DNA of 64,000 bases, taken from assembly GCA_001464425.1 (NCBI GenBank), contig LNEK01000037.1, positions 1-64,000 of the forward strand, read 5' to 3'. How positions within the stretch are numbered: the stretch's first letter is position 1; every line of letters begins with the position of its first letter. The notes under the pieces were generated by a model. The model made no database searches. It worked only from the letters and a program-made list of their open reading frames with translations, and was not told the origin of the DNA. Made by a program: the position numbers and the translations under genes. Positions 1 to 64,000 of this stretch are shown here, piece by piece. The DNA is from Alphaproteobacteria bacterium Ga0077535 (GTDB lineage: Bacteria; Pseudomonadota; Alphaproteobacteria; Caulobacterales; Aquidulcibacteraceae).

Positions 1-746
1 GACGCGCGAAGCTCCGTAGTCCTCGGCGCCATCAGTAGCGCGAGGTTGATGGCGATGCGGGTTTCTGGTTCGCCGTCGTAACCGGCGAGCCGAATAAGGA
101 AGTCTCCGACCTGCGATCTCGCCAACGCTTTGTGGTGCTTCGGTCGGGGCGGCGGCTTCAATGCGCCCTTCAGCGGGGCGGCGGCGTCGTGCTCGCAATA
201 TTGGCTGGCGATGCCAAAGCGGAAGATCGCGGAACAGTACTGTTTCAGTCGGCGGTTGGTTTCGAGCACCCCTCGGGCTTCAACCGCCTTCAAGACTTCC
301 AGCATCTTCGCCGGTCTGATTTCGGCGATATCGTCCTCACCCACCTTGGGAAAAATGTCGGCCTCAAGACGTTTAAGAATTTGCGCCGCATAGGCTGGCG
401 TCCATTCGTGCAGATGAAGTTGGTGCCACTCAAGAGCGACCGACTTGAAGGTGTTTCGCTTCGCTTGCGCTGATGCGGCCTTTGCCTCTGCCCGCGCCGC
501 CGCCGGATCAATTCCGGCTTGAATGTCTTCGATCGCCGCATTGCGCTTCTTGCGGGCGGCAGCGAGACCAACTTTCGGATAGGCCCCGAGTGTCAGCAGC
601 TTCTCTTTGCCGTCGAACTTGAAGCGCATGCGCCAGAGCTTCCCACCGCTCGGCGTGACAAGAAGAAACAAGCCCTCCGAGTCGTAGAGCTTGAACGCCT
701 TCGCGGCGGATTTTGCTGTTCTGACTTGGGCTTCGGAAATGGGCAT
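1..746 (-). CDS. P4-type tyrosine integrase, N-terminal part (runs off the window)
   Basis: Site-specific recombinase that inserts or excises an integrative element. Reading from the ATG at 746 towards base 1 gives 248 codons without a stop. Residues 1-85 look like the DUF4102 arm-binding domain (begins MPISEAQVRTAKSAAK, then LYDSEGLFLLV and LTLGAYP). A core-binding SAM-like region follows, and at the very edge comes the start of the catalytic domain, with MAPRTTELR carrying the probable first catalytic Arg. The remaining catalytic residues lie outside the window. The gene starts 161 bases downstream of the 3' end of tRNA-Ser and on the same strand, the usual layout of a tRNA-targeting island integrase. 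The repeats just upstream probably serve its promoter or its arm sites. Confidence 0.9.
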   Translation of the reverse strand, partial: MPISEAQVRTAKSAAKAFKLYDSEGLFLLVTPSGGKLWRMRFKFDGKEKLLTLGAYPKVGLAAARKKRNAAIEDIQAGIDPAAARAEAKAASAQAKRNTFKSVALEWHQLHLHEWTPAYAAQILKRLEADIFPKVGEDDIAEIRPAKMLEVLKAVEARGVLETNRRLKQYCSAIFRFGIASQYCEHDAAAPLKGALKPPPRPKHHKALARSQVGDFLIRLAGYDGEPETRIAINLALLMAPRTTELRA

Positions 747-748
747 GA

Positions 749-805
749 TGCGAAGTGGGGTATGTTGTCGTGCGAAGTGGGGTATGTGCCCGAAACATAC
801 CCCAC
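749..805. repeat. Direct and inverted repeats upstream of the integrase
   Basis: A 17-base unit, tgcgaagtggggtatgt, occurs at 749-765 and again at 771-787. The second copy forms a perfect inverted repeat with 795-805 (gtggggtatgt against acataccccac, 7-base spacer). The array begins three bases before the integrase start codon. Likely roles are an autoregulatory operator or integrase arm-type sites; this is inferred from position only. Confidence 0.7.
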
Positions 806-906
806 ACTTGGTGAGACAGGCCGACATCGGGCGATCTCACGTGAGCAACAAATCTTTTGAATATCAACCCGGTGGGTGTCTCAGCTTGGATCAGGCTGGA
901 GCATGC

Positions 907-996
907 TGGCGGACAGAGAGGGATTCGAACCCTCGTTAGGCTTGCACCTAAACACGCTTTCCAAGCGTGCGCCTTCAGCCACTCGGCCACCTGTCC
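907..996 (-). tRNA. tRNA-Ser (anticodon GGA)
   Basis: On the minus strand a 90-base cloverleaf can be folded by eye. The acceptor GGACAGG pairs with TCTGTCC (one G-T pair), followed by discriminator G and an encoded CCA (909-907). The anticodon stem CACGC/GCGTG encloses TTGGAAA, giving anticodon GGA (reads UCC/UCU). The long variable arm is typical of serine tRNAs, and the T loop is GGTTCGAATCC. Its 3' end faces the integrase, so it is the probable integration target. Confidence 0.95.
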
Positions 997-1188
997 GGCG
1001 GGCGGTTTATGACGGGGGCCGCCGCCGCGCGCAAGGCGCGTAACCGGCAAGGCAGAGCCCGCGTACTCCTTACTCGCAGCCCGCCGCGCCCTTCTCCTCC
1101 CCCGAGACCAAAGCCCGCACCCGTTCTCCCGGGGTGCGCGCCGCGCGCGGGCTGCCTACATTAGGCTCACCCGCAAACGAGGTTCTTC

Positions 1189-1836
1189 ATGGCCCGCTCC
1201 ACAGTCCTGCCCAGTCCCGACCAAGCCCTTCCCGGCCGCAACGAGCCGCTCGCGATCGGAAAGACCCATTTCGTCAACGGCAACGCGCTGAAGCCGCCGT
1301 TCCCTGCCGGTCTCGAAGAAGCGGTGTTTGGGCTTGGATGTTTCTGGGGCGCCGAGCGCAAGTTCTGGCAGACGCCCGGCGTCTGGAGCACCTCTGCCGG
1401 CTATGCCGGCGGCATCACGCCGAACCCGACCTACGAGGAAGTCTGCAGCGGCCGCACCGGCCACACCGAAGTCGTGCGCGTCATCTTCGATCCGAAAATG
1501 ATCAGCTATGAAGCGCTGCTGAAGCTCTTTTTCGAAAACCACGATCCGACCCAAGGCATGCGCCAGGGCGGCGACATCGGCACGCAATACCGCTCCGCCA
1601 TCTACGCCACCTCACCCGCACAGAAAGCGGCAGCCGAAGCTGCGCGCGCAGCGTATGCGGACAAGTTACGCGCCGCCGGTTACGGGCAAATCACTACGGA
1701 AATCACAGATGCGCCGGCCTTCTACTACGCCGAAGACTATCATCAGCAGTATTTGGCGAAGAACCCGAACGGTTACTGTGGGCTCGGCGGAACTGGCGTG
1801 AGCTGCCCGATCGGCGTTGGCGTCAACTCGGCGTGA
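1189..1836 (+). CDS. msrA: Peptide-methionine (S)-S-oxide reductase MsrA
   Basis: Repairs oxidised protein by reducing methionine-S-sulfoxide with thioredoxin. The hallmark GCFWG motif is at residues 50-54, with the catalytic Cys at 51. Other conserved stretches are GYAGG, the [13 protein letters not shown] segment and the DIGTQYRS segment. The C-terminus carries [14 protein letters not shown], with two further Cys that probably act as resolving residues. At 215 residues it belongs to the longer MsrA form, with about 45 residues before the catalytic Cys and no obvious signal peptide, so it is probably cytoplasmic. The ATG at 1189 has GAGG about nine bases upstream. It stands alone; no methionine-R-sulfoxide reductase (MsrB) is adjacent. 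Confidence 0.95.
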
Positions 1837-1947
1837 CGTTGGTATCCGCTTATTAAGCAAGCTTGGAACAAGCAAGCATACCTTCCGCGCTGCGAGACTT
1901 CCACTTTCCCCTATGTTACCAATCCAAGGTAGTTGCGAGGATGGTGG

Positions 1948-2340
1948 ATGGCGGCGCGTGCGAAGGTCTGCCTTGTTGATGATGACATCTTCGTCCGCGA
2001 TGCGCTGGCGCTTGGCCTCAACGACGCTGGCTTTGACGTTGTGACCGCCCCCGGCGCTGCAGCCGGATTCGATATCGTCCAGCGCGGCGGCATCGACGCG
2101 ATCGTCACCGACATGAACATGCCCGGCACAGATGGCGCGCAATTCATCTCCGAAGCGCGCGGTCGCTGGCCAGACATCCCGATCGTCGCGATCTCCGGCG
2201 CCGTCACTATCGACGGCCAGGAAACCGCCGCGATCGCCGCCTCACTTGGCGCCAACGCCACCTTGATGAAGCCGTTCCGCGCTCGTCAACTTGCCGAACT
2301 CCTCAGCAGCCTCCTACCGCCGTCGTCATCCCAGTCCTGA
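1948..2340 (+). CDS. Single-domain response regulator (CheY-like receiver)
   Basis: A stand-alone receiver domain of about 130 residues with no output domain. The acidic pocket is DDD at 11-13, the phosphoacceptor Asp55 lies in VTDMNMPG, the switch Ser83 in AISGA and the conserved Lys108 in LMKPF. I chose the ATG at 1948 because GAGG lies seven bases upstream; an in-frame TTG at 1933 would add five residues. It ends six bases before the PAS/histidine kinase reading frame, so the two are probably co-transcribed and this may be a phosphorelay intermediate or output for that kinase. No DNA-binding domain is present, so it likely acts by protein contact. Confidence 0.9.
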
Positions 2341-2346
2341 ACTAAT

Positions 2347-2823
2347 ATGCACGCCCATCAGGAACAGTCGCGTTTCAGAGCAGTGGTCGATACAGCGGTT
2401 GACGGCGTTATTCTGATCGACGCTGTCGGCACAGTGTTGATGTTCAACCCGGCTTGCGAGCAGTTGTTCGGCTACGCCGCATTCGAGGTCGTCGGGCGCA
2501 ACGTGAAAATGTTGATGCCAGATCCGCATCAAGCCGGACACGACACCTACCTCTCCAATTATCAGTTGACTGGCGAACGCAAGATCATTGGCATCGGTCG
2601 CGAAGTGTTGGGCCGCAAGCGCGGCGGTGGAACCTTCCCGATGGACCTCTCCGTGGGTGAGGCATCCGAAGATGGAAGGCCGATTTTTGTTGGCATCATC
2701 CGCGACCTCACCGAACGAAAAGCGGCTGAGAAGGCGTTGCGCGAGGGTGGCGAACGCTTGCGCGCCGTCGTCGACACCGCCGTTGATGGCGTCATCCTGA
2801 TTGACGCCGTCGGCACGGTGTAG
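2347..2823 (+). CDS. N-terminal PAS module of a hybrid histidine kinase, ended by an in-frame amber codon
   Basis: Encodes 158 residues: a full PAS domain (about 10-120, with [20 protein letters not shown], then [11 protein letters not shown] and an [15 protein letters not shown] linker) and the first strand of a second PAS domain. It stops at TAG 2821-2823. The next frame begins at the following codon, in the same phase, and continues the second PAS domain exactly where this one breaks. In the first PAS copy the matching codon is TTG (Leu), so a single T-to-A change explains the stop. Either the kinase is now made as two chains, is restored by readthrough or re-initiation, is a fresh pseudogene, or the base is a sequencing error. 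Confidence 0.75.
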
Positions 2824-4263
2824 ATGTTCAATCCAGCGTGCGAGCGGCTGTTCGGTTATGCGGCCGAGGAAGTACTTGGCCATAACGTCCGCATGCTGAT
2901 GCCGCTGCCATATCGCCACGAACACGATGGCTATCTCACCAACTACCACAGGACCGGCACCGCAAAAGTGATCGGCATCGGGCGCGAAGTGTCTGGCCTG
3001 CGCAAGGACGGCACAACGTTTCCGATGGACCTTTCGGTGGGCGAGGCCAAGCAAGAAGGCGCATCGATTTTCGTCGGCATCCTGCACGATCTCACCAGCC
3101 GCAAGCGCACCGAGCAACAATTGGTGCAGGCGCAAAAGATGGAGATGGTCGGCCAACTCTCCGGCGGCATCGCGCACGATTTCAACAACCTGCTCACCGC
3201 CATTCTCGGCAACGCCGAGGTGCTAAGCGCGCGCCTCGAGGAGCGAAGCGACCTGAAGAAGCTTGCTGATGTCATCATCAGCGCAGCGGACACGGGCGCC
3301 GAACTTACTCAGCGCCTGCTCGCCTTCAGCCGCCGCCAAGTGCTGCAGCCTGATGTGCTGGACTGCAACGCACTGGTGCAGAGCATGGATCTTCTGGTGC
3401 GCGGGATGGTGCGCGAAGACATCGAGCTTCGCATCGGCGTCGCGCCTCAGCCTGTCCTGGCGCATGCGGATTCCACGCAGCTGGAATCAGCGGTGCTCAA
3501 TCTGGTTCTCAACGCTCAGGACGCCATGCCGCTCGGCGGCGCGCTTTCGATCATATCGAGCGAAATCGAACTCGACGCAGAATCGCTTGGCCCCAGCATC
3601 GAGGTGCGGGCCGGCCGCTACGCGATGATTGCCGTCACCGATGAGGGCGAAGGCATGGGGCGCGAAGTGCGCGAGCGCGCGTTCGAGCCATTCTTCACCA
3701 CCAAGGATGTCGGTAAGGGGTCGGGCCTCGGGCTTTCGATGGTGTACGGTTTCGTCAAACAATCGAACGGCCACATCACGATCTATAGCGAGCCTGGCAT
3801 TGGCACGAGCGTGCGGCTTTTCCTGCCGTTATCGGCCGACGGCGAGGTGCAGGCCAAGGCGCGTCCAGCAAGCGGGCCCGTCATCGGCGGCACGGAAATT
3901 GTACTCGTTGTCGAAGACGATCCGTTCGTGCGCAGCCATGCTGTCACATCGCTGGAAGGGCTGGGCTATCGCGTCAGCTTCGCGGCTAATGGACGTGAAG
4001 CGCTCGATTTTCTTCACCACGGCGCGCGGCCGCATCTTCTGTTCACCGATATCGTGATGCCAGGCGGGGTCAGCGGCTGGGAACTGGCGCAACGCGCGCG
4101 CGAAATAGCGCCGGCGCTGCGCGTGCTCTTCACATCGGGTTATCCGGCGGAAACGCTCACCAGCCGCGGCCACATCGACGCCAAGGCGCGGCTGCTTTCA
4201 AAGCCGTATCGCGTTTCAGAACTGGCACGCCGCATACGCGAAGCAATCGACGCCGACGATTAG
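2824..4263 (+). CDS. Hybrid sensor histidine kinase (PAS, HisKA, HATPase, receiver), C-terminal portion
   Basis: 479 residues from the ATG directly after the amber codon. Order: the rest of a PAS domain (1-95); HisKA with phosphoacceptor His118 in [15 protein letters not shown]; HATPase with N-box Asn230 ([11 protein letters not shown]), G1 DEGEGMG at 273-279, F-box FEPFFTT and G2 [13 protein letters not shown]; and a receiver from about 358, with Asp409 (FTDIVMPGG) and Lys460. There are no membrane segments, so it is a soluble sensor. The ATG at 2824 lacks a clear ribosome site of its own but touches the upstream stop, which would allow termination-reinitiation. All kinase residues needed for activity are intact. 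The last four bases overlap the convergent gene. Confidence 0.85.
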
Positions 4264-5375
4264 CCCGGCCAGCGCAGGCCGACGCGGCGGCGTTGCTGCA
4301 GCGTTTGCTCTGCGCGTTGCAGCGCGCGCAGCGCCACTTCGGCCTGTTGGAGCGAATCCGTCGAACGCAGCGCATCCATCGCCAGACGCAGGCGCGATGC
4401 GCCCTCCTCCAGCTTGTCGCGCGCGCCTTCGCGTTCGCCCAACGCCGTCAACGCGCGGCCGATCTCTTGCTGCGCCGCGCCCCAGGCGCCCGGATCGGTC
4501 GTGCGATCGACCTTGTCGAGATATTGCTGGCGCGCATCGAGCGCTTTGTTCAGCCATTTGATATGGCCGCCGCGCTCGCCGAGGCTGAGCGCGCCGGACG
4601 CGAAGTCCGAGAGAATGTCGAGATGGAGATTGTCGCTGATCTCCGCCGGCCGCGCTTCAACCATCTTGTCGAGACCTTCGACAATCGGTTGCAAGCGATC
4701 CGGCTTATAGTCTTGCGGGCGGTGCAGCACCGGGCGCGCCTTGCGCGCCAGCGCGAACGCGAGCGCTCGCTGCACAGCTTCATCGGGGCGGCCGGTTTTC
4801 CAGCCGAGCTGAAAATCCTGTACATCATGCGTGCGACCGTATCCCGGCAGCGTCGTGATGCGCAGATCAAGCTTGCCCAGCATGTTGCGCTTGCCCCAGA
4901 CGATCACGTCCGCGGCAGAACGCTCCAGCGCGTCTGCGGCTTCCACTGCAACCCGGCGGCGCGCTTCCGGATGCGCGCGCGGCGCAACCGTCTTCAGCCG
5001 CACCGGGAAGAGATCGACCTGCACATCATTCTCGAATGAGAACATGCCGAAATTATCTTCGACCGCTTCTTTCATCTCCTGACGGAGATCGTTGCCGGCG
5101 CCTTCGATCTCGGCGATCAGCACCAATGCGCGGTGATCCTTGTTGCGCTTCAGCGCTTGCGCGCGCAGCGCAATGCGGGCGGCGCTCGACGCCTTGCCCA
5201 TGCCGGTGAGCATCCAGAACGCGGCGATCAAGACAGCCGCCAAGCCCATCGACATGAAGAACATGAAGACGTTCGGCGATTGTACAAAAGCCTCTTGGAG
5301 CTCGCGCGGCATCAAGCGCATCGCGCTCGAGGCCATCTCCGGCACGGCCGCCGTAGCTCCAGTAATATTAACCAT
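4260..5375 (-). CDS. Membrane-anchored protein with helical, TPR-like C-terminus, unknown function
   Basis: 371 residues. One transmembrane segment is visible at about 35-58 ([22 protein letters not shown]), followed by a basic stretch. Residues 60-190 form a mixed alpha/beta region with many charged residues ([22 protein letters not shown]). From 230 to the end it is strongly helical, with repeat-like segments ([22 protein letters not shown], then [21 protein letters not shown]) that resemble tetratricopeptide repeats. I do not recognise a family or a catalytic motif. It starts at an ATG with no strong ribosome site and runs convergently into the hybrid kinase, sharing four bases (tta/tag). 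A scaffold role at the inner membrane is plausible but unproven. Confidence 0.75.
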
Positions 5376-5509
5376 TTAGCGTTCGTGGTCCCTGCCGAGC
5401 GTTGACCTCTAGCGTGGCGTTGGGCGGCGCACAACGGCTTGCGGCGCCCCGCGTTGCCGCGCGACGCAGCTCGCCCCTGAAGCGGGAAAAGCCTCTCCCG
5501 CCTGGCGCC

Positions 5510-6163
5510 CTATTGCCCGCCCTGAGCGCGCTCGATCATGCCTTGCATGGCCGAGCCCATGTTGCCGAGGTCCAGAACCTCGACGCCCGACGGCAATGTG
5601 AACAAGTCGGCGCTTTGCGCGCCGCGCTGAACGCTGGTCGTCTCCCACACGGTGCGGCCAGCCTCGGTCGCGCGCAGGATGATGCCGTCATTGGTGACGC
5701 ATGCCGTACGCGCAGGCTCGCCTTCTTCGGTGCGGGTCCATTCGGCGCCGTTTTCCCCAGCCGCTGAGCAATTGCCGGTGCGGGTGGCGTTTGTCGCCAT
5801 CTCGCCTTGCCATTCGGCCGACGGGTCGGTGACCGGTGCGCCGGTCTGCGAGAGGCGCATCGCAATGCGCTGACCGCCAGCGCTGGTGATCGCGTAATCT
5901 TCGCCGCTATCCGGGTTCGTGATGATGACCATATCTCCCTGAGGTGTGGACATCTCCATGCGCAGTTTGTTTCCGTCCCGGATCATTACGATTGGAGCGG
6001 TCTGACCGTCCTCAGCGGTGATCGTCGCTTCGGCCCGATAGGCGCTGCTCGTCAGGTCCGGGAACAAGCCACCGCCGCCACCGGCTTCGGACGCCGTTTG
6101 CCCGCTGGGATTGCAGGCCGCCAAAAGCGCCGCTGAAATCACGACCAAAGCTGCTCTACGCAT
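5510..6163 (-). CDS. Secreted lipoprotein of unknown function
   Basis: 217 residues. The start at 6163 is supported by GGGAGGAC three bases upstream, and it opens with a lipoprotein signal ending in LLAAC, acylated at Cys17. The mature part begins with a glycine-rich linker, then a beta-rich region (AEATITAEDGQTAPIVMIRDG, MSTPQGDMVIITNPDSGEDY) that reads like a domain binding a small ligand or an outer-membrane partner; two Cys (in GNCSAA and TACVTN) may form a disulphide. No enzyme motif is visible. The reading frame stays open 48 codons further upstream, but those codons are rich in Gly/Arg and lack a leader. It probably faces the periplasm. Confidence 0.8.
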   Translation of the reverse strand: MRRAALVVISAALLAACNPSGQTASEAGGGGGLFPDLTSSAYRAEATITAEDGQTAPIVMIRDGNKLRMEMSTPQGDMVIITNPDSGEDYAITSAGGQRIAMRLSQTGAPVTDPSAEWQGEMATNATRTGNCSAAGENGAEWTRTEEGEPARTACVTNDGIILRATEAGRTVWETTSVQRGAQSADLFTLPSGVEVLDLGNMGSAMQGMIERAQGGQ

Positions 6164-6363
6164 AATGTCCTCCCGGATTTGGCCCTTCCGTAGCAGGCGC
6201 GGCCGGTCGCTGAAACCCCGGCATTCGTCGCAAACAAGCCGGCCCTCGGCCCCGGGATGCCCGCCGCGCTTGCCCCCGCCACCCCCACCGGCCAAAAAGG
6301 CGGCCAACCGACCGGCCGCCCGAGCGCTTCGCTCCGGCGCGGCTCAGTTTTGGGGGTTTCATT

Positions 6364-8574
6364 TTGAGAAAACAGATCCTAGCCGTGTGCCTCGCCGCGA
6401 GCGTTCCGCTGCTCGCCGCCTGCGCCACCACCGCCACTGAAAACGCCGGCAGCTTCGGCGACTCCGCCGCCTATCAAACCGCACAGGCCGAAGTGACCCG
6501 TCTCGCCCAACAAGCCAACCAAGACCCGTTGCTGAAGCCTTGGACCGGCCCGCACGGTGGCGTGCCGCCGTGGGATCAAGCTCGCCCAGAACTCGTCGCG
6601 CCGGCGCTGGAGATCGGCCTCGCGCTGCAGGAAGCCGAAGTGCAAGCGATTGCCAACAACACGGCGCGCCCCACCTTCGACAACACCATCGCCGCGATGC
6701 AGGACGCCGGTCGCCATCTCGATCGCGCCACGACGATCTTCGGCGTCATGACCGACAACGTCAGCAACGCTGAAATCCAAGCGCTGGAAGCGGAATGGTC
6801 GCCGCGCATCACCGCCGCGTACAACCGCATCACCTTCAATCGCCCGCTCTTCCAGCGGATCGACTATCTCTACCAAAACCGCGCCACGATGAACCTCACG
6901 GCCGAGCAGAATCGCCTGCTCGAACGCACGCGTGACCAATTCGTCCGCGCTGGCGCTGCCGCCACGCCGGAGCAACAAGCGCGTCTCGGCGCCATCAACG
7001 AAGAACTCTCGACCAAGTTCGCCGATTTCGGCCGCCGTCTGCTGGCGGACGAAAGCACTGCGATCATGATCACCAACCGCCGCGATCTCGCCGGCCTGCC
7101 GCCGAACATCGTTGCAGCGCTCGCCGCCGCCGCGACCGAGCGTGGCCACGAAGGCCAGTGGGCAATCGTCAACACGCGCTCCAGCGTCGATCCGTTCCTG
7201 ACCTTCTCCACCAACCGCGCCCTGCGCGAGCGTGTGTGGACGACGTTCAAGAACCGCGGCGACAATGGCGACGCGAATGACACCAACGCGGTGATCGCTG
7301 AAATCCTCGCGCTCCGCGCCGAACGCGCGCAAATCCTCGGCTTTCCGACGCACGCGCACCTGCGCATGGCCGACACGATGGCGCAAACGCCAGAGCGTGC
7401 TCAGGATCTGATGATGCGTGTGTGGCCGGCCGCCGTCGCGCGCGTGCGCGAAGAAGTGGCGGACATGCAAGCCATCGCCAACCGCCAAGGCGCGCGCATC
7501 ACCATCGAGCCGTGGGATTATAATTTCTACGCCGAGCAAGTCCGCCGCGACCGCTACAACCTCGATCAGAACGAAGTGCGCCAGTATTTCGAGCTGAACA
7601 ACATGGTCAACGGCGCCTTCCACATGGCCAACCAGCTCTATGGTCTCAGCTTCGTCGAGATCACCGGAACGGTGCCGGTGTTTGAGCCGAACGTGCGCGT
7701 CTTCCAAGTCAACGATCGCGACGGCTCCTACCAGGGCCTGTTCTACCTCGATAACTTCGCCCGCACCGGCAAACGTTCGGGCGCGTGGATGAACACCTAT
7801 CGCAGCCATGAGAACTTCATGGGCCAAGAAATCACGCCGATCGCCTCGAACAACAACAACTTCGTGCGCGGCGCACCGGGTGAGCCGATCCTGATTTCAC
7901 TGGATGACGCGGAAACTCTGTTCCACGAGTTCGGCCACGCCATCCATTATCTGGTGTCGACCGTGAACTATCCTGGCCTCGGCAACACGCCGCGTGATTA
8001 CGTGGAGTATCCGAGCCAGGTGCACGAGCATTGGGTGCTGTCGCGTCCGATCCTCGACCAGTTCGCACGCCACTACCAAACCGGTGCGCCGATGCCGCAA
8101 GCCTTGGTCGATCGCATCAACAACGCGTCGACCTTCAACCAAGGCTACGCGACGGTGGAGTATCTCTCCTCCGCTTTGGTGGACATGAACCTGCACCATC
8201 GCGCCGAGCCGGTGACGGACGTCGACGCCTTCGAGCGTGAAACGCTCACCGCCATCGGCATGCCGCGGGAAGTCGCCATGCGTCACCGCCTGCCGCAGTT
8301 CGGGCACTTGTTCTCGAGCGACGCTTATTCGGCGGGCTATTACTCGTACCTCTGGTCCGAGACGATGGACGCCGACACCTGGGAAATGTTCGAAGCCACC
8401 GGCAACGTGTTCGATCCGACCGTCGCCGCCGGCATGCGCGACATCATCCTGGCGCCGGGCAACACCACGGACCGCGCGGAGGCCTACCGCCAGTTCCGCG
8501 GCCGCGATCCGGACGTGAACGCTCTGCTGCGCACGCGCGGCTTCCCGACCGGCGAGACGAGCGAACAACGCTAA
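6364..8574 (+). CDS. M3-family zinc oligopeptidase / dipeptidyl carboxypeptidase, lipoprotein
   Basis: 736 residues. It starts with TTG at 6364, followed by a lipoprotein signal (MRKQILAVCLAASVPLLAAC, Cys20). The body matches the thimet oligopeptidase/Dcp family over its whole length, with the zinc site HEFGHAIH at 521-528 and the typical YVEYPSQVHEHW segment nearby. It would degrade short peptides in the periplasm, with two His and a downstream Glu holding zinc. Sequence alone cannot separate oligopeptidase A from Dcp specificity; the signal peptide favours the periplasmic Dcp-like role. An 11-bp hairpin with a T run follows at 8596. A G-rich stretch upstream may serve as a weak ribosome site. 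Confidence 0.9.
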   Translation: MRKQILAVCLAASVPLLAACATTATENAGSFGDSAAYQTAQAEVTRLAQQANQDPLLKPWTGPHGGVPPWDQARPELVAPALEIGLALQEAEVQAIANNTARPTFDNTIAAMQDAGRHLDRATTIFGVMTDNVSNAEIQALEAEWSPRITAAYNRITFNRPLFQRIDYLYQNRATMNLTAEQNRLLERTRDQFVRAGAAATPEQQARLGAINEELSTKFADFGRRLLADESTAIMITNRRDLAGLPPNIVAALAAAATERGHEGQWAIVNTRSSVDPFLTFSTNRALRERVWTTFKNRGDNGDANDTNAVIAEILALRAERAQILGFPTHAHLRMADTMAQTPERAQDLMMRVWPAAVARVREEVADMQAIANRQGARITIEPWDYNFYAEQVRRDRYNLDQNEVRQYFELNNMVNGAFHMANQLYGLSFVEITGTVPVFEPNVRVFQVNDRDGSYQGLFYLDNFARTGKRSGAWMNTYRSHENFMGQEITPIASNNNNFVRGAPGEPILISLDDAETLFHEFGHAIHYLVSTVNYPGLGNTPRDYVEYPSQVHEHWVLSRPILDQFARHYQTGAPMPQALVDRINNASTFNQGYATVEYLSSALVDMNLHHRAEPVTDVDAFERETLTAIGMPREVAMRHRLPQFGHLFSSDAYSAGYYSYLWSETMDADTWEMFEATGNVFDPTVAAGMRDIILAPGNTTDRAEAYRQFRGRDPDVNALLRTRGFPTGETSEQR

Positions 8575-8595
8575 GCCGATCGGCACTTACAATTC

Positions 8596-8626
8596 GGGCG
8601 CGGACAGCAATGTCCGCGCCCTTTTT
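8596..8626 (+). terminator. Rho-independent terminator after the M3 peptidase gene
   Basis: A perfect 11-base stem (gggcgcggaca against tgtccgcgccc) with a gcaa tetraloop, followed directly by five T. It lies 22 bases after the peptidase stop codon and immediately before the end of the convergent DUF1428 gene. Confidence 0.9.
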
Positions 8627-8627
8627 G

Positions 8628-8987
8628 TTAGCGGCGAAGCTCGATGAACGGCACGAAGCCGCCCCAGATCATGCGTTTGCCGTCGAACACATCCTTGTTC
8701 ATCTGCGCCTTCATGCGCGGGTCTTCCATGACCTTGGCCATGCAGGCGTCGCGGGCAGCGCGATCCTTGTAGGTCACGAAAGAGAAGATCACGACTTCGT
8801 CGTCCTTGGCCTGCACGGCGCGCGGGAACGACGTGAGTTCGCCATAGGGAACATCGTCGCCGATGCATTCGTAATAGTCCTCGGCCCCGTGCTCGCGCCA
8901 GACATCGCCGGAAAGCCGCGCCATTTCCTTGTAATCGTCGAGCTTGGCCTTCGACACCGCCAGGATGAAACCATCGACATACGACAT
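8628..8987 (-). CDS. DUF1428 family protein
   Basis: 119 residues from the ATG at 8987, which has AAGGAGAG about six bases upstream; an upstream in-frame start at 9044 adds residues without family similarity. The sequence (YVDGFILAVSKAKLDDYKEMA near the start, GFVPFIEL at the end) fits the DUF1428 family, small proteins with a ferredoxin-like, ABM-type dimeric fold and no established reaction. No membrane or secretion signal is present. It is convergent with the M3 peptidase gene and seems to be a single-gene unit. Confidence 0.9.
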   Translation of the reverse strand: MSYVDGFILAVSKAKLDDYKEMARLSGDVWREHGAEDYYECIGDDVPYGELTSFPRAVQAKDDEVVIFSFVTYKDRAARDACMAKVMEDPRMKAQMNKDVFDGKRMIWGGFVPFIELRR

Positions 8988-9120
8988 GAGCGCTCTCCTT
9001 CTGTTCTCGGTATAAAGACGCTGGCGCGCCGCGTGATCCGACACCGCGGAAAATAATCCGCTGAAACCATTCAGCCAGGATTCAGCCGTCTAGGCCGAGG
9101 CTGCTGGCGGGAGCACCCAC

Positions 9121-9537
9121 ATGATGCGCAAGTTTATCACTCTCTTCGCGGCCTTCGCCGTCGTCGCCACCGCGCTCGCACCGGTTTCCGCCGCCGCCCG
9201 CGATCATCGCGGCGGCTATTATGACGGCCGCGGCGACCGCTACCACCATCGCAACCGCCACCGCGATGATGACAACGACGCCCTCGCCGCCGGTGTTGTC
9301 GGCTTGGTGCTGGGCCTCGCCGTCGGCTCGCTGGCCAGCCAGGACCAACGCCGCAATGACGGCTATTACGACCGCGCGCCGCCGCCGCGCCAAGATTATT
9401 ATCGCCAGCGCTATGAAGAGCCGCCGCGCATCTATCGCGACGAGAGCTATTACGACCAGGAGCCCTACGAAGCCTGCACCGAGCGTTCGTGGGACACCTA
9501 CAACCAGCGTTACGTGCTGACAGAAGTGCCCTGCTGA
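9121..9537 (+). CDS. Secreted Tyr/Arg/Asp-rich small protein with glycine-zipper segment
   Basis: 138 residues. A Sec signal peptide (MMRKFITLFAAFAVVATALAP, cleavage probably after SAAA) is followed by a His/Arg/Asp-rich stretch (RYHHRNRHRDDDNDA). A short hydrophobic glycine-zipper segment comes next (LAAGVVGLVLGLAVGSLA), then a Tyr/Arg-rich region with DDxYYDR-like repeats. The C-terminal motif EACTERSWDTYNQRYVLTEVPC has two Cys that could form a disulphide. Such proteins are common, poorly characterised envelope proteins in alphaproteobacteria. GGGAG lies seven to eight bases before the first ATG; a second ATG follows at once. Function unknown. Confidence 0.8.
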   Translation: MMRKFITLFAAFAVVATALAPVSAAARDHRGGYYDGRGDRYHHRNRHRDDDNDALAAGVVGLVLGLAVGSLASQDQRRNDGYYDRAPPPRQDYYRQRYEEPPRIYRDESYYDQEPYEACTERSWDTYNQRYVLTEVPC

Positions 9538-9614
9538 TCACACTACGGGGTGGACGCGGCGTTGAACTGCGCTGCGTCCATCACTTGTTGAAAGTTCCGC
9601 GTTACACTGTTCGC

Positions 9615-10037
9615 ATGCGTTACGTGTGCGACGCGCCGGGCGGCGCGACATGGTTCAGTCTTGAAACCGAAGCTGAGGCCGAAGCGGAAGCGGCGCTGAT
9701 GCGCCACGCCGTCGATAAATACTTCCGCCGCCACGAGGCCGCAGCGCGCGAAAGCTACCGCGCCCCACCGAACACGCCCGTGTTCGAACAAGCCATCGGC
9801 CTCAAGGGCCACATCGCCCGCACCATGCCGCTTTTCCTGACCCTACGCGCCGATGACGGCGAGGGCCTCGCCACCGCCATGCTGCCGCCCGAGGGCCGTA
9901 ACCAGGCGAACTTCCGCATCGTCATCGTCGGCCCCGAGAACGGGGATCCCTACACCGCTCATGCCGCGGCGATCGCAGCCCTCGCGCGTCATTTCAGCTT
10001 GGAGCTGGAGCGCGAGGACTGCTTTCCGTACGCCTAG
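9615..10037 (+). CDS. Conserved-looking small protein of unknown function
   Basis: 140 residues from the ATG at 9615; earlier in-frame starts overlap the preceding gene and give low-complexity sequence. It opens MRYVCDAPGGATWF, then a Glu/Ala-rich acidic helix (TEAEAEAEAALMRHAVDKYF), followed by an alpha/beta region (GHIARTMPLFLTLRADDGEG, then FRIVIVGPENGDPYTAHAAA). No signal peptide, membrane helix or catalytic motif is visible, so it is probably cytoplasmic. It ends four bases before the stop of the convergent lipoprotein gene. No good ribosome site is seen, so the start is less certain than the frame. Confidence 0.65.
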   Translation: MRYVCDAPGGATWFSLETEAEAEAEAALMRHAVDKYFRRHEAAARESYRAPPNTPVFEQAIGLKGHIARTMPLFLTLRADDGEGLATAMLPPEGRNQANFRIVIVGPENGDPYTAHAAAIAALARHFSLELEREDCFPYA

Positions 10038-10040
10038 GCG

Positions 10041-10610
10041 TTACTTGCCGGCCTCGCCCGCGCTGGTGGGATGCGCCAACATGCGTGCGGCGGTGTAGCA
10101 AGGCGCGCGCGTGCAGGTCTGCATCATCAGCCGCACCATGTACTCGCCATTGGCCTGCGGCGCGTAATGCACGACCGGATAATCGTCATCGAGCAGATCC
10201 GAACCGACCACGCCGCCGGTCCTCATATCGATCAGCTCGATATCGACATTGCTGCAATCGGCGTCGCACGCGCCGATGAAGCTATAATTCGTGCCGCCGG
10301 TGAGGCTGACGACGAAGCGGTGATCCGTCCCCGGCTGCAGCGCGACGATGCGATCTTCAAACCCTTCCGGCGGCGTCGCCCCGCGCGCCGCGCCTTCGCC
10401 AATCTGATTGAGCAGATCGACGACGTTCGCTTCCACCGCGCGGCGGTTCTCATCCGAAATCCGCACCTGCTCGACGTCCCCCGTCGGCGGCGTCTGTGTT
10501 GACGGCGCCTGTGCGCCTTCTTGCAGCGGCGGCAATTCCGGCCCGCTCGCCAACGGATTACACGCCGCTAGCGCCAACACGGCCGCGGCCGCAAACATCA
10601 TCGAACGCAT
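10041..10610 (-). CDS. Lipoprotein of unknown function
   Basis: 189 residues. The ATG at 10610 follows GGAGGATGAC, a good ribosome site; an in-frame GTG at 10622 is less likely. The leader ends in LALAAC, so it should be lipidated, and a Pro/Thr/Gln-rich linker (LPPLQEGAQAPSTQTPPTG) suggests a tether. The folded part has four Cys in two close pairs (GACDADCSN and QTCTRAPCYTA), consistent with two disulphides in the periplasm. The region HRFVVSLTGGTNYSFIGACD resembles a beta-sandwich, but I cannot assign a family. It stands alone between convergent and frameshifted neighbours. Confidence 0.8.
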   Translation of the reverse strand: MRSMMFAAAAVLALAACNPLASGPELPPLQEGAQAPSTQTPPTGDVEQVRISDENRRAVEANVVDLLNQIGEGAARGATPPEGFEDRIVALQPGTDHRFVVSLTGGTNYSFIGACDADCSNVDIELIDMRTGGVVGSDLLDDDYPVVHYAPQANGEYMVRLMMQTCTRAPCYTAARMLAHPTSAGEAGK

Positions 10611-10671
10611 GTCATCCTCCACAAACCCGAGCCCGCCAGCGTTAGTGCGGCGCGCCCGGCCTGTCCACGCA

Positions 10672-10692
10672 CCGGGGATCGGCTATCCCCGG
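10672..10692. other. Perfect 8-bp hairpin between two minus-strand genes
   Basis: The arms ccggggat (10672-10679) and atccccgg (10685-10692) enclose a five-base loop. The hairpin lies between the end of the HTH gene (10740) and the start of the lipoprotein gene (10610). No T tract follows on either strand, so it is at best a weak terminator or an mRNA 3'-end stabiliser. Confidence 0.45.
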
Positions 10693-10739
10693 CGGCAGCG
10701 CTGTGCCCGCCGTCACGCACCGCGGCGCTGGACGGCGAA

Positions 10740-11739
10740 TCAACCGCTCGCGCTAGCGCCCTCGCTCCGGATCAGCGCCTGCATACGCTCGCGGGCGTCG
10801 TGCCATTTATAGTCGAGCGATAGGCGCACCTCCTCCGGCAAATTCTCGACCCAGCTGCCGTCGAGAAAATGCTGCGACGCCCGCATCGTTTGCTGCGCGC
10901 GCGCCTCTGCGTCGGCTTCGCCCTCGCCGAGATTGATTTCGCGCCAGCGTTTGACCAGCAGCACGAAGGCGTGAGGCGCGCAGGCCGGCCCGGCCAAAAT
11001 GCTCCGCCACACTCACATCGATCCGATCGGCGCGGGCCTGCTCGGCCTCCGCCTTCGCCGCCTCGGCCGCGCGTTGGCTTTCAATGCGTTTGCGCAATTG
11101 GTCGGCCAATCCGGTCAGCACTTTTGCGTCCGCAGCCTTGCCCTGCGCCAACGCTTCGCCCACGCGCGACAGCGCCCTCTGCTCCAAGTCCTCAAGCGAA
11201 GCGCCTTGCAGCTCTGCCTGCTCCATCAGCTGCAACGCCTCGTCCGACGCGCGCGGCGCAGCGCTCGAGGCGCCATATCTGCGCATGCGGTCCGCCATCG
11301 ACGCCAACGCCTGCGCCTCTTTCGAGCGCCCCTGCACCATCGCTGCGCTCGCCTGCGCCAACGCCCGCCGCTCGATCGCGGCCGCGATCCCGGCCGCGTC
11401 CTCCTCCGACGCGATCTGCTCCACCAACGCGTTCATCTCGGCTTCGCGCTTGGCCGCCGCAAGCGCCTCAGCCGCCAGGCGCATCTCTTCGCGCAGCACG
11501 CCCTCCTCGATAAAGTTCGGCTTCTGCTTTTCGCGCACCACCCCGCGCGCCTCTAACGCCGCCGCATAGGCGCGCTTCGACCACTTCTCAACCGTGATGC
11601 GTTTCCTAATCGCGTGTTCGCTCACCCCGAACCGCTCCGCCAACGCCCGCGCCGACTCGCCGCCCAAATACGCCGCGCGGATCAACTCCCACGTCGCCGG
11701 CCCTGCAATCTTGTACTGGTTTCTCTCGGTTTTGCTCAT
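10740..11739 (-). pseudogene. HTH-domain protein gene with a frameshift near 11015
   Basis: From the ATG at 11739 the protein has an N-terminal helix-turn-helix region (about 15-50: WELIRAAYLGGESARALAERF, then VSEHAIRKRI), like resolvase or terminase-small-subunit HTH folds. A long Ala/Glu/Arg-rich coiled helical region follows, up to about residue 240. After RADRIDVSV the frame turns into Arg-rich nonsense, while the +1 frame carries a sensible ending (RSILAGPACAPHAFVLLVKR, later FLDGSWVENLPEEV and LSLDYKWHDARERMQAL). One missing or extra base near 11010-11020 would join them into about 330 residues. Function unknown; a phage-derived or nucleoid-associated DNA-binding role is possible. It may be broken, or the indel may be a sequencing error. 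Confidence 0.65.
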
Positions 11740-11809
11740 GGACGCGAGTGTACGTCCATATATCTCCCGGTCGGATCGGGGCGCTCTCCAGCGCAGGTTT
11801 CTCGTTTTG

Positions 11810-11870
11810 TAGCGGGGATTTAGCGGAAGTAGAGGGCGCGGGTTTAGCGGGATTTATCCTCGTTTAGTGG
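11810..11870. repeat. Iterated tagcgg motif upstream of the nuclease gene
   Basis: The hexamer tagcgg appears at 11810, 11821 and 11845, with a variant tagtgg at 11865, all on the plus strand and partly within ttTAGCGGgatt-type contexts. The cluster lies 30-90 bases before the nuclease start codon, in an otherwise featureless 160-base gap. It could be an operator array or chance. Confidence 0.35.
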
Positions 11871-11899
11871 AGCGCCTTGAATCGCGGTACCATCCTTCC

Positions 11900-12784
11900 A
11901 TGAAGACTCAGTCATGCAACGCGAAAACTGCATCCGGACGATCATGCACCAGGCCTGCGAAGGCGGATGGGCTCTGTGCCGCGCATCCGCGTTCGCAAGT
12001 GCGAGGCAAAAAGCAACAGACTTACCGCTCAATAGCAGATATCGCCCTCAAAGCATGCGCCGCTATGGGCTGGACAGCAGATATCTCTAACGAGGATCCT
12101 GATTTCGACTTTCTGACAATCGAGGCACGTCGCGACTACAGCCAGGATAGCGTCGTCGCAGTCTTAGAGTTCGCATTTGGAACAGACGGCATCGCTTACA
12201 GCGTCCACAAAAGCTCATTCAAAGGCTACGGCATCGAATCTCTTATGGAGGGCCTGACGGCACGCCTGACGCAAGCAGGGTGGCTAAAAAAGGACTCCGC
12301 GACATCGCAAGCCAAAGAGGCACAGAAAACGTTTCACACAACGTTGCTGTCCGTACTCAGAAATTTTGACCGATCTGCACGACAGCTCGCACGCGCGCGA
12401 AGAGAAGACAATCAGTTCCGAATTCGTGATGAGCACGACGCTCAAGACTTACTACACGCACTATTGCGCGCCTATTTTGACGACGTGCGTCCCGAAGAAT
12501 TTTCCCCCAGCGTCGCCGGTAGCTCTTCGCGAATAAACTTTCTGCTCAAGCACGAACAGGTTGCCGTTGAGATCAAAGTTGCTCGCGAATCGCTCAAACA
12601 GAAGCAGATCGGCGAACAACTCATTGTCGATATCAGCCGCTACGATGGGCACCCCAGTTGTAAGTCGCTATATTGCCTTGTGTTTGATCCGAACAATCAC
12701 ATCGCCAATCCAACAGGTCTCGAAGCTGATCTCAGCAAGAAACACAACGACCTCGATGTGCACGTCATAGTGACGCCGAAGTAA
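11900..12784 (+). CDS. Cys-finger / DpnII-MboI-type PD-(D/E)XK nuclease-like protein
   Basis: 294 residues from the ATG at 11900. The N-terminus has a small zinc-finger-like motif: Cys6, Cys16, Cys26 and His29 in SCNAKTASGRSC and GLCAAHP, as in DUF5763-like knuckles. Residues 40-190 form a middle region with no family I recognise. The C-terminal 85 residues follow the DpnII/MboI-type restriction-endonuclease pattern: RINFLLK, then VEIKVAR, QLIVDISRYDGHPSCKSLYCL, VFDPNNHI and a closing DLDVHVIVTP. Glu224 and Lys226 of the ExK motif are present, but the usual catalytic Asp of the RxDF segment is Asn213. GC content is lower than in the flanks, suggesting transfer. Its stop abuts the stop of the convergent HEPN gene with no base between. 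A role in defence is inferred; the substrate is unknown. Confidence 0.7.
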   Translation: MKTQSCNAKTASGRSCTRPAKADGLCAAHPRSQVRGKKQQTYRSIADIALKACAAMGWTADISNEDPDFDFLTIEARRDYSQDSVVAVLEFAFGTDGIAYSVHKSSFKGYGIESLMEGLTARLTQAGWLKKDSATSQAKEAQKTFHTTLLSVLRNFDRSARQLARARREDNQFRIRDEHDAQDLLHALLRAYFDDVRPEEFSPSVAGSSSRINFLLKHEQVAVEIKVARESLKQKQIGEQLIVDISRYDGHPSCKSLYCLVFDPNNHIANPTGLEADLSKKHNDLDVHVIVTPK

Positions 12785-13591
12785 CTACGCCCCGGAAGAC
12801 GGATCATCGAAGGCCTGCGGTCTTCCGGAGAGCACATGCTCAACCATCTGTTCACGCAACTCGTCGGCGCCCGGAGTACTTAGAGACACGCGAAAAAGAC
12901 GTCGGAATATTCCAGCGATCCACGCAAGCTCAGAGTACATTTCGGTATCTCGTTTGAAGCTATAGCCATGCGCAACTGCTGACCTGAGCGCGTAGGATTT
13001 CTTTATCCTATCAAAATAGGATGCTCGCTCGGCGACGGGCGATAGCGCCGACAAGGCAATCGCAACCTGTACGCTAGTCTCGTGCCTAAATGGCAACAAT
13101 CGCTCAACTGCCATCCAGGTGTGCGCGAACTGAAGCGGCACCGCGGAGCCTCCCCTTGCGTCAGCAGCAGTTTCAAGAGCAAGGAGTCTGTAGTCCTCTT
13201 TCGCAGACAAGAACTTTCCCGGCGTCGTCTCGCCTAGGAGCTGGAGTGTCGCATTGAAAGACTGATCCTGAACATCGGCGACTATCAGAACGGTTCGACT
13301 GTGTTCGAGAAACGGCAAATACCAGTTCTCTGCTTGGCGAAAGCGCGTTGAAGAACCATTCGGCAGCTTGCGAAATTCGCCGGAAACGGCGCCGCGCACA
13401 CCGTGCGTCAGCGCTACTGCCGCCAACAGACGACAGCATATTGCCCAGGAATACTGCTCGTCAGTGCCAGGCTTTTCGTCAAGAACTAGCGCGCCCCAGA
13501 AATTTTCCGGCAACGAATAGGATGCCTCGGATAGCCCCCCCCCCCGCATTGCTATCGTCGTAAGCAGATTTGACGAAATCGCTCCGCTCAA
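12785..13591 (-). CDS. Apea-like HEPN protein, C-terminal part (downstream of the G-tract)
   Basis: Carries the second part of a protein split at an 11-G tract. The real sequence begins at about LSEASYSLPENFWGALVLDE after the tract; the upstream TTG start at 13591 gives a frame-shifted stub. The C-terminal 100 residues match the Apea-like HEPN pattern: FAHTWMAVERLLPF, a helical region, then YALRSAVAHGYSF with the RxxxxH motif (Arg codon 12983-12985, His codon 12968-12970), typical of HEPN ribonucleases in toxin and phage-defence proteins. It is joined in phase to the N-terminal part (13479-14159) if one G is removed, giving about 457 residues. Its stop touches the stop of the nuclease gene. 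RNA cleavage is inferred from the motif. Confidence 0.65.
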   Translation of the reverse strand: MSGAISSNLLTTIAMRGGGLSEASYSLPENFWGALVLDEKPGTDEQYSWAICCRLLAAVALTHGVRGAVSGEFRKLPNGSSTRFRQAENWYLPFLEHSRTVLIVADVQDQSFNATLQLLGETTPGKFLSAKEDYRLLALETAADARGGSAVPLQFAHTWMAVERLLPFRHETSVQVAIALSALSPVAERASYFDRIKKSYALRSAVAHGYSFKRDTEMYSELAWIAGIFRRLFRVSLSTPGADELREQMVEHVLSGRPQAFDDPSSGA

Positions 13592-14159
13592 TCAACTCAC
13601 GAGGCGAATAAAATGCGGCTCCTTTGAACAGCTCCGAGCCACCGGAATTCCAGAACGCGACGTGATCCAAAAGGAAGACGACTTTTCCCAGAAGCTCGAT
13701 CTTACTTTCGACCTTTCGAACCTCAAAAAGTTGCGGACATATAGCCTTGAGATCCGCTTCGGGGACAACGAATGGCGACTTGCTGAGCGCCCGTTCCGTT
13801 ATCGACGAGTGGCCATAAAACCAGACCGCCCGATCAATGAACACATCTCCGGGCACTGTTTGATACAAATGCAGCGCACCCTCGACATCTCCGCGAACGG
13901 ACCTCCGTCGAATGTTCGACTTAAACTCGCCCCGAAGCTCAGGAAACTGCCGCCAAATCTCTTCGTTGCCGATTGCCAAACGGACGGCGTTCGTCCGTAT
14001 CTCTTCCAACTGTGTCTCGTCTCTGCTCAAAAGCTCAAGGATAACCAGGCCACGGTGATGTCGTGAGGACGACTGCACCCACGCGTCGCTGGACCCCACC
14101 GGCATGTAAGCCTGATCGATCGGCTCTAGTACCGCGATGTGACGAAGCCCCTCGCTCAC
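13479..14159 (-). CDS. N-terminal part of the HEPN protein gene (upstream of the G-tract)
   Basis: 226 residues as it stands, of which about 205 before the G-tract belong to the intact protein. The GTG at 14159 has GAGG six bases upstream; a TTG at 14171 is an alternative. The sequence (IAVLEPIDQAYMPVGSSDAW, later FIDRAVWFYGHSSITERAL and FEVRKVESKIELLGKVVFLLD) is alpha/beta and hydrophobic-patterned, with no signal peptide. I do not recognise a named domain; in Apea-type HEPN proteins the N-terminal part is usually a variable sensor or targeting domain. The start lies about 31 bases after the lepA stop on the same strand, with no visible terminator, so lepA transcripts may read into it. Confidence 0.65.
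   Translation of the reverse strand: MSEGLRHIAVLEPIDQAYMPVGSSDAWVQSSSRHHRGLVILELLSRDETQLEEIRTNAVRLAIGNEEIWRQFPELRGEFKSNIRRRSVRGDVEGALHLYQTVPGDVFIDRAVWFYGHSSITERALSKSPFVVPEADLKAICPQLFEVRKVESKIELLGKVVFLLDHVAFWNSGGSELFKGAAFYSPRELIERSDFVKSAYDDSNAGGGAIRGILFVAGKFLGRASS
13535..13545 (-). repeat. Run of 11 G (coding strand) inside the HEPN gene
   Basis: Eleven consecutive C on the plus strand (G on the coding strand) lie exactly where the reading frame of the HEPN gene changes. With 10 or 13 G the two halves join in one frame; with the 11 seen here translation runs on to a stop at 13479. Such tracts are classic slippage sites for phase variation, and are also prone to sequencing error. Confidence 0.9.
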
Positions 14160-14190
14160 TGTATACCTCAACTCACTTCACCGGCGATAC

Positions 14191-15996
14191 TCAGTCGCTA
14201 TCCATCTTCAGCGCCGCGATGAACGCTTCTTGCGGGATGTCTACTTTGCCGAACTGGCGCATCTTTTTCTTGCCGGCTTTCTGCTTGTCCAGCAGCTTGC
14301 GCTTCCGGCTCGCGTCGCCGCCGTAGCATTTGGCGGTCACGTCTTTTCGCAGCGCTGACAGCGTTTCGCGGGCGATGATGCGGCCGCCGATGGCGGCTTG
14401 GATCGGGATTTTGAACATGTGCTGCGGGATCAGCTCTTTGAGCTTTTCCACCATCGAGCGGCCGCGGCTTTCGGCGCGGCCGGCGTGCACGAGCATGGAG
14501 AGCGCGTCGACCGGATCGTCGTTCACCAGGATCGACATCTTCACCAGATCGCCGACGCGGTGATCGATGATGGAATAATCGAAGCTGGCATAGCCCTTCG
14601 AAACGCTCTTCAAGCGGTCGTAGAAATCGAACACGACTTCGTTGAGCGGCAACTCATAGACGAGCATCGCGCGTGAGCCGACATAGTTCAGCTCCTTCTG
14701 CACGCCGCGCCGATCCTGGCAGAGCTTGATGATCGAGCCGAGATATTCATCCGGCGTCAGCAACGTGGCTTTGATCCACGGCTCTTCGATTTCCTTGATG
14801 TAAACGACGTCCGGCAGGTCAGCCGGATTGTGAAGCTCCTTCACTTCGCCGCTGTTCATGTGGACTTTGTATACGACTGAAGGCGCCGTCGCGATGAGAT
14901 CGAGGTCGAACTCGCGGCTGAGGCGCTCTTGGATGATTTCCAAATGCAACAGCCCAAGGAAGCCGCAGCGGAAGCCGAAGCCGAGCGCGGCTGAGGTTTC
15001 CATTTCATAGCTGAAGCTGGCGTCGTTGAGCCGCAGCTTCGACATGGCGGCGCGGAGATCTTCGAAGTCCGCGGCGTCTGTCGGGAAGAGGCCGCAGAAG
15101 ACGACGGGTTGCGCCGGCTTGAAGCCTGGCAGCGCTTGCGCTGTTTCGCGGCGGTTTTCGGTGATGGTGTCGCCGACGCGCGCGTCCGCGACTTCTTTGA
15201 TGCTGCCAGTGAGAATGCCGATCTCGCCGGGGCCGAGTTCGGCGACGTCTTCGCGCTTGGGGCGGAGCACGCCGAGCGTGTCTACGTTATAATCGGCGCC
15301 GGTTTGCATGAGCTTGATGCGCATGCCCTTCTTCACCACGCCATCGATGACGCGGAAGAGCACGACGACGCCGAGATACGCGTCGTACCACGCGTCGACC
15401 AGCAGCGCTTTCAGGGGCGCATCGCGGTCGCCGGCTTTCGGCGGCGGCAGGCGCGTGACGATGGCCTCTAAGAGATCGGTGATGCCCTCGCCGGTTTTGC
15501 CGGAGGCGAGGATGGCTTGCGACGCGTCGAGGCCGATGACGTCCTCGATCTGCTGCTTCACGCGCTCGGGCTCAGCGGCGGGCAGATCGATCTTGTTAAT
15601 CACCGGCACGATGTCGAGATCGAGATCGAGCGCCTGATAGACGTTGGCCAGCGTCTGCGCTTCAACGCCCTGACTCGCATCCACAATCAGCAACGCGCCT
15701 TCGCAGGCGGCGAGGCTGCGGCTGACTTCGTAAGCGAAGTCCACGTGCCCAGGCGTGTCCATGAGGTTGAGAACATAGTCGTTCCCATCCTTGGCCCGGT
15801 AATCCAGACGCACCGTCTGCGCCTTGATCGTGATCCCCCGCTCCTTCTCGATATCCATGTTATCGAGAACCTGCTCGGTCATCTCCCGAGCCGTCAGCCC
15901 CCCCGTCGTCTGGATCAACCGATCCGACAAAGTGGATTTGCCGTGGTCGATGTGGGCCACGATGGAGAAGTTGCGGATTCTGTCGCGCGGAGTCAT
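14191..15996 (-). CDS. lepA: Elongation factor 4 (LepA)
   Basis: Translational GTPase that binds ribosomes and promotes back-translocation or recovery of stalled complexes. 601 residues, the family's usual size, starting [21 protein letters not shown]; the frame is open upstream, but those residues are not family-like. G motifs: AHIDHGKS (G1), DTPGH (G3), NKID (G4). The C-terminal segment with [20 protein letters not shown] is the LepA-specific domain that separates it from EF-G. It is transcribed away from tRNA-Leu across a 159-base gap, and the HEPN gene follows directly downstream. Confidence 0.98.
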
Positions 15997-16155
15997 GGAG
16001 GCGGTGGGTACAGGAGGCTGGCGCGAAGGCCAAGCATACACCCTGCCAATGGAGGGGCGGATAGATTGCCGCGCCTCTCCCGGCACCCCCTCCGTGGCCA
16101 GATTGACGCCCCGCCCGGCCTCCCTTAAACCCCGCCGACTTCTACCGACTAATGT

Positions 16156-16242
16156 GCCCGGATGGCGGAATTGGTAGACGCACCAGCTTCAGGTGCTGGC
16201 GCTCGCAAGGGCGTGGAGGTTCGAGTCCTCTTCCGGGCACCA
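16156..16242 (+). tRNA. tRNA-Leu (anticodon CAG)
   Basis: 87 bases. The acceptor GCCCGGA pairs with TCCGGGC, followed by discriminator A and an encoded CCA (16240-16242). The anticodon stem CCAGC/GCTGG encloses TTCAGGT, giving anticodon CAG, which reads CUG. The long variable arm (GCTCGCAAGGGCGT) is typical of leucine tRNAs, and the T loop is GGTTCGAGTCC. Confidence 0.96.
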
Positions 16243-16329
16243 TCCTACGCTCGCGGAGCGAGTTTCGGATGGCAGGCCATCTCATCGCAGTGCCCTTGGG
16301 CCATCTTCGCCCGCGTGCTACGCGGCCTT

Positions 16330-18105
16330 ATGCGTATTTCTGTCTTGGCTCTGAGCCTTATCCTTGCCGCTTGCGCCAGCGCGCCGGCCGCGACCACGAC
16401 AACCATTTCCACGACCGGCATCGCGCCGGCTTGGGATGCCGCGCGGATCGAGCCGATCCTGGCGCGGACACAGCGGCTGCATCTGAACGCTGACCTATCG
16501 GCGCTGACGCCCGGCGAGCGCGAGGCGGTGCGGGAATTGTTGGCGGCGGGCGAGCGGATGCATCGGCTCTATCTCGACCAGCGCCATCCGCAGGCCGTGG
16601 CGGGGAGCGTCTATCTGGAGGCGCATCCGGAACTCAGCGCGCATCGCGATCTCTTCCGGCTCAACTCCGGCCCGATCGCATCGACGCTCGACAATACGCG
16701 GGAGCCATTCCTGACCGTGGAGCGTGAGACGCCAGCGCGGAATATTTATCCGGCGGGCACGACGCGCGCGACAATGGATGCGTTTCTTACAGCGCACCCT
16801 GAACGCCGCGCCGAATTGATCGACGATCGCGGCGTTGTCTGGGCGGCGACGCCGGAAAATCGTCGCCGCGCGCTGGCGGCGCTCGATCGTTATCCGGCGC
16901 TCGACACGTTGCATCCGGGTTTGCGCGATCGTTTGCGGACGAGCGAGACCTATCTCGCCGTGCCCTATTCGGTGGCCTATGCCGAGGACATCTACTTTAT
17001 CTATGAGCGCTTGATCGCGGCGGCGGATCATGTCGAAAGCGGCGATGCGGCGTTCGCGCGCTATTTGCGGCTGCGGGCGCGTGATTTGCTCGCCGACGAT
17101 TACGAAGGCGGCGATGCGGCTTGGGTGACGGGCGATTTCACCGGTAATCTCAACGCACAGATCGGCGCTTACGAAACGTATGACGACGCGCTCTATGGCG
17201 TGAAGACGTTCTTCTCGCTCTCGCTGCTGGTCCGCGACCGGCCGCGCAGCGATGAGTTGCAGGCGGCGCTGGCGGATATTCAGGCGGTCGAGAATGCGCT
17301 GCCCTATAGCGAGCACCGCGAAGTGCGCAGCGACATTCCGGTCGGCGTTTACAACATCATCGCCGATTTCGGCCAAGCGCGCGGCGCCAATACAGCGACA
17401 ATCCTGCCGAATGACGCTTACCTCGCGCGTCAGTATGGCCGCACGATCCTGATGCGTGGCAATACCCTGCTGAACGATGATCTCTTCGCTGAAACGCATC
17501 GTGCGTTTACGGCGGCGGTCATCGCGGACCAGGCCGCCGATCTCACCGCTGAGGGCGGCTTCTACCGGACGCTCTGGCACGAAGTCGGCCATTATTTGGG
17601 CGTGGATCAAACAGCCGATGGGCGTGATCTCGACACGGCGCTCGAAGATACGTCAGCATTGCTGGAAGAGATGAAGGCCGACCTTGTCTCGCTTTCAGCC
17701 GTGCGTCTCCTCAACCAGCGTGGCCGCATCACCGACGCGCAGCTGCGCAGCATCTACGCCTCCGGTATTCGCCGCGTGCTGCAGAAGAACCAGCCGCGCC
17801 GCGAACAGCCGTATCAGACCATGCAGTTGATGCAGTGGAATTGGTTCCTCGATCGCGGCGCGCTGAGATTTGAAAATGGGCGCTTGCGCATCGATTATCG
17901 CCGCTACCCTGAAGCGGTGACGAGCCTGTTGCGCGAAGTGCTGGCGGTTCAGCGCAGCGGCGACCGTGTGCGCGCCAATGCGTTCATCGACCGCTGGACG
18001 ACTTGGGACCCGGCGCTGCACGAGGTCATCGCCCAGCGCATGCGCGAAACCGAGCGCACGCGCTATACGCTGGTGACGTATGAGGCGATCGATGGAGCGC
18101 AGTGA
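16330..18105 (+). CDS. M49-like zinc peptidase lipoprotein (dipeptidyl-peptidase III-related)
   Basis: 591 residues from the ATG at 16330; the frame is open back through the tRNA but is not coding there. A lipoprotein leader (MRISVLALSLILAAC) is followed by an Ala/Thr-rich tether. The zinc site is HEVGH at 417-421 in TLWHEVGHYLGVD, with EEMKAD about 25 residues later, the arrangement seen in M49 peptidases (second motif EExRAE/D). Canonical DPP III has six-residue HExxGH; here it is the five-residue form. The protein should act in the periplasm, removing dipeptides from oligopeptides, though the specificity is not proven. It overlaps the acyl-CoA synthetase start by 14 bases. Confidence 0.8.
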   Translation: MRISVLALSLILAACASAPAATTTTISTTGIAPAWDAARIEPILARTQRLHLNADLSALTPGEREAVRELLAAGERMHRLYLDQRHPQAVAGSVYLEAHPELSAHRDLFRLNSGPIASTLDNTREPFLTVERETPARNIYPAGTTRATMDAFLTAHPERRAELIDDRGVVWAATPENRRRALAALDRYPALDTLHPGLRDRLRTSETYLAVPYSVAYAEDIYFIYERLIAAADHVESGDAAFARYLRLRARDLLADDYEGGDAAWVTGDFTGNLNAQIGAYETYDDALYGVKTFFSLSLLVRDRPRSDELQAALADIQAVENALPYSEHREVRSDIPVGVYNIIADFGQARGANTATILPNDAYLARQYGRTILMRGNTLLNDDLFAETHRAFTAAVIADQAADLTAEGGFYRTLWHEVGHYLGVDQTADGRDLDTALEDTSALLEEMKADLVSLSAVRLLNQRGRITDAQLRSIYASGIRRVLQKNQPRREQPYQTMQLMQWNWFLDRGALRFENGRLRIDYRRYPEAVTSLLREVLAVQRSGDRVRANAFIDRWTTWDPALHEVIAQRMRETERTRYTLVTYEAIDGAQ

Positions 18106-19627
18106 ATCCTTCAAGACGCTCTCGGAGATGATTCATGAGCTGGCTGCCGCTCAACCTCAGCACGCCGCGCTGATCCAGGACACGCGACAACTCAGCTATG
18201 CCGAACTCGACGCCATGATGGATCGCGTGGCGGTGGCGCTGCAGCGCGATGAGATCGCGCCGGGCGAGTCCATTGCGATCTGTGCGGCGACTTCACTTGA
18301 ATACGCCATCGTGTTTCTCGGCGCGTTGCGCGCGGGTGTGGCAGTGGCGCCGATCGCGCCCTCATCTACGCCGGAGAGCATCGCCGGCATGATCGCCGAT
18401 TCCGGCGCGCATATTTTCTTTGCTGATGCTGAGGTGAGCGCGGCCCTGGAGGGCGTGCGCGGGAGCGTTGCAGCGGCTTGGGTGGCGCTTGATGGCGCAG
18501 CGCATGGGCGCGCGCTCGGCGACTGGCTGGCGCCGGAAGGCGCCGAGCCCAAGCCAGTCGCGATCACCGAGGCGATGCCGTTCAACATCATCTATTCATC
18601 CGGCACCACCGGCGCGCCGAAGGGCATCGTGCAGAGCCACGGCATGCGCTTCCATCACATCATGCGCGCGCAATCGATGGGGTATGGGCCAAGCGCAGTG
18701 ACGTTGCTGTCGACGCCGCTCTATTCAAACACGACTTTGGTGAGCTTCTTTCCCACGCTCGGCCTCGGCGGCACGGCTGTGCTGATGAAGAAATTCGAGG
18801 CGGGCGCCTATCTCGACCTGGCGCAGCGCCATCGCGCGACGCACACCATGCTGGTGCCGGTGCAATACTCGCGGCTGATGGCGCGGCCGGATTTTGACAG
18901 CTACGATCTCTCCAGCTTCGTGATGAAGTTTTGCACCTCGGCGCCGTTCGCAGCGGCGCTGAAGGCAGACATCATCAGGCGCTGGCCAGGCGGCCTGATC
19001 GAATATTTCGGCATGACCGAGGGCGGCGGCACCTGTGCGCTGATCGCGCACCTCTTTCCGGACAAGCTGCACACGGTCGGCACGCCGGCGCCGGGGCACG
19101 ATATCCGGCTCATCGATGACGATGGCAAAGAAGTGCCGCGCGGCGAAGTTGGCGAATTGGTGGGCCGCTCACCGATCATGATGAACGGCTATCACAACCG
19201 CAAAGAACAGACCGACGCTGCGACCTGGATTTCACCGGAGGGCCTGGCGTTCATCCGCACTGGCGATGTCGGCCGCTACGATGCGGACGGCTTTCTGGAA
19301 CTCATGGACCGCAAGAAGGACATGATCATTTCGGGCGGCTTCAACGTCTACCCAAGCGATCTCGAAGCGGTGCTGCGCGAGCATCCGGATGTGGCCGATG
19401 TCGCCGTGGTTGGGGTCGCGAGCGCCGAATGGGGCGAGACGCCGGTGGCGTTCGTGGTCTCGCGCGGCGCCGGTGCGGACGAGCTGCGCGCCTTCGCCAA
19501 TGCCAAGCTTGGCAAGACGCAACGGATCAGCGCGGTCGAGCTGATCGACGAACTCCCGCGCAGCCATATCGGCAAAGTGCTGAAGCGCGAGCTGCGGGAT
19601 AGCTGGGTGGCGCGAACGGGCGGCTAG
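18092..19627 (+). CDS. AMP-dependent acyl-CoA synthetase (ANL superfamily)
   Basis: 511 residues. It activates a carboxylic acid with ATP and CoA in two steps. The P-loop core YSSGTTGAPKGI, the YFGMTEGG adenine-binding motif, RTGDVGRYDADGF and the hinge DRKKDMIISGGFNVYPSD are intact, as is the catalytic Lys near the end (RSHIGKVLKREL). The substrate cannot be told from sequence; medium- or long-chain fatty or aromatic acids are all possible. The ATG at 18092 has GAGG six bases upstream and lies inside the end of the peptidase gene, so the two are probably coupled. No membrane segment. Confidence 0.92.
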   Translation: MERSESFKTLSEMIHELAAAQPQHAALIQDTRQLSYAELDAMMDRVAVALQRDEIAPGESIAICAATSLEYAIVFLGALRAGVAVAPIAPSSTPESIAGMIADSGAHIFFADAEVSAALEGVRGSVAAAWVALDGAAHGRALGDWLAPEGAEPKPVAITEAMPFNIIYSSGTTGAPKGIVQSHGMRFHHIMRAQSMGYGPSAVTLLSTPLYSNTTLVSFFPTLGLGGTAVLMKKFEAGAYLDLAQRHRATHTMLVPVQYSRLMARPDFDSYDLSSFVMKFCTSAPFAAALKADIIRRWPGGLIEYFGMTEGGGTCALIAHLFPDKLHTVGTPAPGHDIRLIDDDGKEVPRGEVGELVGRSPIMMNGYHNRKEQTDAATWISPEGLAFIRTGDVGRYDADGFLELMDRKKDMIISGGFNVYPSDLEAVLREHPDVADVAVVGVASAEWGETPVAFVVSRGAGADELRAFANAKLGKTQRISAVELIDELPRSHIGKVLKRELRDSWVARTGG

Positions 19628-19659
19628 CGCACGGCGCGGAATTGGACTAATCCCCCGCC

Positions 19660-20313
19660 ATGACCCGCAAGCTCTCTCTCACCGTCGATGGCAAGAACAT
19701 TACGGTTCACCTGCACAAGGGCGATCTGCCCGCCAACGTTTCGTTCAACGGCGCGGTCGCTGTCGATAGCGAGACGATGGGGCTCTCGCTGATCCGTGAT
19801 CCGCTCTGCCTGGTGCAAATCTCCGACGGCCAGGGCGAGGCGCATTTGGTCCAGCTCGACCGCGGCAGCTATGACGCGCCGAACCTGAAGCGGGTGCTCT
19901 CCGATCCGGACGTGCTGAAGCTGTTTCACTTCGCCCGCTTCGATGTGGCGATGTTCATGCGCGACCTTTCGGTGATCGCGGCGCCGATCTATTGCACCAA
20001 GATCGCGTCGAAGCTCGTGCGCACCTATACTGATCGCCACGGCCTCAAGGATCTCACCAAAGAAGTGCTCGGCCGTGACATTTCCAAGGATCAGCAATCA
20101 AGCGATTGGGGCGCGCCGGAATTGAGCGACGCGCAACTCGCTTATGCCGCGTCCGACGTGCTGCACTTGCATGCGTTGAAGGAGCGGCTCGACACCATGC
20201 TGGTGCGTGAGGGCCGCGTTGAAGTGGCGCAATCGTGCTTCGACTTCCTGCCAACGCGCGCAGCGCTCGATCTCGCCGGCTGGGAAGATACCGACATTTT
20301 TGCGCACTCATGA
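19660..20313 (+). CDS. rnd: Ribonuclease D-type 3'-5' exonuclease (short form)
   Basis: 217 residues: a single DEDDy exonuclease domain without the HRDC domain of E. coli RNase D. The acidic motifs are AVDSETMGLS, the FHFARFDVAMF segment and AYAASDVLHLHAL, the last with the Tyr of the DEDDy class. The family trims tRNA and other stable RNA 3' ends. In many alphaproteobacteria this short form stands directly before lptC; here lptC is 13 kb away. Its stop overlaps the next start as ATGA, so the following membrane protein is translationally coupled. Confidence 0.92.
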   Translation: MTRKLSLTVDGKNITVHLHKGDLPANVSFNGAVAVDSETMGLSLIRDPLCLVQISDGQGEAHLVQLDRGSYDAPNLKRVLSDPDVLKLFHFARFDVAMFMRDLSVIAAPIYCTKIASKLVRTYTDRHGLKDLTKEVLGRDISKDQQSSDWGAPELSDAQLAYAASDVLHLHALKERLDTMLVREGRVEVAQSCFDFLPTRAALDLAGWEDTDIFAHS

Positions 20314-20801
20314 CCGTTGAGGCGTCAGAGCTGCAGCGGCGCTGGCGCGGCGTCGCCAAGCACTTTCCGCTATGGCGCTTCGTGTTCGACATATTCTTCG
20401 ACCTGAACGCGTGGCGCATGATCGGCTCTGACATCACCACCATGATGGTGGAGAGCAAGCATACGCGCCGCGCGGCGCAGGCGCTCGAAGGCGCATCGCC
20501 GGAAACGCTGGAGGCGCTATCGACGATCGCGCGCGTGAACGAGCAACGCACAACCGATCTCTTCCGCGCGATATTTTTGGGCTATGTCTCGGCCCCGTTT
20601 GCTTTGGCCGCCCTGCTTTCGGATGCTGCGCCGGATGCGCTCAGCGCATTCATCCGAGAATATCAAACCGTTATCGTGATTATGCTGATTGGCAGCTTGG
20701 TCTTCCCGATTTTGTATTTCTGCGGCAATTGGCGGGCCAAGCAGATTGGTTGGGCGATCGAGCTCTACCGGGCCGGCGCGGTGAAGCCGTTGGAGCGGTG
20801 A
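20310..20801 (+). CDS. Small membrane protein of unknown function
   Basis: 163 residues. Two transmembrane segments are visible, at about 88-106 (LFRAIFLGYVSAPFALAALL) and about 122-142 (TVIVIMLIGSLVFPILYFC). Before them lies an N-terminal soluble helix rich in aromatic and basic residues (RWRGVAKHFPLWRFVFDIFF). No family recognised. Its ATG overlaps the rnd stop (ATGA) and its own stop overlaps the cupin start (TGATG), so these three genes form one tightly coupled unit. A membrane-shaping or signalling role is possible, but nothing visible supports a specific one. Confidence 0.8.
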   Translation: MTVEASELQRRWRGVAKHFPLWRFVFDIFFDLNAWRMIGSDITTMMVESKHTRRAAQALEGASPETLEALSTIARVNEQRTTDLFRAIFLGYVSAPFALAALLSDAAPDALSAFIREYQTVIVIMLIGSLVFPILYFCGNWRAKQIGWAIELYRAGAVKPLER

Positions 20802-21154
20802 TGGCCGACAAAATCAATCTCGCCGAGAAGCTCTCGCTGTTTGAAGGCCATTGGCAGCCGCGCGTTGTCGGCGCGTTCAATGGCCACGACTTGATGGTAG
20901 TGAAGCTCCAGGGCCAATTTCCCTGGCACAAGCACGACGACACCGATGACTTCTTTCAGGTCCTGAAGGGCGAGATGATCATCCGCTTGCGCGATGGCGA
21001 TGTGGCGCTGAAAGAGGGCGAAATCTACGTCGTGCCGAAAGGCGTTGAGCACGCGCCCTATGCAGAGCGCGAAGCGCATGTGCTGCTGATAGAGCCGAGG
21101 GGCACGCCGAACACCGGCGATCCGGCGACGGCGGCGCCGCGCCGAGAGATTTAG
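20801..21154 (+). CDS. Single-domain cupin protein
   Basis: 117 residues. It has the cupin_2 pattern, with motif 1 carrying metal-ligand candidates [16 protein letters not shown] (His-x-His and a Glu) and motif 2 [11 protein letters not shown] carrying the last His. Small cupins of this type bind metal and act as isomerases, dioxygenases or sensors; the substrate is unknown. It is coupled to the membrane protein before it through a TGATG overlap, and its end overlaps the convergent DUF2256 gene by four bases. Confidence 0.9.
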
Positions 21155-21309
21155 CCTGCCGCGCTGCGGCAGCGGTCTGAGCAGAAGCGCACGTTCTCCC
21201 AATCACGCGCCCACTTCTTGCGCCACACGAACGGCCGCCCGCACGCCGCGCAGATTTTCTGCGGCAAGTTTGCCTTATCGCGCCGCTCGCCGTTGGCGTT
21301 CTTGACCAT
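21151..21309 (-). CDS. DUF2256 zinc-ribbon-like small protein
   Basis: 52 residues from the ATG at 21309. The pattern [20 protein letters not shown] followed by FCSDRCRSA has four Cys in two CxxC-type pairs, the DUF2256 signature and a likely zinc knuckle. Genes of this family recur beside FeS-type photolyase/cryptochrome genes, as here, where the photolyase begins 61 bases away on the opposite strand. The longer in-frame start at 21369 would overlap that promoter. The biochemical role is unknown; the neighbour suggests a link to light or UV response. Confidence 0.88.
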
Positions 21310-21370
21310 ATGCAGCTGGTAAAGCGGATTGCGGCCCGATCCAAGACCCACGCCCACGCGTATCGTCAAC

Positions 21371-22897
21371 GTGGTTCAAACTCTGAGACTTCTGTTAGGC
21401 GACCAACTCTCGCCGCGGATGGCGTCCCTGCGCGATCTCGATCCCGCACGGGACGTGGTGATGCTGGCGGAAGTGGCGGCGGAAGCGACCTATGTCCGAC
21501 ACCACAAGAAAAAGATCGCCTTCGTTTTTGCGGCGATGCGCGCGTTCGCTGACGAGCTCGCAGAAAAAGGCGTAACCGTTCGCTACATTCGGCTGGACGA
21601 CCCGCTGAACACCGGATCGCTCGGTGCGGAGATCGCGCGGGCGGTCCCAGAGCTAAAGCCGGCAGAGCTGGTGCTGACTGAGCCGGGCGAACATCGGCTG
21701 GCTGCGGAGATGGAGAGCTGGGAGGCGATCCTGGGCATCCCGGTCGAAGTGCGTGAGGACAGCCGCTTCATCTGCTCGCACGCGGCGTTTCGCGCTTGGG
21801 CCAATGGGCGCAAGCAGCTGCGCATGGAGCATTTCTATCGCGAAATGCGGCGCGGCGCTGGGGTTCTACTCGACGGCGAAGAACCGGCGGGTGGGCGTTG
21901 GAACTACGACAGCGAGAACCGCAAACCCGCTGACGCTGATCTCTTCATGCCGAAGCCGCCGCATTTCGCAGCAGATGCCCGCACGCGCGAGGTGCTCGAT
22001 CTCGTTGCGACGCGCTTTGCCGATCATTTCGGCGATCTAGAGCCTTTCTGGTTTGCAGTGACTCACGCGCAAGCGGAAGAGGCGCTGCAGCATTTCCTCG
22101 CGAACGCCCTGCCCTCGTTCGGCGATTATCAGGACGCGATGCTGAGCGGCGAGCCGTTTCTCTACCATTCCGTGATCTCGATGTATCTCAATGCGGGCCT
22201 GCTTGATGCGCGGGATATCTGCCGGCGCGCGGAGGCGGAGTATCGCGCAGGACGCGTCTCGCTGAACAATGCCGAGGGGTTCATTCGTCAGATCCTGGGC
22301 TGGCGCGAATTCGTGCGCGGCGTCTATTGGCTTCACGGACCCGATTATCTCCACGAGAACGCACTTGGGGCGACGCGCAACCTGCCGTGGTTCTACTGGA
22401 GCGGCGAGACCGACATGGCCTGTCTCAAAGCCGCCATCGGACAAACCAAGCGCGAAGCCTACGCACACCACATTCAGCGCCTGATGGTGACCGGCAATTT
22501 CGCTATGCTGGCCGGCGTCGATCCTCACCAGGTGCACGAATGGTATCTTGCTGTTTATGCGGACGCTTACGAATGGGTCGAGGCGCCGAACACGATCGGC
22601 ATGAGCCAGTTCGCAGATGGTGGCGTCGTCGGCTCTAAGCCATACGCCTCCAGCGGCGCCTACATCGATCGTATGTCTGATTACTGCGACGGCTGCGTTT
22701 ACGATGTGAAAGCCAAGGCCGGGCCAAAGGCCTGCCCCTTCAATTATCTCTACTGGGACTTCCTCGCGCGCAATCGAGACAAGCTCGAAGGCAATCCGCG
22801 AATGGCGCCGATGTTTAAAACGCTGGAGCGCATGAGCGAGGAGCGGCGCGCGGAGATTGCGGACGATGCAGGCAAATTCCTGGAGGCGCTTCGGTGA
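21371..22897 (+). CDS. phrB: FeS-type (6-4) photolyase / bacterial cryptochrome
   Basis: 508 residues from the GTG at 21371. Belongs to the deoxyribodipyrimidine photolyase-related (FeS-BCP) family, which repairs (6-4) photoproducts with FAD and visible light. The N-terminal antenna domain begins [11 protein letters not shown]. The helical FAD domain contains [19 protein letters not shown] and the [15 protein letters not shown] segment. Four Cys at 351, 439, 442 and 455 (in [15 protein letters not shown] and KACPF) match the spacing of the 4Fe-4S ligands of Agrobacterium PhrB (350, 438, 441, 454), which also supports this start. A TTG at 21329 is an alternative. The following SDR gene overlaps as GTGA. 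Confidence 0.93.
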
Positions 22898-23637
22898 CGC
22901 GTCTCACGTCCTTTCAGCCGGGCATGCGAGCAGCCGTATTTGGCGCGAGCGGCGGAATAGGCGCCGCACTGACCGAGCTGCTGGCGACGGACGAAAGCGT
23001 CGCGCAGATCTACGCCGGCGCGCGGACCTCGGCTGCCGCAGTGCGCGACAAGATTGTCCCGTTTCGCTTTGACCTGACCAATGAAGCCTCTATCGCGGAC
23101 GCTGCGGCACGCGTCAGCGCGGATGGGTCGCTTGATCTGGTCATCGTCGCGACCGGCGTGCTTCATGATACGGCGCTGCAGCCGGAGAAGACTTGGCGCG
23201 ACATCTCACCCGACGCATTCGCGCGCGCCTTCGCGATCAACGCAACTGGGCCTGCGCTTATCGCCAAGCATTTCCTGCCTCTCCTAGCGCGCGATCGACG
23301 CGCCGCCTTTGCAGCGCTCTCGGCGCGCGTTGGTTCAATCGAAGACAATCGGCTTGGCGGATGGACGGCGTATCGCGCATCGAAAGCGGCGCTGCACCAA
23401 ATTATTCGCACATGTGCGATAGAGCTCGCGCGCAAGAACAAGGTTGCGCTGTGCGTGGCGCTGCATCCCGGCACGGTGGACACAGCGCTCTCGGCGCCCT
23501 TCCAACGCGGCGTCACACCCGAAAAGCTTTTCACACCAGCTTATAGCGCCGAGCGCCTGGTGAGTGTTATCGATGGCCTCTCACCGGCCGACAGCGGTCA
23601 TGCGTTCGCATGGGATGGCGCGCGTATTCCGTTTTAG
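22894..23637 (+). CDS. Short-chain dehydrogenase/reductase
   Basis: 247 residues. Rossmann-fold oxidoreductase of the SDR family, with the nucleotide-binding FGASGGIGAALT, the VIVATG segment and the active-site Tyr-x3-Lys in WTAYRASKAALHQ. The residue that would be the catalytic Ser sits in LSARVGSI. The GTG start overlaps the photolyase stop (GTGA), so the two are translationally coupled. The substrate is unknown; the coupling suggests a role in the same light or DNA-damage response. No signal peptide. Confidence 0.9.
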   Translation: MTRLTSFQPGMRAAVFGASGGIGAALTELLATDESVAQIYAGARTSAAAVRDKIVPFRFDLTNEASIADAAARVSADGSLDLVIVATGVLHDTALQPEKTWRDISPDAFARAFAINATGPALIAKHFLPLLARDRRAAFAALSARVGSIEDNRLGGWTAYRASKAALHQIIRTCAIELARKNKVALCVALHPGTVDTALSAPFQRGVTPEKLFTPAYSAERLVSVIDGLSPADSGHAFAWDGARIPF

Positions 23638-23645
23638 TCGCGCGA

Positions 23646-24320
23646 TCAGTTGCCGGAATAATCGGCGGGGCATTCGCCGTACATCTCGCGCATGCGGGCG
23701 GCGTATTCTTCGATCGGGACGAGGCCGATCTCGGCGCGGCGGGCGGCCAGCGTTTCGACGGCCTCGATCGGCTTTGGCTGATACACGCCGTGATGGCACT
23801 CGAAATTGGTGCCGTAGACTTGGGCCCGGTTTTCCATCGTCGCGATGTCGTCGATAAGCATGGCGTAATAATCGCCTTCCATCCGGCCGGCGCGGACGAG
23901 CGGCTCGAACGTCGCCGCCATCTCGCGCTTGAAAGCGATGTCGCTTGAGTGGCTGATCAAAGTGCGCGCCTGGTCGGCGGCGTGCGGGCTCAGTGCATTG
24001 AGCTCGGCCCAGCCGATTTCGCGAATGATGACGCGCAGACGCGCGCTGTTTTCGCCGTCGATGCGATCGAAATGGTGGCGGGTGCCTTCGATATACGCTT
24101 GGCGCTCTTCGCCGGTCATCTCGGTGCGGAATCCGCGCATGATAATCTCGCGCAGCAAGCGGTCGCGGCCAGCCATAGCGCCAATTTCGGAGACGACACT
24201 TTCGCCCCGCGCAATGTCAGCGTCGAACGCGGCGATGGGGCCGGCGGCGGTGCGCGGTTCTGCTTGTGTCGTTCCGCAGGCCGAGAGCACGAGAGCGAAA
24301 GCGACGAAGCAGAGGCGCAT
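23646..24320 (-). CDS. DUF6624-like lipoprotein
   Basis: 224 residues with a lipoprotein leader (MRLCFVAFALVLSAC). The mature part is helical, with repeated charged segments and the stretch NRAQVYGTNFECHHG near the end, which resembles the QxYGTQ feature of DUF6624 proteins; that family has no known function. AGGGTAGG precedes the ATG. It starts four bases after the FahA gene ends, so it is probably the last gene of the tyrosine operon, though its location in the envelope makes a direct catabolic role unlikely. Family assignment is by motif only. Confidence 0.75.
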   Translation of the reverse strand: MRLCFVAFALVLSACGTTQAEPRTAAGPIAAFDADIARGESVVSEIGAMAGRDRLLREIIMRGFRTEMTGEERQAYIEGTRHHFDRIDGENSARLRVIIREIGWAELNALSPHAADQARTLISHSSDIAFKREMAATFEPLVRAGRMEGDYYAMLIDDIATMENRAQVYGTNFECHHGVYQPKPIEAVETLAARRAEIGLVPIEEYAARMREMYGECPADYSGN

Positions 24321-24324
24321 GTAC

Positions 24325-25332
24325 CTACCCTTTCACGACTTCCTGCTCGATGCGGCCGAAGATGGAGTGGTTCTTGGCGTCGCGCATTTCGATCTCAATG
24401 CGGTCGCCGTGCTTGAGGAATGACGTCGCCGGTTTGCCGCTTTGGATCGTCTCGATCATGCGTTGCTCGGCGATGCACGAATAGCCGCGGCCACCCTCGC
24501 TGATTGGTTTGCCTGGGCCGCCGTCTTCTCCGCGATTGGAAACAGTGCCGGAGCCGATAATCGTGCCGGCGGCCAGGTCGCGTGTCTTTGCGGCGTGGGC
24601 GATGAGCTGGCCGAAATCGAAGGTCATGTCTTCGCCAGCGTTGGCGACGCCAAAGGCTTTGCCATTCAACACAACGTGCATCGGCAGATGCAGTTTGCCG
24701 TCCTTCCACGCATCTCCGAGCGCATCAGGTGTGACCGCAACCGGTGAGAACGCCGAAGACGGCTTCGATTGGAAGAAGCCGAAGCCCTTCTCCAACTCAG
24801 CCGGAATGAGATTGCGCAAGCTGACGTCATTCACGAGCATGACGAGACGGATGCGCTTCTTCGCGTCGGCTGCACTGATGCCGGCTTCGCAATCATCGAC
24901 GATGACGGCGACTTCCGCTTCGAAATCGCAGCCCCAAGCTTCGTCTTTCAGCGGAATAGCATCACGAGGGCCGAGAAAGACATCACTGCCGCCTTGGTAC
25001 ATGAGCGGATCAGTCCAAAACGTATCCGGCATCTTGGCGCCGCGCGCTTGGCGCACGAGCGCGACGTGATTCACGTAGGCCGAGCCATCGGCCCATTGAT
25101 ACGCGCGCGGCAAAGGCGATGCAGCTTCGCGTTCGTGGAAGCGTTCGCGTAGGATTGTGCCGGCGTTCACCCCTTCCGCGACAGCACGGAGCCTTGGCTC
25201 GGCGTGTGTCCAATCGTCGAGCGCGCTTTGCAGCGTCGGCACTTCGGGGCCGGCGTGCGCATACCAAGCCAAATCGTCAGAGACGACTACGAGACGGCCG
25301 TCACGTGCGTGACGCAGAGATGCGAGTTTCAA
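24325..25332 (-). CDS. fahA: Fumarylacetoacetase-family hydrolase
   Basis: 335 residues from the TTG at 25332, which overlaps the upstream stop as TTGA and has AAGGA nine bases before it; a TTG at 25341 adds three residues. The family's last step in tyrosine breakdown cleaves fumarylacetoacetate to fumarate and acetoacetate. Conserved stretches: WGCDFEAEVAVIVDD with metal-binding acidic residues, LVNDVSLRNLIPAE, FGFFQSKPSSAFSP and GTIIGSGTVSNRG. It is the short bacterial two-domain form rather than the 420-residue eukaryotic type. The neighbouring maleylacetoacetate isomerase and HPPD genes support this substrate. Confidence 0.9.
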   Translation of the reverse strand: MKLASLRHARDGRLVVVSDDLAWYAHAGPEVPTLQSALDDWTHAEPRLRAVAEGVNAGTILRERFHEREAASPLPRAYQWADGSAYVNHVALVRQARGAKMPDTFWTDPLMYQGGSDVFLGPRDAIPLKDEAWGCDFEAEVAVIVDDCEAGISAADAKKRIRLVMLVNDVSLRNLIPAELEKGFGFFQSKPSSAFSPVAVTPDALGDAWKDGKLHLPMHVVLNGKAFGVANAGEDMTFDFGQLIAHAAKTRDLAAGTIIGSGTVSNRGEDGGPGKPISEGGRGYSCIAEQRMIETIQSGKPATSFLKHGDRIEIEMRDAKNHSIFGRIEQEVVKG

Positions 25333-25958
25333 TGGCGCCAATCCTTGCTTTCGTGTGCGGGCGGCAGCGTATCGTCCCAGCCATCACAGCCGGGATTGAG
25401 TTCGCGCGCAATCGTTTTTGCACGCGCGAAGTCCGGCTCGACCTGGCCGTTGAAGGTGACGCGGGTGGCGCCGCGCTCGAGCCAGACGAGTGCGGTTTCG
25501 AAATAGCGACTAAGCGTTTCCGAGCGGCGATAAAGACCATCGCCGTGGATGAGTTCATAGACCGCCCCGTGCGTCGGCGAGCCGGGGATGCAATTCACAA
25601 GTAAGCGTGACCCGTCCCCCGGCGATGCGACCGGAAAGAAGCCCGCCGGCCAATAGTCGCGAAACTCCTCTTGATCCTGCAGCGTGAGCGCGCCGCGATA
25701 GTCTTCGATCGCTTCAGCTTCGGCGAAGAAATAAAACACGCCGTCGAGCCAAACATCGCCAAGCGGGGTTTCGCCAGATGGCGCGACGCCGTTAAACGCG
25801 CGCCAGAGCGCGATCACGTCTTCGGGCACATCGAGATCGGGGAAGGCAGCGCGCAAAGCGTCGCCGGCGCTCGGATTGCCGGGCTGCAGAAACATAGCGG
25901 CTTTCGCGTTCTGGCGGCGCAGCGCGTCAACATAGGTGAGAAACGGATCGCCGATCAC
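25329..25958 (-). CDS. SMI1/KNR4 (SUKH) family protein
   Basis: 209 residues. The GTG at 25958 overlaps the isomerase stop (GTGA), and its own stop overlaps the FahA start, so it is wedged in the tyrosine operon. The sequence fits the SUKH fold: an N-terminal helix, FPDLDVPEDVIALWRAFNG, then GDVWLDGVFYFFAEAEAIEDY and a hydrophobic beta region (YWPAGFFPVASPGDGSRLLVN). Many SUKH proteins are immunity partners of toxins, others are general protein-binding modules. No toxin gene is adjacent here, so the immunity role is not supported and the family's adaptor role is likelier. Confidence 0.8.
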   Translation of the reverse strand: MIGDPFLTYVDALRRQNAKAAMFLQPGNPSAGDALRAAFPDLDVPEDVIALWRAFNGVAPSGETPLGDVWLDGVFYFFAEAEAIEDYRGALTLQDQEEFRDYWPAGFFPVASPGDGSRLLVNCIPGSPTHGAVYELIHGDGLYRRSETLSRYFETALVWLERGATRVTFNGQVEPDFARAKTIARELNPGCDGWDDTLPPAHESKDWRH

Positions 25959-26605
25959 GCTTTGACGGCGTCCGGCTGGTTCTCCGGCGCCGCTTTGATG
26001 AAGGCAGGATGCTCGCGGGCGTTTTCGTCCCACGCGACGAGGCGCGGAAATGGAGAAAGGTCCGTTTTGAAACGGCGCGCGTTGGCCATTTGCGGCACGA
26101 GCATCACATCGGCGAGCGTGGGCTCATCACCGAACACGTACTTCGTCTCCGCGTGCGCGGCGACCTGATGTTCGAGCGCGTTAAAGCCGAGCTTGATCCA
26201 GTGGCGATACCATTCGCCGATATGCTCTTCGCTTGCGCCGAACTCCAGTTTGAGGCGCGTGAGCACGGACGTGTTATTGAGCGGGTGAATATCGGTTGCG
26301 ATCGTGGTGGCGAACGAGCGCACTTGCGCGCCAAGCCACGGATCGGCCGGCATCAGGCGCGGCTCGGGATATTTCTGATCTAGATAGACCAGGATCGAGA
26401 GCGACTGGGTGATGATCCCCTGCTCCGTCTCCAAAGCCGGGACGCGCATTTGCGGGTTTTTGGAGCGATACGGCTCGCGCATCTGCTCATCGACGCCCGG
26501 CATGATGTTGACCGGAATAGATTCGTAGTCGACGCCCTTCAGGTTCAAACCGATGCGGACGCGATAGGCGGCGGAGGAGCGCCAATAATCGTAGAGCTTC
26601 AGCAT
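25955..26605 (-). CDS. maiA: Maleylacetoacetate isomerase (GST zeta class)
   Basis: 216 residues. It converts maleylacetoacetate to fumarylacetoacetate with glutathione. It opens MLKLYDYWRSSAAYRVRIGL, in which RSSAAYR is the zeta-class active site (Ser14/15 region in homologues). The thioredoxin-like half ends with the VPALETEQGIITQSLSILVYL segment, and the C-terminal helical domain includes FGDEPTLADVMLVPQ. It is directly upstream of SUKH and FahA genes with GTGA coupling, consistent with the penultimate step of tyrosine catabolism. Confidence 0.94.
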   Translation of the reverse strand: MLKLYDYWRSSAAYRVRIGLNLKGVDYESIPVNIMPGVDEQMREPYRSKNPQMRVPALETEQGIITQSLSILVYLDQKYPEPRLMPADPWLGAQVRSFATTIATDIHPLNNTSVLTRLKLEFGASEEHIGEWYRHWIKLGFNALEHQVAAHAETKYVFGDEPTLADVMLVPQMANARRFKTDLSPFPRLVAWDENAREHPAFIKAAPENQPDAVKA

Positions 26606-26645
26606 GCGTCCAACCTAGCGCGGACGCATGCTGGCGTCATGCCGA

Positions 26646-27212
26646 TTATTCCCCAATTCGTGACTTCGTGGCGTGCGCGGCGCGGGCTTTCTCGTGGAGC
26701 CAAGCGGCATGCTGCGGCGCTTTCTTTGTGCGGCTCCACTCTTCGAGCATGGCGGGCGCGACGCGCTTTAGTTCGGCGTACTCCTCAGCCGTGCCGGTAT
26801 CGGCGGTGAGTTCGAGGCGGTGGCCGTTCGGATCGAAGAAGTAGATTGATTTGAAGATGCCATGGTCCGTCGGGCCGAGCACGTCGAGGCCTTTGGATTC
26901 GGCTCGCGCTTTCGCGGCCATCAGAGCATCGAGGCTCTCAACCTTGAAGGCGATGTGCTGAACCCAGGCCGGGGTGTTCTCGTCGCGGCCCATGTCTTTC
27001 TGGTTCGGCAGTTCGAAGAACGCCAACACGTTGCCGTTCCCCGCATCGAGGAAGACGTGCATGTACGGATCGTATTCGCCCGTCGATGGAACGTGATCCT
27101 CCGCGAAGGCGGTCGTGTAATCCATGTCGAACACGTCGCGATAAAACTCGACCGTCTGCTTTGCGTCTTTGCAGCGGTAGGCAACGTGGTGGATGCCAGA
27201 GGTTATTGGCAT
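26646..27212 (-). CDS. VOC-superfamily metalloenzyme
   Basis: 188 residues from the ATG at 27212 (an upstream GTG at 27221 is in frame). It shows two paired beta-alpha-beta modules with four metal-ligand candidates: HHVAYRC, VLAFFEL, VQHIAFKVE and GHRLELTAD. The family includes glyoxalases, extradiol dioxygenases and isomerases. It lies inside the tyrosine operon, where a homogentisate-cleaving enzyme would be expected but no cupin-type HmgA is present. Whether it acts on homogentisate, on another aromatic or on a toxic aldehyde cannot be told. The extra C-terminal helix (LKRVAPAMLEEW and beyond) is unusual for a plain glyoxalase I. Confidence 0.88.
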   Translation of the reverse strand: MPITSGIHHVAYRCKDAKQTVEFYRDVFDMDYTTAFAEDHVPSTGEYDPYMHVFLDAGNGNVLAFFELPNQKDMGRDENTPAWVQHIAFKVESLDALMAAKARAESKGLDVLGPTDHGIFKSIYFFDPNGHRLELTADTGTAEEYAELKRVAPAMLEEWSRTKKAPQHAAWLHEKARAAHATKSRIGE

Positions 27213-27249
27213 GAGGCGCACTCCCGCGGCGCGGGAGGCGCGCCAGCTG

Positions 27250-27435
27250 CTATTGATGATCGGTAGGGATGTCCTTGGCGCGCGTCTTGCCGACGCCCAT
27301 CGCGATGCCGAGGCCGAGCAGCACTAACCCGCCGACGACGATCCACTGGGTTTGCACGCCCAGAAGAAACGCCCCGTAGAGAAGGCCGCCCAGAAGAATG
27401 AGATAGCCGATCGCGTAAATCACGAACGTGGACAT
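27250..27435 (-). CDS. Small membrane protein, two transmembrane helices
   Basis: 61 residues from the ATG at 27435, with GGGAG about seven bases upstream. Two hydrophobic helices (TFVIYAIGYLILLGGLLYGA and WIVVGGLVLLGLGIAMGVG) are separated by a short loop, ending with a polar tail. No family recognised. It lies between the asparaginase-like and VOC genes in the tyrosine operon, on the same strand; it could be a small transport or membrane-anchor subunit, but this is unknown. Confidence 0.75.
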   Translation of the reverse strand: MSTFVIYAIGYLILLGGLLYGAFLLGVQTQWIVVGGLVLLGLGIAMGVGKTRAKDIPTDHQ

Positions 27436-27516
27436 GAGGTGCTCCCGTAAGACCGAAAAGTTCCGGCCTATCAACGGGCGACATCGGGTTTAGTGCCATC
27501 GGCGCGGAACAATTCG

Positions 27517-28575
27517 TCATTGCTCGTCCGCAAATATCTGAACCACCGGCTCCCCACCGGCCGAAAGCTGCGCGCGATACATGCCTGGCGTGTTCATCGC
27601 CCAGGCGAAGCGCCCCTCGCCATCGAGCACGATAACGCCGCCGTCACCGGGTTGGCCGGCATTATTTCTGAGCGCGCCGACGTCGGCGATGACATGGTCC
27701 GCAGCCTCTTGCGCGCTTTCGCCGTTGAACTGCATGCGCGCGCAGATATCGCGCGCGACGCCTACCCGAATGAAGAACTCGCCCGTGCCAGTCGCGCTAA
27801 CGCCGCAAATGCCGTTCTGCGCATACGTGCCAGCGCCGATGATCGGCGCATCACCGACGCGGCCCCAGCGCTTGCCGGTGGTGCCGCCGGTTGAGGTGCC
27901 GGCTGCGATGTTGCCGTGCTGATCGTAAGCGACGACGCCGACGGTGCCGAACTGGTGATCGTCAGGATAGGCAAGTTCAGCGCGCGGCGCTGATGGCGCG
28001 CCGGCGGGGGGCTCCGGAATCGGCAGATTGTTCGCGCGTAAATTTTCTTCGAGCTGCTGCCAGCGGCGCTCAGTGAAAAAATAGGACGGCGCAACTTCCT
28101 CGAGCGCTTGCGAACGTGCGAAAGTTTCGGCCCCTTCGCCAACCAGCATCACGTGACGCGAACGCTCCATGACGGCGCGTGCTGCGCTGATAGGGTGGCG
28201 AATGGTGGTGACGCCAGCAACCGCCCCCGCGGCGCGGGTGCGGCCGTCCATAATTGATGCATCAAGTTCGTTGCGACCCTCAGCTGTGAAGACCGCGCCG
28301 CGGCCCGCATTGAACAGCGGGTCGTCCTCCATTTCGCGGATGACGGCTTCGACGGCGTCCAGCGATGAGCCACCGCTTTCGAGAATGCCGCCGCCAGTAT
28401 CGAGCGCGCGCTGCATGGCGGCGCGGTATTGGGATTCAAGTTCGGGCGTGAGGTTCGCACGCTCGATGATGCCAGCGCCGCCGTGAACGACGATGGACCA
28501 ACGCGGCGCGGGTTCGGGCGCTATGGCGCAGGCCGCAAGCACAGATAGCGTGAGCGCGAGGAGAGCGCGCATCAT
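27517..28575 (-). CDS. Isoaspartyl peptidase / plant-type L-asparaginase, lipoprotein form
   Basis: 352 residues. An Ntn hydrolase that cleaves isoaspartyl dipeptides or asparagine after autoproteolysis. The leader (MMRALLALTLSVLAAC) predicts lipidation, so the enzyme should be periplasmic. The catalytic Thr lies in HQFGTVGVVAYDQ, the expected cleavage point between alpha and beta chains. Further conserved stretches are IVVHGGAG, AGRGAVFT and GTSTGGTTGK. The start overlaps the hppD stop (ATGATG), so it is coupled to the tyrosine gene, an unusual association. Substrate preference is unknown. Confidence 0.9.
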   Translation of the reverse strand: MMRALLALTLSVLAACAIAPEPAPRWSIVVHGGAGIIERANLTPELESQYRAAMQRALDTGGGILESGGSSLDAVEAVIREMEDDPLFNAGRGAVFTAEGRNELDASIMDGRTRAAGAVAGVTTIRHPISAARAVMERSRHVMLVGEGAETFARSQALEEVAPSYFFTERRWQQLEENLRANNLPIPEPPAGAPSAPRAELAYPDDHQFGTVGVVAYDQHGNIAAGTSTGGTTGKRWGRVGDAPIIGAGTYAQNGICGVSATGTGEFFIRVGVARDICARMQFNGESAQEAADHVIADVGALRNNAGQPGDGGVIVLDGEGRFAWAMNTPGMYRAQLSAGGEPVVQIFADEQ

Positions 28576-29645
28576 CCCGCCTTCAACACGCCGCGGCGGA
28601 TTTGATCGAGTTCGATGGACTCGAACAGCGCTTTGAAATTGCCCTCGCCAAAGCCTTCATTGCCTTTGCGTTGAATGAACTCGAAGAAGATCGGGCCAAT
28701 CGCGTCCTTACCGAAGATTTGCAGCAGAAGACCCTGCCCTTCACTCGGCGCGCCGTCGATCAAAATGCGGCGCTTGCGGAGTTCTTCGACAGGTTCGCCG
28801 TGACCCGGCAGGCGCTGATCTATGAGGTCAAAGTAGGTTTCGATCGTGTCTTGCAACTGCACGTCGCGCGCGCGTAAGCGATCGACCACGTCGTAGAGAT
28901 TGTCGGTGCCGAAGGCCAAGTGCTGGATGCCTTCGCCTTTGTAGCGCTGCAGATATTCTTCGATCTGATCGACCTTCTCCGGGTCGCCCTTGCTTTCGTT
29001 GAGCGGGATGCGGATTTTGCCGTCCGGGCTTGTCATCGCTTTCGAGAAGAGGCCGGAGACTTTGCCTTCGATGTCGAAGTAACGGATTTCACGGAAGTTG
29101 AAGATCTTCTCGTAATAGTCCGCCCACGTTTTCATGTTGCCGCGGAAGACGTTGTGCGTGAGGTGATCGAGATAGGTGAGACCGATGGAATTCTTGGATT
29201 CATCGGCGCCTTCGATCGGCTTGAAATCGATGTCGTAGATCGATTGGGCTCCGTATCGATCGACCAAATAAATGTAGGCGCCGCCGATGCCTTTGATCGC
29301 CGGAATATTCAGCTCCATCGGGCCGACTTTGCCTTCGACGGCTTCGGCGCCGCGCTTCACCGCTTCGCGCAGTGCGTGCTGAGCATCGCGCACGCGGAAC
29401 GCCATCGCATTTGCAGATGGGCCGTGCGCTTCACGAAACTCGGCGGCTTGCCCGCTCGGCTCCATATTGAGGATGAAGCTGATGTCGTTCTGCTTGTAGC
29501 GAACGACATTCTTGGAGCGGTGCTTGGCGACCGCGGTAAAGCCGATCTGTTCGAAATACGCGGCAAGCTTTTCTGGTTCGGGCGAGGTGAATTCGACGAA
29601 CTCAAAACCATCGGTCCCAATCGGATTCTCGAACAGGTCGGCCAT
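28572..29645 (-). CDS. hppD: 4-hydroxyphenylpyruvate dioxygenase
   Basis: 357 residues from the ATG at 29645, with GAGGAAAC upstream; a longer in-frame start at 29726 would cover the operator. This Fe(II) enzyme turns 4-hydroxyphenylpyruvate into homogentisate, the second step of tyrosine breakdown. Both VOC-type halves are visible, and the metal ligands lie in YLDHLTHNVF, GIQHLAFGT and IFFEFIQRKG. It is the first gene of a minus-strand operon (asparaginase-like, small membrane, VOC, maiA, SUKH, fahA) and is read divergently from the MarR gene with 53 bases between. Confidence 0.97.
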   Translation of the reverse strand: MADLFENPIGTDGFEFVEFTSPEPEKLAAYFEQIGFTAVAKHRSKNVVRYKQNDISFILNMEPSGQAAEFREAHGPSANAMAFRVRDAQHALREAVKRGAEAVEGKVGPMELNIPAIKGIGGAYIYLVDRYGAQSIYDIDFKPIEGADESKNSIGLTYLDHLTHNVFRGNMKTWADYYEKIFNFREIRYFDIEGKVSGLFSKAMTSPDGKIRIPLNESKGDPEKVDQIEEYLQRYKGEGIQHLAFGTDNLYDVVDRLRARDVQLQDTIETYFDLIDQRLPGHGEPVEELRKRRILIDGAPSEGQGLLLQIFGKDAIGPIFFEFIQRKGNEGFGEGNFKALFESIELDQIRRGVLKAG

Positions 29646-29682
29646 GGACGTTTCCTCAGAGCTTGCTTTTGCAGCTGATTTA

Positions 29683-29696
29683 GTTTCATCTGAAAC
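29683..29696. promoter_or_regulatory. Operator-like dyad between hppD and the MarR gene
   Basis: The perfect dyad gtttca-tc-tgaaac lies in the 53-base divergent gap, three bases before the MarR start codon and about 40 bases before hppD. A MarR dimer usually binds such a 12-18 base palindrome, so it probably controls both genes. No good -35/-10 pair could be fixed by eye. Confidence 0.65.
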
Positions 29697-29698
29697 CA

Positions 29699-30166
29699 AT
29701 GGCAAGCGCGAAACGAAAATCTGCACCGGGCGATGAGCTGGTTCTCGAAGAGTTCCTGCCCTATCGGCTCTCGATCTTGTCCAACCGGATCAGCCGCGCC
29801 ATCGCCGCGCGCTATGCCGAGACGTTCAATCTCACCATCCCGGAATGGCGCATCATCGCCGTGCTCGGCCGCGCCGAGGCGCTGAGCGCGAAGGACATCG
29901 CCGAGGCGACGGAGATGGATAAGGTCGCGGTATCGCGTGCGGTCGCGCGGCTCGTTGCCGCCAAGCGCGTGACCGCGCGCGCCGACCGAGCTGACGCGCG
30001 CCGGCAAAATCTCTCGCTCACCCGTGAGGGCGAGAGCGTCTACGCACGGATCGCGCCGATAGCGTTGGCCAGCGAGCGCAAATTGTTGGCCGCGCTGGAC
30101 ACGGGCGAGCGCGCCCAGCTCGACGCTTTGCTGGATCGCCTGCTCAGCGCGGCGCGAAGCCTCTAA
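29699..30166 (+). CDS. MarR-family transcriptional regulator of the tyrosine operon
   Basis: 155 residues. Winged-helix regulator, dimeric, likely responding to an aromatic intermediate. The region EWRIIAVLGRAEALSAKDIA and the recognition-helix part DKVAVSRAVARLVAAKRVTA followed by RADARRQNLSLT fit the MarR wHTH and wing. The ATG at 29699 stands only three bases after the operator dyad and has no ribosome site, so a leaderless or very short leader mRNA is likely. Its divergent position to hppD suggests repression of that operon, relieved by a ligand such as 4-hydroxyphenylpyruvate or homogentisate (inferred). Confidence 0.88.
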   Translation: MASAKRKSAPGDELVLEEFLPYRLSILSNRISRAIAARYAETFNLTIPEWRIIAVLGRAEALSAKDIAEATEMDKVAVSRAVARLVAAKRVTARADRADARRQNLSLTREGESVYARIAPIALASERKLLAALDTGERAQLDALLDRLLSAARSL

Positions 30167-30169
30167 CGA

Positions 30170-31384
30170 TTAGCGCGGCGTTAGCCGCAATAATCTCCCA
30201 TTATCCTCGTCCGTGACGACCCAAAGCGCGCCATCAGCGGCTTCAGCGATGTCGCGGATGCGTCCGTATTCGCCAGCGATCAAGCGCTCCTCGCCGATGA
30301 CGCGTTCGCCCCCGAGTTCAAGCCGAACGATCGTGCGCGTATTCAAACCCGAGATCAGCAAATCGCCGCGCCATGGAAAAAGATCACCGCGATAGAAAAT
30401 CATGCCGCCCGGCGCGATCACTGGGTCCCAATAATAAATCGGTTGCTCAAGACCATCGCGCGCCGAGATACCTTCATTCACCGCACCGCCGCGATACTCG
30501 ATGCCATACGAAATCACCGGCCATCCGTAGTTCAAGCCGCGCTGTACGATATTGAGCTCGTCACCGCCGCGTGGACCGTGCTCGACTTCCCATAGCACGC
30601 CCGTCTCCGGATGCAGCGCGGCGCCTTGAATGTTGCGATGGCCCGTCGACCATAGCTCCGGCCGCACCCCGGCGCGGCCAACGAAAGGATTATCGGTCGG
30701 CACGCTGCCGTCGGCGTTGATACGCACGATCTTGCCAATGTGCGTGGAATTATCCTGCGCGAGTTCGCGCGAGTCATTCTGCTGGCGGTCGCCGAGCGTG
30801 ACGTAAAGCCGGCCTTCGCGATCAAACACGAGACGCGAGCCGAAATGGCCCGTCGATCGCCACGCCGGCATCTGCCGGAAGATCACCTGCACGTTCTCGA
30901 CGCGCGCCGCATCTTCACTTAGCCGCCCACGCGCAACGCTCGTGCCGTTGCCGCCGTCACGGGCTTCGGCATAACTCCAATAAATCAGCCGATCGGTGTC
31001 GAAACTTGGGCTCACTTCAACATCGAGCAGGCCACCCTGTCCGCGCGCATCTACCGCCGGCAGACCCGCGACAGGCTCTGAGACGCTGCCATCCTGACTA
31101 ATCACGCGTAAACGGCCCGCGCGCTCGGTAACCAAAACCCGGCCATCCGGTAGCGGCGTCACCGCCCACGGATGCGACAAGCCGTCCGCAACTTCTGTCG
31201 CGACGATATCAACATCCGTGCGTTGTTCGGGCGCACGGGTCTGGCCCGCAAATGCTGGCGAAAACGGAGCGTTTGCAGCGCCCTGCTCAACGGGCGCGCC
31301 GCTGGCCACGTTGCGTTGGCCGTTGCTTTCACCGCTGCTGCAGGCGGCGAAGACGAGCGTCAACAAAAAGGCGAATGTCCGCAT
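30170..31384 (-). CDS. PQQ-dependent aldose sugar dehydrogenase-like lipoprotein
   Basis: 404 residues from the ATG at 31384. The leader ([15 protein letters not shown]) predicts lipidation. The six-bladed propeller has [35 protein letters not shown], a [15 protein letters not shown] segment with the GDR motif, [10 protein letters not shown] and GPRGGDELN, hallmarks of the GDH-B/Asd group (YliI type). It oxidises aldoses in the periplasm with PQQ, passing electrons to the respiratory chain. No PQQ synthesis genes are in the window. The gene ends four bases after the MarR gene, convergent. Confidence 0.92.
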
Positions 31385-31508
31385 CAAGGTTACTCTCTCG
31401 TTGGGGGAACACTAAAGCTTTGCAGCGGCGCCATGGAAAGGCGCGGTTTTCTCTCGACCCTCAACCTTGCATCGCGGTAACATCGCAGCCTAGAGCTGGA
31501 GGGGAGTA

Positions 31509-32132
31509 TTGGCCGACATCTTCATCTCCTCCTCGCGTCTTGATCAGGATCGCGTAAAGCCAATCGCCGATCGGTTGAGTTCTCTCGGCTACAGCGTCTG
31601 GTGGGAACGCCCGCCGCGCACTGGTCACGCCGCCATCGAAGAAGGCGCAAGCCAGCTCGACAGCGCCAAGGCCGTGCTGACGATCTGGAGCGCGAACGCA
31701 CGCAATTCCAGTCTTGTGTGCGCTGAATCCGCAAAAGCCTTCGATGAAGGCAAACTCGTGCAGTTGCGGCTCGACAATGTCACGGCGCCTGCGCCGTTTG
31801 CCGCTTTGCCCATCGCCGATATGCGCGGCGCCGGCGAATGGGGCGTGCTGGAAGATTCATTGGCGCGTCGCGTACGCGGCGGTGACGAGTCGCAAGAGCC
31901 AGACACTTCGCGCGCATTGCCAACGCCTGCCGCGGGCGGCGTCCCCAAGATTTTGACGGTCGCGATCTTCGCAGCGTTGCTTGCGTTCGTCGGCGCACTT
32001 AGCGCTGCGCTGAATGGCGCGATGTCCAGCGCGCAACTTCAAATCGCCGCCACCGGCATCCTGGTGATCGGCCTCATCTGCGCAGCGATCAGCGGCTTTC
32101 GCCTCATCACTGTTTTGCGTGCGGGGGGCTGA
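31509..32132 (+). CDS. TIR-domain protein with two C-terminal membrane helices
   Basis: 207 residues; TTG start with GGAGGGGAG upstream. Residues 1-125 form a TIR domain: IFISSSRLDQDRVKPIADRL, LGYSVWWER, and the SLVCAESAKAF helix with the conserved Glu that many NAD-cleaving TIRs use. A linker leads to two membrane helices (ILTVAIFAALLAFVGAL and IAATGILVIGLICAAISGF), so the TIR should face the cytoplasm. Two bases separate it from the next gene, an anchored protein, and both are collinear with lptCAB. A signalling or scaffold role is as likely as defence. Confidence 0.85.
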   Translation: MADIFISSSRLDQDRVKPIADRLSSLGYSVWWERPPRTGHAAIEEGASQLDSAKAVLTIWSANARNSSLVCAESAKAFDEGKLVQLRLDNVTAPAPFAALPIADMRGAGEWGVLEDSLARRVRGGDESQEPDTSRALPTPAAGGVPKILTVAIFAALLAFVGALSAALNGAMSSAQLQIAATGILVIGLICAAISGFRLITVLRAGG

Positions 32133-32134
32133 AC

Positions 32135-32923
32135 ATGAAACGCTCAGCCATCGGCGCGTTTGTCAGCGGCGTGCGCGGCATGCTGGCGGCGCAATTGATT
32201 GCGAGCATTCTCGCGATCGCGCTTGCAGGCTGGACGCTCACTGTCACCAATGAAGTCATTCGCGAGCGCGACCGTTCGCGCGAACGCATCATCCAACTCG
32301 AAACCGCAATGGCGGAGCGCGGCGTCGTGGTGCCGCCAACCCCTGCTGTGGTCACCGCGCCGGCGAGCGAAGACACACCTTATCCCGGTGCAATCGGCGC
32401 AGCGGCCAGCGCTGTTCCGAACGCCGATGCCGCAATCCCAATTGAATCCAGCATCGAAACACCAGCCGAGCAAGCAAGCCGGCTCAACTTGGGCCAAGTC
32501 TTTGGCGACCTCTTCGCACCGGCGCCGCCGATGCGGCTTGTAGTGCTTCATGTCCGCGCGGCTGCTGACGCGGCATACGCGCAGCAAATCGGCGAAGAAT
32601 TGCGCCGTGAAGCTAATGTGCAGGTTGTCGTTGATGTGATCAGCACCCGCGAAGGCCGCCAATCCGGGTACGCTTATTTCGACGGACGACAGAACCGCGC
32701 CACCGCCGACCTTGTCGCGCAATTCCACGAGATTGCGCGACGTGCGGGAATTGCGCCTTGGTCGGCGCAGCTGCGCGGCGTCGCGCTGCCGGCGCAGGGT
32801 GAGTACACCGCCGATCGGCTGGACCTCACATTGCCGCCGCTACCACCGCCGCCTGCCCCGCCGCCTGTGGCCGTGCCGCCCCCCGAAACCGCGCCCGTCA
32901 CCACTGCAGCCCCGCCAGGCTAG
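32135..32923 (+). CDS. Anchored protein with Pro-rich tail, partner of the TIR protein
   Basis: 262 residues. A single membrane helix lies at about 17-37 (LAAQLIASILAIALAGWTL), then a coiled-coil-like segment (RERDRSRERIIQLETAMAER), a disordered Ala/Pro linker, and an alpha/beta domain at about 130-225 (MRLVVLHVRAAADAAYAQQI, VQVVVDVISTREGRQSGYAY). The C-terminal 35 residues are a Pro-rich tail (PPLPPPPAPPPVAVPPP). I recognise no family; the alpha/beta domain resembles an effector-sensing fold. It begins two bases after the TIR gene stop, so the two are co-expressed. Confidence 0.75.
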   Translation: MKRSAIGAFVSGVRGMLAAQLIASILAIALAGWTLTVTNEVIRERDRSRERIIQLETAMAERGVVVPPTPAVVTAPASEDTPYPGAIGAAASAVPNADAAIPIESSIETPAEQASRLNLGQVFGDLFAPAPPMRLVVLHVRAAADAAYAQQIGEELRREANVQVVVDVISTREGRQSGYAYFDGRQNRATADLVAQFHEIARRAGIAPWSAQLRGVALPAQGEYTADRLDLTLPPLPPPPAPPPVAVPPPETAPVTTAAPPG

Positions 32924-32977
32924 CCCCAGCCACGCCTTGCTTCCGCCCTCGGCCCGGGCGAAAAGCCCGAAGATCCG

Positions 32978-33631
32978 ATGACCGCAGCAGCCGTCCATTA
33001 CGCCAATTTTGATTGGGAGCCGAAGCGGGCTCAGACGCTGCGCAAGGCCCGGCGGCGCTCGCGGCTGATAGCGCTTTTGCGGCGCGTATTCGTCGCCGGC
33101 GCAGGCGCATCGTTCGCGGCGGTCTTCGTGTTCATGGCGCTGTACGCCATCGAGGGCGGGTTCAACGCCGGCTATTACGCCCCCTCCGAGCCGCTCCGGA
33201 TGATCAATCCGCGTTTTATGGGCAGCACCGAGGACGGCGGCCCCTATCACCTCTCGGCCGAGATCGCCGAGCAGGCCCCCGGCGAGGGCCAACCGATCGA
33301 GCTGATGTCGCCCGTCTACCGTACTGAGGCCGGAACGATCATGCTCGCCCCCAGAGGGATTTATGACCCCGTGGCCAAAACGGTGGTCTTCGACGGCGAA
33401 GTGCTGTTCTCCGACACGGGCGGCAACCGCTTCACCACACCGAACATGGTGGTCGACCTGGACGCCGGCACCCTAACCGGCCGCGGCGGCGTCACTGGCG
33501 CCGGGCCCCTTGGCGTGCTCCAGGCCGACAGTTATGAATTACGCCGGAGCGATAGCGCACTTGTGCTTCGCGGCGGCGTCCGGGGTCAGATCCCGGACCG
33601 CGATCAACAGAATGGGGAGCCGTCGCCATGA
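32978..33631 (+). CDS. lptC: LPS export protein LptC
   Basis: 217 residues. Bitopic inner-membrane protein that passes lipopolysaccharide from LptBFG to LptA. A basic N-terminus is followed by one membrane helix (about 38-60, FVAGAGASFAAVFVFMALYA) and a periplasmic beta-jellyroll (MINPRFMGSTEDGGPYHLSA, later RGIYDPVAKTVVFDGEVLFS). Its stop overlaps the lptA start (ATGA). The block lptC-lptA-lptB-rpoN is the usual alphaproteobacterial order, but here it is preceded by the TIR pair rather than by rnd. Confidence 0.93.
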   Translation: MTAAAVHYANFDWEPKRAQTLRKARRRSRLIALLRRVFVAGAGASFAAVFVFMALYAIEGGFNAGYYAPSEPLRMINPRFMGSTEDGGPYHLSAEIAEQAPGEGQPIELMSPVYRTEAGTIMLAPRGIYDPVAKTVVFDGEVLFSDTGGNRFTTPNMVVDLDAGTLTGRGGVTGAGPLGVLQADSYELRRSDSALVLRGGVRGQIPDRDQQNGEPSP

Positions 33632-34170
33632 GGCCCGCAGCGTTTTTTATTGCCGCCGGCGCCCTCTTCGTGGCGGCGTTCTCGGCCCCTGACGCACACG
33701 CTCAGCTGAGCGAAGGCGGCGGGCCGGTCTCCTATTCGGCCGACAATCTTGAGTATTTCGACGGCGAACGCCGCCTCGTGCTGACCGGCGATGTGGATAT
33801 TGTCCAGAACGATGCGCGCTTGCGCGCCGACCGCATCACGCTGTTCTTCAGTGGCTCGACCGCCGCCGGCGCGGGCCAGCAAGGCCTCGGCTCCGGCGAC
33901 ATCGAGCGCATGATTGCCGAAGGCGAAGTTTACTATGTTCGCCCGGCGCAATCAGCGCGCGGCAACCGCGCTGTCTACGAGATCGCGCGCGACAGCGTCA
34001 CCTTCTCCGGCAATGTCGTGGTGGCTTCGGACGAAAACGTCATCCGTGGCGAGACGCTGGTGCTCCAGATCGGCACCCGGCGCACCACCATCCGGCCAAC
34101 GCCGGGCCAGCGGGTGCGCGGGGTTTTCGTGCCCAGCCAGGGCGGAAATCAGCCTGGCGGCAACCGTTGA
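33628..34170 (+). CDS. lptA: LPS transport periplasmic protein LptA
   Basis: 180 residues with a Sec signal peptide (MRPAAFFIAAGALFVAAFSA, cleavage after AHA). It has the OstA/LptA jellyroll with the typical DNLEYFDGERRLVLTGDVDI and ARLRADRITLFF strands, and polymerises in the periplasm as the bridge to LptD. It overlaps lptC by four bases. The C-terminal tail is Pro/Gly/Arg-rich. LptD itself is not in the window. Confidence 0.94.
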   Translation: MRPAAFFIAAGALFVAAFSAPDAHAQLSEGGGPVSYSADNLEYFDGERRLVLTGDVDIVQNDARLRADRITLFFSGSTAAGAGQQGLGSGDIERMIAEGEVYYVRPAQSARGNRAVYEIARDSVTFSGNVVVASDENVIRGETLVLQIGTRRTTIRPTPGQRVRGVFVPSQGGNQPGGNR

Positions 34171-34201
34171 AAGCCAAAGTTTCACGAAATCTTAGCGGCG
34201 G

Positions 34202-34978
34202 ATGGGCGATATGAGTCCTGAGGGCGCTACAAGCCGTTCGGCCAAGTCTGAAACCGCGCAAGGCGGTTTAGGGGCGGTCTCGATCGGGAAATCCTATCGC
34301 GGCCGTCGTGTGGTTCGGGACGTTTCTGTCTTTGTGAATCGCGGCGAAGTCGTCGGTCTGTTGGGCCCCAACGGAGCAGGCAAAACCACCTGCTTCTATA
34401 TGATCACGGGGCTCGTACGCGTGGACCAGGGGCAAATCTTGTTGGACGGCCAGGACGTCACAACACTGCCTATGTACCAACGCTCAAGGCTTGGCGTCGG
34501 CTACTTGCCGCAAGAAGCTTCGATCTTCCGTGGTCTGACCGTCGAACAGAATGTCATGTCGATCGTCGAGCTGCATGAGCGTAACCACGCGAAGCGGCGC
34601 GAGATCGTTGACGGGCTGCTCGCTGAACTGCGCGTCGACCATTTGAAAGATGCGCCGGCTTCCGCCCTCTCGGGTGGTGAGCGGCGCCGGGTTGAAATCG
34701 CGCGGGCTCTGGCGACCAGGCCGTCCTTCATGCTGTTGGACGAGCCTTTCGCTGGTATCGACCCGCTCGCCATCAACGACATCCGAGAGCTCATCCTGTT
34801 TTTGAAACAGCGCGGCCTCGGCGTATTGATCACCGACCACAATGTGCGCGAGACGCTGCAGATTGTTGATCGCGCTTCGATCATGTTCGACGGTGAAGTG
34901 ATGTTCGAAGGCACTCCGCAAGAAGTGCTCGCGAACCCGGTCGTCCGCGAAAGGTATCTCGGCAAAGATTACCACTAG
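34202..34978 (+). CDS. lptB: LPS export ABC transporter ATPase LptB
   Basis: 258 residues. It powers lipopolysaccharide extraction by LptFG. Walker A GPNGAGKT, Q-loop region YLPQEASIFRGLT, signature ALSGGERRR, Walker B FMLLDEPFAGID and the H-loop ITDHNVRET are all intact. The N-terminal 25 residues before the core are longer than in E. coli. An ATG nine bases further in (34211) is also possible. It lies in the lptC-lptA-lptB-rpoN order, 13 bases before rpoN. Confidence 0.97.
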   Translation: MGDMSPEGATSRSAKSETAQGGLGAVSIGKSYRGRRVVRDVSVFVNRGEVVGLLGPNGAGKTTCFYMITGLVRVDQGQILLDGQDVTTLPMYQRSRLGVGYLPQEASIFRGLTVEQNVMSIVELHERNHAKRREIVDGLLAELRVDHLKDAPASALSGGERRRVEIARALATRPSFMLLDEPFAGIDPLAINDIRELILFLKQRGLGVLITDHNVRETLQIVDRASIMFDGEVMFEGTPQEVLANPVVRERYLGKDYH

Positions 34979-34991
34979 ACCGGGGCCGCAG

Positions 34992-36470
34992 ATGGCGATG
35001 ACCCCTCGTCTGGAGATGCGCCAGGGCCAAGCCCTGGTGATGACTCCGCAATTGCAGCAAGCGATCAAGCTGCTGCAGCTCTCGAACGTCGAGCTTCAGG
35101 AATTTGTCGAAGGCGAGCTTGAGCGCAATCCGCTGCTCGAGCGCGAAGAAGGTTCGGCCGAAGCCAAGAAGAGCGACGATGGCGGCGACGCCCAGGCGCT
35201 CGAGTTCGATAGCGGCATGGCGCCGAGCGAAGCTGCACTCGATGTTTCCGTTGCCGACATGGCGCCGGATCTGAGCAGCAATGAACTAGCCGAAGCGGGC
35301 GCAGCGCCTCTGCAGGATTGGTCGAAAGCTGGCTCCGGCAAAAGCTTCGACGAAATGCCCGGCATCGAAGAAACGCTCGCAAGTGATAAGACGCTTGCCG
35401 AGCACCTCGATGCACAACTCACGGAAGCGGGCCTTGATGCAGTCGAGCGCATGATCGGCGGCGTGCTGATCGATGCGGTTGATGATTGGGGCTACATGCG
35501 CGCCGACACGCGCGAGATCGCCGATCGCATCGGCGCGCCGGAAGCGCAGGTGCTTCACGTGCTCACTGTCATGCAGGGCTTCGAGCCCACCGGCGTGATG
35601 GCGCGGGATATTCCGGAGTGCTTGGCGCTGCAGCTGAAAGAGCGCGGCCGCTTCGATCCGGCGATGGAAAAGCTGCTCGCGAATTTGGATTTGCTGGCCA
35701 AGGGCCATGCGGAGCGGCTGCAAACGATTTGCGGCGTCGATCGCGAAGATTTGGGCGACATGATCGCCGAAATCCGCGCGCTGACGCCGAAGCCCGGCGC
35801 TGGGTTTGGCGGCGGCGTGGTGCAATCGGTGGCGCCGGACGTTTACATCAAGCAAGCGCCGGACGGCACGTGGCTGGTCGAGCTCAATTCCGACACCATG
35901 CCGCGCGTGCTGATGAACCAGCGCTATTACGCGACAGTGTCAAAGACGGCCAAGCGCGAAGAAGACAAGCTCTTCCTGACCGAATGCGCGCAGAACGCTT
36001 CGTGGCTGGTGAAGAGCTTGGATCAACGCGCCAAGACGATCCTGAAGGTGGCGCGCGAAATCGTGCGCCAGCAGGACGGCTTCTTCGCGCATGGCGTTGC
36101 GCATTTGCGCCCATTGAATTTGAAGACTGTCGCTGCGGCGATCGAAATGCATGAATCGACGGTGAGCCGCGTCACCTCGAACAAGTACCTCTCCTGCGCC
36201 CGCGGCGTCTTCGAGCTGAAGTACTTTTTCACCGCAAGCATCAACGCATCGGACGGCGGCGAGAGCCATTCCGCCGAAGCCGTGCGTCACCAAATCAAGG
36301 GCCTGATTGACGGCGAGAACGAAGTCGATATCCTCAGCGACGACCGCATCGTCGAAATCCTCCGCGAAAAAGGCATCGACATCGCGCGACGCACCGTCGC
36401 GAAATATCGCGAGAGCTTGCGGATACCGAGCTCGGTAGAGCGCAAGCGGAAGCTGGCGAGCGGGATTTAG
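34992..36470 (+). CDS. rpoN: RNA polymerase sigma-54 factor
   Basis: 492 residues. Alternative sigma factor that needs AAA+ activators. The N-terminal glutamine-rich activator region (LEMRQGQALVMTPQLQQAIK) is followed by an acidic spacer, the core-binding region, the HTH part (VAAAIEMHESTVSRVTSNKY) and the RpoN box ARRTVAKYRE near the end, which contacts the -24 element. It is the fourth gene of the lpt block. In most relatives hpf and ptsN follow directly; here they lie 5.6 kb further on. Its last four bases overlap a convergent gene. Confidence 0.98.
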   Translation: MAMTPRLEMRQGQALVMTPQLQQAIKLLQLSNVELQEFVEGELERNPLLEREEGSAEAKKSDDGGDAQALEFDSGMAPSEAALDVSVADMAPDLSSNELAEAGAAPLQDWSKAGSGKSFDEMPGIEETLASDKTLAEHLDAQLTEAGLDAVERMIGGVLIDAVDDWGYMRADTREIADRIGAPEAQVLHVLTVMQGFEPTGVMARDIPECLALQLKERGRFDPAMEKLLANLDLLAKGHAERLQTICGVDREDLGDMIAEIRALTPKPGAGFGGGVVQSVAPDVYIKQAPDGTWLVELNSDTMPRVLMNQRYYATVSKTAKREEDKLFLTECAQNASWLVKSLDQRAKTILKVAREIVRQQDGFFAHGVAHLRPLNLKTVAAAIEMHESTVSRVTSNKYLSCARGVFELKYFFTASINASDGGESHSAEAVRHQIKGLIDGENEVDILSDDRIVEILREKGIDIARRTVAKYRESLRIPSSVERKRKLASGI

Positions 36471-37201
36471 GGCTGGCCCTGCCCCGCGGGCGCTTTAAAA
36501 GCGATCGTCACGAAACAGAGGTAGCCCACCACGAGTGTATATTCTGATCGTGGGCCATCATAGCGATCCCGTGTGTTGATCGCACTCACCGACGCGATCG
36601 TCGCTGCCTCCATGTCCACGTCGCGGATACCAATCGTATCGTAGCCACGATCTCTGTCGCGGGATCGTGGACGCGGGAACGTGCGCACACGGGACATGGC
36701 GCCCGCGCTCACCTCTACCGGCTCACTTCTGCGCGTCGCGGAGAGCGACGGATGTATGTTCTCCAGATTTCCCGGCGCGAACGCCCCCAAGCTCGGCTCC
36801 AGTGCCGCAATCGCACTCGATAGTTCGGTCGCGCATTGGTCCTCTCGCTCGTAGCGGCGGCCGCGTGTGAGTTCAAAACTGTACGTGAACGCGCTGTCAG
36901 ATGAGTTCGTGGCGCCAAGTCGCACCGTCCAGCGCTCTCCGGCAAACGCCACAGCGTCGGATGCGATGGCACCCACGACCGTGTTACTAACAGGATCGCG
37001 ATAGAGCCTCCATCCAGCCTCTGGCAAGGAGTCCACTATTTGTTCGATGCTTTGGCCTGGAACTACTGGTCCGAAAGCAATCGATGGCTCAGCGCGCGCC
37101 GAGTTGCCAAGGGCGAGGAGCATACAAAGCGCAAGACAAATGTGGCGCGTGAAGGATAGTCCGGGCACTCGAACTGTCCTCCCGTCAAGCGAATCTATCA
37201 C
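36467..37201 (-). CDS. Secreted protein of unknown function
   Basis: 244 residues from the GTG at 37201, chosen because AGGA lies six bases upstream and a signal peptide follows (FTRHICLALCMLLALGNSARA). The mature part reads as a beta-rich domain (SIEQIVDSLPEAGWRLYRDP, GERWTVRLGATNSSDSAFTY), with two Cys (in DQCATEL and GYLCFV). The frame is open about 96 codons upstream, but that part is Arg/Pro-rich and lacks a leader. No family recognised. It is convergent with rpoN, sharing four bases, and begins the block that splits rpoN from hpf. Confidence 0.65.
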   Translation of the reverse strand: MIDSLDGRTVRVPGLSFTRHICLALCMLLALGNSARAEPSIAFGPVVPGQSIEQIVDSLPEAGWRLYRDPVSNTVVGAIASDAVAFAGERWTVRLGATNSSDSAFTYSFELTRGRRYEREDQCATELSSAIAALEPSLGAFAPGNLENIHPSLSATRRSEPVEVSAGAMSRVRTFPRPRSRDRDRGYDTIGIRDVDMEAATIASVSAINTRDRYDGPRSEYTLVVGYLCFVTIAFKAPAGQGQP

Positions 37202-37361
37202 GCCTCTTCCTGCGCCGCCCAGCCTTCCTTCGCCAGCATCACCGTTTTCGGGATCACCTTTTCGCCGCTGAGACGAGAACAGCGCTGTCAACATGGACCG
37301 CTGGCGCCCTAGCCTAGCATGGCACTCGGACAGCGCCGGCGCGTGTTCAGAATGGCGCGTC

Positions 37362-39602
37362 CTACTCCAACGGCTGGAAGTGCTGTGCGTTAAACCGGTA
37401 CGACACCGCTGCCGGCCGCGCGGTGGAGCGCGCGACGTTGACCGAATAGTTGGCGGCGCTGCATTCGCCGGGCGCGGACGGCAGCGCACGGTTCAAGACC
37501 ATCAAAGTCGCGTTGTCGTAGCCGGTCGTGTCGAACACGCCGCTGCGACCGAGGCGAATGACGTGGATCTCGCCGGAGCGGCGGCCAAGCGCGACCAGCT
37601 CCATGTTCTCATCGCCGCCAAGCGTGAAGGCGTAACGGCCTTCAATGCCAAGCCCGACATAATGGGCGCCGAGTTGCTCGAGACGGCCGCCCTTGGACGG
37701 CCATGCGCCTTCACGCGTGATGCGGTCAATCTGCGCCACAGCGCGCGGGAAACGCGGCGCGAGATCGTAGTCGCGGGCGAAGTTTTGCGCGCGCCAGCGC
37801 TGGATCGTATCTGGAATGTTGGTGCGCACTTCTGACAGCGTGCGCGACATCGTCTCGAAGCCATCATACGTGACCGCATTTTCCCACATACGCACGACGA
37901 TGCGTTCGCCGTGGCTATCCGCCATCGACTGCAGCAGCGTCCATTGCGCGTAGTCCATCCCATCGGCCGTGGTTGTGAAGCACAGCTGCGGCGCGGCGAA
38001 GTCGGTCTCGGTGTAATCGGTCGCGTCCTGATCGACGCCGACCGTGGTGGTTTCCGTCCACGAGGCTGTCGCCTCGTAGAGCCAATTCAGCCCCTCTTCG
38101 GAATCGTAGCCGAATTGGACGACGTGATTGAACTCGTGCGTGGCGGTGGCGCGCGCGAGGCTGGCGGGCGTTGCTTCCTTTTCGACACCGGCAAAGTCGT
38201 TGTCGATCACGAACACGGTGCGCGCAGCGGTGCGCTCGCGAACGTTGGATGTGCGCGGATTATCGAACACGATCTGCACCGGCTTGGTGTAGCCCATCGA
38301 GCCGTCGGCATGCGCAACATAGGCGCGGTAGCGGCCGTCATCGTCACGGATTGGTTCAGCCCAACCGATGCGACGGATCTGCGCCTCATAGATTTCCTGC
38401 AGGCGATCCGCGACCGCGCGTGCATACTCTTGCGATGAAGCGTCCTCACCTTCGAGAGTGTAAAGCACGCGGAAATCCCGCGTTTCGATCACCAATTCGG
38501 GACCACTGAGCTCGACAGCGTTCTCGATCAGCCCTTGCAGCGTCGTCACCACAGAAGCATCGACCGATGAAAGGTTGAGCGTAAACGCGCCGCTGGTGCC
38601 CGATTGGCGATAGCGCTCAAGAACCAATGTGTAGGTCGCCGCGGTGCGCGACGTGAAGGCCAGCGCGGAATTGAGCGAGCCATCGCCGCGATCATCGTTC
38701 AAGGCCACCGGGTAGCCATCGCTATCAAGCAGTCGCAGCACGGGATCGAGATCGCCGCCCGTCGCATCGGCCACAGCCAGCAGCGTTTGCCCGGCGGCCA
38801 ATTGCACGCGGTACTCGTGCGAGGGGCGCGCGTCATCGATCGTGCCCTGGTGGTTCGCGATCGGTCGGCCAGCGATGGCGGCAAAGTTAAATGGCGGTTC
38901 GGCTTCCGGGTCGGTCGCCAGCGACAACAGCATCGTGCCGATGCCCGTGCTGCCATAGGTGCCCGCGACAACCTCGTAACGGCCCGTGCGAAGAATTTCG
39001 TAGACGATCTGCGAGTTCAGACTGCCGTCGCCGCGATCATCGTTCTGCGCGAGAATGGCGCCCGTGGAATCGACCAGCGCCAAAGTCGGATCGAGTTCTT
39101 CAGTCAGTGCGTAGGTCGAAGCGACGAACACATCGCCGGCGCGAAGGTTGACGGCTGTGCGATGCTCACGCGCTTGCGCGGTGAACGTCAGCGATTGCTC
39201 ACGCAGCGAGCGCGCGGCCTCGGAGAGGCCGACATCCAAGCCCGATGTAACGTGAAGCTCAAAGCGGCCGGTGGCGCCGCCATATCCGGTGACCACCGCG
39301 GTGTAGGCGCCGCGCTGCTGTGCAACGTGCACGATGCGCGACGTCAGCACGCCCTGGGCGACATCGTCATTCTCAGCGCGCGTGCGGCCATCGGGGCCGA
39401 CAAGCGCCAGCACAGTATCGACGTTGCCAGTGGAAGACGTGGTGAGAGTTACGACCTCCCCAGCCTCAAGCCGGATCGGAAAGCTTGCGCGAGGGGCGGT
39501 GGCGGTGAGTTCGCCCGACAGCGTCCGCCGCTCGGTCTGCGCCTGCGCCGAGGCGCACGCTGCGATTAGGACAAGAGCGATGGCTGCGAAACGCTTGCGC
39601 AC
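37362..39602 (-). CDS. Secreted metalloprotease with N-terminal PPC-like repeats (MXAN_6640-like)
   Basis: 746 residues; GTG start with GGGGGA five bases upstream and a signal peptide (MRKRFAAIALVLIAACASA) that could also be read as a lipoprotein signal. Residues 25-345 hold three beta-sandwich repeats of the pre-peptidase C-terminal type, two with the near-identical element NDDRGDGSLNS, one with ENDDVAQGVLTS. The catalytic part has ATHEFNHVVQFGYD, an HExxH zinc site, followed by GLNWLYEATASW, which supplies a Glu. This fits the MXAN_6640-type putative metalloproteases. The substrate is unknown; it should act outside the cell or in the envelope. Confidence 0.85.
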   Translation of the reverse strand: MRKRFAAIALVLIAACASAQAQTERRTLSGELTATAPRASFPIRLEAGEVVTLTTSSTGNVDTVLALVGPDGRTRAENDDVAQGVLTSRIVHVAQQRGAYTAVVTGYGGATGRFELHVTSGLDVGLSEAARSLREQSLTFTAQAREHRTAVNLRAGDVFVASTYALTEELDPTLALVDSTGAILAQNDDRGDGSLNSQIVYEILRTGRYEVVAGTYGSTGIGTMLLSLATDPEAEPPFNFAAIAGRPIANHQGTIDDARPSHEYRVQLAAGQTLLAVADATGGDLDPVLRLLDSDGYPVALNDDRGDGSLNSALAFTSRTAATYTLVLERYRQSGTSGAFTLNLSSVDASVVTTLQGLIENAVELSGPELVIETRDFRVLYTLEGEDASSQEYARAVADRLQEIYEAQIRRIGWAEPIRDDDGRYRAYVAHADGSMGYTKPVQIVFDNPRTSNVRERTAARTVFVIDNDFAGVEKEATPASLARATATHEFNHVVQFGYDSEEGLNWLYEATASWTETTTVGVDQDATDYTETDFAAPQLCFTTTADGMDYAQWTLLQSMADSHGERIVVRMWENAVTYDGFETMSRTLSEVRTNIPDTIQRWRAQNFARDYDLAPRFPRAVAQIDRITREGAWPSKGGRLEQLGAHYVGLGIEGRYAFTLGGDENMELVALGRRSGEIHVIRLGRSGVFDTTGYDNATLMVLNRALPSAPGECSAANYSVNVARSTARPAAVSYRFNAQHFQPLE

Positions 39603-39783
39603 GGTGATCCCCCATTCTGGGGCGGCCGAAGCAATGTCCGCCGCCGCACCCTCGCTACAAGGAAATCACGACGGCGCCGAGGCCCATCGCACACTTTGCG
39701 CCTCCGGAACGAGCGTCGCGCGCGCTGGCTCCAACCCGGTTTCGCGCTATCAGTGAGGCAAGTGAGTCGTAACGGAGGCGCGC

Positions 39784-39963
39784 GTGAGCCAGGACATCGA
39801 CGAAGTCGAAGAAATCGAAGAAGAATGGGACGAAGTGCTCATCGACATGCGGCGCTTTGCGGTTGAGCAAGCCGTGCTGATGCGCGCGCCGGGCGAGACG
39901 ATGGATCAGATCTTCGAGCGCGCCGATCATATTATCGATTACATCACCGCCGGCCGCCGCTGA
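39784..39963 (+). CDS. Small acidic protein, unknown function
   Basis: 59 residues: GTG at 39784 with GGAGG five bases upstream, ending TGA at 39961-39963. It opens with a very acidic stretch (SQDIDEVEEIEEEWDEVLID) and continues as an amphipathic helix (MRRFAVEQAVLMRAPGETMD, then IFERADHIIDYITAG). It has no Cys, signal peptide or membrane segment. It may be a small regulator or a subunit that binds a basic partner. It lies alone between two divergent secreted-protein genes and has no recognised family. Confidence 0.7.
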   Translation: MSQDIDEVEEIEEEWDEVLIDMRRFAVEQAVLMRAPGETMDQIFERADHIIDYITAGRR

Positions 39964-40030
39964 CCTCACGTTCTGGGCGGTTCGTCGCATCGGCTTTGCC
40001 GTTCGGCGCGGGCGCGCGCCTCTTTACCGC

Positions 40031-40927
40031 ATGAAGCGCCTCGCCGTCGCCGCCGCCCTCCTCGCCCTCGCCGCCTGTGCAACGGCGCCGGCGCCGGCGC
40101 AGGCGCAGAGCGCATGTCAGCCCGCGGGCTATTCGCGGACGCAACTCGATGCGCTCAAGGCGGCGGAATGGGCGCTCCCCGATGACACCGTACGCAATCG
40201 CTTGGCGTTGGCGCTGGCCTCGTGCCTGGGCTCACCCGACCCCACACTCCGCGACGGCATCGCGTTCGAGGGCCTGCAACACTGGCTACGCGCGCGCCAA
40301 CTCACGCCTGAAACCATGCGTATGTTGGCCGCGGACCTCCAAACCCAACTCGGCGCGCCAGACGCACAGGGTTTTCGCCAGCCCTTCGCGGCGCTTGTGC
40401 TTTCAGAAGTCGCGCGCGCCGATCGCGTCGAACCCTACCTTGATGCATCAGCTCGCACACGCTTGCTCGACGCATCGCTCGCCTACTTCACCAGCGTACG
40501 CGACTATCGCGGCTTTGATGCGCGTGAAGGCTGGCGCCACGGCGTCGCCCATGGCGCAGATCTCATGCTGCAGCTCTCGCTCAATCCGGCATTCGGCAAG
40601 CCTGAGCTTGAGCGCATTCTTGACGCCATCGCCGGCCAAGTCGCGCCGGACCAGCATTTCTATATTTACGGCGAGAGCGAGCGCTTGGCGCGCCCAATCA
40701 TCTTCATGGCGCAGCGCGGGCTGATCAGCGAAGAAGAATGGACGCACTGGTTCGCGCAATTCCCCACGGCTGGTGAAAACATGTTCGCATCGCAAGCGGG
40801 CTTGGCGCGCCGCCACAACGTGAATGCGTTCTTGCAAACGATTTGGCTGAACGCCCGCTTGAGCGAAAGCACTGCCGATGACGTGCTGTTGCCCGGCGCG
40901 GAAGCCGCCATCCGCGCGATGCCCTAA
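40031..40927 (+). CDS. DUF2785 lipoprotein
   Basis: 298 residues with a lipoprotein leader (MKRLAVAAALLALAAC). The all-helical body has the DUF2785 signature segment REGWRHGVAHGADLMLQLSL, with two His spaced as in the family, and later FPTAGENMFASQAGLARRHN. The function of this family is not established. The leader implies periplasmic location, which is unusual for DUF2785 proteins and may mean a divergent role. Its end overlaps the convergent transporter gene by four bases. Confidence 0.85.
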   Translation: MKRLAVAAALLALAACATAPAPAQAQSACQPAGYSRTQLDALKAAEWALPDDTVRNRLALALASCLGSPDPTLRDGIAFEGLQHWLRARQLTPETMRMLAADLQTQLGAPDAQGFRQPFAALVLSEVARADRVEPYLDASARTRLLDASLAYFTSVRDYRGFDAREGWRHGVAHGADLMLQLSLNPAFGKPELERILDAIAGQVAPDQHFYIYGESERLARPIIFMAQRGLISEEEWTHWFAQFPTAGENMFASQAGLARRHNVNAFLQTIWLNARLSESTADDVLLPGAEAAIRAMP

Positions 40928-41844
40928 CTTCGCCGCGCGCGCATCAGCAGCACCTGCCCAAGCAGCACCAGCCCGACGCCGCCGAGCGCCAAGAGCCCCC
41001 ACGTTTTGTCTTCAAACAGCGCTGACACCGTCATCGCCACCGGCGGCGTCAGCGCGGAAATATAAGACGCCAGCGCATATCCGCGCCGCCGCGCCAGCCC
41101 GTAATAGAGCAGAAACGCGATCACCGATCCGATGATCGAAAGGTGCAGAAGCGAGAGCACGTACGGCCAGGTGAACTCAAACGTCCATGCACGCCCGGTG
41201 AACAGAGCAAATAGAGCAAGCAATCCGGCGCCATACGCCATCGCCCAACCGGTGGAAGCCGCAACGCCGGCGCCGGCAAGTTCAGCGCGGCGCGCATAGA
41301 CATTGCCAACGCACGCCGCCAGCACGCCAGCGCACGTCAAGCCAATGCCGGTCCACGCACGCGGGCTCATGTTGGAAGAGACCAACTCCTCCCACGACAG
41401 CAGCGCAACGCCGACAACACCGAGGCCGGCCGCGAACCATGCGAGCGGCGCAGCCTTCTGCCTAAACACGATGCGAAAGACGATGAGATTGATGAACGCC
41501 ATCGCCGCAAACACGACCGCAACGACAGCCGACGTCACCCGCTCCTCGGCCCAATACACAAACGCGTAGTCGATCGCGAACGTGAACATGCCGATGCCGA
41601 GTGCGGCGAGATGCTGCGCGCGGGAGAGCTTCAATGTCTGCCGGCGCAGCACACACCAGGCAAACAACAGCGCCGCCGCCAGCGCGAAGCGATACGTGAT
41701 CGAGACGACCGGATCGACGACACCCAATTGCAGCGTGATGGCGAACCAGGTCGTTCCCCAAGCCAGTGTGCAAAACGATATGGCGATAAAATCGAGCCAA
41801 GCGGTTTTGCTGACGCGCGGCGCGGCGCGCGTATCGGCGCTCAT
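40924..41844 (-). CDS. EamA-type drug/metabolite transporter, ten helices
   Basis: 306 residues from the ATG at 41844. It has two EamA repeats, each with about five membrane helices: the first includes FIAISFCTLAWGTTWFAITL and VSITYRFALAAALLFAWCVL, the second GIGLTCAGVLAACVGNVYA and AMAYGAGLLALFALF. This family exports amino acids, drugs or nucleotide sugars; the cargo cannot be told from the sequence. A short N-terminal tail precedes helix 1. It is read away from hpf over a 197-base gap. Confidence 0.92.
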   Translation of the reverse strand: MSADTRAAPRVSKTAWLDFIAISFCTLAWGTTWFAITLQLGVVDPVVSITYRFALAAALLFAWCVLRRQTLKLSRAQHLAALGIGMFTFAIDYAFVYWAEERVTSAVVAVVFAAMAFINLIVFRIVFRQKAAPLAWFAAGLGVVGVALLSWEELVSSNMSPRAWTGIGLTCAGVLAACVGNVYARRAELAGAGVAASTGWAMAYGAGLLALFALFTGRAWTFEFTWPYVLSLLHLSIIGSVIAFLLYYGLARRRGYALASYISALTPPVAMTVSALFEDKTWGLLALGGVGLVLLGQVLLMRARRS

Positions 41845-42041
41845 GGACAAGGCCCCCTCGGACGCTCTCTTAGAGGTTTTCGCGGTCGCAGCGAACGCGA
41901 TTCATTGGCGCCCTTAACGATCTCCGCGCGTTGACCGGCCCCTGCCCCAGGCCTACCTTTATCGGGATGGCTACGGGGCGTCCTCTGGGGGCGGGACCCG
42001 GTCCGGAGTCCTCCCCTACGGTATCCCAAGGAGGTCACTAG
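41845..42041. promoter_or_regulatory. Promoter region between the EamA transporter and hpf
   Basis: A 197-base gap between divergent genes. It ends with a strong AAGGAGGT ribosome site for hpf (42029-42036). I searched by eye for a sigma-54 -24/-12 element and did not find a convincing one. No hairpin with a T run is present. Confidence 0.5.
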
Positions 42042-42674
42042 ATGCGCATTCAAATCGCCGGACGGCAGATGGATGTCGGCGAAGCGCTCAGGACCCGTAT
42101 CGAAGGCGAACTCGCCGCCGGTGTGGGCAAATATTTCAATCGTGCGACCGATGCGGTGGTGACAGTGGCCAAGAATGGCGGCGGCCAGGGCATTGAGGTC
42201 GATTGCACGGTCCACCTCCCTTCGGGGATTTCCCTTCAGGCCGAGGGCCATGGCGGCGACGCCCACAGCGCCTTCGATGACGCCCTGACCAAGCTCGAAA
42301 AGCGGGTCAGGCGCTACAAAAGGCGCCTGCGTAACCATCACGCAGACAACAAATCCCCCCTTCCCGCCGAAGACGCTTCGGCCTATGTCCTCGCCCCGTT
42401 AAACGAAGAAAACGAGGCCGATGAGGATGAGTCGGCCGAAGCCGACGCCCAGGCGGCGCCGCTCGTCATTGCTGAGAGCACGGTCGCCGTGCGCACGATG
42501 ACGGTTTCGATGGCGGTGCTGCAGCTCGATCTGTCCAAAGATCCGGCACTCATGTTCAGAAACGCCGCTCATGGCGGTCTGAGCGTTGTGTACCGGCGCG
42601 CGGACGGAAACATCGGTTGGATCGATCCGGAGCGGGATTCGAACAAAGCGAAGAAGGCCAACGGCGCCGGCTAG
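42042..42674 (+). CDS. hpf: Long-form ribosome hibernation promoting factor
   Basis: 210 residues. It dimerises 70S ribosomes into inactive 100S particles in slow growth. The N-terminal HPF/YfiA domain (1-100, RIQIAGRQMDVGEALRTRIE, VDCTVHLPSGISLQAEG) and the C-terminal dimerisation domain (about 150-205, VRTMTVSMAVLQLDLSKDPA) are joined by an acidic linker. This is the standard long form. A strong AAGGAGGT lies just before the ATG, so expression is likely high. It normally follows rpoN; here 5.6 kb of other genes lie between. Confidence 0.95.
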   Translation: MRIQIAGRQMDVGEALRTRIEGELAAGVGKYFNRATDAVVTVAKNGGGQGIEVDCTVHLPSGISLQAEGHGGDAHSAFDDALTKLEKRVRRYKRRLRNHHADNKSPLPAEDASAYVLAPLNEENEADEDESAEADAQAAPLVIAESTVAVRTMTVSMAVLQLDLSKDPALMFRNAAHGGLSVVYRRADGNIGWIDPERDSNKAKKANGAG

Positions 42675-42732
42675 GCGAGCGGTAACCACGCTGGTGGCGC
42701 CGCTCTCGCATGCGGCGGCCCACGGGGTGAAT

Positions 42733-43197
42733 ATGAACGACTTGAGTGACCTGATCGCCGCCGACGCCATTGTGCCGCGTCTGCTCGCGACGTCCCGCCG
42801 TCAAGCGATCCAATCGCTATGCGATGCCTTGGCGCGCGCCGCTGGCATTGAGGCCCGCATGGCGTTCGACGCGGTACTGATTCGTGAGCGCCTCTCCGGC
42901 ACCGGCATGGGCGAAGGCGTCGCCGTTCCGCACGCCATCTTGCCCGGCATCACTCGCCCGATCGGAGCATTCGCGCGGCTCGAACCTGCGCAAGACTTCG
43001 AAGCGCTAGATGGCCGTGCCGCCGATCTGGTCTTCCTGCTGCTCTCTCCTGCGGACAAAGGCGGCGATCACTTAAAAGCCTTCGCCCGCATCTCGCGCTT
43101 CATGCGCCGCGCCGACATGCGCGAACGGCTGCGTGCGGCGCGCGGCGCAGACGAAATTTACGCGCTCTTCTCCGGCCCGGCGCGCGACGCGGCATGA
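42733..43197 (+). CDS. ptsN: PTS nitrogen-regulatory IIA component (EIIA-Ntr)
   Basis: 154 residues from the ATG at 42733. A phosphocarrier that links carbon, nitrogen and potassium control. The phosphorylated His67 is in GEGVAVPHAILPG, and the body (LVFLLLSPADKGGDHLKAFA) matches the PTS_EIIA_2 fold. It follows hpf by 58 bases, as in the conserved hpf-ptsN pair, and overlaps the next gene by four bases (ATGA). The partner EI-Ntr (ptsP) is not in the window. Confidence 0.94.
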   Translation: MNDLSDLIAADAIVPRLLATSRRQAIQSLCDALARAAGIEARMAFDAVLIRERLSGTGMGEGVAVPHAILPGITRPIGAFARLEPAQDFEALDGRAADLVFLLLSPADKGGDHLKAFARISRFMRRADMRERLRAARGADEIYALFSGPARDAA

Positions 43198-43856
43198 TGA
43201 CCGGCGCGGATCGGGTATTTTCCTACTTCCCGCTGATGATGACGGCGGCGTCGCTCACGGCGCTCGGCGTATTCGCGCAATGGCCTTCGGGTTGGAGCGC
43301 GATCCTGCTCCTCTTCATTCTGTATGTGCTGCCGCCGATCGTGCTGCGCATCATGTTGCGCTGGGCGCCGCTGCAACAGGGCGTCGGTTGCATTGACGGG
43401 CGCAAATTCTGCCCGTGGCTGGCGAGCCATCATATTCAAGCCTTCTACGACGCGTTGCCCTATCTTGAAGCGCTGCTGCGCGTGATCCCCGGCTTCTATT
43501 CGATGTGGCTGCGCATGTGGGGTTCGCGCGTCGGCTACGGTGTCGAATGGCCGGTGCGCATCGACGTGCTCGACCGAAATCTGATGGACATCGGAAACCG
43601 CGTCGTCTTCGCGCGCGAAGTCGAACTCGCAGCGCACGTGCGCCAGAAAATGGACGGCGGCGGCTCGCGCGTTCTGGTGCGCACGGTACGCATCGGCTCG
43701 CACGCATTCTTAGGCGCCGGCGTCCGCATCGGCCCGGGAGCGAATGTGCCGAACAACGCCAACGTGCCGGCGCTCACCGTCGTCGGCGTGAACGAAACCT
43801 TCGGCGAAACCGCGCGCCACCCAGTGAAAGAAGAAGCGGATTTCGCGCTGAGTTAA
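43194..43856 (+). CDS. Membrane protein with left-handed beta-helix (acyltransferase-like) domain
   Basis: 220 residues. Two membrane helices at about 13-53 (MMTAASLTALGVFAQWP and SAILLLFILYVLPPIVLRIM) are followed by a hexapeptide-repeat region at about 110-200 (VGYGVEWPVRIDVLDRNLMD, VRIGSHAFLGAGVRIGPGAN, later NNANVPALTVVGV). Such domains occur in O-acyl transferases acting on lipids or sugars. A His in REVELAAHVRQ or in SHAFLGAG could be catalytic. The start overlaps ptsN (ATGA), so it is coupled. The specific acceptor is unknown. Confidence 0.8.
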   Translation: MMTGADRVFSYFPLMMTAASLTALGVFAQWPSGWSAILLLFILYVLPPIVLRIMLRWAPLQQGVGCIDGRKFCPWLASHHIQAFYDALPYLEALLRVIPGFYSMWLRMWGSRVGYGVEWPVRIDVLDRNLMDIGNRVVFAREVELAAHVRQKMDGGGSRVLVRTVRIGSHAFLGAGVRIGPGANVPNNANVPALTVVGVNETFGETARHPVKEEADFALS

Positions 43857-43870
43857 CTCAACCCTCGTCC

Positions 43871-43910
43871 GGCCCTTCGGGCCACCTTCTCCCGCCCATG
43901 CGGGAGAAGG
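43871..43910. terminator. Double hairpin between convergent genes (bidirectional terminator or small palindromic repeat)
   Basis: Two stems in tandem: ggccc-ttc-gggcc (43871-43883) and a perfect 11-base stem ccttctcccgc against gcgggagaagg (43885-43895, 43900-43910, loop ccat). It sits exactly between convergent stop codons. No T run follows, so it may act with Rho, or belong to a dispersed palindromic repeat family. Confidence 0.65.
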
Positions 43911-43920
43911 AATCTCCGCG

Positions 43921-45849
<1,929 letters not shown>

Positions 45850-45862
45850 GCAAAACTCTTTT

Positions 45863-45968
45863 CGTCATGCCGGGGCATCGCGCAGCGATGAACCCGAAAA
45901 CCAGGGGCAAAGGACGAGCTTGTGGCCCCTGGGTTCCGGATCGCGACTTCGTCGCGTCCGGAATGACG
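45863..45968. repeat. Nested palindromic repeat (REP-like element)
   Basis: Outer arms cgtcat/atgacg (45863-45868, 45963-45968) enclose three hairpins: catcgc-gca-gcgatg (45876-45890), ccaggggc against gcccctgg (45901-45908, 45925-45932), and ttccggatcgcgac against gtcgcgtccggaa (45934-45963, one bulge). It lies in the gap between the carboxylase alpha subunit and the small membrane gene. The architecture matches the dispersed palindromic repeats common in alphaproteobacterial intergenic regions. Confidence 0.75.
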
Positions 45969-45985
45969 GTCATGGGTGCGGTTAT

Positions 45986-46330
45986 TCATTGGTCTTCACG
46001 CGCCGCAATCTCGGCGCGGATGCGTTCCATTTCTTTGTCTAACTTCTTGTCGCCCGGTTTGCGCGTTTTCAGCCACTTGAACAGCGCAACCAGCGGAACA
46101 CCCACTACCAACGTTACGGCGATTGCGAGGGTCAAATTCGCCGCGTACGCGGGCACGTCCGCCCAAGTAAGCTGCCACAGATCAAATACCAGGAAGACGA
46201 GGAGGACGTTCGCAAAGGTATAGAAAAGCAGAAAACGATACTCCGGCCTGATCCAAAGCAAAAACATGATCACGCCCCATCCCGCAGCGAACCGGGTCAG
46301 GAACAGAAAGAAGGTAAGAAGAATTTCCAT
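45986..46330 (-). CDS. Small membrane protein inside the leucine operon
   Basis: 114 residues. Three probable membrane helices: MEILLTFFLFLTRFAAGWGV with following residues, RFLLFYTFANVLLVFLVFD and LAIAVTLVVGVPLVALF, then a charged C-terminal tail (WLKTRKPGDKKLDKEMERIR). No family recognised. It lies two bases after the carboxyltransferase gene, so it is co-transcribed, but its role in leucine degradation is unknown. It could equally be a passenger gene. Confidence 0.8.
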   Translation of the reverse strand: MEILLTFFLFLTRFAAGWGVIMFLLWIRPEYRFLLFYTFANVLLVFLVFDLWQLTWADVPAYAANLTLAIAVTLVVGVPLVALFKWLKTRKPGDKKLDKEMERIRAEIAAREDQ

Positions 46331-46332
46331 GG

Positions 46333-47933
<1,601 letters not shown>

Positions 47934-47937
<4 letters not shown>

Positions 47938-48473
47938 GGAGCGGATTGCCTCCCCAAACGCTGAGCCAAGGCTTCTCGCTCGACATTCCAGTTGTGCTCG
48001 CAGATTGACGACTTCCATTGTTCTGGCGCGGGGACCGCGTCGATGAGCACCAGCGGCGAACCTCCAGGACCGACGATCGGTTCGCCGAGATAGTTTCTGG
48101 CGAGTTCGCTTGCCGTTTCGGCTTCACCCTCACCAAACCATCTGGCGCTGCCACCATCACAGTCCACTTCGAATAGGTAGTTTCCGGGCTCCTCCTGCCC
48201 AAACACGAACGACACAACTCGGAAACGGTCAGCGCTGATTGGATCGGGAGAAGCGAGCGCAATCTGGTGCGTGCGGCTCTCGATGAAGGACCAGGGTGAA
48301 CCTAGATCGCTGCTCTGCCCTGTCCCAACCACTCGCGCGAAGGGAACCTGCGCCTGATCTACCATGACGCGATCTCGGAAAGCTCGATACGGAGCCTCGT
48401 TCCAATAGGACCAACCCAGCACGCCGCAAGTGATCAAGATGATCACGAGCAAAGGCTTCAATTTATCGAGCAT
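47934..48473 (-). CDS. Anchored protein of unknown function in the leucine operon
   Basis: 179 residues. One N-terminal membrane helix ([20 protein letters not shown]) anchors a periplasmic domain of about 150 residues, which is beta-rich ([40 protein letters not shown]) with two Cys (in VDCDGG and SICEHN). No family recognised. It overlaps the carboxyltransferase start by four bases (ATGA), so the two are translated together, yet nothing suggests a metabolic role. Confidence 0.75.
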
Positions 48474-48499
48474 ACTCCCCCGCCAGATGATGTCGCGAA

Positions 48500-49666
48500 C
48501 TAACCACCACCGATGATTTCGCGGCCAATGAGAAACCGCCGCACTTCATTTGTGCCGGCGCCGATGTCGTAGAGCTTAGCGTCGCGGAGGAAGCGCTCAA
48601 CTGGGAAGTCCTTGGTGTAGCCCGCGCCGCCGAGGGCTTGGATGGCTTCGAGGCTGACCTTCACCGCGTTTTCCGACGCGAACATGATCGCTCCGGCCGC
48701 GTCGTGGCGGGTGGTTTTGCCGGCGTCGCAAGATTTGGCGACAGCGTAAACGTAGGCGCGCGAGGCGTTGAGCGCGACGATCATGTCGGCGACTTTGGCT
48801 TGGATGAGCTGGAACGAGCCGATCGGCTTGCCGAATTGTTTGCGCTCACGCACGTACGGCAGCACGACATCTAGGCAGGCTTGCATGATGCCGAGCGGGC
48901 CTGCGGCGAGCACGGCGCGCTCATAATCCAAGCCGCTCATCAGCACGGCGACGCCGCGATTGAGGCCGCCCATGACGTTCTCTTCCGGCACTTCGCAATC
49001 TTCAAACACAAGTTCGCCGGTGTCCGAGCCGCGCATACCCATTTTATCGAGCTTCTGACTGACGCTGAAGCCCTTCATGCCGCGTTCAATGATGAACGCA
49101 GTGATGCCGCCGGAGCCTGCGCCGGGTTCAGTCTTGGCGTAGACGACGAGCGTGTTGGCTTCGGGCGCGTTGGTGATCCAGAACTTCGTGCCATTCAGCA
49201 CGTAGCGATCGCCCTTCTTCTCGGCGCGCAATTTCATGGAGACGACATCAGAGCCCGCGCCCGTTTCGCTCATGGCGAGCGAGCCGATGTGTTCGCCGCT
49301 GATCAGCTTCGGCAAATATTTCTGCTTCTGCTCCGGGGTCGCCCAGCGGCGCAGCTGATTGATGCAGAGGTTCGAGTGTGCGCCGTAGCTGAGGCCGACC
49401 GAAGCGCTGGCGCGGCTCACCTCTTCCATCGCGACGACGTGCTCGAGATAACCGAGCCCCAAGCCGCCATCTTCTTCACTGACGGTGATGCCGTGCAGGC
49501 CAAGCGCGCCCATCTCCGGCCAAAGCTCGCGCGGAAACTTGTTGCTCGCGTCGATCTCGGCCGCCATCGGCGCGATCCGGTCCGCGGCGTAGCGGCTGGT
49601 GGTCTCGCGGATGGCGTCGGCGGATTCGCCGAGCTGGAAATCGAGCTGGTAGGAATCGGACGGCAT
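48500..49666 (-). CDS. Isovaleryl-CoA dehydrogenase (acyl-CoA dehydrogenase family)
   Basis: 388 residues. FAD enzyme that converts isovaleryl-CoA to 3-methylcrotonyl-CoA, which the two downstream carboxylase subunits then use. The pattern [40 protein letters not shown] and [20 protein letters not shown] fits the family. The position before carboxylase genes supports isovaleryl-CoA over short-chain acyl-CoA. It is the first gene of the operon and faces ku across a 155-base gap. Confidence 0.9.
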
Positions 49667-49760
49667 GGGCTCCCTTCAGGCGTCTAGGGCGCCTTTGCGC
49701 TCAGGCTTATCGCAAACCGGGCGGTCGGCGAAAGCGCCGCGTTAACCACGCGTCTTGTGG

Positions 49761-49780
49761 GTAACGGAACCTCCCGTTAC
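49761..49780. promoter_or_regulatory. Dyad in the gap between the dehydrogenase and ku
   Basis: A perfect inverted repeat, gtaacgg-aacctc-ccgttac, in a 155-base gap between divergent genes, 41 bases before the ku start codon. It could be an operator for either unit, but no known regulator matches it. Confidence 0.45.
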
Positions 49781-49821
49781 GGTGCCGGAACGTCGGGTCA
49801 CTCTAGGGCGTTTGAACTTCC

Positions 49822-50748
49822 ATGGCACCTCCAGCTCGTCCCGTATGGACTGGGCAAATCCGGCTCGCGCTCGTTGCGCTGCCGGTGAAGCTCTATTCCG
49901 CTCTCGATTCCCGGGAGAAGATCTCGTTCAACCAGATTCACGAGCCCTCGAAGCAGCGGATTCGCTACGAGAAGGTCGCGCCAGGCATCGGCGCCGTCGA
50001 TAAGGACGAGATCGTCAAAGGCTACGAGTACCAAAAGGGCCGCTACGTCCTGTTCTCGGACGAAGAGTTCGAGGCGCTGAAGGTCGATTCAAAGAAGACG
50101 CTGGACATGATCCAGTTCGCCCCGGCCGACACGATCGACCCGATCTATTTCGACAAGCCCTATTACGCCCTACCCGATGGCAAGATGGCCGACGAGCCGT
50201 ACCGCGTCGTGGTCGAGGCGTTGAAAAAAACGAAAACTGTCGGCCTCGGCCAAATCACCATGCGCGGCCGCTCTTACGTCGCTGCGGTAAAGCCGTATGA
50301 GAATGGCCTCGTCGTTGAGACCGTGCACTACGCCGAAGAGATCCGGCCGGCGAAGGCTTTCTTCGATGATCTGCCGAGCGGCAAGCTCGACGCTGACCTA
50401 GTCGATCTCGCGCAGGAGCTGATCACGCGCAAGAAGGCGAAGTTCGATCCGGCCCGCTTCGAGGACGAATACGCCATCGCCATCGAGCGGCTGGTAAAAA
50501 AGAAGATCGAACGCCACGGCGAACTTGTGCTGGACGACCAGGAAGAACCGGCGCGCGATTATGGCGACAACGTCGTCTCGCTCGTCGATGCGCTGAAAAA
50601 GTCGCTGGCTAAGAAATCGCCGAAAGCTGCTGTGGACGACGAAGACGAAGCGCCGCCGAAGCGCCAACGCGCCGCCGCCGAAAAGCGCAAACCCGCCGCA
50701 CGCGCCAAAGCCCCCGCCAAAGCGCCGGCCAAGCGCGCGAAGAAGTAA
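49822..50748 (+). CDS. ku: Non-homologous end joining protein Ku
   Basis: 308 residues. It binds DNA ends as a homodimer and recruits LigD. The Ku core (1-260) opens VWTGQIRLALVALPVKLYSA and continues with YEYQKGRYVLFSDEEFEALK; after it comes a long Lys/Ala-rich tail (EKRKPAARAKAPAKAPAKRA), typical of bacterial Ku and probably involved in DNA binding. Nine bases separate it from ligD, so the two make a bicistronic repair unit. No strong ribosome site is visible before the ATG. Confidence 0.97.
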   Translation: MAPPARPVWTGQIRLALVALPVKLYSALDSREKISFNQIHEPSKQRIRYEKVAPGIGAVDKDEIVKGYEYQKGRYVLFSDEEFEALKVDSKKTLDMIQFAPADTIDPIYFDKPYYALPDGKMADEPYRVVVEALKKTKTVGLGQITMRGRSYVAAVKPYENGLVVETVHYAEEIRPAKAFFDDLPSGKLDADLVDLAQELITRKKAKFDPARFEDEYAIAIERLVKKKIERHGELVLDDQEEPARDYGDNVVSLVDALKKSLAKKSPKAAVDDEDEAPPKRQRAAAEKRKPAARAKAPAKAPAKRAKK

Positions 50749-50757
50749 GCCGCGCGC

Positions 50758-53226
50758 ATGGCGCGCAAAGCCGCAACTTCGAAGCCGGCGAAAGAAACGC
50801 TCGACGCCTACAATAAGAAGCGCGACTTCAAGAAAACGGTTGAACCCGCCGGCGGAACGCTTAAAACCGCCGGCGACATGTTCGTCGTGCAAAAGCACGC
50901 AGCGACGCGGTTGCACTATGATTTCCGGCTCGAACATGACGGCGTCCTGCTGAGCTGGGCGGTGCCGCAAGGCCCGAGCTACGACCCGAAGGTCAAGCGC
51001 CTCGCCATGCGGACAGAGAATCATCCGCTCGAATACGGCTCGTTCGAGGGTGTGATCCCAAAGGGCGAGTATGGCGCCGGGGCCGTGATCATCTGGGACA
51101 CCGGCAAAATACGCTGGGTCGCCGATCCGCACGAGACGATGAAGAAAGGGGAGCTCAAATTCATTCTCGATGGCGAGCGGCTGAAGGGCGAGTTTCACTT
51201 GGTGAAGATCAAGCCGCGCGAAGGCGAACGCGGCGAGCCGTGGTTGTTGTTCAAATCGAAGAATGACGACTATGCCGGCGCTGACGATCCCATCGCGGGC
51301 GCGCTCACCAGCATCGTCTCTGGACGTACGATCGAGGATGTCCGCGCTGACGGCGGCGCACGTTTGTGGACACGTAAGGGCGAGCAGAAGCCGCGCGCCT
51401 CGAAGCCGCCGAAATGGGACTTCGTTGAGCCGATGCTCGCCACGCGCATCGAGGAAGCGCCAGACGGCGACGAGTGGCAGCACGAGATCAAATACGACGG
51501 CTATCGCTTGCTCGCCGCAGCCTCGGGCGAGAGCGTCAAACTCTACACACGCAACGGCCTCGACTGGACCGGCAAATTCCAATCCATCGCCGACGCACTC
51601 GCAGCGCTCAAACTGAAAGATGTGCTGATTGACGGCGAAGTAACAGTCGCGCAAGCCGATGGTCGCACCGATTTCGGCGCGTTGCAGCGCTCATTGGAAA
51701 ACGGCGTCGCTAAGGGCGTCACCTATTTCGTGTTCGACATGCTGGCGGATGGCACAAAGGACATCCGCAAACTGCCGCTGAGCGAGCGGCGCGCACGACT
51801 GGAGAAAGCGCTCGCGAATGCCAAGGCGCCAGTGCGCTTAAGCCCGGTGCTGCACGGGAACGGCCCTGAAGTGTTAGCGGCATTCACCGAACGCGGTTTC
51901 GAAGGCGTGATCTCCAAAAAAACCGGCAGCGCATACGCGAGCGGCCGCTCAAAATCCTGGCTGAAAACCAAAGCCGTGAACGAACAGGAGTTCGTCATCA
52001 TCGGCTATCAGCCCTCCGCCAAGGGGCGCGCTTTCGCCTCGCTCATGCTGGCCGATTATGAAGAAGAGAAGTTGGTTTATCGCGGCAATGTCGGCACGGG
52101 GTTCAACGACAAATCTCTCGCCGACATTTCAGCCAAGCTTGCAAAACTCGCCCGCACCAAACCAGCGCTGACAGTGCCGAAGGAAGCCGCGCGCGGCGCC
52201 AAGTGGGTGGAGCCGAACGTCGTCGCGCAGGTAAAGTTTGCGGAGCTCACGTCGGACGGCGCCGTCCGCCACGGCGTATTTCTGGGTCTACGCGGCGACA
52301 AAAGCGCGAAGGACGTTGTCGCGGAGACTGCGTCTCCGGCCATGAAAACGCGCGTCCGGCTCACGCACCCAAACAAGGTGCTCTTCCCCGACGCGGGCGT
52401 CACCAAGGCAGAGCTCGCCGCTTACCTCGATCTCGCCGCCGAGCGCATGGCGCCGCATCTTTACGGCCGCCCAGTCAGCCTCGTGCGCGCGCCAGACGGC
52501 GTCGGCAAACAAACCTTCTTCCAAAAGCACGCCATGAAAGGCATGTCCGAGGATATCAAGACCATCCCGATCGCCGAGAGCGACGGCGATGAGGAACACT
52601 ACCTCACAATTCCAAACGCACAGGCCCTCGTTTCCTGCGCGCAAATCAGTGCGCTGGAATTCCACCTCTGGGGATCGCGTAACGACGATCTCGAACACCC
52701 CGATCGTCTCGTCTTCGATCTCGATCCCGATGAGGGGCTAGGCTTTCAGATCGTCAAACGCGCCGCGTTCGACATCAAAGCCCTGCTCGACTCCGCCGAC
52801 CTGCCCTCCTTCGCGATGATCACCGGCGGCAAGGGCGTCCACATCGTCCTCAATCTCAAGCGCCGCCACGAATGGGAGGATGTGAAAGGGTTCGCCATGG
52901 CGCTGGCCGAACAAGTGGAGCGGCTCGACCCAAAGCGCTTCGTCGCCAACATGTCGAAGGCCAAGCGTGTCGGGCGCATCTTCGTCGACTATCTGCGCAA
53001 CGGCCGCGGAGCGACAGCGATCGCGCCCTATTCGCCCCGCGCACGCGGAACGGCGCCGATCGCGGTTCCGGTGAGCTGGAGCGAACTCAAAACCATCCCC
53101 TCAGCCTCGGCCTTCAAGTTGCGCGACATGCCGGCGCGTCTCGCTGCACCCGATCCTTGGGCGGATTACGCCAAAACCAGCGTCTCGCTTACCAAAGCCG
53201 CGCGCGCCAAACTTGGCCTCGACTAG
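50758..53226 (+). CDS. ligD: Multifunctional ATP-dependent DNA ligase LigD
   Basis: 822 residues in the order phosphoesterase (about 15-170, HYDFRLEHDGVLLSWAVPQG), ligase (about 220-500) and polymerase/primase (about 530-815). The ligase nucleophile Lys245 is in EIKYDGYRL. The polymerase has VFDLDPDEGLGF with the metal-binding Asp pair and TGGKGVHIVLNL. It processes and seals double-strand breaks with Ku. The order PE-LIG-POL is one of the common ones in alphaproteobacteria. It starts nine bases after ku. Confidence 0.97.
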   Translation: MARKAATSKPAKETLDAYNKKRDFKKTVEPAGGTLKTAGDMFVVQKHAATRLHYDFRLEHDGVLLSWAVPQGPSYDPKVKRLAMRTENHPLEYGSFEGVIPKGEYGAGAVIIWDTGKIRWVADPHETMKKGELKFILDGERLKGEFHLVKIKPREGERGEPWLLFKSKNDDYAGADDPIAGALTSIVSGRTIEDVRADGGARLWTRKGEQKPRASKPPKWDFVEPMLATRIEEAPDGDEWQHEIKYDGYRLLAAASGESVKLYTRNGLDWTGKFQSIADALAALKLKDVLIDGEVTVAQADGRTDFGALQRSLENGVAKGVTYFVFDMLADGTKDIRKLPLSERRARLEKALANAKAPVRLSPVLHGNGPEVLAAFTERGFEGVISKKTGSAYASGRSKSWLKTKAVNEQEFVIIGYQPSAKGRAFASLMLADYEEEKLVYRGNVGTGFNDKSLADISAKLAKLARTKPALTVPKEAARGAKWVEPNVVAQVKFAELTSDGAVRHGVFLGLRGDKSAKDVVAETASPAMKTRVRLTHPNKVLFPDAGVTKAELAAYLDLAAERMAPHLYGRPVSLVRAPDGVGKQTFFQKHAMKGMSEDIKTIPIAESDGDEEHYLTIPNAQALVSCAQISALEFHLWGSRNDDLEHPDRLVFDLDPDEGLGFQIVKRAAFDIKALLDSADLPSFAMITGGKGVHIVLNLKRRHEWEDVKGFAMALAEQVERLDPKRFVANMSKAKRVGRIFVDYLRNGRGATAIAPYSPRARGTAPIAVPVSWSELKTIPSASAFKLRDMPARLAAPDPWADYAKTSVSLTKAARAKLGLD

Positions 53227-53278
53227 GCGTTTGATCACCGCCGCCGCCATGCTACGGAGGCCCAAAGGGAGACCCATT

Positions 53279-54043
53279 ATGCGCCGGATTGCTATCGCCT
53301 TTGCACTCACCCTCGCCGCGTGCGGTCAGCAAGAGCAAGCGCCGGAAGCGCCGGCGGAGGAAACGGTCGTGGTTCGCGTGCCGCCGCCCTGGTTCATTTG
53401 CGACTCGATCAACCAGCCGGCCATCATCGTCTTCGAGCGCACCGGCGCTGACGTGCGCACGGCCGAGTACGACAAGCCCAACGGCGCGATCGTCCAACGC
53501 ATAGGCTATTTCGTCGGCGAAGAAGAAGGCGCCGCTGGCAGCGTCATGACCGAGTTGATCCGCGACGAAGGCTCCGACGGCGCGATCCGCCAAATCAATC
53601 CCGACATGCTCGCGACGCCTGGCTCGGCTTATACGTTGCCGTTCACCTCCGTGCGTCTCGACAATCGCGACATCGAATGCCGCTGGATGCCGCGTACGCG
53701 CGTAACCGGCTTCACCGGGCGTCGCAGCTTCGTCGTCTCCGAAGATGCAAGCGGCGATCTCATCTACAATTCCTACAATTTCGCCGACGCAGCCGGCGCG
53801 CGTCGCATCGATGTCAGCGACAATGGCCGCACCACAAACTTCTCCGTCGAAGTACGCGACGGCGCCGAGTCACAAACACCGCAAGCGCTGACCTACACAT
53901 TCGAAACCCAAGGTTTCCGTTATGTGATCACGTTGAACCGCGACGGCACCGGCACGCTCGACGCTTTCCAGAACGGCACATTGCTGCAGTCCGAAGAACT
54001 CATCGGCTACCAGCAAGGCACCGCTGCGGCGACCGCGCAATAA
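53279..54043 (+). CDS. Lipoprotein of unknown function
   Basis: 254 residues from the ATG at 53279 (GGGAGA upstream). The leader MRRIAIAFALTLAAC predicts lipidation. The mature part begins with a Gln/Ala/Glu-rich tether, then a beta-rich domain with two Cys (in WFICDS and DIECRW) that could form a disulphide (IVFERTGADVRTAEYDKPNG, FVVSEDASGDLIYNSYNFAD). No family recognised. It follows ligD by 52 bases and precedes an enoyl-CoA hydratase by 20, but nothing links it to either. Confidence 0.75.
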   Translation: MRRIAIAFALTLAACGQQEQAPEAPAEETVVVRVPPPWFICDSINQPAIIVFERTGADVRTAEYDKPNGAIVQRIGYFVGEEEGAAGSVMTELIRDEGSDGAIRQINPDMLATPGSAYTLPFTSVRLDNRDIECRWMPRTRVTGFTGRRSFVVSEDASGDLIYNSYNFADAAGARRIDVSDNGRTTNFSVEVRDGAESQTPQALTYTFETQGFRYVITLNRDGTGTLDAFQNGTLLQSEELIGYQQGTAAATAQ

Positions 54044-54063
54044 TTTCACCAACGAGAACCCGC

Positions 54064-54867
54064 ATGACCACTTTCGCCACCTTCGAAAAAGCCGGCCGCG
54101 TCGCCATCGTGACGTTGAACCGGCCAGAGAGCCGCAACGCCATCGCCACGCAGCAAGATTGCGATGATCTCGCCGGCGCGCTCTGGCAAGCCAATGACGA
54201 TGCCGACATCAACGCCGTCATCCTCACCGGCGCCGGCAAATCCTTCTGCGCCGGCGGCGATCTGAAAGCGATCCGCGAGCGCACCGGCATCGGCCCGCGC
54301 GCCACGCCGGACGGCACCCGCGCAAACTATCGTCGCGGCGTGCACTCGATCATCAAAGCGCTCGCCGACATCGAAGTCGCCACTATCGCCGCGATTAACG
54401 GTCACGCCATTGGCCTTGGCCTCGACATCGGCGTGCTTTGCGACATCCGACTGGCCGGCGCGTCCGCAAAGATGGCGTCGAGCTTCGTCAAAGTCGGCAT
54501 CATTCCGGGAGACGGCGGCGCATGGATCTTAACCAACGCGATCGGCGCATCGCGAGCCGCTGAGCTGGTCCTCACCGGCGACACGATCGACGCTGATGAA
54601 GCCGCGCGCGTTGGCCTCGTCAGCCGCGTCGTGCCGGATGATCAGCTGATGGACGAAGCGCGCAAGTTGGCCGAACGCATCGCCGTCAATCCCCCGCGCA
54701 CTGTACGGCTCGCCAAGCGCCTCTTGCGTGAAGCGCAACATGGCCGCCTCTCCGACGTGCTCGAACTCTCCGCCGCCTTCCAGGCGCTTGCGCACGAAAC
54801 CGCCGACCACAAGGAAGCGGTCGATGCGTTTACAGAAAAGCGCCCGCCGAAATTTACCGGCGCTTGA
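54064..54867 (+). CDS. Enoyl-CoA hydratase/isomerase family protein
   Basis: 267 residues from the ATG at 54064. Crotonase fold: VTLNRPESRNAIATQQDCDD, the oxyanion-hole region ILTGAGKSFCAGGDLKAIRE, INGHAIGLGLDIGVLCDIRL and IIPGDGGAWILTNAIG. An Asp (PGDGG) replaces the second Glu of classical hydratases, so it may act as an isomerase or on a branched substrate. The leucine operon lacks a methylglutaconyl-CoA hydratase, which this could be. Its stop overlaps the next start (TGATG). Confidence 0.9.
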   Translation: MTTFATFEKAGRVAIVTLNRPESRNAIATQQDCDDLAGALWQANDDADINAVILTGAGKSFCAGGDLKAIRERTGIGPRATPDGTRANYRRGVHSIIKALADIEVATIAAINGHAIGLGLDIGVLCDIRLAGASAKMASSFVKVGIIPGDGGAWILTNAIGASRAAELVLTGDTIDADEAARVGLVSRVVPDDQLMDEARKLAERIAVNPPRTVRLAKRLLREAQHGRLSDVLELSAAFQALAHETADHKEAVDAFTEKRPPKFTGA

Positions 54868-56276
54868 TGCCATCTCCAAAGCCGCCCCTGGCGGTCGATC
54901 TCGACGGCACGTTGATAAGGGGCGATCTGTTCGGCGAGGCGATGCTGCGCCTCGTATTCGCAAAGCCCTGGAAGCTGCCGCTGCTACTGCTCTGGCTGCT
55001 GCGCGGGCGGGCGCACGCGAAAGCAACGCTCGCAATTGAGTTTCCGCCGAATGTTGCCGCGCTGCCGTACGACCAACGCTTAATCGAATGGCTACGCGAA
55101 GAGCACGCTGCCGGACGCGAGATCGTACTCGCCACCGCCTCCGATCAACGCGCGGCGCAGCGAGTGGCTGATCATGTCGGCGTGTTCGACCGCGTGTTTG
55201 CGTCAGACGGGCGCACAAACTTGAAGTCACGCAAAAAAGGCGAAGCATTGGCCGCGGCCTATCCTGGCGGCTTCGTTTACGCCGGCAATGAGCACGCTGA
55301 TCTCAAGGTGTGGTCGCGGGCGCGCGGCGCGGTCACCTGCAACTGCGCTCCAGGCTTCGCCCGCAACGCAGCTGCGCGCTTCGAGATAGAGCGCGATTTT
55401 CCGCGCGAACATAATCCCCTTCGCGCGCTGCTAACTGCCATCCGCCCGCGGCATTGGGCGAAAAACCTGCTCGTACTCATTCCCATGCTCGTCGGCCAAG
55501 GCTGGTTCGACGCCGGAGCTGTGCGCAATGCTTGGTTCGCCTTCGCTGCGCTCAGCTTGATCGCGTCCAGCGTCTATCTCGTGAACGACGCAGCCGACAT
55601 CGAGTCAGATCGCCGCCACCCGCGCAAACGCACGCGCCCGTTCGCAAGCGGCGCCGCTTCGCCCATCGCTGGTCTGGCGCTTGCGGCGCTGCTTCTCACC
55701 GGCGGACTCGCACTCGGGGCGCTCAGCGGCGCCGGCGCGTGGATTGTCGCTTATCTCATCGCGGCGACGCTCTACACGTTTGTATTGAAGCGTATTGTGA
55801 TCCTAGACGTGTTCATCCTCGCGGCGCTCTACGGCCTGCGCGTCGTTGTCGGCGGCGAAGCGACGGGCTATATCGCCAGCGATTGGCTCATCGCCTTCAG
55901 CGGCTTCTTCTTCCTTAGCCTTGCTATGGTCAAACGCGCCGCCGAAGTGGACGCGCTGCAAGCCAACCTCGTCGGCCGCGGCTATCGCGCAGGTGACGGG
56001 CCGGTGCTGAAACGTTTCGGCGCAGGCGTTGGCGTCATTTCTGCGCTGGTTCTGGCGCTTTACCTGCAAGACGCAACAAACGCCGCGCGATATGACTCAC
56101 CGCATTTCCTGTGGGCGCTGCCAGCGATTGTGCTGCTCTGGTTCGCGCATGTTTGGCTCAAGGTCGAGCGGCGCGAGATGCATGACGATCCGCTGCTGTT
56201 CGCGCTGCGCGATCCTGTCTCTTGGGGTGCGTTTGTCGCAATGGCGATTGCCTTCGCGGCGGCGGTGCTGCTCTAG
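54867..56276 (+). CDS. HAD phosphatase-UbiA prenyltransferase fusion
   Basis: 469 residues from the ATG at 54867, which overlaps the hydratase stop (TGATG). Residues 1-190 are a HAD-type hydrolase (VDLDGTLIRGD with the nucleophile Asp, IVLATASDQRAAQ, GFVYAGNEHADLKVW). Residues 195-469 are a UbiA-type membrane transferase (ALLTAIRPRHWAKNLLVLIP, VYLVNDAADIESDRRHP with the Asp-rich site, and about eight membrane helices). This pairing is seen in enzymes attaching a phosphoribosyl or similar group to polyprenyl phosphate. The HAD part may remove the 5'-phosphate from the product. It is convergent with GtrA. Confidence 0.88.
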   Translation: MPSPKPPLAVDLDGTLIRGDLFGEAMLRLVFAKPWKLPLLLLWLLRGRAHAKATLAIEFPPNVAALPYDQRLIEWLREEHAAGREIVLATASDQRAAQRVADHVGVFDRVFASDGRTNLKSRKKGEALAAAYPGGFVYAGNEHADLKVWSRARGAVTCNCAPGFARNAAARFEIERDFPREHNPLRALLTAIRPRHWAKNLLVLIPMLVGQGWFDAGAVRNAWFAFAALSLIASSVYLVNDAADIESDRRHPRKRTRPFASGAASPIAGLALAALLLTGGLALGALSGAGAWIVAYLIAATLYTFVLKRIVILDVFILAALYGLRVVVGGEATGYIASDWLIAFSGFFFLSLAMVKRAAEVDALQANLVGRGYRAGDGPVLKRFGAGVGVISALVLALYLQDATNAARYDSPHFLWALPAIVLLWFAHVWLKVERREMHDDPLLFALRDPVSWGAFVAMAIAFAAAVLL

Positions 56277-56677
56277 CGAAACACGATGTAGCGCGCGCCC
56301 AGAAAATTCCACGACAAGATCAGCGCCACTGCAATGATCTGCGCCAGGATGTACCACAATCCCCACGCAATCAGCGCCGCCATGATCGCGCCATTCAGAA
56401 AAATGCCGACCGCATAGAGCGCCGCATACTTCGCGAACGTCGCGCCGAGCGCTCCGCGCTTCTCAAAAGTGAAGCGTCGGTTCAGGCTGAAGCTGACCAC
56501 CACGCCAAAACAGTACGCGATAGTCGATGCCAATACCGGCCCGAGGCCGCCCCACTCCACCAGCGCGATCAGCACGGCAAAGTGCACAGCTGTGGCCGCT
56601 ACGCCGGCGAGCGCAAAGCGCCACACTTGCCGCGCAAGGGCGCTTTCGCGAAAGCGACGGAGCTGGTCCGAGATCAT
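56273..56677 (-). CDS. GtrA-family membrane protein
   Basis: 134 residues from the ATG at 56677; earlier in-frame starts add Arg/Ala-rich sequence without family similarity. Four membrane helices match GtrA (VWRFALAGVAATAVHFAVLI, ASTIAYCFGVVVSFSLNRRF with the Arg-rich end, ALYAVGIFLNGAIMAALIA, LAQIIAVALILSWNF). GtrA proteins move or position polyprenyl-linked sugars across the membrane. The partner across the stop codons is a HAD-UbiA fusion acting on polyprenyl phosphate, so the two may work on the same lipid-linked sugar. They share four bases at their ends. Confidence 0.88.
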   Translation of the reverse strand: MISDQLRRFRESALARQVWRFALAGVAATAVHFAVLIALVEWGGLGPVLASTIAYCFGVVVSFSLNRRFTFEKRGALGATFAKYAALYAVGIFLNGAIMAALIAWGLWYILAQIIAVALILSWNFLGARYIVFR

Positions 56678-56769
56678 GATCGGGGCGTAGGCCAGCGCCG
56701 CCGCTGCTGCAAGAGCGCGCGCTTGCGCACGCGCGCGCCTTGGCCGATGTTCGCGCCAGGAGAGCGCAC

Positions 56770-57504
56770 ATGATCCGGGTTGGCATTGGCGGTTGGAGCT
56801 ACGAGCCGTGGGAGGAGACGTTCTATCCGTCCGATCTGCCGGCCGCAAAGCAGCTCGAATATGCGGCCAAGCACGTGACCGCCATCGAGATCAACGCCAC
56901 CTTCTACCGCACGCAGAGCGCCACCTCATTCAAGAAATGGGCGGCGGCCACGCCGGACGATTTCATGTTCTCCGTCAAAGCGCCGCGCGCGGCCGTGCAG
57001 CGCAAAGATCTCCGCGAAGCGGCGCAATCGATCGAATGGTTCTTCAATAGCGGCGTCGGCGAACTGGGCTCAAAGCTCGGGCCGATCTTCTGGCAGATGG
57101 CGCCCTATAAGAAGTTCGAAGCCGCCGAAATGAACGCCTACTTCGACATGCTGCCGGCGAAACTCGGCAAGCTGAAACTGCGCCACGCTATCGAAGTGCG
57201 CCATGAGAGTTTTGCCTGCGATGAGTTCATGGCAATTGCGAAGAAGCGAAACATCGCCGTGGTGACGGTGGAATCAGAAAAGCACCCGCTGATCGTCGAA
57301 CCGACGGCCGATTTCGCCTACGCGCGTCTCGAACTGACGCAAGCCGATGAACCGACCGGCTACCCAAAAGCCGCGCTCAAGAAATGGGCCAAAACCGCGC
57401 GCGATTGGGAAAAAAGCGGCGACGTGTTCCTCTATTTCATCAGTGGCGCGAAAGAGCGAAATCCCGCCGCCGCGCAAGCCATGTTGGCGCTTCTGAAGGC
57501 ATAA
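56770..57504 (+). CDS. DUF72 family protein (YecE-like)
   Basis: 244 residues from the ATG at 56770 with AGGAGAG upstream. A TIM-barrel-like family with unknown function; conserved stretches are MIRVGIGGWSYEPWEETFYP, TAIEINATFYRTQSATSFKK, FMFSVKAPRAAVQRKDLREA and the IEVRHESFACDEFMAIAKK segment. Structural kinship to sugar-phosphate or AP-endonuclease barrels is often noted. It stands at the head of the plus-strand group followed by the URC genes, 62 bases before them, but a shared role is not shown. Confidence 0.93.
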   Translation: MIRVGIGGWSYEPWEETFYPSDLPAAKQLEYAAKHVTAIEINATFYRTQSATSFKKWAAATPDDFMFSVKAPRAAVQRKDLREAAQSIEWFFNSGVGELGSKLGPIFWQMAPYKKFEAAEMNAYFDMLPAKLGKLKLRHAIEVRHESFACDEFMAIAKKRNIAVVTVESEKHPLIVEPTADFAYARLELTQADEPTGYPKAALKKWAKTARDWEKSGDVFLYFISGAKERNPAAAQAMLALLKA

Positions 57505-57566
57505 CGCCCACAACTGAGCCACAAATTAACCGGATTGAAGCGCGTTCATGCTTCGTTAGTACGCTC

Positions 57567-58811
57567 ATGTCCGAAAACCGCATTGGCCATATCCGCATCA
57601 CGTCCCACCCAGGGGCTGGCGCGCCGTTGCGCTTCCCGATTCAATGGGGCGCAGCAACAGCGCAAGAACGCGGCCCGGTGATCGGCGCAGCAACTGCAGA
57701 CCGCAACGCCATCGGCGCGTACGGCGGCGCATATTCAGTCTATCGCGCGCTCGCCGTCTCAGCCGGCGCGCTCAATCCAAACCAACGCCCCGATCTCACC
57801 GACACAGCGCCGACATTCAACTTCGGCCCGTTCGAGCAATGGCGAGATGCGCACAAGATCGTCGCGCTCGATCCGTGGGGACACCGCGTCGCCGAAGATT
57901 TCAAAGCCGAGATCGAAAGCGGCGTAGATATTCGCCCGACTATCGCCGTCACCAAGGCGCGCTTGTCGCTGCCGGAAGTCCGCGAAGCGATTGCTAAAGG
58001 CCGGCTCAAAGTTGACGGCACTGTCGTACACGAGAGCGGCGACGTCGCCGTCACCAAAGCCGCAATCGATCCGGTGTGGCATCTACCCGGCATCGCCGAA
58101 CGCTTCGGCGTCAGCGAAGAAAAGCTGCGCCACACGTTGTTCGAACAGACCGGCGGCATGTACCCCGAACTGGTGACGCGCCCCGATCTCAGCGTCTTCC
58201 TGCCGCCAATCGGCGGCATCACGCTTTACATGTTCGGCGATCCCGCCGCGATCGCAGACCCCGCACGCCGCCTCACCTGCCGCGTACACGATGAATGCAA
58301 CGGCTCCGACGTGTTCGGCTCCGACATCTGCACCTGCCGCCCATACCTCACGCACGGCATCGAAGAATGCATCCTGGAAGCGCAAACGGGCGGCGCAGGG
58401 CTCATCGTCTACAATCGCAAAGAAGGCCGCGCACTCGGCGAGGTGACGAAATTCCTCGTTTACAACGCGCGCAAGCGCCAACCCGGCGGCGACCAAGCCG
58501 CCACCTATTTCGAACGCACCGAGTGCGTCGCTGGCGTACAAGACGCGCGCTTCCAGCAATTGATGCCAGACATCCTGCACTGGCTGGGCGTCAAGCACAT
58601 CGATCGTTTCGTCTCGATGTCGAACATGAAGCACGACGCGATCACCGGCTCAGGCATCAGCATCGGCGAACGCGTGCCGATCCCGCCGGAGCTTGTGCCG
58701 CCGGATGCGAGCGTTGAACTCGAAGCAAAGAAAGCCGCCGGCTATTTCACGCCGGAGTCCACGGCAGAAGATTTGACCCGCGTAATTGGCCGTGACCTCA
58801 AAGATTTCTAA
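57567..58811 (+). CDS. GTP cyclohydrolase II-like protein of the URC uracil pathway (Urc1)
   Basis: 414 residues from the ATG at 57567. The C-terminal part holds the GTP cyclohydrolase II fold, with zinc Cys in CRVHDECNGSDVFGSDICTC and the catalytic segment EGRALGEVTKFLVYN. The N-terminal 200 residues are specific to the Urc1 type. In the URC pathway this enzyme acts on UMP or a derived compound after Upp, rather than on GTP for riboflavin; no riboflavin genes are near. It overlaps Urc4 by 20-26 bases and is followed by upp, the complete known set of this pathway in bacteria. Confidence 0.88.
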   Translation: MSENRIGHIRITSHPGAGAPLRFPIQWGAATAQERGPVIGAATADRNAIGAYGGAYSVYRALAVSAGALNPNQRPDLTDTAPTFNFGPFEQWRDAHKIVALDPWGHRVAEDFKAEIESGVDIRPTIAVTKARLSLPEVREAIAKGRLKVDGTVVHESGDVAVTKAAIDPVWHLPGIAERFGVSEEKLRHTLFEQTGGMYPELVTRPDLSVFLPPIGGITLYMFGDPAAIADPARRLTCRVHDECNGSDVFGSDICTCRPYLTHGIEECILEAQTGGAGLIVYNRKEGRALGEVTKFLVYNARKRQPGGDQAATYFERTECVAGVQDARFQQLMPDILHWLGVKHIDRFVSMSNMKHDAITGSGISIGERVPIPPELVPPDASVELEAKKAAGYFTPESTAEDLTRVIGRDLKDF

Positions 58812-60015
58812 CGCCGCCGAAGCGCGCGCGCTGCTCAGCGCCGCCGCCGTGCGCGCGAAAGCGAATGAACTCATCGCCTTGGCCGAGCGTGATGGGCTGT
58901 CGGAGTGGACGCTGCACTTGGACGCGCTGCCAGCTTGCGCGGATTATGTCGGCGCAATCGTGCGCCAACGTTACCCGACGCTCGACGTGCCCTTCCACGC
59001 CCGCTGGCGCCATTTCGTCTTCGCCGGACGCGATCTCTGGCGCGAGACGGCAAACGGTGCGCATTGGCGCGACCCACACGCACGCGCCCGCGCCGCCTTT
59101 GATCTCGCAATTACATCAGTACTCCTCGACGCCGGGGCCGGCCCAGCGTGGCGCTTCCGTGATCCAAACACAGACATCGTCGCCGCACGATCGGAGGGGT
59201 TGGCGCTTGCAAGTCTGCGCTTATTCGAATGGGGCGGCTTCTCCGCCGATCCCGCCGATCCGCTGCGCGCCGACGCCGAAGCGCTAGCACGACTCGATGC
59301 GGCCTCACTTGGCGACGCGTTCCAGGTTGATCCACGCAATCCGCTGCAAGGCCTCGACGGCCGAGCACGTCTGCTCAATCGCCTCGGCCAAGTCGTTGAT
59401 GCGCGACCCGATGTGTTCGCGCGTGAGGACACGCCGCGCCCTGGCGGCTTGTACGATACGTTGCGGGCGCGCGCGCAGAACGGAAAGCTTCCCGCCGCCG
59501 CCATTCTCGACGCACTGCTCGACGGCTTAGGCGACATTTGGGACAGTCGCCCGCGCGTGTTCGGCGTGCCGCTTGGCGATTGCTGGCCAACGCCGAACTA
59601 TGGCTACGTGCCGCTGCACAAACTCTCGCAATGGCTGGCCTACTCGCTGATCGAACCTCTGCAAGACGCAGGCATCGAAGTCACTGACATCGACGGCCTC
59701 ACGGGCCTCGCCGAATATCGCAATGGCGGCCTCTTCGTGGATATGGGCGTACTCGCGCCCCGCGATCCTGAAGCACTCGCGCGCGTGCATGACGTTTCCG
59801 ATCCGATTGTCGTCACCTGGCGCTCACTAACGGTAGCACTACTTGATCGCATCGCGCCGTTGGTGCGCGAACGCCTCGGCGTCACCGCGGAGCAGTTTCC
59901 TCTCGCGCGCGTGCTCGAAGGCGGCACCTGGGCTGCCGGCCGCGCCATCGCGCGCGAAAAGCGCCCCGACGGCGGCCCGCCCCTTCTCATTCACAGCGAC
60001 GGCACGGTGTTCTGA
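58786..60015 (+). CDS. DUF1688 protein (Urc4-like)
   Basis: 409 residues from the TTG at 58786 (a GTG at 58792 is also possible). The protein matches the DUF1688/URC4 family throughout ([74 protein letters not shown], later [19 protein letters not shown]). In yeast and bacteria URC4 is needed for uracil use as nitrogen source, but its reaction is not firmly known. Translation is coupled to the gene before by overlap and to upp by TGATG. Confidence 0.9.
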
Positions 60016-60644
60016 TGCAAGACGTCACGATCGTCGATCACCCCTTGGTGCAGCACAAGCTCACCATCCTGCGCGACAAGGAAACGTCCACGCGCACGTT
60101 CCGCGCGCTGCTGCAGGAGATTTCGGCGCTGCTATGCTACGAAGTCACGCGCGATTTGCCCCTCCAAAGCGTTGAAGTCGAAACACCGATCGGCCCTACG
60201 CAGGGCCGAACGCTCGCCGGAAAGAAGCTTGTGTTCGCGCCAATCCTACGCGCGGGCATGGGCATGCTGGACGGCATGCTTGAGCTCGTCCCCTCCGCGC
60301 GCGTCGCGCATATCGGGCTCTATCGCGATCCGAAGACGCTGAAGGCCGTCGAATATTATTTCAAAGCGCCGAGCGATATTTCTGAACGGCTCGTCATCGT
60401 CATCGACCCAATGTTGGCTACGGGCCACACCGCCATCGCCGCCATCGATCGGTTGAAGGAAGTCGGCGTCAAGGACATCCGCTTTGCTTGCGTGCTCGCA
60501 GCGCCCGAAGGCCTCGATCTGCTCCGCGGCTATCATCCCGACGTCGCGATATGGACCGCATCCATCGATGAGCGCCTCAACGATCACAGCTACATCGTGC
60601 CTGGCCTCGGCGACGCCGGCGACCGCATCTACGGCACGAAGTAA
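60015..60644 (+). CDS. upp: Uracil phosphoribosyltransferase
   Basis: 209 residues. It makes UMP from uracil and PRPP. The PRPP site is in [19 protein letters not shown] and the uracil-binding part in [20 protein letters not shown]. It starts within the last codon of the DUF1688 gene (TGATG), so the two are coupled, giving the order urc1-urc4-upp. Besides salvage it probably feeds the URC pathway here. The end lies directly before the convergent hydroxyproline epimerase gene. Confidence 0.96.
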
Positions 60645-61646
60645 TCAGACCACCTGAAAGCCGTGCGGGAATGGCTCGTCGTCGTCGATCCAGATTTCAT
60701 TGCGCCCGGTCGCATAGGCCGAGCCTTCGATGGACGGAATAATCGCACGCTGCCCTGCGATCTCCGTCTCCGCTTCGATGCGGCCGATGAAGCGACTGCC
60801 GATATAACTTTCATGCACAAAGGCTTCGCCAACACCGAGACGGCCTTTGGCATGCAGATGCGCGAGTCGCGCCGACGTGCCGGTGCCGCACGGGCTGCGG
60901 TCGATAGCCTTATCGCCATAGAACACGGCGTTGCGCCCATGCGCACCTTCGCCTTTCGGCACATCGGCCCACAGCACGTGGCTGACGCCGCGAATGGTGG
61001 GATCGAGCGGATGCACAGGTTCAATCTGCTCGCGCACCAACCGGCGGATGATCGGCGACAACGAGAGAATGCGCGCAGCGCCTAGATCATCAAGCCCGAG
61101 GTAAGTGCCTTGCGGTTCGATGATGGCGTAAAAGTTTCCGCCATACGCGATATCGACGCTAACCGCGCCAAAGCCGGGCACATCGATGCGCACGTCGCTC
61201 GCCGCCAGATAGCTCGGCACATTGGTGATGCGCACGCTACGTACGCGGTCGCCGTCTTGCGTGTATTCGAGCGCAATCGCGCCAGCCGGCACGTCGGCCA
61301 CGAAATGCCCCGGCGTACGCGGCTTAATCAGCCCTTGCTCCAAACCGAACGTCACGATGCCGATCGTGCCATGCCCGCACATCGGCAGGCAGCCGCTGGT
61401 TTCGATAAAGAGGATGCCGACATCCGCCTCCGGGCTGCACGGCGGATAAAGAAAGCCACCACTCATCATGTCGTGCCCGCGCGGCTCAAAGCAGAGGCCG
61501 GTGCGAATCCAATCGTAGCGCGCAAGAAAGTCCTGCCGACGCTCGCTCATCGTCTCGCCGCGCAGTTCGGGCGCACCTTGGATAACGAGCCGTACCGGAT
61601 TGCCCGCCGTGTGGCCGTCGATGCAGTGAAAGGTGTGCCGCGTCAC
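60645..61646 (-). CDS. 4-hydroxyproline 2-epimerase (proline racemase family)
   Basis: 333 residues. It converts trans-4-hydroxy-L-proline to cis-4-hydroxy-D-proline. Both catalytic Cys are present: Cys90 in LPMCGHGTIG and the second in RSPCGTGTSARLAHL. Enzymes with two Cys are epimerases/racemases, while dehydratases have Thr at the second site. The neighbouring DapA-family deaminase and FAD oxidoreductase genes support hydroxyproline rather than proline. Overlaps the upstream deaminase gene by four bases. Confidence 0.92.
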   Translation of the reverse strand: MTRHTFHCIDGHTAGNPVRLVIQGAPELRGETMSERRQDFLARYDWIRTGLCFEPRGHDMMSGGFLYPPCSPEADVGILFIETSGCLPMCGHGTIGIVTFGLEQGLIKPRTPGHFVADVPAGAIALEYTQDGDRVRSVRITNVPSYLAASDVRIDVPGFGAVSVDIAYGGNFYAIIEPQGTYLGLDDLGAARILSLSPIIRRLVREQIEPVHPLDPTIRGVSHVLWADVPKGEGAHGRNAVFYGDKAIDRSPCGTGTSARLAHLHAKGRLGVGEAFVHESYIGSRFIGRIEAETEIAGQRAIIPSIEGSAYATGRNEIWIDDDEPFPHGFQVV

Positions 61647-62551
61647 GCCACACCTTTCAGCTTAGGCCGCGTCGCTGCCGCTTTCTCGACCATTTCGATC
61701 ACCTGCGCCCGGCGCGCGCCGGTGAGCGGATAGCGAGGCGGACGCACGCGATCGCTGCCGCGCCCCATCACCTGCTCCGCCAGCTTAATCGACTGCACCA
61801 GATCATGGTCAGCATCCAAATGCAGCAGCGGCATGAACCAGCGATAGATCGCCAGGGCCGCTTTCAGATCGCCCGCGATCGCCGCCTCATAGAGCGCGAT
61901 CGATTCTTTCGGGAAGGCATTGGTGAGCCCTGAGACCCAGCCCCGCGCGCCGAGCAACAAGCCTTCGAGCGCAACATCGTCGAGACCCGCAAACAGCACG
62001 TAACGATCGCCGAGCGCGTTATAGAGATCGGTGAAGCGGCGCGTATCCGGCGCGCTTTCCTTCAGACACACAATGTTAGACTGATCGGAAAGCCGCTTCA
62101 TCGCCTCGACGCTGACGCTCACCCGATACGCTGGCGGATTGTTGTAGAGCATGATCGGCAGCGCCGTCGCCTGCGCCACGGCGCGGAAGTGCGCGACCAA
62201 CTCCTCTTCCGCCGGCACATACACCATCGCCGGCAACAGCATCAGCCCATCGGCGCCAAGCTTCTCGGCATCACCCGCGAACGCGATTGCGCGGTTCGTG
62301 TCCAGCTCTGAAACCCCCGCGATCACCGGGGCGCGCTTACCGACGGCCTCCACCGCCGCGCGCAACACGTCACGCTTTTCCTCGGGCAGAAGCGAATTGT
62401 TTTCCCCCACCGTACCCATGACGATGAGGCCATGCACGCCGTCGCGCACCAATGCATCCTGCACGCGTTGCGTTTCGGCGATGTCGACGGACAGATCCGG
62501 CGCGAACTGCGTCGTCGCCGCGGGAAAAACACCGGCCCAGTCTACGCGCAT
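61643..62551 (-). CDS. DapA-family lyase, probably 1-pyrroline-4-hydroxy-2-carboxylate deaminase
   Basis: 302 residues from the ATG at 62551, with GAGG five bases upstream. TIM-barrel Schiff-base enzyme with catalytic Lys164 in IVCLKESAPD and Tyr136 in MLYNNPPAY. DapA itself would be housekeeping, but the position between a hydroxyproline epimerase gene and a FAD oxidoreductase gene indicates the hydroxyproline pathway step that yields 2,5-dioxovalerate (alpha-ketoglutarate semialdehyde) and ammonia. It is divergent from the FAD gene over 48 bases. Confidence 0.87.
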   Translation of the reverse strand: MRVDWAGVFPAATTQFAPDLSVDIAETQRVQDALVRDGVHGLIVMGTVGENNSLLPEEKRDVLRAAVEAVGKRAPVIAGVSELDTNRAIAFAGDAEKLGADGLMLLPAMVYVPAEEELVAHFRAVAQATALPIMLYNNPPAYRVSVSVEAMKRLSDQSNIVCLKESAPDTRRFTDLYNALGDRYVLFAGLDDVALEGLLLGARGWVSGLTNAFPKESIALYEAAIAGDLKAALAIYRWFMPLLHLDADHDLVQSIKLAEQVMGRGSDRVRPPRYPLTGARRAQVIEMVEKAAATRPKLKGVA

Positions 62552-62599
62552 CGAAACCTCGCTTGCCAATGAGCCGAACCTATACGATCCATCGCCGTC

Positions 62600-63829
62600 A
62601 TGAAATCCATTCTGGTGATCGGCGGCGGGCTTGTCGGCGCGGCCTCGGCGCTGCAGCTGCAGACCGCAGGCATCCAGACCACTTTGATCGATCCCGGCGA
62701 CAAACGCCGCGGCGCCTCGTTCGGGAATGCGGGACACATCGGCACGGAGCAAGTCAGCCCGTGGTCGAGTTGGGAGAACGTGCGCCGCTCGCCGCGCTCA
62801 AGCTTTTTGGTTGGCGGCCCGCTCGATTTCCGCTGGCGCGACGCAGCGCTACTGGCGCCGTGGGTGCAGCGCTTTCTCGCTTCGTGCAGCCCCGCGCATT
62901 TCGCACGCGGGCAAGCGGCGCTCGCGGCGATCCTCGGCGACGCGCTCGGCGCCTGGCATCGGGTCGCGGAATTGTCCGGCGCACCTCACTTGGTGATCCC
63001 GCACGGGCACGCGACCGTATGGATGAACCCGGAAGCCGCCGAGCGCGGCCGCGGCGCTTTCGGCGAAGCGCCCGCCGGCCCGGCAAAGACGCGCGAGATG
63101 AGCGCGGCGGAGCTTGAACGCTATTCCACTGTGCTGGGCGCGCCGCCCGTCGCAGGTGTCTTGTTCGAAGGCACAGGTCAGGTCAGCGAACCGCAAGCGG
63201 CGCGTGATGCGATGCTGGCGGCGTTTGTGAGCGCGGGCGGCGAGATCGTGGCTGACAGCGTGGCGCGCGTTGAAGCGAACGCGCGTGTGAAGCTGCAAAG
63301 CGGCGTAACGCGTGAAGCGGATGAAGTGCTGATCGCAGCCGGCGCATGGTCGGGACGACTGATGCAGCAACTCAGCGTCAACGCGCGCGTCATTGGCGAG
63401 CGCGGCTATCACCTGCAAAGCGCCGACACCGATTGGCCCTTCGATCTGCCGACGACCGTGTTCGAAGAAAACTTCGTCGTCTTCACCCGTTTCACCAGCG
63501 GCCTACGCGCTACCAGCTTCTTGGAGTTCGGCTCCCCCGACGCGCCGGGCGATGCGCGCAAATGGGCGTTGCTACAGCGACGCATCGCCGATCTCGGCGT
63601 GCGCTTCTCCCCCGAACCCGATCGCTGGGTCGGCTCGCGGCCAACGCTGCCGGACTATGTGCCCGCGATTGGCCGCTTAGAGCGCGCGCCGAAAGTGCTC
63701 TACGCCTTCGGCCACGCGCATCTCGGGCTGACGATGGCGCCGATCACGGCGGAGTTGGTTCTAGCGCTGGCGACGGACCAAGCGCCGGCGATTGACCTCG
63801 CGTCGTTCGCGATCGAGCGGTTCAGCTAA
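62600..63829 (+). CDS. FAD-dependent oxidoreductase, probably D-hydroxyproline dehydrogenase
   Basis: 409 residues. DAO-family flavoenzyme: the FAD site GGGLVGAASALQLQTAG at the start, GASFGNAGHIG, EADEVLIAAGAWSGRLMQQ and, near the end, RPTLPDYVPAIGR and GHAHLGLTMAP. In the hydroxyproline pathway it oxidises cis-4-hydroxy-D-proline to the pyrroline acted on by the DapA-family neighbour. It is a single-chain form, unlike multi-subunit versions. It is divergent from the other two genes, so a regulator may bind the 48-base gap. Confidence 0.87.
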   Translation: MKSILVIGGGLVGAASALQLQTAGIQTTLIDPGDKRRGASFGNAGHIGTEQVSPWSSWENVRRSPRSSFLVGGPLDFRWRDAALLAPWVQRFLASCSPAHFARGQAALAAILGDALGAWHRVAELSGAPHLVIPHGHATVWMNPEAAERGRGAFGEAPAGPAKTREMSAAELERYSTVLGAPPVAGVLFEGTGQVSEPQAARDAMLAAFVSAGGEIVADSVARVEANARVKLQSGVTREADEVLIAAGAWSGRLMQQLSVNARVIGERGYHLQSADTDWPFDLPTTVFEENFVVFTRFTSGLRATSFLEFGSPDAPGDARKWALLQRRIADLGVRFSPEPDRWVGSRPTLPDYVPAIGRLERAPKVLYAFGHAHLGLTMAPITAELVLALATDQAPAIDLASFAIERFS

Positions 63830-63855
63830 ACCTACGGGAGCGTGGTCCGAAAAGG

Positions 63856-64000
63856 CTAGCGCAAACTATCGTTGATCTTATCCAAATCAGCCGCGCTTGG
63901 AATCAAATCCGCGTCCGTCAGCTTGTTCAGCGGCACGGACACGGTGTTCATGCCGTCGTGCAGATCGTGCGCATTCGGATCGACGAAGAGCAACCCCGTC
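63856..64000 (-). CDS. 2-oxoacid:ferredoxin oxidoreductase beta subunit, C-terminal end (runs off the window)
   Basis: The 47 C-terminal codons end at TAG 63856-63858. The translated stretch GLLFVDPNAHDLHDGMNTV, then PLNKLTDADLIP and a last helix DLDKINDSLR resemble the end of KorB/2-oxoglutarate ferredoxin oxidoreductase beta subunits. The thiamine-diphosphate site lies outside the window. The assignment rests on this short tail only. Confidence 0.65.
   Translation of the reverse strand, partial: TGLLFVDPNAHDLHDGMNTVSVPLNKLTDADLIPSAADLDKINDSLR

Follow-up and report, generated by a model that had tools for sequence, protein, structure and literature searches.

Among the closest described relatives of the locus analyzed here are the PF18742 proteins (PHROG 29450), whose DpnII/MboI-type domain belongs with the PD-(D/E)xK nucleases. 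The active-site residue pattern of PD-(D/E)xK nucleases is D...ExK. On the basis of family knowledge, the N-terminal part of intact PF18742 relatives would bind nucleic acid, and their PD-(D/E)xK domain would cleave DNA. Comparable domains are encountered in DpnII/MboI type II restriction-modification and in the short-Argonaute system Aga_Helical-REase, which has an Argonaute partner. For HEPN domains, an excerpt of PMC3710099 describes motifs of the R-x4-H type and a frequent association of HEPN families with restriction-type genes. In Streptomyces coelicolor, the phage-defence system Pgl switches at 10^-2 to 10^-3 in one direction and 10^-3 to 10^-4 in the other, and an excerpt of PMC4365076 attributes this switching to a G tract in pglX.

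The window analyzed in this study is the whole stretch of 64,000 nucleotides at the start of contig LNEK01000037.1 of Alphaproteobacteria bacterium Ga0077535. Behind lepA, it contains an insert of approximately 2.3 kb comprising an ORF at 11900-12784 on the plus strand and a convergent coding region on the minus strand that runs from 14159 down to 12785. The C-terminal domain of the plus-strand protein aligned end to end with PF18742 proteins (E 1.2e-46 in Pfam and 3.2e-48 in PHROG), but it carries Asn where its relatives carry Asp213. A type II restriction-modification system was rejected because the adjacent genes encode an HTH protein and the HEPN-like product, neither being a cognate methyltransferase. 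The protein also resembled the C-terminal part of the PADLOC Aga_Helical-REase profile; this candidate was rejected because coverage was partial (profile positions 226-375 of 378) and no Argonaute match was found among the adjacent proteins. The minus-strand gene has a candidate C-terminal R-x4-H motif of the type described for the HEPN superfamily, whereas the Apea-like HEPN profile (PF18739) was unmatched in the window genome. Similar to pglX, it has a G tract inside a defence-type gene; however, pglX is described in the same excerpt of PMC4365076 as a methyltransferase gene with a tract of 8 and demonstrated switching, whereas the tract in the HEPN-like gene is 11 long and is known from one assembly. 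On balance, we consider it probable that the locus is an acquired insert at a variable, defence-rich lepA site and that it carries two separate defence-type cargoes, both of them probably off or damaged.

The insert and the variable site behind lepA

Comparison with relatives placed the accessory insert at 11866..14189, between the leader of an HTH gene (10807-11739, minus strand) and the stop of lepA (14191..16086, minus strand), the conserved flank whose 3' end faces the insert. In one relative (genome G053, locus L054), similarity to the window stopped at base 11862 and restarted at 14200, with approximately 296 bp between these points; this genome is nearly without the insert. The similarity to lepA started at 14187-14200 in the other five relatives compared, and a leader match stopped at 11865 in locus L045. 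In a further genome (G052), 202 bp separate lepA from the next conserved gene. No repeats bounding the insert were found, short repeats being seen solely inside 11600-14400, and an Rfam scan of 11000-17000 for RNAs returned nothing except the tRNA by lepA.

The composition of the insert differs from that of its surroundings. Its GC content is 52-56%, compared with 57-70% in the flanks shown (500-base windows), and the third-position GC of the insert genes is 0.57-0.62, compared with 0.75-0.82 in five neighbouring genes. The sequence-only reading had estimated a lower GC content by eye and had regarded the two genes as foreign to the housekeeping flanks, and both statements held. The nuclease and the C-terminal half of the HEPN-like gene were each found in 1 of 60 family genomes, namely the genome that carries the insert, and the 59 others lack both. 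We infer that the insert was acquired horizontally.

The insertion site proposed for examination by that reading was surveyed in the genus, with 20 lepA loci from 19 of the 29 other genomes searched. The gap content behind lepA varied widely among these loci, and defence-type genes were present in 8 of the 20 when the lepA site alone was scored. The cargo of these eight loci comprised TIR genes (two loci), a GmrSD_N gene with a RiboL-PSP-type HEPN gene, an Abi_2/AbiD gene, an SLFN-AlbA gene with HATPase_c_4, HATPase_c_4 alone, a RelA/SpoT gene, and a PIN gene; the HATPase_c_4 part, which accompanies SLFN-AlbA in one locus and stands alone in another, is RecG-C-like. In PADLOC, the one TIR gene scanned was ThsB-like, the RelA/SpoT gene corresponded to the candidate PDC-S33, and the SLFN-type protein matched parts of Argonaute-system profiles. 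The defence calls are uneven, being firmest for TIR, GmrSD_N/HEPN, and AbiD and looser for PIN, RelA/SpoT, and the SLFN-type protein. Six other loci had scanned gap ORFs without a defence-type match, for example a TonB receptor gene and a cation efflux gene (L036), and the remaining six (L039, L040, L043, L048, L053, and L054), in which no gap ORF was scanned, were counted as lacking a defence-type gene. The scans of the gaps covered 20 ORFs from 14 loci in Pfam (9 unmatched) and 10 ORFs in PADLOC (5 unmatched).

The GmrSD_N and HEPN_RiboL-PSP pair of genome G057 is a parallel in gene content, with a nuclease-type and an HEPN-type gene at the same lepA site as the insert. In contrast to the genes of the insert, these genes lie in the same orientation and both ORFs are uninterrupted by stops, and their families are unrelated to those of the insert; the GmrSD_N protein is NsnA/PD-T4-2_A-like in PADLOC. 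As judged from these gene predictions, the survey supports a lepA-linked variable site that is rich in defence-type genes in the genus. Calling this site a hotspot is a reading of the data; a literature search found no paper on a defence hotspot at lepA, a result that does not prove absence.

The DpnII/MboI-domain protein and its relatives

The ORF at 11900..12784 (plus strand) encodes 294 aa, of which residues 149-294 match PF18742 with 158.5 bits against a curated cut-off of 27, and residues 152-294 match PHROG 29450. At its N-terminus lies a CCCH-type finger, C-x9-C-x9-C-x2-H (C6, C16, C26, and H29; 11915..11986), with a below-cut-off match to DUF5763. The description of this protein in the sequence-only reading, a Cys-finger combined with a DpnII-MboI-type domain, was therefore accurate.

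The active-site pattern D...ExK is incomplete in this protein. The ExK pair is kept (Glu224 and Lys226, 12569-12577), whereas position 213, the residue before the pair in the pattern, is Asn (codon AAC, 12536..12538) instead of Asp. Asp occupies position 213 in all relatives examined (92 of 92), as it does in six plasmid-borne relatives in alignment A1 and in the EcbAgaN chain recovered by a PDB search with a weak alignment (E 0.058). Because position 213 lay outside the search patterns used to collect the relatives, this count is unbiased by them; the GTDB part of the 92 loci is the best 80 of 283. We take Asp213 to be the catalytic Asp on the basis of the PD-(D/E)xK pattern and general knowledge. 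Since this conserved residue is Asn here, the window protein is probably catalytically dead or impaired, a loss that is probable rather than certain given the presumed role of Asp213. By its sequence, the protein is a PF18742 member by descent, and its prediction as an active nuclease is unsupported. The rest of the ORF is intact and both ExK and the DExDxQ stretch are kept, so the protein could have retained DNA binding and some useful role.

Relatives of the nuclease were found in 207 of 72,556 plasmid records and in 1 of 50,697 phage records. Among GTDB contigs, 283 relatives were confirmed from 410 pattern matches, and the best 80 were kept; in IMG/VR, 12 were confirmed from 74 pattern matches, and a search with the nuclease alone as the query gave no match. 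The 59 other family genomes yielded no relative, and 384 other genomes of the class yielded two weak matches (E 1e-4 and 3e-4). Relatives are thus widespread overall and rare near the home lineage. The 92 loci examined are the best 80 of 283 from GTDB together with all 12 from IMG/VR. A finger of the same pattern occurred in 5 of them, from Desulfosarcina, Paenibacillus, a Bacillota MAG, an alphaproteobacterial MAG, and a Fusobacteriaceae MAG, and 15 of the 92 carried a C-x-N-G-H motif instead, so the N-terminal parts are interchangeable.

Of the 135 ORFs listed next to the nuclease relatives (110 aa or longer), 122 entered the neighbour scans; nine ORFs from viral loci were set aside, as were two near-duplicates and two very long ORFs. 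Phage integrase (5), PIN (4), and AAA_21 (3) were the commonest of the 25 of 123 Pfam families listed, followed by GmrSD_N, MmeI, SMC_N, and others with 2 each. Among the 25 of 430 PADLOC models listed, Mads, Septu PtuA, Gabija GajA, Old, and AriA-type models were matched 2 or 3 times each. The surroundings of the six plasmid relatives were integrases or recombinases, AbiE-type genes, a filamentous-phage block, or plasmid maintenance genes. The neighbourhood is therefore partly defence-related and partly mobile, without a fixed partner among the families listed. These data place the nuclease, by sequence similarity, in a widespread stand-alone DpnII/MboI-domain family with interchangeable N-terminal parts; the name REase_DpnII-MboI was not found in a literature search. 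In its ancestral form, this protein probably cut incoming DNA that it recognized through the N-terminal part, which the present copy probably does not.

The HEPN-like gene and its G11 tract

A single HEPN gene had been proposed at 12785-14159. This was rejected because of a frame break; as assembled, the region holds two minus-strand ORFs in different frames, 13479-14171 and 12785-13591, which overlap across a tract of 11 G (13535..13545, C11 on the plus strand). The N-terminal part occupies 13546..14159 in frame 0, with a GTG start and TGAGG six bases upstream, and the C-terminal part occupies 12785..13534 in frame 1. In a codon-usage scan, all blocks between 14190 and 13531 favoured the same frame, and all blocks between 13590 and 12811 favoured the other. 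The preference changed between the overlapping blocks 13650-13531 and 13590-13471, both of which contain the tract, so the frame change lies at or near it. The scores were mostly low, because the codon table was drawn from host genes together with the nuclease gene, and the other frames scored far lower in most blocks. The codon-usage and GC comparison suggested earlier thus revealed both the compositional difference and this frame switch. No stops or other visible lesions besides the tract were found in either half. With both halves otherwise open, the gene may be phase-variable and currently off, freshly broken, or affected by an assembly error.

The tract was compared with the rest of the genome. 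G/C runs of ten or more occur twice in 3.96 Mb, both being eleven long; the second, at C33:53582-53592, falls in none of the surrounding ORFs listed (100 aa or more). At a length of eight or more there are nine runs, whereas a Markov estimate from the window predicts approximately 45; for lengths of at least ten and at least eleven, the same estimate gives 2.1 and 0.5, respectively. The class of eight or more is accordingly depleted, whereas runs of ten or more are as frequent as expected, and given this equality (2 versus 2.1) the tract by itself is no proof of a selected switch. The location of one of these G11 tracts inside the HEPN-like gene is suggestive of such a switch, and the tract is in principle hypermutable. 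A homopolymer inside a coding region that sets the frame, as in contingency genes, is present, in an insert carried by one assembly; because of this single assembly, the tract length may also be an assembly error.

The identity of this gene as HEPN was examined in parallel. The candidate motif RSAVAHG (R-x4-H) lies at 12965..12985 on the minus strand, and a weak match to PHROG 28161 covers the same stretch (residues 152-213 of the C half, E 0.0056). In the C half, R-x4-6-H is found at three places, compared with a shuffle mean of 1.3, so the motif is of a kind that chance also gives. PHROG 28161 found no match in 249 genomes nor in the controls and is therefore uninformative. Neither half matched Pfam even at E <= 10, under HMMER filters that drop many weak matches, or PADLOC at E <= 1, and the C half matched no PDB chain at E <= 10. 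Apea-like membership, as claimed by the sequence-only reading, was rejected on these Pfam results and because the HEPN_Apea profile (PF18739) had no match in the window's own genome (G000). Structure prediction, also proposed there, was run for two predictions without relatives; the R-x4-H region of the C half was modelled as helical at very low confidence, and the mean pLDDT of 34.0 (C half) and 38.5 was too low for use.

No relatives of the C half were found in plasmids, phages, IMG/VR, or GTDB contigs, or of the N half in plasmids or IMG/VR. In a search of 385 genomes for the HEPN-like gene, three other genomes gave matches at E 0.002-0.008, which were taken as chance; one has five internal stops, and the listed ORFs of the other two loci look to us like housekeeping enzymes. 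A further search of 398 genomes returned three new loci (L058-L060). On this evidence, the label HEPN-like is plausible for the broken gene, which might encode a costly effector, perhaps a toxic, abortive-infection-type RNase.

Weighing the readings of the insert

The sequence-only reading had suggested that the two genes may form a defence module and that overlapping transcripts of the convergent genes could regulate each other. Both are indeed of defence type, as are genes at 8 of the 20 genus loci, and they touch and share one insert; a catalytically dead nuclease-fold protein could act as a DNA-binding sensor or neutraliser beside an HEPN-like effector, and such pairing would fit the association with restriction-type genes noted in the excerpt of PMC3710099. 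However, tblastn searches with both HEPN-like halves in the 92 loci of nuclease relatives, covering up to 4 kb on each side, gave no match at E <= 0.1, so that the proposed co-occurrence was seen in 0 of 92 loci with diverse neighbours, and the pair was found together nowhere else in these searches. No HEPN family was present among the 25 of 123 Pfam families listed for the 122 neighbours, a coverage at which single HEPN neighbours could be missed. Furthermore, all 92 relatives keep the Asp, the nuclease is already known without the HEPN-like gene, and no relative of the HEPN-like gene was found in the collections searched. The stops lie exactly on the touching bases 12784/12785, as had been stated. 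This arrangement is ordinary here and was rejected as a special feature, because five other convergent ORF pairs in the window, picked by eye as a partial sample of ORFs of 200 aa or more, some of them unconfirmed, have gaps of -4, 8, -4, -4, and 0 bases. Promoter and terminator signals at the junction numbered 1 and 3, compared with 1.0 and 3.2 in shuffles, with none at the stops. With the frame broken, the Asp lost, and abutting stops recurring in the window, regulation by overlapping transcripts is not specifically supported. A transcript-regulated module of sensor and effector is thus highly improbable, and a more elaborate version, in which a contingency HEPN-like abortive-infection gene with a G11 run, lacking close relatives in the collections searched, is paired in an alphaproteobacterium with a non-catalytic nuclease-fold DNA-binding sensor or silencer in a lepA defence hotspot, is similarly improbable. 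The two genes are apparently unrelated single-gene cargoes rather than a conserved two-gene module; since they lie between the same two boundaries, their joint transfer is possible.

Within the preferred reading of an acquired insert with two separate cargoes, the HEPN-like gene would be off at its slippery tract, which, being hypermutable in principle, may have put the gene in a phase-off state or freshly broken it by slippage. In a sub-case, frequent changes in the length of G11 would switch a costly RNase between on and off states within the population. In 3.96 Mb there are only two runs of eleven, this tract included, and only nine of eight or more; no other lesion is visible, the tract sits within the coding sequence, each half prefers one frame throughout, and pglX provides a precedent (excerpt of PMC4365076). 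These points are set against one tract length in a single assembly, the agreement of long runs with the Markov estimate, and the position of the other G11 tract outside listed ORFs, which shows that switchable genes are not the only places where such tracts occur. We therefore hold phase variation only tentatively, and the likelihood of simple decay of both genes is no lower. Long homopolymers are prone to error, and the open halves with their consistent frames would equally suit an intact gene that is on and misread at the tract; the assembly has 44 contigs and is otherwise 99.98% complete, and an error would leave N213 unexplained, which makes this explanation rather unlikely. Two separate overlapping genes would be compatible with an ATG just upstream of the tract for the C half, but no Shine-Dalgarno-like stretch precedes this ATG and the frame change coincides with the tract, so that we regard this arrangement as improbable.

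With the module reading unsupported, a tempting false lead has been removed. What remains useful is a variable lepA site that in this genus collects defence-type genes, together with the widespread family of stand-alone DpnII/MboI-domain proteins and their interchangeable N-terminal parts. Of everything in the insert, the G11 tract holds the most interest, and the candidate G-tract switch in the HEPN-like gene remains a useful lead; if reads showed varying tract length, this gene would add to the defence genes that operate as contingency loci.

The second G11 run in the genome

Besides the tract in the HEPN-like gene (13535-13545, minus strand), the genome of the window (G000) carries a single G run of at least 10 nucleotides, which is also 11 long and is located at 6583-6593 of locus L061 (G000:C33:53582-53592). 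This run does not lie within any listed ORF of at least 100 aa, and is flanked by what we take, from the translations, to be a curlin-repeat-like gene on one side and a glmM-like gene on the other.

Variants and annotation of nuclease relatives

In one branch of the DpnII/MboI-domain family, the CCCH finger is replaced by a zinc-ribbon-like C-x-N-G-H N-terminus, which was identified in 15 of the 92 loci of nuclease relatives analyzed, namely the best 80 of 283 in GTDB genomes and 12 in IMG/VR (L077, L078, L086, and 12 more). The plasmid relatives H3, H4, H5, H6, and H11 of the nuclease bear the annotation "malate dehydrogenase", which seems to be a misnomer.

Neighbours of lepA in the genus

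One genus relative (G051) carries two lepA copies on separate contigs, C42 (L042) and C8 (L043), which exhibited 92% and 91% identity, respectively, to the window lepA and had different neighbours; they represent either a true duplication or contamination. In another relative (G057), a GmrSD_N protein and a RiboL-PSP-HEPN protein are encoded directly behind lepA (L049 6308-7875). This nuclease/HEPN-type pair occupies the same site as the window pair, to which it is unrelated.

The window gene at 10807-11739 (minus strand) encodes a helix-turn-helix protein with weak PHROG matches (DNA-binding, terminase-small-subunit). Because relatives of this protein were found near lepA in the genus loci L040 (as fragments), L045, L048, and L054, the gene may be part of the variable site behind lepA.
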